From: Bacillota bacterium
GTDB taxonomy: Bacteria; Sysuimicrobiota; Sysuimicrobiia; Sysuimicrobiales; Segetimicrobiaceae
Assembly (NCBI GenBank): GCA_021324975.1
Contig: JAJPIA010000099.1
Location: 1-32,503, forward strand
Direction of reading: 5' to 3'
DNA length: 32,503 nt
Positions 1 to 32,503 of this stretch are shown here, piece by piece. A program made the translations under genes and the position numbers. The number at the start of each line of letters is the position of its first letter. Positions within the stretch are counted from its first letter, which is position 1. The notes under the pieces are model-generated. The model saw only the letters and a program-made list of their open reading frames with translations. It did no database searches and was not told the origin of the DNA.

Positions 1-105
1 GCTTAATGAGTACAACCGACTCTACGCGCATCCGTTCACCTGGTCATTCACCCGGCACGCGATGCATCAGTGGTACTGCCAACGCACTTCAGCAATGGTG
101 CACTA
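1..105 (+). mobile_element. 3' end of an IS630-family transposase (partial)
   Basis: Read from base 2, this stretch encodes LNEYNRLYAHPFTWSFTRHA and continues to a TAG at 104-106. The pattern of N, then AHPF, then W and FT is characteristic of the extreme C-terminus of IS630-family DDE transposases. The rest of the element lies outside the window. IS630 elements insert at TA dinucleotides, and a TA at 104-105 coincides with the point where similarity to the downstream binding protein begins, so it is the likely insertion junction. Family assignment rests on about 25 residues. The terminal inverted repeat cannot be confirmed without the left end. Confidence 0.55.
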
Positions 106-567
106 GTCCTCCTGCACAAGACCGAGGGCTTCTGGCCGGAGATTGCCCAGCTGATTCAGGCGGACCTCCAGGCCGTCGGCCTGCAAGCATCGCTACAGGG
201 CGTAGAGGAGTCGACCTTCTACTCGAAGATCAACGCCGGCGAGCACCAGATGGCGTTGAACGACTGGGTCATGGACACGAGCGACCCGGACGACATCATG
301 TGGTCGGTGTTCAGCACCAAGCGGGCGCGCCAACGCATGGGCTACGAGAACCCCCAGGTCGACGCGCTGAACAAGGCGGCCCAGGTGGAGCGGGACGTCG
401 AGAAGCGCCGGGCCATGTACAACAAGTCGCAGCAGATGATCCTGCAGGACGCGCCATTCGTGACACTCGGCTACGCGCAGCGGGCGATGGGTGCCAAGGC
501 GAACATCCGCGGCCTGCTGGTGGGACCGCTCGGCGACGTCGTGATCCGTGGCGTCACGATGGTCTGA
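106..567 (+). pseudogene. ABC transporter family-5 solute-binding protein, C-terminal fragment
   Basis: The reading frame from base 106 to the TGA at 565-567 encodes about 153 residues that match the C-terminal third of the complete family-5 (peptide/nickel) binding protein at 3621-5234. Shared blocks include TEGFWP, LIQADLQA, WVMDT.DPDDIM, AQVER and GPLGDVVIRGV. The N-terminal two thirds, including any signal peptide, are missing because IS630-like sequence begins just upstream. A GTG at 70 could open a 165-residue frame, but it would include transposon sequence and no export signal, so a working binding protein is unlikely. In its intact form this gene would have supplied the substrate receptor for the two permeases directly downstream. 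Confidence 0.75.
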
Positions 568-581
568 GGCGGGGGTCGGCG

Positions 582-1583
582 GTGGTTCGGTACCTGGGGC
601 GGCGGGTCCTCATCCTCCTCCCGAGTCTGCTGCTCGTCTCCATGCTGACCTTCGTGATGATCCGCTCGGCGGGAGGCGACCCGGCCGAGCTACGGCTGGG
701 GCTGCACGCGTCACCGGAGTCCCTCGCCCGCGTCCGGCGGGAGATGGGCCTGACCGACCCCTGGCCCGTGCAGTACGTGCGCTGGCTCGGCGGGGCGCTC
801 GGGGGGGACCTTGGGCGGTCGTACCTGACGGGCTCGAGCGTGACGGACGAGATCCTCCAGCGGTTCCCCGCGACGCTCGAGCTGGCGCTGTCGTCCATGC
901 TGATCGCGGTGCCGCTCGGGATCGCGGCTGGCACGATCTCGGCTGTTCGCGCCCGGACCGTCGTCGACAACGTCAGCATGCTGGGTGGCCTCGTGGGCAT
1001 CTCCATCCCGACCTTCTGGCTCGGGGTCATGCTGATCATCGTGTTCGCGGTGTGGCTCGGGTGGGTGCCGGTCGCCGGCAGCACGGACGTCCACCTCGGC
1101 ATCTACCCGATCACCAAGTTCTCGCTGATCGACGGCTTCCTCGAGGACGGCTGGGACGGGCTGTGGGACGCGGCGCGCCACCTCGTCCTGCCCGCGGTCA
1201 CGCTCGCCGGCTGGCCCATGGCGATCCTCGCTCGCCACATGCGCAGCAGCCTCCTCGAGGTGCTGCACCAGGACTACACGCGCACGGGCCGGGCGAAGGG
1301 GCTTCGCTTCGTGCGCCTCGTGTGGCGGCACGCCTTCCCGAACGCGCTGATTCCCGTCGTCACGGTCGCCGCGCTGGAGACCGGGTACTTGCTGGGCGGG
1401 GCTGTGATCACCGAGACGGTCTTCGCGTGGCCGGGCGTTGGGAATCTGACGATCCAGGCGCTGGCGAGCCGCGACTACATGCTGGTCCAGGGCGCGGTGC
1501 TCTTGTTCGCGGTCGTCTTCGCCCTCCTGAACGTCCTGGCCGACGTGACGTATGCTGTCCTCGACCCGCGAATTCGCTACTAA
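582..1583 (+). CDS. ABC transporter permease, DppB/OppB type
   Basis: This 333-residue integral membrane protein is one half of the channel of a peptide/nickel-type (family 5) importer. It starts with a positively charged segment (VVRYLGRRVLILLPSLLL) leading into the first membrane helix. A periplasmic region with EMGLTDPWPVQYVRWL, typical of DppB, follows, then five more hydrophobic segments. The EAA loop that docks on the ATPase is visible as DYTRTGRAKGLRFVRLVWRHAFPNA. The GTG at 582 was chosen because it places the family's usual N-terminus at residue 1; the frame is open further upstream, but only across the binding-protein fragment. It begins 14 nt after that fragment and overlaps the next permease by 32 nt. 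The substrate is unknown. Confidence 0.9.
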   Translation: MVRYLGRRVLILLPSLLLVSMLTFVMIRSAGGDPAELRLGLHASPESLARVRREMGLTDPWPVQYVRWLGGALGGDLGRSYLTGSSVTDEILQRFPATLELALSSMLIAVPLGIAAGTISAVRARTVVDNVSMLGGLVGISIPTFWLGVMLIIVFAVWLGWVPVAGSTDVHLGIYPITKFSLIDGFLEDGWDGLWDAARHLVLPAVTLAGWPMAILARHMRSSLLEVLHQDYTRTGRAKGLRFVRLVWRHAFPNALIPVVTVAALETGYLLGGAVITETVFAWPGVGNLTIQALASRDYMLVQGAVLLFAVVFALLNVLADVTYAVLDPRIRY

Positions 1584-2457
1584 CGCGCTGCCGCCGACGC
1601 AGCAGCGCCGCGCACGCTCGCGCTTCGCCCGGTGGCTGCGCCAGGTCAGCCCGAGTGGCTGGACGGGCGGCGTGCTGTTGGCGGCGCTCTGCCTGGTCGC
1701 CGTCGCGGGCCCGGCCGTGACCGGGAACCCGCTCGCCATGAACGTCCCGGCCCGCCTCCAGCCGCCGTCGCCGCAGCACCTCATGGGCACCGACGAGTTC
1801 GGCCGCGACATCCTCACCCGCGTGGTGCACGGGGCGCGCATCTCGCTTGGGGCCGGCGTCGGTGTCGTGGTCGTGGGGCTCGGGATCGGCCTCCTCTTCG
1901 GTCTCGTCGCCGCCTACCGGGGCGGAGCATTCGCGCTCGCGGCGATGAGCTTCGTCGACATCATGCTCGCACTGCCGGGCGTGCTGCTCGCGATCGTGAT
2001 CGCGGCCCTCCTCTCCCCGCGCCTCGGGACGGCCATCGTGGCCGTCGGGATCGTGACGATCCCGTACTACGCGCGGTTAGTCTGGGGCGTGACGCAAACC
2101 GTGCGCCTTCGCGAGTATGTCGAGGCGGCCCGGGCGGCGGGCGCGTCCGACTTCCGCATCCTGGGGCGCCACCTGCTACCGGGCGTGCTGCCGCCGGCGC
2201 TCGTCCAGGCGACGCTCGGGGTCGGGAACGGGATTCTGTCGGTGTCGGCGCTTAGCTTCCTCGGGGTGGGGGCCCAACCGCCGACGCCGGAGTGGGGGCT
2301 GATGCTGAGCCAGGCACAACGGTTCATCCTGGTCGCCCCGTACCTCGGCATCTTCCCGGGGCTCGGCATCATGCTGGCCGTGCTCAGCTTCAACCTGATC
2401 GGCGACTCGATGCACGACCTGGTCGACCCGGTGCTCGCCGCCAGCGTGCGGCGGTAA
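1552..2457 (+). CDS. ABC transporter permease, DppC/OppC type
   Basis: This 301-residue partner permease has the DppC N-terminal layout: a cytoplasmic tail rich in Arg, one membrane helix (GGVLLAALCLVAVAGPAV), then a periplasmic segment with LQPPSPQHLMGTDEFGRDILTRVVHGARISL, the hallmark block of OppC/DppC proteins. Five more helices follow, with an EAA loop (EYVEAARAAGASDFRILGRHLLPG). The ATG at 1552 lies inside the 3' end of the dppB-like gene, a 32 nt overlap that suggests translational coupling. The family normally needs two ATPases (DppD and DppF); neither is encoded in this operon. Confidence 0.9.
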   Translation: MLSSTREFATNALPPTQQRRARSRFARWLRQVSPSGWTGGVLLAALCLVAVAGPAVTGNPLAMNVPARLQPPSPQHLMGTDEFGRDILTRVVHGARISLGAGVGVVVVGLGIGLLFGLVAAYRGGAFALAAMSFVDIMLALPGVLLAIVIAALLSPRLGTAIVAVGIVTIPYYARLVWGVTQTVRLREYVEAARAAGASDFRILGRHLLPGVLPPALVQATLGVGNGILSVSALSFLGVGAQPPTPEWGLMLSQAQRFILVAPYLGIFPGLGIMLAVLSFNLIGDSMHDLVDPVLAASVRR

Positions 2458-2487
2458 GGCGGGCGGGGTCAGGGGAGGGATCGTAGG

Positions 2488-3588
2488 ATGGATAGGCGCT
2501 CGACTGTGCGGAGGCTGATGCGGGAGCGGGAGCTCGACGCGTTGGTGGTCGGCTCGCCTGACAACGTGCTGTACCTGACGGGCGTCCGGATGCTGATGCA
2601 GCGCCTCGTGCCCGACCGGTACGCGTTCGCGCTGCTGACCGACCGGTCGCTCACCGTGCTGACGGTGCACTCCGACGCCGACCACGCACGCCGGGATTGC
2701 ATCGCCGACGCCGTGATGGAGTACGGGCACACGCAAGCCCCGGTCGAGGCGCTCGCCGCGGCGCTGGCCGACGGAGGTCTTTCCCGCCGGCGGATCGGGC
2801 TCGAGACCAATTTTCTCCCGGCCGACGACGCGGACGTCCTCCGCCGCCGCCTGCCGGATGCCGTCTGGGCCCCGGCGGCGGAGGTGCTGCGCGAGGCGCG
2901 CATGCGGAAGGATCCAGACGAGATCGCACGCATCCGCACCGGGCAGCACCGGACGGAGCTCGCCATCACGGCGGGGCTCGCGATGAGCCAGGAGGGCGAT
3001 ACCGAGCGCGACATGGCGCAGAGGATCGGCGCCAACTTCTTCAGCTACGGCGCGGAGCAGGTGGACTTCATCCTGCTGACGATCGGCGTCAACTCCACGG
3101 TCTTCCACCTGCTGCCGGCCGACACCCGGGCCCGCCGGGGGGACGTCGTGCACCTCGACTGCGGGGCCTCCTTCAATTCCTACCGGTCCGACCTGTCCCG
3201 CAACGTGGGGATCGGCTCCATCACCGCCAAGCAGCGGGACACTTACGCGCGCCTGTGGGACGTGCAGCGGGCGGTGATCGCGAAGATGCGTCCCGAGGTG
3301 GCGGTGCGGGAGCTGGTCGACTTCTACTTGGCGGAGATGCGACGCCAGGGTCTGGAACCGCCTGGGGACCACCTGGGGCACGGGATCGGGCTCGCGTCGC
3401 ACGAGTACCCCGAGATGACAGGCGAGTGCGCCGTCGTGCTGAGCCCGGGGATGGTGCTGGCCGTCGAGCCGACGACGTTCGTCGCCGGGGACGCGCGGTA
3501 CGACGTCGAGGACGTGGTGGTGATCACCGGCGGCGGGTGCGAGATGCTCTCGGGCGAGTTCCACGGGCGGGACATGTGGGTGATCTAA
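2488..3588 (+). CDS. M24-family metallopeptidase (Xaa-Pro aminopeptidase/prolidase-like)
   Basis: This 366-residue protein has an N-terminal creatinase/prolidase-like domain (residues 1 to about 135) and a C-terminal pita-bread catalytic domain. The five dinuclear-metal ligands of the family are all present: D224 and D235 (in DCGASFNSYRSD), H298 (in GHGIGLASHE), E327 (in AVEPTTF) and E341 (in YDVEDVV). Their spacing matches known prolidases closely. No signal peptide is seen, so it probably acts in the cytoplasm, releasing N-terminal residues from imported Xaa-Pro-like peptides or hydrolysing a related amide. The start ATG is preceded by a purine-rich GGGGAGGGA stretch. It lies 30 nt after the permease genes and before a second binding protein, as expected for a peptide uptake operon. 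The exact substrate cannot be read from sequence. Confidence 0.85.
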   Translation: MDRRSTVRRLMRERELDALVVGSPDNVLYLTGVRMLMQRLVPDRYAFALLTDRSLTVLTVHSDADHARRDCIADAVMEYGHTQAPVEALAAALADGGLSRRRIGLETNFLPADDADVLRRRLPDAVWAPAAEVLREARMRKDPDEIARIRTGQHRTELAITAGLAMSQEGDTERDMAQRIGANFFSYGAEQVDFILLTIGVNSTVFHLLPADTRARRGDVVHLDCGASFNSYRSDLSRNVGIGSITAKQRDTYARLWDVQRAVIAKMRPEVAVRELVDFYLAEMRRQGLEPPGDHLGHGIGLASHEYPEMTGECAVVLSPGMVLAVEPTTFVAGDARYDVEDVVVITGGGCEMLSGEFHGRDMWVI

Positions 3589-3620
3589 CGGGCGTGGCCA
3601 CAACGAGAAGGAGGCCGAAT

Positions 3621-5234
3621 GTGGACGAACGGGCGGCACTGCTAGTGCAGGACTATCGGGCGGGACGGTACACGCGGCGGCAGTTCCTCGGGAAGGCGGC
3701 CGCGCTGGGGCTCGGCGCGGCGGCCCTCGCCGCCGTGGTGGAGGCGGCCGAGGGGCGGCAGGTGCTGCCTTTGGCGGAGGCGGCCGCGGCGAAGACGCTG
3801 GTCGTCGGGTTCCCGGACAACATCACGAACCCCGATCCCGTGTCCCCGATCTTCGGCGACGTCAAGGTCACGAACAACAACATCAACGAGGGGATCGTCC
3901 GGTGGAAGACCGGGACGGTGACCGTGGAACCGTGCCTGGCCCGGTCGTGGGACATCAGCCTCGACGGGCTGACCTACACCTTCCACCTGCGCCCGGCGAC
4001 CTTCCACGACGGCACGCCGGTGAACGCGCAGGCCGTCGTGACGAGCTACCAGCGGCAGATCGACGAGAAGAACCCGTACCACTTCTATCCGATGACGATG
4101 ACGGAGATCGTCTTCAGCAACGTGGCGAGCGTCCAGGCCGTCGACGCCTCGACCGTGCGGATCACGCAGAAGCGCCCGGCCGTCAATCTGCTGCCGAACC
4201 TCGCGGTCTTCGCCGAGGGGATCGTCAGCCCGGCCGCGCTCGCGAAGTACGGCAAGGACTACGGCACGCACCCGACGGGCAGCGGGCCGTACGGATTCGA
4301 GCGGTGGACGAAGGGCGTGGAGTTCGTCGAGAGCGCCTTCCCCCAGTACTGGGGCGGCCGGCCGACCGTGGACCGGGTGATCTGGAAGACGATCCTTGAC
4401 AATACCGTGCGGCTCGAGCAGTTGCGGACGGGCGAGCTCGACGTCGCGACCCAGCTGGACTTCAAGGACGTGCCGTCCCTGCGGGGCGATCCGAAGTTGC
4501 GGCTGGTCGAGGGGAACCTGCTAGACACGCATTACCTGATCATGAACCAGGCGAAGGCGCCGTTCGACAAGCGCGAGATGCGGCGCGCAGTCCAGCGCGC
4601 GGTCAACAAGGCGAACATCGGCAAAGTGGCGTTCGCCGGCAACTTTACGACCGGCGCCGGGCCGTGTCCGCCCGGCGTGCTGGGCTACGACCCCAGCCTC
4701 GCACAGGTGTATACGTACGACCCTGCGGCCGCGAAGGCGCTGGTGCAGCAGTCCGGGGCCGCGGACGTGCCGATCACGCTCCTACACCTGACCGAGGGCT
4801 TCTGGCCACAGGAGGCGCAGCTGATCCAGGCCGACCTCCAGGCGATCGGTCTGAAGGTGGACCTCCAGGGCCTCGACCAGGCCGCGCTGTTCGGCAAGAT
4901 CAACGCGGGGGCGCACCAGATCTACCTGAACGAGTGGGTCATGGACACGGGCGACCCGGACGACATCATGTTCGGCGTCTTCTCGGCCCCGCGGCGCAAG
5001 CGCATGGGCTACGCGAACGTGGACGTCGACCGCCTGAACACGGACGCCCAGGTCGAGCGGAATCCCGACAAGCGGAAGGCGATGTACGTCGACGCCCAGC
5101 GCCGCATCATGAGCGACGGGCCGTTCGTCACCCTCGGTTACCCGAAGACGGTGTGGGGCGCGAAAGCGGGCGTAACCGGGCTGATGGTAGGCCCGCTCGG
5201 CGACGTCGTGATCCGCGGCGTGCGGATGGCCTGA
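3621..5234 (+). CDS. ABC transporter family-5 solute-binding protein with Tat signal
   Basis: This 537-residue extracytoplasmic receptor belongs to a peptide/nickel-type importer. The N-terminus carries a twin-arginine export motif (TRRQFLGK, residues 18-25) followed by an Ala/Leu-rich hydrophobic core, so it is probably exported folded. The mature part has the family-5 pattern: ARSWDISLDGLTYTFHLRPATFHDGTPVNAQAVVTSY early on, and the TEGFWP...DPDDIM...VIRGV C-terminal block shared with the fragment at 106-567. The GTG at 3621 was chosen because AAGGAGG at 3608-3614 sits six bases upstream; a nearby ATG at 3619 is out of frame. It is likely the working receptor for the permeases at 582-2457 now that the first receptor is broken. 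Substrate unknown. Confidence 0.88.
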   Translation: MDERAALLVQDYRAGRYTRRQFLGKAAALGLGAAALAAVVEAAEGRQVLPLAEAAAAKTLVVGFPDNITNPDPVSPIFGDVKVTNNNINEGIVRWKTGTVTVEPCLARSWDISLDGLTYTFHLRPATFHDGTPVNAQAVVTSYQRQIDEKNPYHFYPMTMTEIVFSNVASVQAVDASTVRITQKRPAVNLLPNLAVFAEGIVSPAALAKYGKDYGTHPTGSGPYGFERWTKGVEFVESAFPQYWGGRPTVDRVIWKTILDNTVRLEQLRTGELDVATQLDFKDVPSLRGDPKLRLVEGNLLDTHYLIMNQAKAPFDKREMRRAVQRAVNKANIGKVAFAGNFTTGAGPCPPGVLGYDPSLAQVYTYDPAAAKALVQQSGAADVPITLLHLTEGFWPQEAQLIQADLQAIGLKVDLQGLDQAALFGKINAGAHQIYLNEWVMDTGDPDDIMFGVFSAPRRKRMGYANVDVDRLNTDAQVERNPDKRKAMYVDAQRRIMSDGPFVTLGYPKTVWGAKAGVTGLMVGPLGDVVIRGVRMA

Positions 5235-5238
5235 TCCG

Positions 5239-6270
5239 ATGGCGAACGGAGCGACGGCCCGGCCGGAGACCGCCTCCGGCTGGGCCGTCGTCGGCCTCGG
5301 CGCCCACGCCGTGGACCGGATGTTGCCAGCGCTGCGGCGCGCTCGGCGCAGCAGGCTGGTCGGCGTCTACTCCCGGCGGGTCGACGTGACGCGAAGGGCG
5401 GCGGAGGCGTACGGGGCGAAGGTCTACGCGTCGTTCGAGCGGCTTCTCGAAGACCGGAACGTCGACGTCGTCTACCTGGCGACGCCGAACGACCTGCACA
5501 GGGACCAGACAGTCGCGGCCGCGGAGGCCGGCAAGCACGTACTCGTGGAGAAGCCAATGGCGCTCTCCGTAGAAGACGCCGCCGCCATGACGGAGGCCTG
5601 CCGGCGGGCCGGGGTCCGCCTCTCGGTGGGGCATCACCTGCGGTTTCACCCCGCGCACCAGCGCGCCCGTGCGCTGGTGGCGTCGGGCGCGATCGGCGAG
5701 CTCGTCTGGGCGACCGCGAGGTGGGTCAGCCGGCGACCACCCGACACCGGGTGGCGCCTGGACTTCGCCCGGTCGGGTGGCACAAGCCTCACCGCGCGCG
5801 GGGTGCACGTCATCGACCTGGTGCGCTTCGTGGCGGGCCGGGAGTTCGAGACCGTCGGCGGCGTGAGCGACGGCTTCGGTGGCCGGCAGGAGTGGGACGA
5901 CGTAACCGCCGTGTACGGGGCGCTCGAGGGCGGCGGGTTCGGGCACGCGCTGTGCTCCCGGCTCGTCCCTGGCGCCGGCAACGACCTCGAAGTCTTGGGG
6001 ACCGGCGGCACGATCGTCTGCCGGGGAACGATCAGCACCGAGCCCAGCGGGACCCTGACCGTCACCGGCGCATCGCCGGAAACGGCCGCCTACAACCTGA
6101 TCGACGTGTTTGCCGAGGAGTGCCACTGGTTCAGCGGGCAGGCGGCTGGCGACCCACCCGACGGCGTGGGCGCGGACGCGGACGATGGCATGCGGGTCAC
6201 CGCGGTGACCGAGGCCCTCATCGCGTCGATCCGCACCGCGCGCGTGCAACGCCCTCACTACTCCTCGTAA
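5239..6270 (+). CDS. Gfo/Idh/MocA-family NAD(P)-dependent oxidoreductase
   Basis: This 343-residue soluble enzyme has an N-terminal Rossmann fold (WAVVGLGAHAVDRMLPAL, about residues 15-32) and the family's EKP signature in KHVLVEKPMALS, with K105 as the expected catalytic lysine. The substrate-binding half contains the usual GHHLRFHPAHQRAR and GG.SLTARGVHVIDL blocks. Family members oxidise or reduce sugars, inositols and related hydroxy compounds with NAD(P). The ATG lies only 4 nt after the binding-protein stop, so the two are cotranscribed. Its presence suggests that the imported compound contains a sugar or hydroxy-acid part, or that a breakdown product is redox-processed; this is inference. 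Confidence 0.88.
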   Translation: MANGATARPETASGWAVVGLGAHAVDRMLPALRRARRSRLVGVYSRRVDVTRRAAEAYGAKVYASFERLLEDRNVDVVYLATPNDLHRDQTVAAAEAGKHVLVEKPMALSVEDAAAMTEACRRAGVRLSVGHHLRFHPAHQRARALVASGAIGELVWATARWVSRRPPDTGWRLDFARSGGTSLTARGVHVIDLVRFVAGREFETVGGVSDGFGGRQEWDDVTAVYGALEGGGFGHALCSRLVPGAGNDLEVLGTGGTIVCRGTISTEPSGTLTVTGASPETAAYNLIDVFAEECHWFSGQAAGDPPDGVGADADDGMRVTAVTEALIASIRTARVQRPHYSS

Positions 6271-6282
6271 CGGGAGGAACCA

Positions 6283-7302
6283 ATGCCCGAGATCATCGCG
6301 GAGAGCATCGACAGGCTGACGTGCGTCGAGATGCGGAGCCCGGGGATCGACCGCGGGATCATCGCCCCACTCTATCAAGCCGCCCGCGAGGCCCAGGGCG
6401 GGGAGCCCCTCAGCCTGCGGGCCGCGAGGCTCCTACAGTCGCGGGTGGGCACGGGCAACACCGTGGCCATCATCACCGGCGCGGGCGCGCCGCCGTATCT
6501 GCCGTACGGCGAGACGGACGGCCCGCCGGGCGCTGTGGCGCTCGCGCGCGCCGTGGGGCGCGGGCTCGGCGCCTCGGTGCGCCTCCTGACGGAGCCTCAG
6601 TACCTTCCCGGCGTCCGAGCCAGCGTCGCGGCCGCCGGCCTGCCGATGCTCGATGAGGCCCGCGCCGGAGCGAGGCCGGGCGGCGTCGTGCTCGAGACCT
6701 ACCCGGTCGGAGACGAGGAGGGCCGGCGCGCCGCCGAGGACGTGATGGACCGGTCCACGCCGGCGGTGGTGATCGCGGTGGAAAAGCTCGGGCCGAACGC
6801 GAAGGGCGTGATCCACAGCCTGCGGGGAGTCGACGGCACCGTGCACACCGGAAAGGCCCACCACCTCATCGACGCGGCGAAGCGACGCGGCGTGCCGACG
6901 ATCGGGTACGGCGATGGCGGCAACGAGCTCGGCTGCGGGATGATCTACGAGACGGTGCGTCGCGTCCTTCAGCACGGGGCCGAGTGCCAGTGCCCGTGCC
7001 GGGGCGGGATGGCGACGGTCGTCGCCACCGATGTCCTCGTGGTGGCGAACACGAGCAACTGGGGCGCCTACGGCACCGCGGCGTGCTTGGCGGTGCTGCT
7101 CCGTAACCCGGGTCTCCTGCCGAGCCCGGACGAGGAGCGCCGGGTCATCGAGCAGTGCGCCCTGCACGGCGCAGGCGATGGCATGACCGGCCTCCCGATC
7201 CCCTGGGTGGATGGCACCTCCACCGAAGTGCAGCAGGCGGTGTTGACGATGCTCCACATGATTGTGGCGAATGGGCTGAAGGAGCTGAACCGGCCCTTCT
7301 GA
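6283..7302 (+). CDS. D-glutamate cyclase-like protein (DUF4392)
   Basis: This 339-residue protein carries the conserved blocks of the DUF4392/glutamate cyclase C-terminal family: TGAGAPPYLPYGETDGPPGAVALARA, EKLGPNAKGVIHSLRG, and near the C-terminus GYGDGGNELGCGMI and ATDVLVVANTSNWGAYG. The characterised mammalian member converts D-glutamate to 5-oxo-D-proline; other bacterial members are largely unstudied. The ATG follows a GGGAGG site (cgggaggaacc before the start) and lies 12 nt after the oxidoreductase, making it the last gene of this operon. Next to a peptide importer and M24 peptidase, a role in handling D-Glu or pyroglutamyl compounds is plausible but unproven. No 5-oxoprolinase gene is in view. 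Confidence 0.8.
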   Translation: MPEIIAESIDRLTCVEMRSPGIDRGIIAPLYQAAREAQGGEPLSLRAARLLQSRVGTGNTVAIITGAGAPPYLPYGETDGPPGAVALARAVGRGLGASVRLLTEPQYLPGVRASVAAAGLPMLDEARAGARPGGVVLETYPVGDEEGRRAAEDVMDRSTPAVVIAVEKLGPNAKGVIHSLRGVDGTVHTGKAHHLIDAAKRRGVPTIGYGDGGNELGCGMIYETVRRVLQHGAECQCPCRGGMATVVATDVLVVANTSNWGAYGTAACLAVLLRNPGLLPSPDEERRVIEQCALHGAGDGMTGLPIPWVDGTSTEVQQAVLTMLHMIVANGLKELNRPF

Positions 7303-8038
7303 ATCCTCCGCGGCCTGGGCCCCGGGTGCCGCATCGCCGCCGGTTAACCGCATACCGGGATCGGCCTGCTTTCATCCGCACGCGCCAGCATGTCCAGGGT
7401 CGACTGAACCTCCTCACTCGTGGGAGTGTGTAGCGGTCCCACCAGCCGCGTCCTCGCCATCTGGATCGTAGCACTATCCGGTTGGTGAAGATCCACGGCG
7501 ACACATTGTATTCTTCGACGAGGCGGGGAAGCTGGTCCCGCGTTGCCTAGGAAGCTCGGTCGTTGTTGCCAGTTCGACAGTTATGTTTACTCGATGGTCG
7601 CGAGTGAGTACCCACCAACTCAATACAGGACTACCTGTTCCATGTAGGTGTGGTGTGCAGCCGCATCGCAGCCGTAGAACAGGACCCTACGTACATCCGC
7701 GACTCAGCAGGGATTACAAAAGTACCAGACGATGGCAATATGGTACGGTCAGGGCCCTGGGTCTCGATCCAAAAGAGTGGAAAAGGTGGCGCCAGCGTGG
7801 GATAGTCCGACGGTGCCAAGGCGTCGCGCACCCATGATCGTATAGAGATATTGCGACACGTTACCCGCACTGCCGAGAGGGCGACCAATTGGCGCCGCGC
7901 GATCCCGAACCTGGCGACGACCAATCCGATGACGATGATCGCGATGCTGGTAGGCTCGCCGCCGTCTACTTCCGGCGCCGATCTGATCAAGATACGATTT
8001 GGATTCCGCGACGCATGCCGGAGGCCCTTCGCCGGTCG
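7303..8038. other. Gene-poor stretch with no well-supported gene
   Basis: About 735 bases with lower GC than the flanks. No frame shows a recognisable domain over a useful length. On the - strand, near 7900-7955, one frame has a hydrophobic run (TSIAIIVIGLVVARFGI) that resembles part of small DUF202-type membrane proteins. It has no credible start or continuation, so at most it is a decayed remnant. On the - strand near 7370-7530 a frame reads LPRLVEEYNVSPWIFTNRIV before losing similarity to anything I know. No tRNA, repeat array or clear terminator was seen. Confidence 0.5.
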
Positions 8039-8395
8039 CTAGCCACGGCCACGCCCCACAACCAGAACAAAAATCATCACCCACAGAAAGCTGCCGGCCG
8101 CGAGAATCGCGCTGAACGCGAGAGCCGTGCTTGTGGTCCACGTCATGGGCGCAGGTAGGAGCCATCCCTCGGGGAAGAGCAGCAGAACCAGCGGCAGTAT
8201 CGCGAGACTCGCTTCGCGCGTCCATTCGCGGTAGATGAGAAACCACAGCACGCCGAGGCGAACCAAGGCGACCACGCCTCCCCAGATCCAAACCCGGCCG
8301 ATGAGGCGGTCAAGCCGAATGTCATTCATGATGGCGGGAACCTCCAGGCGCAGCGCGCCTGACCGCTCCCTGAAGGTTCCAACCGGAATTTCCAT
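8039..8395 (-). CDS. Small predicted inner-membrane protein (118 aa, unknown function)
   Basis: The predicted protein has a short soluble N-terminus (MEIPVGTFRERSGALRLEVP) and three hydrophobic segments: WIWGGVVALVRLGVLWFLIY, ASLAILPLVLLLFPEGWLL and ALAFSAILAAGSFLWVMIFVLVVG. A purine-rich stretch with AAAGGAG and GAGGA motifs lies 5 to 20 bases before the ATG on the - strand, supporting translation. I do not recognise the family. It lies 87 nt downstream of the MocR-type regulator on the same strand and could be cotranscribed with it. The pattern of hydrophobic segments separated by charged residues makes a chance frame unlikely, but the call rests on topology alone. Confidence 0.6.
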   Translation of the reverse strand: MEIPVGTFRERSGALRLEVPAIMNDIRLDRLIGRVWIWGGVVALVRLGVLWFLIYREWTREASLAILPLVLLLFPEGWLLPAPMTWTTSTALAFSAILAAGSFLWVMIFVLVVGRGRG

Positions 8396-8482
8396 TTTGG
8401 GTCCTCAACTCCTTTCATCGGATAAGCTCAGTCAAGGCACTTGCGTTCCCGCGGCTCGGCCTGCGCTGAAGCGTGGTCAGTG

Positions 8483-10027
8483 TTACATCCCAAGCGATAC
8501 GGACAGCGGTTGACGCGAGGGTCTGTGAGTGCGCCGCTGCAGCGCCAGCGCCATTCGCTGAACGGCATCGACAATCGCCCGTTCGTCAAAGGCGGCGTAG
8601 CCCAGCAACAGCCCGTGTTTCCGGATCTTCTCCACGCAGCACGCTGAGAGCGGCAGGACGTCGACGCCCTGGGCCGCGCACTGTTGGGCCGCCTCTACGT
8701 CACCGGCCCCGCGGGCCAGCCAGCCGACCAGGTGCATTCCCGCGTCCGCGGCGTCGACCTCGAGAAGCCCCTTCAGCCGCCGCTTGGCGGCCTCCACCAG
8801 CCGGCCTTGCCGCTCCTCGTACAGGACGCGCATGCGCCTGACGTGGCGGCCGAAGTGCCCTTCGGCGATGAAGTCCGTGAGCACGGCCTGGGTCAGAATC
8901 GGAGGATAGTATCCGGCCAAGAAGCTCCCGGCGGAAAACGCGTCGATCAGATCCGGCGGCACGACGAGATATCCCAGGCGCAACCCGGGGATCAGCACCT
9001 TGCTCAACGTCCCGAGGTAGATCACCCGTGCGTTGCGGTCCAGGCCCTGCAAAGCGGGCAGAGGTTGGCCGCGATACCGATACTCGCTGTTATAGTCATC
9101 TTCCAGGATCCACGCGTCGTTTTGGCCGGCCCACTGCAACAGGGACAACCGTCTGGCGACGCTCATCGTGGCGCCGAGAGGAAACTGATGGCTCGGGGTG
9201 ACGAACGCGACCCGCGCGTGCCGACATCGCGCGACGGCGGCGGCGACGTCGAGACCTTCGGCGTCCACCGGAACGGGGATCAACCGCGCGCCGGCCGCAC
9301 GGAGGAGGCCGTGCACCCATGGGTACCCGGGATTCTCCACCCAGACCGCGGCCCCCGGTTCCAGGAGGACGCGGGCCGCAAGATCGAGGCCCTGCTGCGA
9401 GCCGCCGACGAGGATCACCTGATCGGCGGTGCACGTGACTCCACGGGCATCGCTCAGGTAGGCCGCGACGAGTTCCCGCAACGGCCCGTATCCCAACGGA
9501 TGCTTGCCGCCTACGAGGGACGGGGAGAGCGAACGCCAACGTCGGGTCAGCAACCGGCCCCAGAGCTTCCACGGAAAGGCATCAAGCGCCGGGACGCCGA
9601 TTCGGAACGGCCGAGGCGGCCGCGCCAGCAATCGTCTCCACGGCTTCCATGACGAGACGTCCAGGGCGGGGACGCCGGGGCGGGACCGTCGAGGTCGTGC
9701 CGGCACGCGACCGGGATCGCCCGGCATTGGAGTCGGGTGCAGGCGGAGAAACCCGTCGGGAAGGCAGTTCGCGACGTAGGTCCCCGCTCCGACCTTTCCG
9801 CGGACATAGCCTTCGATCAGGAGTTGTTCGTAGGCGAGGAGCACCGTGTTGCGTGACACTTCCAGTGTGCCGGCAAGCGATCGTGTAGACGGTAAGCGCG
9901 CATCGGCCGCGAGCCGGCCTGCGAGGATGGCGTGCCGCAGGGCGTCGTACAGTTGCCGGTGCAGCGGGCTGACAGAATCCCGATTCAGCTCGAGGCCTAC
10001 CAGGCTCACGGGAGCGGGGAGCTTCAT
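8483..10027 (-). CDS. MocR/PdxR-type transcriptional regulator (GntR HTH + aminotransferase-like domain)
   Basis: This 514-residue regulator has an N-terminal winged HTH (about residues 18-87, LPSTRSLAGTLEVSRNTVLLAYEQL) joined to a class-I aminotransferase fold that binds PLP. Aminotransferase landmarks are VGGSQQGLDLAARVL, WVENPGYP, LEDDYNSEYRY and the PLP lysine K343 in GTLSKVL. Such proteins usually sense PLP or an amine adduct and control a divergent gene; here a PNPOx-family gene starts 168 nt away on the other strand. The linker between the two domains contains a 26-residue tandem duplication (GVPALDVSSWKPWRRLLAR, then GVPALDAFPWKLWGRLLTR). The ATG at 10027 gives the usual N-terminus. 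Confidence 0.9.
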   Translation of the reverse strand: MKLPAPVSLVGLELNRDSVSPLHRQLYDALRHAILAGRLAADARLPSTRSLAGTLEVSRNTVLLAYEQLLIEGYVRGKVGAGTYVANCLPDGFLRLHPTPMPGDPGRVPARPRRSRPGVPALDVSSWKPWRRLLARPPRPFRIGVPALDAFPWKLWGRLLTRRWRSLSPSLVGGKHPLGYGPLRELVAAYLSDARGVTCTADQVILVGGSQQGLDLAARVLLEPGAAVWVENPGYPWVHGLLRAAGARLIPVPVDAEGLDVAAAVARCRHARVAFVTPSHQFPLGATMSVARRLSLLQWAGQNDAWILEDDYNSEYRYRGQPLPALQGLDRNARVIYLGTLSKVLIPGLRLGYLVVPPDLIDAFSAGSFLAGYYPPILTQAVLTDFIAEGHFGRHVRRMRVLYEERQGRLVEAAKRRLKGLLEVDAADAGMHLVGWLARGAGDVEAAQQCAAQGVDVLPLSACCVEKIRKHGLLLGYAAFDERAIVDAVQRMALALQRRTHRPSRQPLSVSLGM

Positions 10028-10195
10028 CCGGCCCTCGGCTCAACAATCTGAAATTGGTACCCTCAAGTTAACAGATATCCCGTTAATCTACCATACCGAT
10101 AATGGCGCCATTGAGCGGGCGGGAAATGGCTCTTCCGGCCGGATAGGCCTCGCACTAGATTCAGAGACAAGCACACGGTCTTCGGAGGTGCGGTC
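10028..10195. promoter_or_regulatory. Divergent control region between the MocR-type regulator and PNPOx gene
   Basis: These 168 bases are AT-richer than their flanks and separate two divergent starts, the classical place for MocR operators. Visible elements are a perfect 12-base palindrome AATGGCGCCATT at 10101-10112, a GGTACC palindrome near 10057, and an AT-rich segment (AAGTTAACAGATATCCCG) between them. GGAGGT near 10184 is the ribosome site of the + strand gene. Which element binds the regulator is not shown by the sequence; MocR sites are commonly direct repeats. Confidence 0.4.
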
Positions 10196-10687
10196 ATGGC
10201 GGTGCTGACATCCGACATGAAGCGCGTCGTGAGCGAGGAGCGGCTCGGCTACATCGCGACGGTGTGTCCCGATCACACGCCCAACCTGTCGCCGAAAGGG
10301 ACGACTGCGGTCTGGGACGACGATCACCTCGTCTTCGCCGACATCTGCTCTCCGGGCACGGTCGAGAACCTCCGGCATAATGCGGCGATTGAGATCAACG
10401 TTGTGGATCCCCTGTTGCGCAAGGGGTACCGCTTCAAGGGATCGGCCGTTGTGCTGGAGGCCGGTTCACAATTTGAGGAGGTCATGAGATTCTATCGGAA
10501 CGCCTGCCACATGCACCCGAAGACCGCAAACAGCGTCCGTCACGTGGTGTTGGTGAAAGTTGAACGCGCCCTGCCGCTCATCTCCCCCATCTACGACTTG
10601 GGGGTGGCGGAAGACGAGGTCGCGCGGCGCTACGCCAAGTACTACGCGGACGTGCGGGCGCGCAAACAAGGCGGTGCAGTTTCGTGA
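10196..10687 (+). CDS. Pyridoxamine 5'-phosphate oxidase (PNPOx)-family flavoprotein
   Basis: This 163-residue protein has a split-barrel FMN-binding fold. The N-terminal part has the typical LGYIATVCPDHTPNLSPKGTTAVWDDDHLVFADICSPGTVENLRHNAAIEINVVDP layout of PNPOx-like proteins, followed by GYRFKGSAVVL. Members bind FMN, F420 or haem and reduce or oxidise small molecules; true PdxH function is not implied. A GGAGGT site precedes the ATG. Its 3' end overlaps the next gene by 4 nt (GTGA), so it is cotranscribed with the CMD-like gene. The divergent MocR-type gene is its most likely regulator. Confidence 0.8.
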   Translation: MAVLTSDMKRVVSEERLGYIATVCPDHTPNLSPKGTTAVWDDDHLVFADICSPGTVENLRHNAAIEINVVDPLLRKGYRFKGSAVVLEAGSQFEEVMRFYRNACHMHPKTANSVRHVVLVKVERALPLISPIYDLGVAEDEVARRYAKYYADVRARKQGGAVS

Positions 10688-11275
10688 GCCGCATCGCACC
10701 GCCCGCTGACGCCGGTCTGTCGCCTGCCATTCAGGAGATTTTCGCGGATGAGGCCCGCCAGTTCGGCGCGCCCCTCAACACCACGAGGGTATGGGCGCGC
10801 CACCCCGGACTTCTCGAGGCCTTCCGGGCGTGGCGCAAGGCGATGCGGGACACGACGCTCATCCCTCCGGAGCTCCGATATCTGCTGTACGTGCGCGTCG
10901 CTGAACGGCTGCCCGTTCTGAACCGACATCAACACCGCCTCGGGTGAGGCGGCCGGCATCCCGGAGGAGAAGTTTGCGCGGCTCGCCGCGTACGCCACCG
11001 ATCCCCTGTTCACCCCGCTCGAGCGGCTGGTGCTGGAATACGCGGACGGCATCACGCTGAGCGGACACGACGTCTCCGATGAGCTGTTTCGCGCCCTCCG
11101 GCGGCACTTCTCCGACGAGGCGATCATAGAGCTCACCGCCCACGCGGCGTTCGAGAACTTTAGGAGCAAGTTCAATCACGCCCTGCGCATCGAGGCGCAA
11201 GGCTTCTGCCGCATCAGCAAGGGCCGGCACGAGCACGAGGAGGACGGCACATGTCGAAGCATCTCGAAGCCGTGA
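10684..11275 (+). pseudogene. Carboxymuconolactone decarboxylase/AhpD-like protein, frameshifted, TGA at active-site Cys (candidate selenoprotein)
   Basis: The N-terminal frame (10684-10902) encodes SRIAPPADAGLSPAIQEIFADEARQ through PPELRYLLYVRVA, and the C-terminal frame (10904-11275) encodes NGCPF-TGA-TDINTASGEAAGIPEEKF and on to ENFRSKFNHAL. Together they make about 196 residues, the normal size of a CMD-fold peroxidase-like protein. Two departures from an ordinary gene are seen. One is a +1 frame change at about 10903 just before the active site, equal to a net loss of 3n+2 bases. The other is TGA at 10919-10921 in place of the second Cys of the CPFC motif. A 7-bp hairpin follows 13 nt later (see next entry). 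CMD-domain selenoproteins with CxxU are known. Either this is a selenoprotein gene with a sequencing or real frameshift, or a pseudogene with two lesions. It overlaps both neighbours. Confidence 0.7.
10935..10952 (+). other. Candidate bacterial SECIS hairpin after the CMD TGA
   Basis: CCGCCTC (10935-10941) and GAGGCGG (10946-10952) form a perfect 7-bp stem closed by the loop GGGT (10942-10945). Twenty bases separate the TGA from the loop. Published bacterial SECIS models place a G-starting apical loop roughly 16-37 nt after UGA, so position and loop fit. In GC-rich DNA such hairpins also arise by chance, so this is supportive rather than decisive. Confidence 0.4.
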
Positions 11276-11679
11276 AGCGTCTGTTCGGGGCCGTCAGGCG
11301 CCGCGACGAGGCGGCGCTGCTCGACAGCTATCACCCCGAGGTGTGCATTCACGAAGCGCCGTCTCTGCCGTACGGAGGCGATTTTCACGGACAGACGGGA
11401 GCGGTCCAGCACGTGCGGGCCTTCTACCGGACCTGGGAGGGGCTGAAACCGCGAGCCCTCATCGAGGAAACCCGTCAGGCGATGCTCGTGCTGGAGGCGG
11501 CGCCAAACCATGTTGTGGTATTGGGGGCCCAGCGGGCCAGGGCTCCGCTCACCGGACGAACTCTCGACATCCCGGAAGCATTCCTCTTTCGAATGAGCGA
11601 CAATCGCGTCATCGAGTCCTGGATGTTCAATCAGGACACGGTGGCCGTTCTCGAGTTCTTAAAGGACGCAAGAACGTAG
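11251..11679 (+). CDS. SnoaL/NTF2-like protein
   Basis: This 142-residue protein has the cone-shaped NTF2/SnoaL pattern: an N-terminal helix (HLEAVKRLFGAVRRRDEAALLDSYHPEVCIHE), a Y/F-rich pocket region (FHGQTGAVQHVRAFYRTWEGL), and a C-terminal sheet ending in FRMSDNRVIESWMFNQDTVAVLEFL. Family members are small cyclases, isomerases or ligand-binding proteins, so no reaction can be assigned. A GAGGAGG site precedes the ATG. The gene overlaps the end of the CMD-like gene by 25 nt and completes a three-gene set (PNPOx, CMD, SnoaL). Confidence 0.75.
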   Translation: MSKHLEAVKRLFGAVRRRDEAALLDSYHPEVCIHEAPSLPYGGDFHGQTGAVQHVRAFYRTWEGLKPRALIEETRQAMLVLEAAPNHVVVLGAQRARAPLTGRTLDIPEAFLFRMSDNRVIESWMFNQDTVAVLEFLKDART

Positions 11680-11724
11680 GTTGCACGGCACGAGGGCCGG
11701 CGCGAGCGATGTTCGTCCACGCTT

Positions 11725-12290
11725 TCACGAAGCGATCGAGCTTGTAGGAAAGCGCTGGACAGGCGCGATAACGATGCTCATATGGTCGGTGTCCGGCAGG
11801 ATCGCGAGCCGGGCGTCCGGCAGCAGGCGGAACATCAGCACGGCGTGCTCCGGCCGCACGATGTCCCGGTCGCCCGCGACGATCAGCGTCGGGGCGTCGA
11901 TCGAGCGGATGTCGCCGGCGGTCCATCCTCTGAACTCCCGCATCCGCTGCATGCTCTTCGTGAAGAACGTAGGCAAGTCGTCCGGGCGGGGCGCCGTCTT
12001 GAGATACGCCTCGCGCAGGTCCGCGGGCATGTCGTTCAGCGTGACGGTCCCGAACGCGTCCCAGAAACCGGGATCGCCGCCCTCCCGGTCGAACATCGCC
12101 GACTCGATGACGAGTTTCCGCACCATCTCCCGGTGGCTGAGCGCGATCTGGAGCGCAATGTGGCCGCCGTTGCTGTAGCCGAAGAAGTCGGCCCGGCCGA
12201 TCCCGAGATGCCGGAGCAGCGCGGCGGTGTCGTCCGCCGACTGCGTGAACGAAAAGGGGCGATCAGCATCCGCGGTACGGGGCAGGCAGT
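11725..12290 (-). pseudogene. Alpha/beta hydrolase remnant, N-terminally truncated
   Basis: Read on the - strand from about 12290, the frame gives RTADADRPFSFTQSADDTAALLRHLGI, then FFGYSNGGHIALQIALSH and continues to PTLIVAGDRDIVRPEHA and DTDHMSI before the stop at 11725. The nucleophile elbow (GYSNGG), the Asp (AGDRD) and the His (DTDH) of the catalytic triad are present. The first 50-60 residues of the fold, including the HGG/oxyanion region, are missing or scrambled. The first in-frame ATG lies after the nucleophile, at 12126, and could not give an active enzyme. It is convergent with the SnoaL gene. Confidence 0.65.
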
Positions 12291-12395
12291 CCGGGGCTTC
12301 GTGAACGTTGGTGCCTTTGGAATGCCCGCGAGGACGCGCCTCCGCGCATACCGCTTCGGCACGTATCCTCGGCGTCCAGGAATGTAGGAGATCGC

Positions 12396-12446
12396 TTGCA
12401 TTTGGCGGCTATCTCGTGTACTGTCATGCATACAATTATGTATACA
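12396..12446 (+). promoter_or_regulatory. Candidate promoter and GntR operator
   Basis: TTGCAT at 12396-12401 and TACTGT at 12419-12424, 17 bases apart, could be a weak -35/-10 pair. Just downstream lie ATACAATTATGTAT (12430-12443, an interrupted inverted repeat) and the perfect 8-base palindrome TGTATACA (12439-12446). The T-GTATAC-A core is typical of operators for FCD-type GntR regulators. Its place, 20 nt before the GntR gene start, suggests autoregulation and control of the whole nitrogen operon. Confidence 0.45.
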
Positions 12447-12465
12447 AAAGGCCATTGGTATTGGG

Positions 12466-13185
12466 ATGCCGCCTCGGGTTAGAGTGAAGCGGACCGCCGC
12501 CGTATGGCGCAACGCAGCACCCGGCGTGGGCCGCGGCGTCTTGCGCGGAGACTCCGTCTATCAAAGTCTCAAGGACGACATCCTCAACCTCCGCGTTCGT
12601 CCGGGCGAGCGCATCGGTGAGCTCCAAGCCGCGCAGCGGCTCGGGGTGAGCCGGACGCCGGCTCGAGAGGCGCTGCGCCGCTTGGAGCACGAGGGCTGGC
12701 TGGTGTCCGCGCCCCACCAAGGCTTCTCCGTACGGGTGTACTCGCTCCGCGAGGTCAACCACGTCTACGAGCTGCGGATCGCGATCGAGCGGCATACCGC
12801 CCGCCTCGCGGCCGAGCGAGCGCCGCATGCCTCGCTGGCACGTCTCACCACGACGTGGCGGGCGCTGGACGGCCGGCGGGATCGAATGACGCTCCTCGAC
12901 TGGCTCGACGCCGATGAAGCGCTCCACACAGGCATCGCGGACGTTACCGGCAACGCCGAGCTCACCGGTCTGCTGCAGCGCATTAACGAACGGATCCGGA
13001 TCATCAGGCGCATCGACTATTCGCGGCCCGAGCGTGCGGTGGCCACGCGCCAGGATCACCTCGAGATCCTGGCGCTTATTCAGGCGGGCAACCCGCAGGC
13101 GGCCGCCGACCGGATGGAGCGGCACATCTTGGACGCCAAGGAGAGCGTCAAGGTCCTGGCTCAAATCTATTTCATCCAGGAGTAG
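12466..13185 (+). CDS. GntR-family transcriptional regulator, FCD subfamily
   Basis: This 239-residue regulator has an N-terminal winged HTH (about residues 28-95, SVYQSLKDDILNLRVRPGERIGELQAAQRLGVSRTPAREALRRLEHEGWL) and a C-terminal all-helical FCD domain (about 100-230). The FCD metal/ligand pattern appears as an Asp and His in DADEALHTGIADVTGN and a late His in RMERHILDAKESV. FCD regulators usually bind carboxylic-acid effectors. The gene is 4 nt before fdrA and is preceded by a TGTATACA palindrome, so it probably controls its own operon. The first 25 residues are unlike the family, and a later start cannot be excluded. Confidence 0.88.
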   Translation: MPPRVRVKRTAAVWRNAAPGVGRGVLRGDSVYQSLKDDILNLRVRPGERIGELQAAQRLGVSRTPAREALRRLEHEGWLVSAPHQGFSVRVYSLREVNHVYELRIAIERHTARLAAERAPHASLARLTTTWRALDGRRDRMTLLDWLDADEALHTGIADVTGNAELTGLLQRINERIRIIRRIDYSRPERAVATRQDHLEILALIQAGNPQAAADRMERHILDAKESVKVLAQIYFIQE

Positions 13186-13189
13186 GCTC

Positions 13190-14764
13190 GTGGCCGGTAT
13201 CGTTCGACAGCGCGTGTTCAAGAACACCTATCGGGATTCGGTGGAGCTGATGCGCATCGCCACCGAGGTGGAACACCTGCCCGGGATCACGCGAGCCGGC
13301 ATCGTGATGGGGACAGAAGCGAACCGTGAGGTGCTCGCGCAGGCCGGCTTGTTACCCGCGGAGGCGGCGGCCACGCGGGCGAGCGACCTCATCGTGGCGG
13401 TCGCGGCCGAAAGCGAGGAGGCCGGAACGGCGGCGCTCGAGCGGGCCGCGGCGGCGCTCAGCGGACCCGCACGCCCGGACAGGGGCGCGGAGGCAGCTGT
13501 ACCCGCAACGACGCTCCACGATGCGTTGGCTGAGATGCCGGACGCCAACCTGGCGCTCGTGTCCACGCCGGGAACCTACGCCACCGCGGAGGCGCTCAAG
13601 GCGCTCAAGCGCGGGCTCCACGTGTTTCTGTTCAGCGACAACGTCCCTGTTGCGGACGAGGTCGCCCTGAAGGACCTCGCCGAGCGTAAGGGCCTGCTCC
13701 TCATGGGACCGGACTGCGGCACGGCGATTCTCGACGGCGTTCCCCTCGGGTTTGCGAACGTCGTGCGGCGCGGGCAGATCGGCCTTGTCGGCGCCTCCGG
13801 GACCGGGCTCCAGCAGGTATCCTGTTTGATCGACCGGCTCGGTGAGGGTGTCTCTCAGGTGATCGGCGTGGGAGGCCGTGACCTTGACGAACGTGTCGCC
13901 GGGCGCATGACCCTGGCGGCGCTCCGTCGGCTTGCCGCCGACGGCGGCACGGCGGTGATCGTCGTGATCTCCAAGCCGCCGGCCCCCGCGGTGGCGGAGC
14001 GCGTCATGGCCGCTGTGCGCGAGTGCCCCAAACCTGTAGTCGTAAACTTTCTCGGGTGGGCGGGGGACGGCACGGCGGCATCGGCGTCAACGTTCGAGGA
14101 CGCCGCGCTCGACGCGGTTGCGCGCCTGCGCGGCGTGGGACGGGACACGCTCGCGCTTGGGACGCCGGAGCGACACGAGCAGTCCTGCGTGAAACCGCGG
14201 CTGGCGCCGGGACAAGCTGAGATCCGCGGGCTGTATTGCGGCGGTTCGTTGGCCGGCGAAGCGAAGCTCGTGCTCCGGCGCGCGCTTGGCGACAGAAGCG
14301 CGGAACGTGTCACGGTCATCGACCTGGGCGACGACGAGTACACAGTCGGCCGCCCGCACCCGATGATCGACCCGAGGCTTCGCAATCAGTGGATCGTGGA
14401 CGCTGGACGCGACCCCAAGGTTGCGGTCATCTTGCTCGACGTCGTGCTCGGGTACAACGCGCATCCCGATCCGGCGGCAGCGCTCGTTCCGGCGATCGAC
14501 CACGCGCGCCGCGAGGCCCGCACCGCGGGGCGTGATCTCGTCGTCGTGGCGTCGGTCTGCGGCACGCCCGGGGATCCGCAAAACCTGCAACGCCAACAGG
14601 CGACACTGACCGGCTGCGGGGTGTGGCTCGCACCAAGCAACGCGGAGGCGGCACGGCTCACGGCGAGCGTGCTCACTGGCGCCGCCGGCGTGATGCCGGA
14701 GCATTCCAGCGGGGCATCCCGTCCGTCGCCGGGGGATCACGCGGGGAACCGGCATGGCGTCTAA
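13190..14764 (+). CDS. fdrA: FdrA-family protein (acyl-CoA synthetase-like; oxamate transcarbamylase subunit family)
   Basis: This 524-residue protein has the layout of succinyl-CoA synthetase-related FdrA. It has an N-terminal FdrA segment (FKNTYRDSVELMRIATEVEHLPGI), a CoA-binding-like Rossmann domain with LLMGPDCGTAILDGVPLGFANVVRRGQIGLVGASGTGLQQV, and a C-terminal ligase-like domain starting IRGLYCGGSLAGEAKLVL. The E. coli homologue, with YlbE and YlbF, has been linked to oxamate carbamoyltransferase activity in allantoin breakdown. The GTG at 13190 follows AGGAG with six bases spacing and lies 4 nt after the GntR gene. The E. coli protein is about 30 residues longer. It overlaps the DUF1116 gene by 11 nt, supporting a complex with that product. 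Confidence 0.85.
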   Translation: MAGIVRQRVFKNTYRDSVELMRIATEVEHLPGITRAGIVMGTEANREVLAQAGLLPAEAAATRASDLIVAVAAESEEAGTAALERAAAALSGPARPDRGAEAAVPATTLHDALAEMPDANLALVSTPGTYATAEALKALKRGLHVFLFSDNVPVADEVALKDLAERKGLLLMGPDCGTAILDGVPLGFANVVRRGQIGLVGASGTGLQQVSCLIDRLGEGVSQVIGVGGRDLDERVAGRMTLAALRRLAADGGTAVIVVISKPPAPAVAERVMAAVRECPKPVVVNFLGWAGDGTAASASTFEDAALDAVARLRGVGRDTLALGTPERHEQSCVKPRLAPGQAEIRGLYCGGSLAGEAKLVLRRALGDRSAERVTVIDLGDDEYTVGRPHPMIDPRLRNQWIVDAGRDPKVAVILLDVVLGYNAHPDPAAALVPAIDHARREARTAGRDLVVVASVCGTPGDPQNLQRQQATLTGCGVWLAPSNAEAARLTASVLTGAAGVMPEHSSGASRPSPGDHAGNRHGV

Positions 14765-16205
14765 CCACGTGCATCACGGATCCACAATCCTCACGGACGG
14801 GATCCGCGCCGTGAACATCGGCCTCGCGGGCTTCGCGGACCCAATCCGCGCCCACGGCGGCGCGTGCACGCAGGTTCAATGGCAGCCGCCGGCGGAGGGG
14901 GATCGCGCGGTCGGCCTGCGTCTGGCGTACCTCGAGGACGACCCTGACGACCGCGCCGGCGCGCTGGTGGGTCGTGCCAACGCGGAGGCCGTCCGGCGGA
15001 TCTCCGAGGGGCACCCTGTAGCGGTGGACGTGCGCACCGCCGCGGACGTGATCCCCGGCATGACGTCGCGCACGCTGCTCCACGCAGGACCGCCGATCCT
15101 CTGGGAACGGATGTGCGGGCCGATGCGCGGCGCCGTCATCGGCGCGGCGCTCCTCGAAGGGTGGGCGGCGACGCCGGAGGAGGCCGGGGCGCTGGCGGGC
15201 CGCGGCGCCATCGACTTTGCGCCATGCCACGAACACGCGACGGTCGGGCCGATGGCCGGCATCGTCTCGCCGTCGATGCCGGTCATCGTGGTCGAAAATC
15301 AGGCGTCTGGCAACCGCGCGTTCTCAAATCTTAACGAGGGCATCGGCAAGATGCTGCGCTACGGCGCCTACGACGAGACCGTGTTGGAGCGCCTCCGGTG
15401 GTTCGCGACGACGCTCGGACCGGTCCTCGGCCGGGCCCTCCGGAGCGCGCCGGTGGACCTGCGAGACCTCACGGCTCGGGCGCTGCAGATGGGCGACGAG
15501 TGTCACAATCGCAACGTCGCCGGCACCTCCCTCTTCATTCGGGCAATCGCCCCCGCCCTGGTCCGCACCGCGCCGGCCGATGCCGCGGCGGTGCTCGAGT
15601 TCATGCGTGGCAACGACCACTTTTATCTCAACTTCTCCATGGCGGCCTGCAAGGCGACGCTCGATGCGGCGCACGGCCTCGAGGGATCCTCTGTCGTCAC
15701 CGCGATGGCCCGCAACGGCGTGGAATTCGGCATCCGCGTGAGCGGGACGGGGGATGCGTGGTTTGTGGCCCCGGCCAGCGTGCCGGACGGCCTGTATTTC
15801 CCAGGGTACGGCGCGCAGGACGCCAACCCGGACATCGGGGACAGCGCGATCACGGAGACGTGCGGGATCGGAGGGTTCGCCATGGCCGCCGCACCCGCCA
15901 TCGTGCGGTTTATCGGCGGTACGCCGGTCGACGCCGTGGCGTTCACCCGCTCGATGTACCGGATCACGCTCGGGCGCAGCCCGGCCTACGTAGTCCCGTC
16001 CCTCGGATTCGTGGGCACGCCGACGGCGATCGACGTCCGGCGCGTGGTGGAGAGCAGCGTGGTCCCCGTGATCGACACGGGCATCGCACACCGGGCACCG
16101 GGAATAGGACAAATCGGCGCCGGAATCACCTCTGCGCCGCGCGGCTGTTTTGCCGCCGCGCTCCATGCGCTGGGCCGGCGCCTCGGCGTGGAGGCGGCGG
16201 CATGA
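14754..16205 (+). CDS. DUF1116 protein (YlbE/AllG-like; oxamate transcarbamylase subunit family)
   Basis: This 483-residue protein carries the conserved DUF1116 core, including GPMRGAVIGAALLEGWA, APCHEHATVGPMAGIVSPSMPV, the strongly conserved ALQMGDECHNRNVAGTSLF, and FYLNFSMAACKATLDAA. DUF1116 genes almost always lie next to fdrA. In E. coli the YlbE product is a subunit associated with conversion of oxalurate to oxamate and carbamoyl phosphate. This copy is about 60 residues longer than YlbE, mainly at its N-terminus. The ATG overlaps fdrA by 11 nt and the stop overlaps carbamate kinase by 4 nt (ATGA), so all three are translationally linked. No DUF2877 (YlbF) gene, the third E. coli partner, is present nearby. 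Confidence 0.85.
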   Translation: MASNHVHHGSTILTDGIRAVNIGLAGFADPIRAHGGACTQVQWQPPAEGDRAVGLRLAYLEDDPDDRAGALVGRANAEAVRRISEGHPVAVDVRTAADVIPGMTSRTLLHAGPPILWERMCGPMRGAVIGAALLEGWAATPEEAGALAGRGAIDFAPCHEHATVGPMAGIVSPSMPVIVVENQASGNRAFSNLNEGIGKMLRYGAYDETVLERLRWFATTLGPVLGRALRSAPVDLRDLTARALQMGDECHNRNVAGTSLFIRAIAPALVRTAPADAAAVLEFMRGNDHFYLNFSMAACKATLDAAHGLEGSSVVTAMARNGVEFGIRVSGTGDAWFVAPASVPDGLYFPGYGAQDANPDIGDSAITETCGIGGFAMAAAPAIVRFIGGTPVDAVAFTRSMYRITLGRSPAYVVPSLGFVGTPTAIDVRRVVESSVVPVIDTGIAHRAPGIGQIGAGITSAPRGCFAAALHALGRRLGVEAAA

Positions 16206-17173
16206 CGCCCGCCCGTCCGCGAAGCCTGCTTGTGGCCGTCGGCGGCAACGCCCTGATCCGGGACGGCCAGCGCGGGACGATCGCCGAACAGGCCGAGAAC
16301 GCCCGCGCGACCGCGCGTCCGATCGCCTCGCTGGTCGCGGACGGCTGGCGCGTCGTCGTCACGCACGGCAACGGCCCGCAAGTCGGCTTCATCCTGTTGC
16401 GCTCCGAGTTCGTCGGCGATTCGGCGCCGGTCCCCCAGTTGTCGCTCGACATGTGCGGGGCGGACTCCCAGGGAGGCATCGGGCATATCCTCGGCAACGC
16501 GCTCCTCGGCGAGCTCGCGGAGGTGGGCCTCCTGGACCGCGTCGCGTGTCTCCTGACGCACACCGTTGTCGCCGCGGACGATCCGGCATTTCGGACGCCG
16601 AGCAAGCCAATCGGGCCGTACTTTACGGTGGAGCAGGCCGACGCCAAACGGGAGCGCGCGGGATGGACCATGGTCGAAGACGCGGGGCGAGGCTACCGCC
16701 GCGTCGTCCCGTCGCCGCGGCCGCTGCGCATTGTCGAAACTGCGCAGATCCGAACGCTCGTGGAAAGCGGCTACGTCGTCATCGCGGCCGGCGGCGGCGG
16801 CATCCCGGTCGTCGAGCGGCGCCCGGGCGCCTACGAGGGGGTCGAGGCCGTGATCGACAAGGATCTGGCCTCGGCCCTGCTCGCTTCCGAACTAGGGATT
16901 CCGCTCCTCATCATCTCTACCGGCGTCGACAAGGTCGCGGTGCGTTTCCGTCGGCCTGACCAGCGCCTGCTGGACCAGCTGACGGTCTCCGAGGCCCGCG
17001 GTTATCTCGATGCCGGCGAGTTTCCGGCCGGCAGCATGGGGCCGAAGATCCAGGCGGCGATCATGTTCCTGGAGCGCGGCGGCTCCGAGGTGCTGATCGC
17101 GTCGCCGTACCGATTGGCCGAGGCCGTGGCCGGAGACACCGGCACGCGGATCGTGCCGGACCGCGCGGCGTAA
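16202..17173 (+). CDS. arcC: Carbamate kinase
   Basis: This 323-residue amino-acid-kinase-fold enzyme catalyses carbamoyl phosphate + ADP to carbamate + ATP. Diagnostic blocks are VAVGGNALI near the start, [63 protein letters not shown] and [10 protein letters not shown] near the C-terminus. The ATG at 16202 overlaps the DUF1116 stop. In this operon it would harvest ATP from the carbamoyl phosphate produced by the FdrA/DUF1116 proteins, releasing CO2 and ammonia. E. coli uses an analogous carbamate kinase in its allantoin cluster. Confidence 0.93.
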
Positions 17174-17192
17174 CGAGATTGGAGGCGAGACC

Positions 17193-17888
17193 ATGATCAA
17201 GGTGGCGGCGGAGCCGTATGAGTTCCTGTTCGATGGCGCGACGGCGGCGCTCGTGATCATCGACATGCAGCGGGATTTCGTCTACCCGGGTGGATTTGGT
17301 GCCGCGCTCGGAAACGACACATCGCTGCTGCTCAAGGCGGTGCCGCCCACTGAGCGCGTGCTCCGCGCGGTGCGGGGCGCCGGGCTCTTCGTCGTGCATA
17401 CCCGCGAAGGGCACCGACCGGATCTCGCAGATCTGCCGCGTGCGAAGAAACTCCGTGGCCACCTCACCGTGGGCATCGGGGATCCCGGTCCCATGGGTCG
17501 TATCCTGGTCCGAGGGGAACACGGGCACGACATCGTGGACGAGCTCACACCGCTCCCGGGCGAGCCCGTAGTGGACAAACCCGGAAAGGGCGCATTCTAC
17601 GCTACCGACCTTGACGCCATCCTGCGCGCTCGCGGGATCGCTCAACTCATCGTCTGCGGCGTCACGACTGAAGTCTGCGTGCACACTACCGTGCGCGAAG
17701 CCAACGACCGCGGCTATGACTGCCTTGTCCTCGCGGACTGCGTAGCGTCCTACTTCGCTGAGTTTCAGGACGTCGGGCTCAAGATGATCAAGGCGCAGGG
17801 TGGCATCTTCGGCTGGGTCGCGGACTCGAGCCGATTGATCGACGCGCTGGCGGCGGCGCCGCAGGCAACAGGCGCCGTACGCACGTGA
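17193..17888 (+). CDS. Isochorismatase-family cysteine hydrolase (amidohydrolase)
   Basis: This 231-residue hydrolase has the family triad in order: D24 (VIIDMQRDF), K129 ([15 protein letters not shown]) and C162 ([15 protein letters not shown]). It lacks a signal peptide and should act in the cytoplasm. Relatives hydrolyse N-carbamoyl or ureido amides (biuret, N-carbamoylsarcosine, ureidoacrylate) as well as nicotinamide and isochorismate. GGAGGCGAG precedes the ATG. Placed between carbamate kinase and a permease, it most likely removes ammonia or a carbamoyl group from the imported nitrogen compound or a downstream intermediate. The exact bond cannot be decided from the motifs. Confidence 0.88.
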
Positions 17889-17919
17889 CGTACGGGTGCG
17901 GGGGGAGGAGGGAGGAGTG

Positions 17920-19527
17920 ATGGCGGTGTCCACGTCGGGGGAGTTTCGGCCGCGCCTGTGGGCGGCGGGAGATTGGAACGCATTCTTCGGTCTCGGCACG
18001 AACGTGATCCTCAACGTGATCGTGTTGAGCAGTCTCGTGCTCGGCGTCGTGAAACTGCCGGAGGGAATCGTGTTTGGCAGGATCCTGCCGGCGCTCGGCA
18101 TCGCCCTGCCGCTCGGCAACGTCTTCTATGCCTACCTGGCGTACCGGCTCGCCCGCGCGGAGCGCCGCGAGGACGTCGCCGCGATGCCGTACGGGCCAAG
18201 CGTGCCGCACATGTTCATCGTCGTGTTCGTGATCATGCTCCCGATCGTGCTGGCCACGCACGATCCCCTGAAGGCATGGGAAGCGGGGCTCGCCTGGTGC
18301 TTCATCATCGGCGTCATCATCCTCATCGGCGCGTTCATCGGGCCGACGATCCGCGCCTTCACGCCCCGGGCGGCGATGCTGGGTACGCTGGCCGGAATCT
18401 CCATCGTGTTCATCTCCATGCGGCCGGCGTTCCAGATCTGGGAGGTCCCGTGGATCGGGTTCATCGCGCTCGCGGTGATCCTGGTGAGCTGGGTCGCGAA
18501 TGTCCGGCTTCCATTCAATGTGCCCGGCGGGCTCGCCGCAGTGGTCATCGGTACGGCGGTGGGATGGATCGCCGAGTTGCTCGGATGGAAGGGCGTGCTC
18601 ATCCCCTCCGCGGTGGCCGACTCATTCCGCCAGTTCGGGCTGCATCTGCCGGTCCCAGGCGGCGAGGTGCTCCGCGGTCTGCGGGATATGGGACCGCTGC
18701 TGGCCACCGCGATCCCGCTCGGCGTCTACAACTTCACGGAAGGCATGAACAATGTCGAGAGCGCATCGGCGGCCGGCGACAGCTACAGCCTGCGGGCGAT
18801 CTTGCTGGCCGACGGAACGGGGGCCATCGTTGGCTCGTTTCTCGGCAGTCCGTTTCCGCCGGCCGTTTACATCGGGCACCCCGGATGGAAGGCGGTCGGG
18901 GGGCGGATCGGGTACTCGCTCGCGACCGGGGTGGCCGTGGCCGGCGTGGTGTTTTTGGGATTGGTAGCCTTGCTGCTCGCCGTGATCCCGATCCAGGCGC
19001 TCCTCCCGATCCTGCTCTTCATCGGTCTCGTGATCGGCGCCCAGGCCTTTCAAACCACGCCCGCACGGCACGCCCCGGCCGTGGCGCTGGCGCTCTTGCC
19101 GAACGTTGCGCTGTGGGCGAAGGGGCTTGTGGACGATGTCCTCGCCGCGGCCGGGACCGACGCCGCGAAGCTCGGTCTCGACAAGACCGGGGTGGGCGAC
19201 ATCTACCACGGCATGGCGCTGTTTGGGGGCGGGGCAGTGCTCGCGGGCATGGTGATCGGCGCGATCGCGGCCTTCGTCATCGACCGCGACTTCGTGCGCG
19301 CGACGGTGGCGACGCTGGCGGGCGCGGTCTTTTCGTTCTTCGGGCTGATCAACTCCGTCGGGCCCGTCGGCGTTAATGTGTCCGCGACCGTCACGCTCGG
19401 CTACCTGCTGATGGCCGCGAGCTTCGCCGTCGCCGCCTGGCACGCTGGACAGGTCGGCGCGGAGCGTACCGCGGTGCAGGCCCGGTCGCCGGCAGCCGAG
19501 GGGGCCACGGGCGGCGATGGCGTCTGA
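17920..19527 (+). CDS. NCS2/AzgA-like nucleobase permease
   Basis: This 535-residue membrane protein has about 12-14 hydrophobic segments. It begins with DWNAFFGLGTNVILNVIVLSSL and includes AAMPYGPSVPHMFIVVF, FTEGMNNVESASAAGDSY, GAIVGSFLGSPFPPAVYIGHPGWKAVGGRIGYSL and a C-terminal GLINSVGP segment. The NVESAS...D and NPFPP-like elements are those of purine/xanthine/uracil permeases of the NCS2 superfamily. The ATG at 17920 directly follows GGAGGAG; an earlier in-frame ATG or GTG at 17896 lacks such a site. Its place in the operon makes it the probable importer of the substrate. It overlaps the next gene by 11 nt. Confidence 0.82.
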   Translation: MAVSTSGEFRPRLWAAGDWNAFFGLGTNVILNVIVLSSLVLGVVKLPEGIVFGRILPALGIALPLGNVFYAYLAYRLARAERREDVAAMPYGPSVPHMFIVVFVIMLPIVLATHDPLKAWEAGLAWCFIIGVIILIGAFIGPTIRAFTPRAAMLGTLAGISIVFISMRPAFQIWEVPWIGFIALAVILVSWVANVRLPFNVPGGLAAVVIGTAVGWIAELLGWKGVLIPSAVADSFRQFGLHLPVPGGEVLRGLRDMGPLLATAIPLGVYNFTEGMNNVESASAAGDSYSLRAILLADGTGAIVGSFLGSPFPPAVYIGHPGWKAVGGRIGYSLATGVAVAGVVFLGLVALLLAVIPIQALLPILLFIGLVIGAQAFQTTPARHAPAVALALLPNVALWAKGLVDDVLAAAGTDAAKLGLDKTGVGDIYHGMALFGGGAVLAGMVIGAIAAFVIDRDFVRATVATLAGAVFSFFGLINSVGPVGVNVSATVTLGYLLMAASFAVAAWHAGQVGAERTAVQARSPAAEGATGGDGV

Positions 19528-19924
19528 GCTGTTCGTCAATGGCACGCTGATGCGGGGCCTCGCGCTACACGGTAATCTCGATGGGGCGGAATTCCTCGGC
19601 GAGGTGCGGACGGCGCCGATCTACCGCCTGTACTCCATCGACGACCTGCACCCCGCGATGGTGGAGACGACAGGCGACGGCGTGGCCGTAGCCGGCGAAC
19701 TGTACCAGGTCACGGACGAAGTCTGGCAGCGCGTCGAAGCCGGGGAGCCGCCGGGATTGTTTCGCGGCATCGTCGTGCTGGAAGACGGGCGCCAGGTGCC
19801 GGGCATTTTGTACCGTCGCGAGCTGCTGGCGCCGCGGCATCGGGACATTTCCACATTTGGCGGCTGGCGTGCGTACGTGGCAGTGATACGCGCGCGTCGA
19901 AGCGGCCGGCAGATCAGTAACTAG
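19517..19924 (+). CDS. Free-standing allophanate hydrolase C-terminal-like (AIG2/gamma-glutamylcyclotransferase fold) protein
   Basis: This 135-residue protein aligns by eye with the C-terminal domain of allophanate hydrolase. It has an initial strand with GTLMRGLALHGNL, then RTAPIYRLYSI, GELYQVTDEVWQRVEAGEPPGLFRGIVVLEDGRQVPGILYRR, and the very characteristic DISTFGGWRAYVA near the end. In full-length enzymes this domain handles the N-carboxycarbamate released by the amidase domain. Here no amidase domain is attached or present in the window. The gene overlaps the permease by 11 nt and belongs to the carbamoyl/ureide operon. A plain gamma-glutamylcyclotransferase-like role is the alternative. 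Confidence 0.65.
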   Translation: MASELFVNGTLMRGLALHGNLDGAEFLGEVRTAPIYRLYSIDDLHPAMVETTGDGVAVAGELYQVTDEVWQRVEAGEPPGLFRGIVVLEDGRQVPGILYRRELLAPRHRDISTFGGWRAYVAVIRARRSGRQISN

Positions 19925-20044
19925 GACATCAGCGCGACAGTATTGCCGCTTCCACGTTGCACCGCCGAGTGGGATTGGTAGGGCAACACGGAAACCTGGT
20001 CATGGCATCCACGTCTCGACGACTTTTGGACCCGGGGGGCCCCC

Positions 20045-21292
20045 ATGTTGCATCTCGATACGGGCAACACCGCGTTCATGATTCTCTGTTCCAGCCTGGT
20101 GATGCTCATGACACCGGGTCTGGCTTTCTTCTACGGTGGGCTGGTGGGCCGAAAGAACGTTTTGGCCATCATGATCCAGAGTTTCGTTTCCATGGGTTGG
20201 ACGACCGTCATCTGGTGGATGTGCGGGTTTTCATTGTGCTTTAGCGGCGATCTGAAATCTGGTACGGACTTTGGCGGCATTATTGGCAACTTTCACTGGG
20301 CGTTTCTGAGAGGGATCACGCTGTCGACACCGTCACCCAACGACACCATTCCGATGATCGTCTTTTGCGCGTATCAGATGATGTTCGCGATCATCACACC
20401 CGCGCTCATTACCGGCGCATTTACCAATCGCGTGGCGTTCAAAGCGTACATGCTATTCTTGACCGCGTGGCTATTGTTCGTGTATTTCCCCTTTGTGCAC
20501 ATGATCTGGGGAGGGGGCCTCCTATCGACCTGGGGCGTGAAAGACTTCGCAGGCGGCATTGTGGTGCACAACATCGCCGGGATGGCAGCTCTTGCTTCGG
20601 TCCTCTATGTAGGCAAGCGGCGTGTGGTCGACGAAGGCCCGCACAGCATTCCGCTTGTCGCTCTGGGGACGGGGCTTCTCTGGTTCGGATGGTATGGATT
20701 CAACGCCGGCAGCGAGTTCCGCGTAGACTCGGTCACCGCGGTGGCGTTCTTGAATACCGACGTCGCGGCGTCGTTTGCCGCGATCGCGTGGCTCATGATG
20801 GACTGGCTCATGAACCGGAAGCCGCGTTTTCTTGGGCTGCTTACAGGGGCGGTGGCCGGCTTGGCTACGATCACCCCGGCCGCCGGATATGTGGCGCCGT
20901 CGACCGCGTGCCTCATCGGGATCGCGTCGGGCCCTGTCTGTTACTGGGCCGTGGAACTGAAAAATCGCCTGAAATGGGACGACGCATTGGACGTGTGGGG
21001 TGTGCACGGGGTTGGCGGGTACCTCGGGATTTTCATGTTGGGCATCTTCGCGTCGACGGCGTGGAATCCGTCGGCGTCCGGCGGCGTCGACGGGTTGCTA
21101 CGCGGTGGCACCTATTTCTTTTTCATGCAGTGGGGCGCCGCGACGTTGGCGTCGGTGTGGGCATTCCTCTTCAGCTTCGGGATGCTTGTGCTCATTGAAC
21201 GCATTACACCGGTGAAAGTCTCGGAGCTGACCGAGGAAGTCGGTCTCGATCAAGGCATCCACGGTGAGCAAGCGTACGCAGTGGGCGTCTAA
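20045..21292 (+). CDS. amtB: Ammonium transporter, Amt family
   Basis: This 415-residue protein has 11 predicted helices. The N-terminus is NTAFMILCSSLVMLMTPGLAFFYGGLVGRKNVL, typical of Amt. The pore's twin histidines are H175 (GIVVHNIAG) and H321 (DVWGVHGVGGYLG), at nearly the same positions as in E. coli AmtB. WFGWYGFNAGS and MFAIITPALITGAF blocks are present. It conducts ammonium/ammonia across the inner membrane. It lies 120 nt after the ureide operon and may have its own promoter. Its codons look less GC-rich at third positions than the neighbours, judged by eye, so it may have a different history. No PII (glnK) gene follows, which is unusual for amtB. Confidence 0.93.
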   Translation: MLHLDTGNTAFMILCSSLVMLMTPGLAFFYGGLVGRKNVLAIMIQSFVSMGWTTVIWWMCGFSLCFSGDLKSGTDFGGIIGNFHWAFLRGITLSTPSPNDTIPMIVFCAYQMMFAIITPALITGAFTNRVAFKAYMLFLTAWLLFVYFPFVHMIWGGGLLSTWGVKDFAGGIVVHNIAGMAALASVLYVGKRRVVDEGPHSIPLVALGTGLLWFGWYGFNAGSEFRVDSVTAVAFLNTDVAASFAAIAWLMMDWLMNRKPRFLGLLTGAVAGLATITPAAGYVAPSTACLIGIASGPVCYWAVELKNRLKWDDALDVWGVHGVGGYLGIFMLGIFASTAWNPSASGGVDGLLRGGTYFFFMQWGAATLASVWAFLFSFGMLVLIERITPVKVSELTEEVGLDQGIHGEQAYAVGV

Positions 21293-21527
21293 CGTACTCC
21301 TCAAGGCCGGACAACGCGATGCCCGCATGCATGCACGCGGTGGAAGAAGCCACAAGCGTCGATATGCGGATCGCATCGTGGCGGAGGTACTGCATCATAT
21401 CGATGAGGTTAGCGCGGGCACTGCCGGCTGGGTTCTCGATCTCTAACACGACGCGACGCGGGGCGGGGAAGGACTCCGCAGGGGCTCCAAGAAAGAGGGC
21501 CTTGAGACGGCCCCAGGGAGGTGGGGG
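21293..21527 (+). other. Intergenic region between amtB and the DsrE-like gene
   Basis: A 235-base gap. Short frames (for example one ending at 21446 that overlaps the amtB tail) are Arg/His-rich and match nothing I know. No hairpin followed by a T-run is visible. GGGAGGT at 21516-21522 is the ribosome-binding site of the next gene. Confidence 0.4.
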
Positions 21528-21890
21528 ATGGCGACGTTGTTCTTCCAGGGAACGTGCGGATCGGAGAATCCGACGAAGGCAGTGTTGCCGCTTCTGGGCG
21601 CGATCGGCGCGGTCGAGTCGGGGCACAAAGCCACGATCGCCCTCGTCGGAGACGGCGTGGTCCTGATGAGGACTCCGGTGGCAGACGCAGTCGTGCCGGT
21701 CGGCTGGCCCCCGTACAAAGACTTGCTGGCAAAGGTGATCCAGCATAAGATTCCGATCTATGTCTGAGGCGGCTGCGCGGCCGCCCGTGGGGTGACCCAA
21801 GAGGACTTGAACGGCAAAAACGGCACGTTTATCAATCCGACGCGCGCCGTCGAGTTGATGCTGGAGGCTGATCGGACCGTCGCGTACTGA
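21528..21890 (+). CDS. DsrE-family protein with in-frame TGA at catalytic Cys (candidate selenoprotein)
   Basis: Read with TGA at 21765-21767 as a sense codon, the frame encodes 120 residues, the normal size of a single-domain DsrE protein. The start is MATLFFQGTCGSENPTKA and the part before the TGA ends in HKIPIYV. The part after it reads GGCAAARGVTQEDLNGKNGT and ends in AVELMLEADRTVAY, stopping at TGA 21888-21890. Relatives have YVCGGCAxARG here, so the TGA replaces the first Cys of CGGC, giving U80-G-G-C83. No other lesion exists: frame, length and C-terminal similarity are intact on both sides. GGGAGGT with five bases spacing precedes the ATG. DsrE proteins carry sulfur or act as small redox proteins in the cytoplasm. 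If TGA were a stop, a 79-residue product would end just before the active site. Confidence 0.72.
21788..21799 (+). other. Candidate SECIS element after the DsrE TGA
   Basis: TGGG (21788-21791) and CCCA (21796-21799) can form a short stem around the loop GTGA (21792-21795). The loop starts with G and lies 24 nt after the TGA, within the published distance range for bacterial SECIS. The stem is only 4 bp, which is weak. A stronger stem, GGCGGC/GCCGCC at 21768-21785, starts directly after the TGA and may contribute, but it is closer than the usual model. Confidence 0.3.
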
Positions 21891-21928
21891 CGACGGCGCA
21901 AAAGGTGCCTCCGCTGGAACAAATTCAA

Positions 21929-21960
21929 GAGCCCGCTGGAGAGTAGATTCCGGCGGGCTC
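21929..21960. terminator. Inverted repeat, probable transcription terminator
   Basis: GAGCCCGC (21929-21936) pairs perfectly with GCGGGCTC (21953-21960), with an inner GGA/TCC extension. It lies 38 nt after the stop of the DsrE-like gene. A T-run is missing on the + strand; on the - strand the stem is followed by TTGAATTTGTT. It probably ends the DsrE transcript, perhaps in both directions. Confidence 0.5.
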
Positions 21961-22017
21961 TATCGTCTCAAAAAGATTGGACTTCGTGCGTCGCGAATCC
22001 GCCCATGCCAACTTAGG

Positions 22018-22116
22018 CGGAACCGCCGACCAGGGCCCGGCATGTGGATGTACCACTGTCACATCCTTGAGCACCACGCGACCGGAATGATGGCGCACTT
22101 CGACGTCGTTCGGTGA
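22018..22116 (+). pseudogene. Multicopper oxidase C-terminal remnant
   Basis: The frame ending in TGA at 22114-22116 reads GMWMYHCHILEHHATGMMAH, the unmistakable last copper-binding block (HCH...H...M) of multicopper oxidases. Just upstream the sequence continues the family pattern (TADQGP) only in another frame, so there is a frameshift around 22035. Before about 22000 no oxidase sequence is found. Over 400 residues are therefore absent, and this is a degenerate tail. Confidence 0.75.
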
Positions 22117-22509
22117 AACAGACGAGGAAGATGGTCATGAACAACGGAACAATGGATGGCACGTCGCTGCGCCTGTCCGCCACGCTACTGCTCGTGGGCC
22201 AACTCCTGTACATCGTGGTCACCCGGTTACACCCCGGTCGGGCTGCCGCTAATAACCACCCTGCCGTGTTCGCCGAGTACGCCGGCAGCGGGATCTGGAC
22301 GGCCCTGCACCTCGGCCAGTTCGCGGCCAGCCTTAGGACTTCGGGGCCTTCGCCCGCTGAGACCAGCCATCGTGTTTGCGGCGTTCGAAACGGCAATGTC
22401 GATCCTTGGAATCTGGCTCGGGCACTACGCGGGGCAACGATTTGAAACGTTTGCTGTGTTCACGGGTGCCTGCGTTCTCATAGGGCTCGGCCTCCACACC
22501 CCTCCGTGA
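22113..22509 (+). pseudogene. Mosaic of membrane-protein remnants (unknown N-part, MntP-like C-part)
   Basis: One frame starting at GTG 22113 (or ATG 22137) encodes MNNGTMDGTSLRLSATLLLVGQLLYIVVTRLHP and HPAVFAEYAGSGIWTALHLGQFAA, resembling the start of small DUF4386-type membrane proteins. From about 22330 sensible sequence continues only in the next frame: LGLRGLRPLRPAIVFAAFETAMSILGIWLGHYAGQRFETFAVFTGACVLIGLGLH, which resembles an internal part of MntP-type manganese exporters. The two parts do not belong to one known protein, so this looks like joined fragments. The GTG overlaps the stop of the oxidase remnant (GTGA). Confidence 0.45.
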
Positions 22510-22988
22510 GACACTGGGACACACGCAGTTCGCCCCGGCGATCAGGCGCCAAGCTCCGTTTGAATGTATCGCGAGGGCCTCGTGCTAAGCCGTGGCGTAT
22601 TTGGGCATTGATCCAACAGCAAGGCAAGTTACCGTCGTAGAATCGATTCTACGGACCGGCGGAGCCTGCCCCGGGCGCCGGCATCGCTCCGGACGACCGC
22701 CCGCCGTCGGCCCGTCGGTCCACCCCACGTCCCGCCACCGCAGGGGCGGCCACCGCCACATATCGGAGCCCCAAGGGGACGAGCCAGGAGCGTAGGCGCG
22801 GCGCCCGCTCCACGATGGACCGGCCCGTGCGTTACGGAGCTGGGGCCGGCCCCTCGATTCCCGGGGCGTTCGTCCGGCGCGCGGGAATCGTACTCGAGGG
22901 CGCAAACCCTTCTTCCGGCCGGAGGACGGCATCCCGCCGGCTCGTTACTGTGAAAGAGACGTTGGGGGGACACAGTTTCTCAGCGTTC
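22510..22988 (+). other. Long leader/intergenic region before the A-PCP-TE gene
   Basis: A stretch of about 480 bases with no recognisable domain. The frame of the downstream enzyme is open back to 22815, but residues before 22989 are low-complexity and unlike the family. An 18-base perfect palindrome sits at 22636-22653. No T-run terminator or consensus promoter stands out. Confidence 0.45.
22636..22653. promoter_or_regulatory. 18-base perfect palindrome, candidate operator
   Basis: CGTAGAATC at 22636-22644 is followed at once by its reverse complement GATTCTACG at 22645-22653. It is much AT-richer than its surroundings and lies about 340 nt before the adenylation-PCP-thioesterase gene. The lack of any loop makes an operator for a dimeric regulator more likely than a terminator. 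No regulator gene is adjacent. Confidence 0.45.
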
Positions 22989-25574
22989 ATGGCGTCCGAA
23001 GCGTCGAGGTTCGCAACACCGGACACGCACCCGTATCCATTGTGCCTTGCCGACATGGTTCGCAGGGCTGCCCAGAAGGACCCGGGCAGCATCGCCATTG
23101 CGGGGCCGGGATACCCTCCCCTGACGTACGAGCGTTTGTGGCGTTTCCTCCACGAAGCGCAGGACGCGCTGGCGCACGCCGGGGTCGGCCACGATGATCG
23201 CATCGCCGTCGTCACGCCGGGTGGGCCGACGCCGGCCTCCATCTTTCTCGCCGTTGCCGCCTCCGCGATCTGTGCGCCGCTCAACCCGGCCCTGCGCGCC
23301 CCTGAGTTCGAGTATTACTTCCGTGCACTCGATGCCACGGCGCTCATCGTGCAGTCCGGGATGGATTCTGCGGCTGCCGACGTCGCGCGGCGACAAGGGA
23401 TCCCCATCGTGGTCCTGGAGCCGGCCCGCGAGGCTCCCGCCGGCCTTTTTACGCTGTCGAGGGAACCGGAGCAGCGTATCGCGACGTCGCTGGGGTTTCG
23501 AAGCCCGGCGGACCCGGCACTCGTGCTGTTCACGTCCGGCACCACGGCGCGGCCGAAGCAGGTCGCCCTGACGCACCACAACATCTGCGCGTCGGCGCAC
23601 ACGATCTCCACCACGCTGCGGTTGGCCGGCGGGGACCGCTGCCTCAACGTGATGCCACTGTACCATATTCACGGCCTCATTGGCGCCGTCTTGTCGACCA
23701 TCGCCGCGGGAGCCAGCATCGTCTGCCCGTCCGGGTTTGACGAGGCGGACTTCTACGCCTGGCTGGACGAGTTTCGGCCGTCGTGGTACACGGCCGTGCC
23801 CACGATCCATCAGGCCATCCTGTCGCGCGCCCCGGAATTCCGCGCGATCATCGACCGGAGCGCGCTCCGGTTCATCCGTTCCTGCTCGGCGCCGCTGCCG
23901 CCCCAGGTCATGGCGGACCTGGAGCGCACGTTTCGCGCCCCCGTTGTGGAAGCGTACGGGATGACCGAGGCGTCGCACCAGATCAGCTGCAACCCACTGC
24001 CGCCCCTGCCACGAAAGCCGGGGTCGGTAGGGACGTTGACCGGGTGCGACGTCGCCGTCGTGGACGAAGCCGGCGTGCTGCTCCCCCCGGGAGCGACCGG
24101 GGAGCTCCTCGTCCGGGGTCCCAGCGTGATGGACGGCTACGAGGGCGGCGCGGAGGCCAATCGGACCTCCTTCCTCAATGGGTGGTTCCGGACCGGCGAT
24201 CAGGGCATGATCGATACCGATGGGTACATCTTCATCCAGGGCCGGCTCAAAGAGATCATCAACCGCGGAGGCATGAAGATCTCACCGCGCGAGATCGAAG
24301 AGGTCTTGCTGGAACACCCGGCCGTGGTCCAGGCGGCGGTCTTTGGCGTGCCGCACCCCACGCTTGGGGAGCACGCCGCGGCGGCGGTGGTGTTGCGAAG
24401 CGGCGCCGCGGCGGCGGAAGCGGAGCTCCATCGGTTTGCCGCGAGCCGGCTCGCGGACTTTCGCGTGCCCTCCCGGATCATCATCGCGGATCGCCTCCCC
24501 ACCGGCGCGACCGGGAAGCTCCAGCGCACCCGGCTCGCCGAACACTTCGCGGCGTCGCTTCGCACGCCGTTCGCTCCTCCGACGGACCCGCTGGACGTGG
24601 AATTGACACGCATCTGGCGAGCCGCCCTCCACCTCGATCTGGTCGGCATCGATGACAACTTCTTCGATCTTGGAGGAACGTCGCTGTCGGCGGTGCGCAT
24701 GCTGGTGGAGGTAGAGGCCGCCACCGGCCGGCGGCTGCCGGTCACGGCACTCCACGCGGCGCAAACGATCCGGCAGCTGGCGGAAGCGCTACGAAGAGAT
24801 GCCGGGGTCGCCTCGACTCGGGTGACGACATTCTATCCGGACGGGGCGCAGCCGCCGTTCTTCTTTCTGCACGGGGACTACACGGGCGGCGGATTTTACA
24901 CGCGCAATCTCGCCAAGGCGCTCGGCCCCGCTCAGCCGTTCCACGCGCTGCACCCGCACGGGTTGGACGGAGAGCCTGTCCCCGGGACGATCGAAGCGAT
25001 GGCGGCCGACTACCTGGCGACCGTGCGCTCGCTCCGGCCCCACGGGCCGTACCTCCTCGGCGGCCACTGCAACGCCGGCCTGATTGCCCTGGAGGTCGCC
25101 CAGCGACTCCGCGCCGCCGGCGAGCAGGTGGATCTCCTCGCCGTGGTGGATGCGCCTCTCGCGAACGCAGGGATGCGCGGGCGCTTGCTATATGCGGTTG
25201 TGTCAGGCGGCGACGCGCTCCGCAGGTGGGCCGGCGCCCAGCGTCGCAAGCGTTACGCGCGACTCAGAGAGCGCCTTCGAGGGCAGCCCGCGGCGCAGAA
25301 CCGTGACCATGATGAGCCACGCCCGCCAGACCCGGCCGACGCGTACCGGCGGGCGGTCGCCGGTTACCGGCCGCGCCCGTACTCGGGACCGATCGCCCTG
25401 TTTGTCTCCGAAAGCCCAGCCCGCCAGGCATTGCCCCGCTTGTGGCGGCGAATCGCCCGTGAGGTCGAGATCCAACACATACCCGGGGCGCATCTCGCAT
25501 CCATTACCCAGCACGTAGGCGCGCTCGGTCAGCAGTTGCGAGCGTGTCTACGGCGCGCGCAGAAGACCGGCTAG
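22989..25574 (+). CDS. One-module NRPS-like enzyme: adenylation - carrier (PCP) - thioesterase
   Basis: This is an 861-residue multidomain enzyme. An AMP-binding domain (about residues 10-510) has FTSGTTARPKQVALTH, YGMTEASHQ, GWFRTGDQG and the lysine in PTGATGKLQRT. Its body resembles acyl-CoA ligases of the oxalyl-CoA synthetase/AAE3 type more than classical NRPS A-domains. A carrier domain follows, with S565 in DNFFDLGGTSLSA for phosphopantetheine. The C-terminal alpha/beta thioesterase has PFFFLHGDYTGGGFY and a nucleophile elbow GGHCNAG, with C694 instead of the usual Ser. It would activate an acid or amino acid, hold it on the carrier and release or transfer it. No condensation domain is present. 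The ATG at 22989 gives the family N-terminus; GTG 22950 is an alternative. The Sfp-type enzyme at 30001 could prime it. Confidence 0.85.
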   Translation: MASEASRFATPDTHPYPLCLADMVRRAAQKDPGSIAIAGPGYPPLTYERLWRFLHEAQDALAHAGVGHDDRIAVVTPGGPTPASIFLAVAASAICAPLNPALRAPEFEYYFRALDATALIVQSGMDSAAADVARRQGIPIVVLEPAREAPAGLFTLSREPEQRIATSLGFRSPADPALVLFTSGTTARPKQVALTHHNICASAHTISTTLRLAGGDRCLNVMPLYHIHGLIGAVLSTIAAGASIVCPSGFDEADFYAWLDEFRPSWYTAVPTIHQAILSRAPEFRAIIDRSALRFIRSCSAPLPPQVMADLERTFRAPVVEAYGMTEASHQISCNPLPPLPRKPGSVGTLTGCDVAVVDEAGVLLPPGATGELLVRGPSVMDGYEGGAEANRTSFLNGWFRTGDQGMIDTDGYIFIQGRLKEIINRGGMKISPREIEEVLLEHPAVVQAAVFGVPHPTLGEHAAAAVVLRSGAAAAEAELHRFAASRLADFRVPSRIIIADRLPTGATGKLQRTRLAEHFAASLRTPFAPPTDPLDVELTRIWRAALHLDLVGIDDNFFDLGGTSLSAVRMLVEVEAATGRRLPVTALHAAQTIRQLAEALRRDAGVASTRVTTFYPDGAQPPFFFLHGDYTGGGFYTRNLAKALGPAQPFHALHPHGLDGEPVPGTIEAMAADYLATVRSLRPHGPYLLGGHCNAGLIALEVAQRLRAAGEQVDLLAVVDAPLANAGMRGRLLYAVVSGGDALRRWAGAQRRKRYARLRERLRGQPAAQNRDHDEPRPPDPADAYRRAVAGYRPRPYSGPIALFVSESPARQALPRLWRRIAREVEIQHIPGAHLASITQHVGALGQQLRACLRRAQKTG

Positions 25575-25638
25575 GCGGCAGATAGCACCGCCGCGCTCCA
25601 CGCCGGGGGGGCGTCGCTCAGCGGCACGCCGGGGGCGC

Positions 25639-26847
25639 TCATGCCGGTCGGAGGCGGCGCGATCGTTCCACACAGATGTCTCGGAACCGCGCGATCAGTT
25701 GGGTCGGGTCGTACTGGCATGTGCGGAGGATCGCGGGCCAGGCGACATCGCGGCGGCCGGCGAGGTGCAGGCCGATCGCCACTTCTCCCCACACGCGCGC
25801 GAGCGCGCGCCGCGCGGACCCGGGGCATCGGCACGCACGTTGAACACGATCGCACAGCCCGGCCGCGGTGTCGAGCGGCGACGGCGATTGGAGCGCGACC
25901 TGGCGGACCAGCCAGGCAAGTCCGCGACGACACTGCGGATACCGGACCAGGCGCGGATACTCGGCGAGGAGGTCGAGCAGCATGGCCACCCGTTCGCTGT
26001 CGGTGAACATGCCTGCCGCGACCACCGTCTGCATGTTGCGCAGTTCCATCTGATCGACAACGGTATCCCGAAACCGCCGGGACGCTCTCGGCACGCTCGC
26101 GAGCGCCCGTCCGACAATGTCGCGGCGGAGTCGTCGCGCCTCAGGATCTTCGAGGAGGCGCGCATACAAACCCGTCGACGTCTGTCGATACACGGCGACA
26201 CAGCCGGGAACGTGCACAAACGGGAAGTGTCGCGCGAGGCGCAGCCATAAATCGTAGTCCTCGAACCCGGCGCCGCGGAAGTGCCCGACGCGGTCGAGCG
26301 CTGCGCGGCGGAGCAGCACGACGAGCACGCTGCCGACCATGAAATTGCCGCGCGCCAATAGCGTGTTGAACACGTTGCCCGTCGGATGACGCTGGCGCGG
26401 CAGGGGGACCGGGGTACCGTCGATCGTCCACATCGCGGAGCTGTAGGCGAGGGCGGCATCCGGACGCGATTCCATCACCGCGACCTGCCGGGTGAACCGG
26501 CAAGGGAGCCACAGATCGTCGTCGTCCAGAAATGCGACGTACTGCCCGCGGCTCGCGGCAATCCCGGTGTTGCGCGAGGCGCTGAGGCCGCGGTTAGTGG
26601 CGTGACGGATGTACCGCACCGGATAGCGTGCGGCCGCCTCGCCGGTATCGTCCGTCGAGGCGTCGTCGACCACGATCACCTCAAGGTCGAATACGCGGCC
26701 CCGCCCCTCGACCGCGAACGCGGACTCCAAGGCCTCCCGTAGCAGGGCGGACCGATTGCGCGTCGGAACGATGGCGCTGATCAGCGGGCGGGGACCGGGC
26801 GTCGAACCCACGACGCTCACGGATGTCGCCGCTGAGTGCGGCGGCAT
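25639..26847 (-). CDS. Glycosyltransferase family 2
   Basis: This 402-residue protein has an N-terminal GT-A domain (about residues 20-230): LISAIVPTRNRSALLREALESAF, EVIVVDDASTDDT, NRGLSASRNTGIAASRGQYVAFLDDDDLWLP (nucleotide/metal-binding DDD) and a later GFEDYDLWLRLA block that supplies the acceptor-site acidic residues. The C-terminal 170 residues are helical and variable. It transfers a sugar from a nucleotide sugar, probably at the inner membrane face. It is the last gene of a four-gene - strand operon, starting 3 nt after the TylF-like fragment, and is convergent with the A-PCP-TE gene. Confidence 0.88.
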   Translation of the reverse strand: MPPHSAATSVSVVGSTPGPRPLISAIVPTRNRSALLREALESAFAVEGRGRVFDLEVIVVDDASTDDTGEAAARYPVRYIRHATNRGLSASRNTGIAASRGQYVAFLDDDDLWLPCRFTRQVAVMESRPDAALAYSSAMWTIDGTPVPLPRQRHPTGNVFNTLLARGNFMVGSVLVVLLRRAALDRVGHFRGAGFEDYDLWLRLARHFPFVHVPGCVAVYRQTSTGLYARLLEDPEARRLRRDIVGRALASVPRASRRFRDTVVDQMELRNMQTVVAAGMFTDSERVAMLLDLLAEYPRLVRYPQCRRGLAWLVRQVALQSPSPLDTAAGLCDRVQRACRCPGSARRALARVWGEVAIGLHLAGRRDVAWPAILRTCQYDPTQLIARFRDICVERSRRLRPA

Positions 26848-26850
26848 GCG

Positions 26851-27201
26851 CTACGGCTTGACCGCGACCCTTGCGCCATGGGCGTCAACCCGGCTCAAGA
26901 ACAGCCTGAGCCGGTTCTGCTCGATGTACTCGTCGGTCGCCAGACGGGCGCCCTTCCAGACCCCATAGTCGTCGATCGTGAAGAGCCCGCCCGACGAGAG
27001 ACGCGGGAAAAGGTGGACGAGTTCGTGTCGGGTCGACTCGTAGAAGCAGGTGTCGAGGCGGAAAAACGCGACCTGCTCGGGCGCGTGCGCGGGAATAGTA
27101 TCTTCAACGCGACCCTTTACAAAGTGCAGCCTCGTCCGAGGATATCCCACGGCGTAGAGATTAGACCGCACCTCAATCGCGCCCCTGGCCACGGTGTTCA
27201 T
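26851..27201 (-). CDS. TylF-like (macrocin O-methyltransferase family) protein, short form
   Basis: The 116-residue product matches only the C-terminal half of TylF-type methyltransferases: EVRSNLYAVGYPRTRLHFVKGRVEDTIP, AFFRLDTCFYESTRHELVHLFPRLSSGGLFTIDDYGVWKGAR and the C-terminal VAVKP. Family members are about 230-260 residues, and the missing N-terminal half holds the SAM-binding glycine motif. The ATG at 27201 overlaps the TupA-like stop by 4 nt (ATGA), as in a coupled operon, so it may still be translated. Upstream sequence in this frame does not encode the missing half. It is either a decayed gene captured in the operon or a short protein with a new role. Confidence 0.6.
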   Translation of the reverse strand: MNTVARGAIEVRSNLYAVGYPRTRLHFVKGRVEDTIPAHAPEQVAFFRLDTCFYESTRHELVHLFPRLSSGGLFTIDDYGVWKGARLATDEYIEQNRLRLFLSRVDAHGARVAVKP

Positions 27202-28220
27202 AGGGCTCCGCCCACCGCGCACACGATGCGGTCGAGCGGGGGCTCGAACCCGCGCGTGAGCATGCGCCGCCCCCCGATGCCGGACAAGAGTGCCGCTCCA
27301 TATGGGAGCTTCCACAGACCGCCCATGTGCCGTGCAAACTCCACCGGGCGCCACAAGTTCATGCCGCCCCCGGGTGTGGTCGTAGCTTCCCCAAGGTACA
27401 GCCGCTCGTGCGTATCGTAGAAGTCCACCCTGATGAAATCGAGGCCTCCGGCCAGCGCCTCGGCGTACGCGATCATCTCCGGCAGATGCTTAGGGCGCGG
27501 CAGCAGCCGGTCCGCGTCCTTGTACTCGGATGTAGCCGCCAGCCTGGTCCAGGTTGGATCATAGATGTCGCGCCGATGATCTTCGAACCGCGCGGTGTCG
27601 ATCTGGATGAGATGGGCGTGCCCGTGGAACACGTAGATCTTGTAATCCGTCGGGTATCGTCCTGTGCGGTCGTCGATGAACTGCTCCACAACGAGGCGCG
27701 GGACGATGTGCTTGTACGCCCATTCCTGTTCGAGATCGTAGTAATTCTGCGCGAGCCAACCGCGACAGACCGCCTCGAGATCCGCAACGTCGAGGTCTGT
27801 CTTGTTGGGCACCAGGTACACCCAGCCGGACCCGTGGGTCGGCTTGACGACGAACCGAGGTGGGAGATCTGCGATAGGAATGTCGGTGGGATCCGTCGTG
27901 ACCCAATAGAGCTTGGGCAGGATGTCCTCGCCCAGGCGTGCCTTGACGTAGGCGCGGAGCGCGTACTTGTCTTGCAGGCGGGCCAAAATCTCGCGCCGGT
28001 CAAATATCATTCGCCAGATCACCTTCTCATTGAACGTGCTTGGCCTCAGCACATTGGGAAGAACCCCGAACTTCCGCCGGTACCGGCGCATGATCGCGGA
28101 CGCGGCGCGGGCGCGCTCTGGCGTCACCATCCTGAGGCACTTGAGGGCGACTTGCCTCCCGACCCACCGCGCATCACGCACAATCGCCGGGTCGGCGCCC
28201 GCGGGGCGATCGGTGGGCAT
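27198..28220 (-). CDS. TupA-like ATP-grasp protein
   Basis: This 340-residue protein belongs to the TupA-like ATP-grasp family. After a basic N-terminal part (MRRYRRKFGVLPNVLRPSTFNEKVIWRMIFDRRE), it shows DKYALRAYVKARLGEDILPKLYWVT, the nucleotide-binding RFVVKPTHGSGWVYLV, then YPTDYKIYVFHGHAHLIQID and the metal-binding tail FIRVDFYDTHERLYLGEATTTPGGG. Such proteins are thought to link amino acids to surface polymers by ATP-driven amide formation; TupA is named from teichuronopeptide synthesis. The ATG at 28220 touches the GT2 stop and the stop overlaps the TylF-like start, so it is central to a coupled operon. Substrate unknown. Confidence 0.83.
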   Translation of the reverse strand: MPTDRPAGADPAIVRDARWVGRQVALKCLRMVTPERARAASAIMRRYRRKFGVLPNVLRPSTFNEKVIWRMIFDRREILARLQDKYALRAYVKARLGEDILPKLYWVTTDPTDIPIADLPPRFVVKPTHGSGWVYLVPNKTDLDVADLEAVCRGWLAQNYYDLEQEWAYKHIVPRLVVEQFIDDRTGRYPTDYKIYVFHGHAHLIQIDTARFEDHRRDIYDPTWTRLAATSEYKDADRLLPRPKHLPEMIAYAEALAGGLDFIRVDFYDTHERLYLGEATTTPGGGMNLWRPVEFARHMGGLWKLPYGAALLSGIGGRRMLTRGFEPPLDRIVCAVGGAL

Positions 28221-29596
28221 CACGGTTGCCGCATCTCGCCGTTCGGGGCTGGTCGCCACGCCGACGGGATGGACCGCCACCGGCCGGAGGCCGCTCGCAC
28301 CAGCGTCTGCGCCAGCGTGAGCGGGTCCGAGCGCAGCGCGCGGCCGACGCTCGACGCGGCAGGTAGGTACCGGTGCCCGAGCGCGTACAGAGCGGACGCT
28401 GTCGTCCACAGGGCACACCAGGCCTGCCGCCTGCGCCGCGCCACAGAGCTCGGCAGGCCCGGCATGCGCAACAGCTCGTTGAGCGTCTCGACCAGCACGG
28501 AGACGGCGTGGTCGATGTGACGCGCCAGGCCCGGCCACGTTTGATCGCCGGGCGGCAACGTGCGCAGCGCGAGATCCAGATATGAGCTGGGGTGCGTGAG
28601 CATCTCCGGGTCCTGCCGGACGGCGTCGCGCAGCAACTCGATCCCGTCCTCCCGGTGACCATCGTCCCGCAGGCATCGCGTGGCGAAGAAGATCGCGTGG
28701 GTCTTATACGCCGTGGCCCGAAATGCGGGCCGGCGGAGCCGCTCTGGGAGCTGGGGATCGACGAAGGCCCGATCCAACACGAGCCGCGTATACGCCGCTC
28801 CGCTCGCAAGATCGCGTGTCGAGTTCCGGGCGTGAGTGCGGCAATGAACGAGAACTTCGGGCACGCTGTGAAACTTACAGCCTGCCAGTGCCATCCGGAG
28901 AAACAGGTCCCAATCTTGTCCCAGGCGCAGGGAGGGGTCGAACAGGCCGATGCGATCCAGGCATGCGCGTCGGATCATCACCATCGGCGGGCCAAAGAGG
29001 CAGCTGAGCAGCATGGCCTCGAGGAAGTTGCCGCTGTGCGTACGAATCACAGGGTGCCCGATGATCGTCCCGGCTTCGTCGATCGCCGCGTAGCCATGAT
29101 ACGCGGCGGCCACGTCGGGCCGCCGTTCCAGCACGTCCACCAGCCGTTCCACCTTGCGGGGAAGCCAGACGTCGTCCGCGTCGAGAAACGCGACGTACGC
29201 GCCATGGCTGCGCTGGATCCCCGTATTCCTGGCGACGGCCGCCCCGCTGTTGGGTTGCCGTACGAGGGTGACGTCGGGGCTACAGCGGAGGACCTGCTCG
29301 CACGTGTCGTCGATGGAGCCGTCGTCGACGACGATTACTTCCAGCCTGCGGTACGTTTGCGCGGTGACGCTGCGGAGCGCCGCGCCGATGAACGGCGCCG
29401 CGTTGTGGGCCGGTATGATCACGCTCACGAGCGGTCGGAGCCCCGCGACGGCCGTTATCCACGCCCCCTGTATGCCCGCGACCTCGCTGTCCCCAGGTTC
29501 TCGCGATCGCTCCGCGAGAGCCCTGCGCTCTCTCGTGGCAACGCCGGGGCGATGTGGATCCAAATCGGAGCTCGCCCCAAATAGACCCCGTCGCAT
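28220..29596 (-). CDS. Glycosyltransferase family 2
   Basis: This 458-residue protein has a GT-A domain from about residue 50: PLVSVIIPAHNAAPFIGAALRSVTAQTYRRLEVIVVDDGS, NSGAAVARNTGIQRSHGAYVAFLDADDVWLPRKV, and LRLGQDWDLFLRMAL, giving the usual DxD and acceptor-site acidic residues. The C-terminal 200 residues are helical with TPR-like spacing and of unknown role. The ATG at 29596 was chosen because GGAGGA lies five bases upstream; the frame stays open to 29758 without a ribosome site. It is the first gene of the four-gene - strand operon and touches the TupA-like gene by one base. Confidence 0.87.
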   Translation of the reverse strand: MRRGLFGASSDLDPHRPGVATRERRALAERSREPGDSEVAGIQGAWITAVAGLRPLVSVIIPAHNAAPFIGAALRSVTAQTYRRLEVIVVDDGSIDDTCEQVLRCSPDVTLVRQPNSGAAVARNTGIQRSHGAYVAFLDADDVWLPRKVERLVDVLERRPDVAAAYHGYAAIDEAGTIIGHPVIRTHSGNFLEAMLLSCLFGPPMVMIRRACLDRIGLFDPSLRLGQDWDLFLRMALAGCKFHSVPEVLVHCRTHARNSTRDLASGAAYTRLVLDRAFVDPQLPERLRRPAFRATAYKTHAIFFATRCLRDDGHREDGIELLRDAVRQDPEMLTHPSSYLDLALRTLPPGDQTWPGLARHIDHAVSVLVETLNELLRMPGLPSSVARRRRQAWCALWTTASALYALGHRYLPAASSVGRALRSDPLTLAQTLVRAASGRWRSIPSAWRPAPNGEMRQP

Positions 29597-30000
29597 GCAT
29601 TCCTCCGCTACGACGTTCAACTTGCTGCGCACCTCTGGTGCGCCCTGCGCGCCGTCGATTCGTGTGTTTGGGGAGGACTGGCGTCGGATCGCTCTGAGCG
29701 GACACAGCCGGGGTCCGACCGTAACAACATCCGGACATAGGTTTCTCAGGACACGCACATGTCCCGGCGTGCGAACCTACCCCCGAGGCCGATTCTTTCA
29801 TAGTGCACGGCAGCCCGGTTAGTCTCTTAGGAAGGAACCCATGTCCCCGTTCGGACGAGACGATCCCGGTGGGCGTTAAGGATGCGCCGGTATGATGCAG
29901 GGAGCGTTCGAACAAACAAAAGTTCCCGGCCGGCCTTAAAAGAGATGGCATCACATCTTCCGCACACCGTATAATTCTGATAATTTCCATCGGGCAACTC
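29597..30000. promoter_or_regulatory. Divergent promoter region between GT2 and Sfp-type gene
   Basis: About 400 bases, AT-richer than the genes. A TATAAT hexamer at 29970-29975 lies 25 bases before the TTG start of the + strand gene and is the best -10 candidate in the window. No convincing -35 was found 16-18 bases further upstream. GGAGGA near 29602-29607 (read on the - strand) is the ribosome site of the GT2 gene. No protein or RNA gene is recognised here. Confidence 0.35.
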
Positions 30001-30822
30001 TTGTCGATTACACGCCGCGACGAGACGGCTGGCCCACGGAGCGCAGTGGTGGAGAGAGCGACCTACACTACCTACAACACCACAATCGATCGCCCAGGGG
30101 TGCGGCACTTGGGGGCCGGCGACGTGCACATCTGGTACGCGTCGCTGGATGTGCCAAAGCCTAGCGCAGCATGCCTTACGAGCATCCTGGCGCCGGATGA
30201 GGAGGAACGGGCGCATCGTTTCCTCGGGCCCACGGATCGTCATCGGTTCGTAGTGGGGCGGTTCACGCTCCGGCGAATCCTCGCATATTATTGTGAAGCC
30301 GATCCTGCTGGACTCGTGTTCCGGTACGGTCCCAACGGGAAGCCGTTCCTCGACCCGTCGCGACACCGGGCGATCCGGTTCAATCTATCGCACGCGGAAG
30401 GCATCGCATTATATGCGATCGCGGCTGACGGCGAGGTCGGGATCGACGTGGAGCGGCGCGGGAGCTGCCAGGTCGACGATGCCGTCGCCAGACAATATCT
30501 TTCGGCTCGCGAGTACGCGGCGCTCCGAGCGCTGCCGCTGGACGCTCAAGAGCGGGAATTTCTTCGCTGCTGGACGTGGCGGGAAGCCTGTCTCAAGGCC
30601 GAGGGACTTGGCCTCGCGGCCAGCGCTCGGACCGTCGACTACTGCCTCGTCGGGCGTGGTCCGTTGGCCGTCGGGACGGCGGACGCCGTTCCCTGGCGGG
30701 CCGCCCGTTGGCGAGTGCGGGAGTTGGATCTTGGGGACCCATACGTGGCAGCCGTCGCGGTGCACGGCGGCGCGCGGAAGGTGTCGTTTGATCGCTGGGA
30801 GGAGATGTTCGTCTCGTCGTAG
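30001..30822 (+). CDS. 4'-phosphopantetheinyl transferase, Sfp/Gsp type
   Basis: This 273-residue protein transfers phosphopantetheine from CoA to the serine of carrier proteins. Family blocks are visible: HRFVVGRFTLRRILAYY (CoA-binding arginines), PNGKPFL with RFNLSHAEGIALYAI, the Mg-binding pair D149 and E151 in VGIDVE, and FLRCWTWREACLKAEGLGL with E195 and K199. The start is uncertain. TTG 30001 gives a long unique N-terminus; GTG 30046 or 30049 is closer to the usual Sfp start. It lies 7 kb from the A-PCP-TE gene, whose carrier S565 is its obvious partner. It is divergent from the glycosyltransferase operon. Confidence 0.85.
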   Translation: MSITRRDETAGPRSAVVERATYTTYNTTIDRPGVRHLGAGDVHIWYASLDVPKPSAACLTSILAPDEEERAHRFLGPTDRHRFVVGRFTLRRILAYYCEADPAGLVFRYGPNGKPFLDPSRHRAIRFNLSHAEGIALYAIAADGEVGIDVERRGSCQVDDAVARQYLSAREYAALRALPLDAQEREFLRCWTWREACLKAEGLGLAASARTVDYCLVGRGPLAVGTADAVPWRAARWRVRELDLGDPYVAAVAVHGGARKVSFDRWEEMFVSS

Positions 30823-30965
30823 GCGAGCGTGGAACAATCGTGGTCGTCGAATACCGCGGCGCCTCGGCCGCCCTCGCTCAAACAAGCGTTCGTACATCCT
30901 AACGACCCGCTCGGATCCTCAGGTCGAAGACGAACGTAGGCGGCATCCCCGCGCACTACTATCCG

Positions 30966-32228
30966 ATGTCATGCGATAATCCACACGTCGACACCGTCGT
31001 TCCGACACGGCGGCGAAAGATACTCATGGTGTGCCAGAACGGTCTGTACCCGGCACGGCTCGGGGGCATGGAACTCCGGGGACGGGAACTCTTTGATCTT
31101 TTTTCGCAATTCTGCGACGTCGCGCTCCTCGAGCGGCGTGTGTTCATGATGGGGTCGACCGGCGTCGAACTGTCGACCCCCGACTGGGACCTCAGTCCCA
31201 TATCTGCCGGCGTGCCGGTTCGGCTGATGAGGAATTGGCGGTGGGTGGGCGCCGGTGCTCGGTTTATGACGGTCGGGCGTCGGAGGCTTCGCGCAATCCT
31301 CGGCGCGTATCGGCCCGACCTGGTGTTTCTGCTCAAGTTCAAAGCACTCCATCCGGCCGTCCTCTACGAGCTCCTCGCGCTTCCCGCGCCAATCGTCGTC
31401 CGGTTCGGAGACTGCTACAGCATGCGGCTCTCTGAGGTGATCACGGGTATCCCCGCGGCGGAGTCGATGCGCAGGACGCTGCTCCCCATGCCTCGTCCGC
31501 CGCGCGGCGCGAGCGACCGGATGATGCTCGTGTTCAACTGCAACTTCGTTCGGGACTTCTACCTGCCGCGCTTTCCGCCGGTCGCGTACCGCGTCATCTA
31601 CACCGGCGTCGATACGGCGCGATTTCATCCGGCGGCGACCCCGGTGGAGTCCAACCGCTTCGTGTTCCTTGGCCGCACGACCCGCGGGAAGGGATTTCTC
31701 GAGTTCTGTCGCGCGATGGTCGCGTTGCCGAGGGCGCTTGTGGACGCCATCGACATCCTCGGCACCGGTAGTGAGTTGGAAGAGGGGCTGGGAATCCTTC
31801 GAGCCGGCTGGAGATCGGACCTGGTTCGGCACGCGGGCCTCTACCCCCCCGAAGCCGTGGCGGAGCGCCTGCGAGCGACGTCCATTCTCGTGCAACCGAC
31901 CGACGACGACGTTCTGCCTTCGTCCGTGTTGGAGGCGATGTCCAGCGGGCTGGGCATCGTGGCGACGAACATCGCGGGCCTGCCAGAAATTGTCCGGCAC
32001 GAGGAAACGGGCCTGCTCGTCCGCCCGCACGACGAGAAAACACTGGTGCGCGCATGCCGCCGGCTGGCTGAGCAGCCGGATCTCAGGCGGCGCCTCGGCC
32101 GGGAGGCGCGGCGCCTCGTGGTTGCCCGACACCAAGCGTCAGACTGGCTGGCCGCCAACCGTGCGGTCGTGACGGAGATGATGGCCAAACACCCGGAAGG
32201 CATTGGCGCCATGTCGAGGGGAGCTTAG
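30966..32228 (+). CDS. Glycosyltransferase family 4
   Basis: This 420-residue GT-B-fold enzyme has an N-terminal acceptor domain that begins RRKILMVCQNGLYPARLGGMELRGRELFDLF, with the glycine-rich turn typical of GT4. The C-terminal domain starts FVFLGRTTRGKGFLEFCRAM and contains the donor-binding EX7E-like region VLPSSVLEAMSSGLGIVATNIAGLPEIV followed by GLLVRPHD. It probably uses a nucleotide sugar on a membrane-linked or soluble acceptor. The ATG at 30966 lies 143 nt after the Sfp-type gene, and the two may share a transcript. With two GT2 enzymes it suggests assembly of an oligosaccharide. Confidence 0.87.
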   Translation: MSCDNPHVDTVVPTRRRKILMVCQNGLYPARLGGMELRGRELFDLFSQFCDVALLERRVFMMGSTGVELSTPDWDLSPISAGVPVRLMRNWRWVGAGARFMTVGRRRLRAILGAYRPDLVFLLKFKALHPAVLYELLALPAPIVVRFGDCYSMRLSEVITGIPAAESMRRTLLPMPRPPRGASDRMMLVFNCNFVRDFYLPRFPPVAYRVIYTGVDTARFHPAATPVESNRFVFLGRTTRGKGFLEFCRAMVALPRALVDAIDILGTGSELEEGLGILRAGWRSDLVRHAGLYPPEAVAERLRATSILVQPTDDDVLPSSVLEAMSSGLGIVATNIAGLPEIVRHEETGLLVRPHDEKTLVRACRRLAEQPDLRRRLGREARRLVVARHQASDWLAANRAVVTEMMAKHPEGIGAMSRGA

Positions 32229-32503
32229 AGGCCCACCGCACTCCTCAGAACCGATCGACGCGAAACGGGTGACGTCGATCTGCGGCGTGCGGTCTCCTAC
32301 CATGTACGTCTCGAATCGGACGAACCCACTGGTTGTTCCTAAGACGCGACCAGATCCACTACTTGAATAAGACGGTTATAGGTGCTTCGTGCCACTTAGT
32401 TAGTTCGCCATGAAAAATGATGGCGCAACCCGGCATAAAATCTGGGTTTCTTCGCTGCGCGCGCGACAAAACGATAGGATTCCCATCCGACGAATCGAAC
32501 TGA
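32229..32503. other. Intergenic sequence at the right edge
   Basis: AT-richer than the rest of the window. A frame from ATG 32410 (MKNDGATRHKIWVSSLRARQ) stays open to the edge but has no ribosome site and no recognisable similarity over its 31 codons. No hairpin terminator or RNA gene was seen. Confidence 0.35.

Follow-up and report, generated by a model that had tools for sequence, protein, structure and literature searches.

Evidence for a DsrE/DsrF-like selenoprotein encoded across an in-frame TGA in an uncultured bacterial phylum

An open frame and a modelled DsrE fold across the TGA

The gene at positions 21528-21890 on the forward strand of the window (the whole 32,503-nt stretch of DNA analysed) almost certainly encodes a DsrE/DsrF-like selenoprotein. 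Its ORF starts at ATG 21528, 4 nt behind a Shine-Dalgarno-like AGGGAGGTG (21515-21523, +) read directly from the sequence, and terminates with TGA 21888-21890. A single in-frame TGA (21765-21767) occupies codon 80. Read-through of this codon gives a 120-residue product, MATLFFQ...IPIYV-U-GGC-AAARGV...TVAY, in which residue 80 and Cys83 (21774-21776) form a UxxC motif (UGGC). A preliminary description of this DNA had reported a frame open on either side of one TGA, with a normal stop after 120 residues, and this was exact on re-reading. It had also expected the gene to be mis-annotated as a truncation, and the ORF from ATG 21528 is indeed 79 aa without recoding.

The read-through protein matched the Pfam DsrE family (PF02635) with 45.1 bits (E=1.3e-11), above the gathering cut-off of 22.7, whereas the 79-residue product scored only 13.4 bits (E=0.089). 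Since the DsrE match needs the region beyond the TGA, this region belongs to the gene. AlphaFold2 modelling of the aligned read-through protein gave a complete DsrE fold with a pLDDT of 97.6 at full length. In the model Sec80 is the last residue of strand 77-80, at the start of helix 81-87, and helices 81-87, 91-94 and 104-113 as well as strands 99-102 and 116-119 lie beyond the TGA. YchN was the nearest PDB structure (TM 0.81), and Syntrophomonas DsrE, DsrEF and TusD were also structural neighbours; by the model and this comparison the reactive residue sits where a core strand leads into a helix, as in the DsrE fold. Because other window genes end at TGA, translation might instead stop at codon 80 and the 79-residue product might be active. 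Such a product would lack Cys83, two strands and the helices past residue 80, and homologues align end to end with the read-through protein, their coding past the TGA being conserved to the same end point. A functional truncation was rejected on the incomplete fold and the conserved downstream coding, and is extremely improbable.

TGA is the ordinary stop codon of several other window genes (e.g. 17193-17888, 17896-19527 and 14754-16205), which indicates that the recoding of TGA 21765-21767 is local, as had been proposed from the sequence.

The TGA codon is conserved among homologues

Nine further homologues share the TGA of codon 80. Six come from same-family genomes (L016-L021) and three from Planctomycetota, namely bacterium KatS3mg102 (L025), L077 and L078. 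In the last two (DsrE genes of genomes G111 and G231) this TGA lies in the contexts YVUGLC and FGUGLC, respectively. The stop at codon 80 of the Sec forms was always TGA and never TAA or TAG, and Cys83 was kept in 10/10 Sec-form sequences. Among five Sec-form relatives, Nei-Gojobori dN/dS was 0.06-0.27 for the part upstream of the TGA and 0.06-0.33 for the part downstream. The recurrence of TGA at this codon in the nine homologues, all of other genomes, rules out a sequencing error; a misread TGC or TGT at 21765, a possibility raised in the preliminary description, is at odds with these sequences.

These data also bear on the possibility that a DsrE gene of the Cys or Ser form acquired the TGA through a plain nonsense mutation, or shows it through an error. 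Only a single codon stands between the gene and an ordinary ORF, and a 0.9-kb stretch behind the gene looks degenerate. However, the nine other genomes with TGA at this codon, the exclusive use of TGA, the dN/dS after the TGA being as low as before it, and the complete Sec machinery of the genome (see below) all speak against a pseudogene. It was rejected because it is refuted by the cross-genome conservation, and is scarcely credible.

Cys occupied the codon-80 position in about 30 more distant homologues as well as in YchN and TusD, so that the alternation of Sec and Cys sought among DsrE homologues was observed. The Cys forms comprised G042, 27 Planctomycetota (CSPC/CAPC), Nocardioides (CGAC), Haladaptatus (CEPC) and YchN (CKTC); in TusD the Cys stands at the first motif position. 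A third group, from Microvirga, Deinococcus and G004, has Ser at 80 (SGxS) and lacks both redox residues. The Planctomycetota Cys forms and the Ser forms share the length and alignment of the selenoprotein and differ from it at residue 80. The tree left it unsettled whether the Sec forms make up a single clade. A plasmid search yielded four homologues, none with Sec, and no relatives were found in a scan of viral contigs.

The Ser-form homologue of G004 (L022, G004:C86:8292-8645, YLSGLSSKARGV) keeps a hairpin in the SECIS register described below. As no selB match was found in this genome (89% complete), the gene may hold a relic SECIS. It is conceivable, though rather unlikely, that this DsrE subfamily originally had Sec and that the Ser forms of Microvirga, Deinococcus and G004 are former selenoproteins, in which UGA changed to UCN and the partner Cys was then lost.

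The genome carries the selenocysteine machinery

The preliminary description had suggested a search for selA, selB, selD and tRNA-Sec and had regarded an absence of selB or selC as evidence against its reading. All four were present in the window's genome. Contig C119 carries selA (535 bits; cut-off 267.9) directly ahead of selB (336 bits; cut-off 242), as well as a tRNA-Sec with anticodon UCA (74 bits; cut-off 47), and selD lies on contig C97 (380 bits; cut-off 125). The tetranucleotide composition of C119 matches that of the window (correlation 0.991), and mis-binning of C119 is therefore unlikely. Among seven further Sec-form genomes (the six of the same family and KatS3mg102), selB was found in six and tRNA-Sec in six; G031 (68% complete) was the only one without both. 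Thus the selenoprotein reading given earlier is supported by a TGA kept across 10 genomes and by SelA, SelB, SelD and tRNA-Sec in the same genome.

Read-through with a residue other than Sec, through a suppressor tRNA or a general reassignment of UGA to Trp, Gly or Cys, was also considered, because read-through by itself accounts for the open frame. The tRNA-Sec(UCA) and SelB of the genome, and the location of the codon at the redox Cys of the family, argue against it. General UGA recoding was rejected since TGA ends several window genes, and insertion of another residue is very improbable.

selB was carried by 31 of the 43 genomes of the window's uncultured phylum. Two genomes of the same genus, G026 and G027, also have selB, and no Sec-DsrE gene was found in them, a point against the selenoprotein reading. 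In genome G029, selB occurs twice (G029:C34:5051-7033 and G029:C11:65169-68679), with a separate tRNA-Sec gene close to each copy, and G028 likewise has two selB matches; the second copies may reflect contamination or the acquisition of another system.

Two other genes of the window's genome contain an in-frame TGA and are predicted selenoproteins. One is selD itself (L030, G000:C97:34566-35486, -), with the context ACAGUASKLSP. The other is an FdhA-like gene (L054, G000:C126:22722-24584, -) with the context NRTUHAPS, in which a SECIS-like apical loop GGUCU follows the TGA.

A hairpin in a conserved register follows the UGA

A predicted bSECIS hairpin was located at 21780-21796 (+) by folding and register comparison. 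Its stem (21780-21786/21790-21796) contains one C.A mismatch and its apical loop is GUG (21787-21789). The first eight Sec genes have in common a hairpin (columns 16-22/26-32) whose loop, GGG or GUG, lies 19 nt past the UGA. In these genes 98.2% of the hairpin cells pair, and the pairing was destroyed when the partners were slid by 1-3 columns. Compensation is seen at two pairs (G-C/C-G and A-U/U-A), a covariation that amounts to about one change, between two clades. The register hairpin was the local fold in 9/10 Sec genes, whereas only 1/33 of the non-Sec homologues had it; in L078 the register is shifted. None of 4000 random window positions gave a hairpin of the same register that satisfied the criteria, and 12% gave some acceptable hairpin. 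Since ARGV is itself conserved, the conservation of the hairpin is partly driven by the protein.

The published bSECIS model (PMC13188914) specifies a loop of 3-9 nt with G in the first two positions, a stem of 4-16 bp, a spacing of 16-37 nt and an MFE of -7.5 kcal/mol or lower, and its strict form was passed by seven of the first eight Sec genes. The window copy, with loop GUG, spacing 19, five contiguous bp and the C.A mismatch, gave -9.1 kcal/mol for +10..+39 and failed the strict, uninterrupted-helix form of the energy test. Synonymous-codon shuffles singled out the hairpin in three relatives (0.0075-0.02) but not in the window (fraction 0.35), so that the case for the hairpin rests on its conserved register and not on folding energy. 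For a bSECIS within the 60 nt after the TGA, the comparison among Sec genes shows a conserved register; the window copy taken singly is weak. Nearer to the UGA, the window also contains a competing GGCGGCU/GGCCGCC hairpin, which is more stable in isolation; with the UGA in the A site, the ribosome is expected to cover this nearer hairpin.

Gene neighbourhood

An Amt ammonium transporter gene (20045-21292, +; PF00909, E=1.3e-103) is the neighbour of the selenoprotein gene and is separate from it. Comparison of the window with the relatives examined revealed no conserved operon. Amt recurs beside the Sec-DsrE gene in one other genome only, G030 (L067; PF00909, E=1.3e-60), and gives no clear clue to the role. 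Neither the window nor the relatives examined showed TusBCD/DsrEFH partner genes, and the protein is thus not assigned as a TusD/DsrE sulfur-relay subunit; the NCBIfam TusB model gave only 14.8 bits with it, against a cut-off of 49.2.

Further along the window, positions 22040-22116 (+) hold a short reading, GMWMYHCHILEHHATGMMAHFDVVR, ended by a stop, with similarity to the C-terminal end of multicopper oxidases. A complete gene in front of it is absent, and it is possibly a gene remnant.

Proposed decoding and chemistry

In the explanation that we favour, UGA 21765-21767 would be decoded as Sec by SelB and tRNA-Sec(UCA), aided by the hairpin just downstream, and the product would be a 120-residue, single-domain, TusD/YchN-like protein. 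This explanation as a whole is highly probable. The UxxC motif and the fold predict that Sec80 and Cys83 form a redox pair, with Cys83 as the resolving thiol. Sec80, at the strand end and helix N-terminus where the Cys of TusD aligns, would be the nucleophile; its selenolate may attack sulfane sulfur or another thiol-reactive substrate, leading to uptake or reduction, after which Cys83 would make a selenenyl sulfide with Sec80 and a cellular thiol reductant would reopen it. The chances that this chemistry holds are about even. We infer that the most likely role is that of a small thiol/sulfur-transfer or disulfide oxidoreductase with a Sec80-Cys83 centre. Sulfur transfer is favoured because of the family and because a TusA-family gene lies directly upstream of the Nocardioides homologue; plain disulfide or peroxide reduction is a possible alternative.

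Relation to known proteins and significance

The gene adds to an already known kind of protein. DsrE-like UxxC selenoproteins were listed in the Sargasso Sea survey of 2005 (PMC1088965), and have been described in Desulfovibrio vulgaris (PMC1794560), in the GOS survey as 'DsrE 1/DsrE 2' (PMC2398784), in PMC9312934, and with WP_014524487.1 as an example in PMC13188914; their function is uncharacterised (PMC1088965, PMC1794560, PMC2398784, PMC9312934, PMC13188914). By their published descriptions, they have in common with the present protein the PF02635 fold, Sec in UxxC and a SECIS, here a predicted one, immediately after the UGA, but they come from other lineages, whereas the genes reported here belong to an uncultured phylum and to Planctomycetota. 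E. coli YchN (1JX7) is the best structural match, and its CKTC-TDGRGIS aligns with UGGC-AAARGVT, although it has Cys for Sec and shares ~16% identity in the structural alignment. TusD/DsrE (2D1P, 2HY5) have the same fold, but are subunits of TusBCD/DsrEFH complexes.

The present results add a well-supported and otherwise mis-annotated selenoprotein to an uncultured phylum, and indicate that UxxC DsrE proteins with Sec occur in Planctomycetota too. The Sec, Cys and Ser forms of one small protein make up a series that may serve as a probe of the contribution of selenium to sulfur-transfer chemistry.
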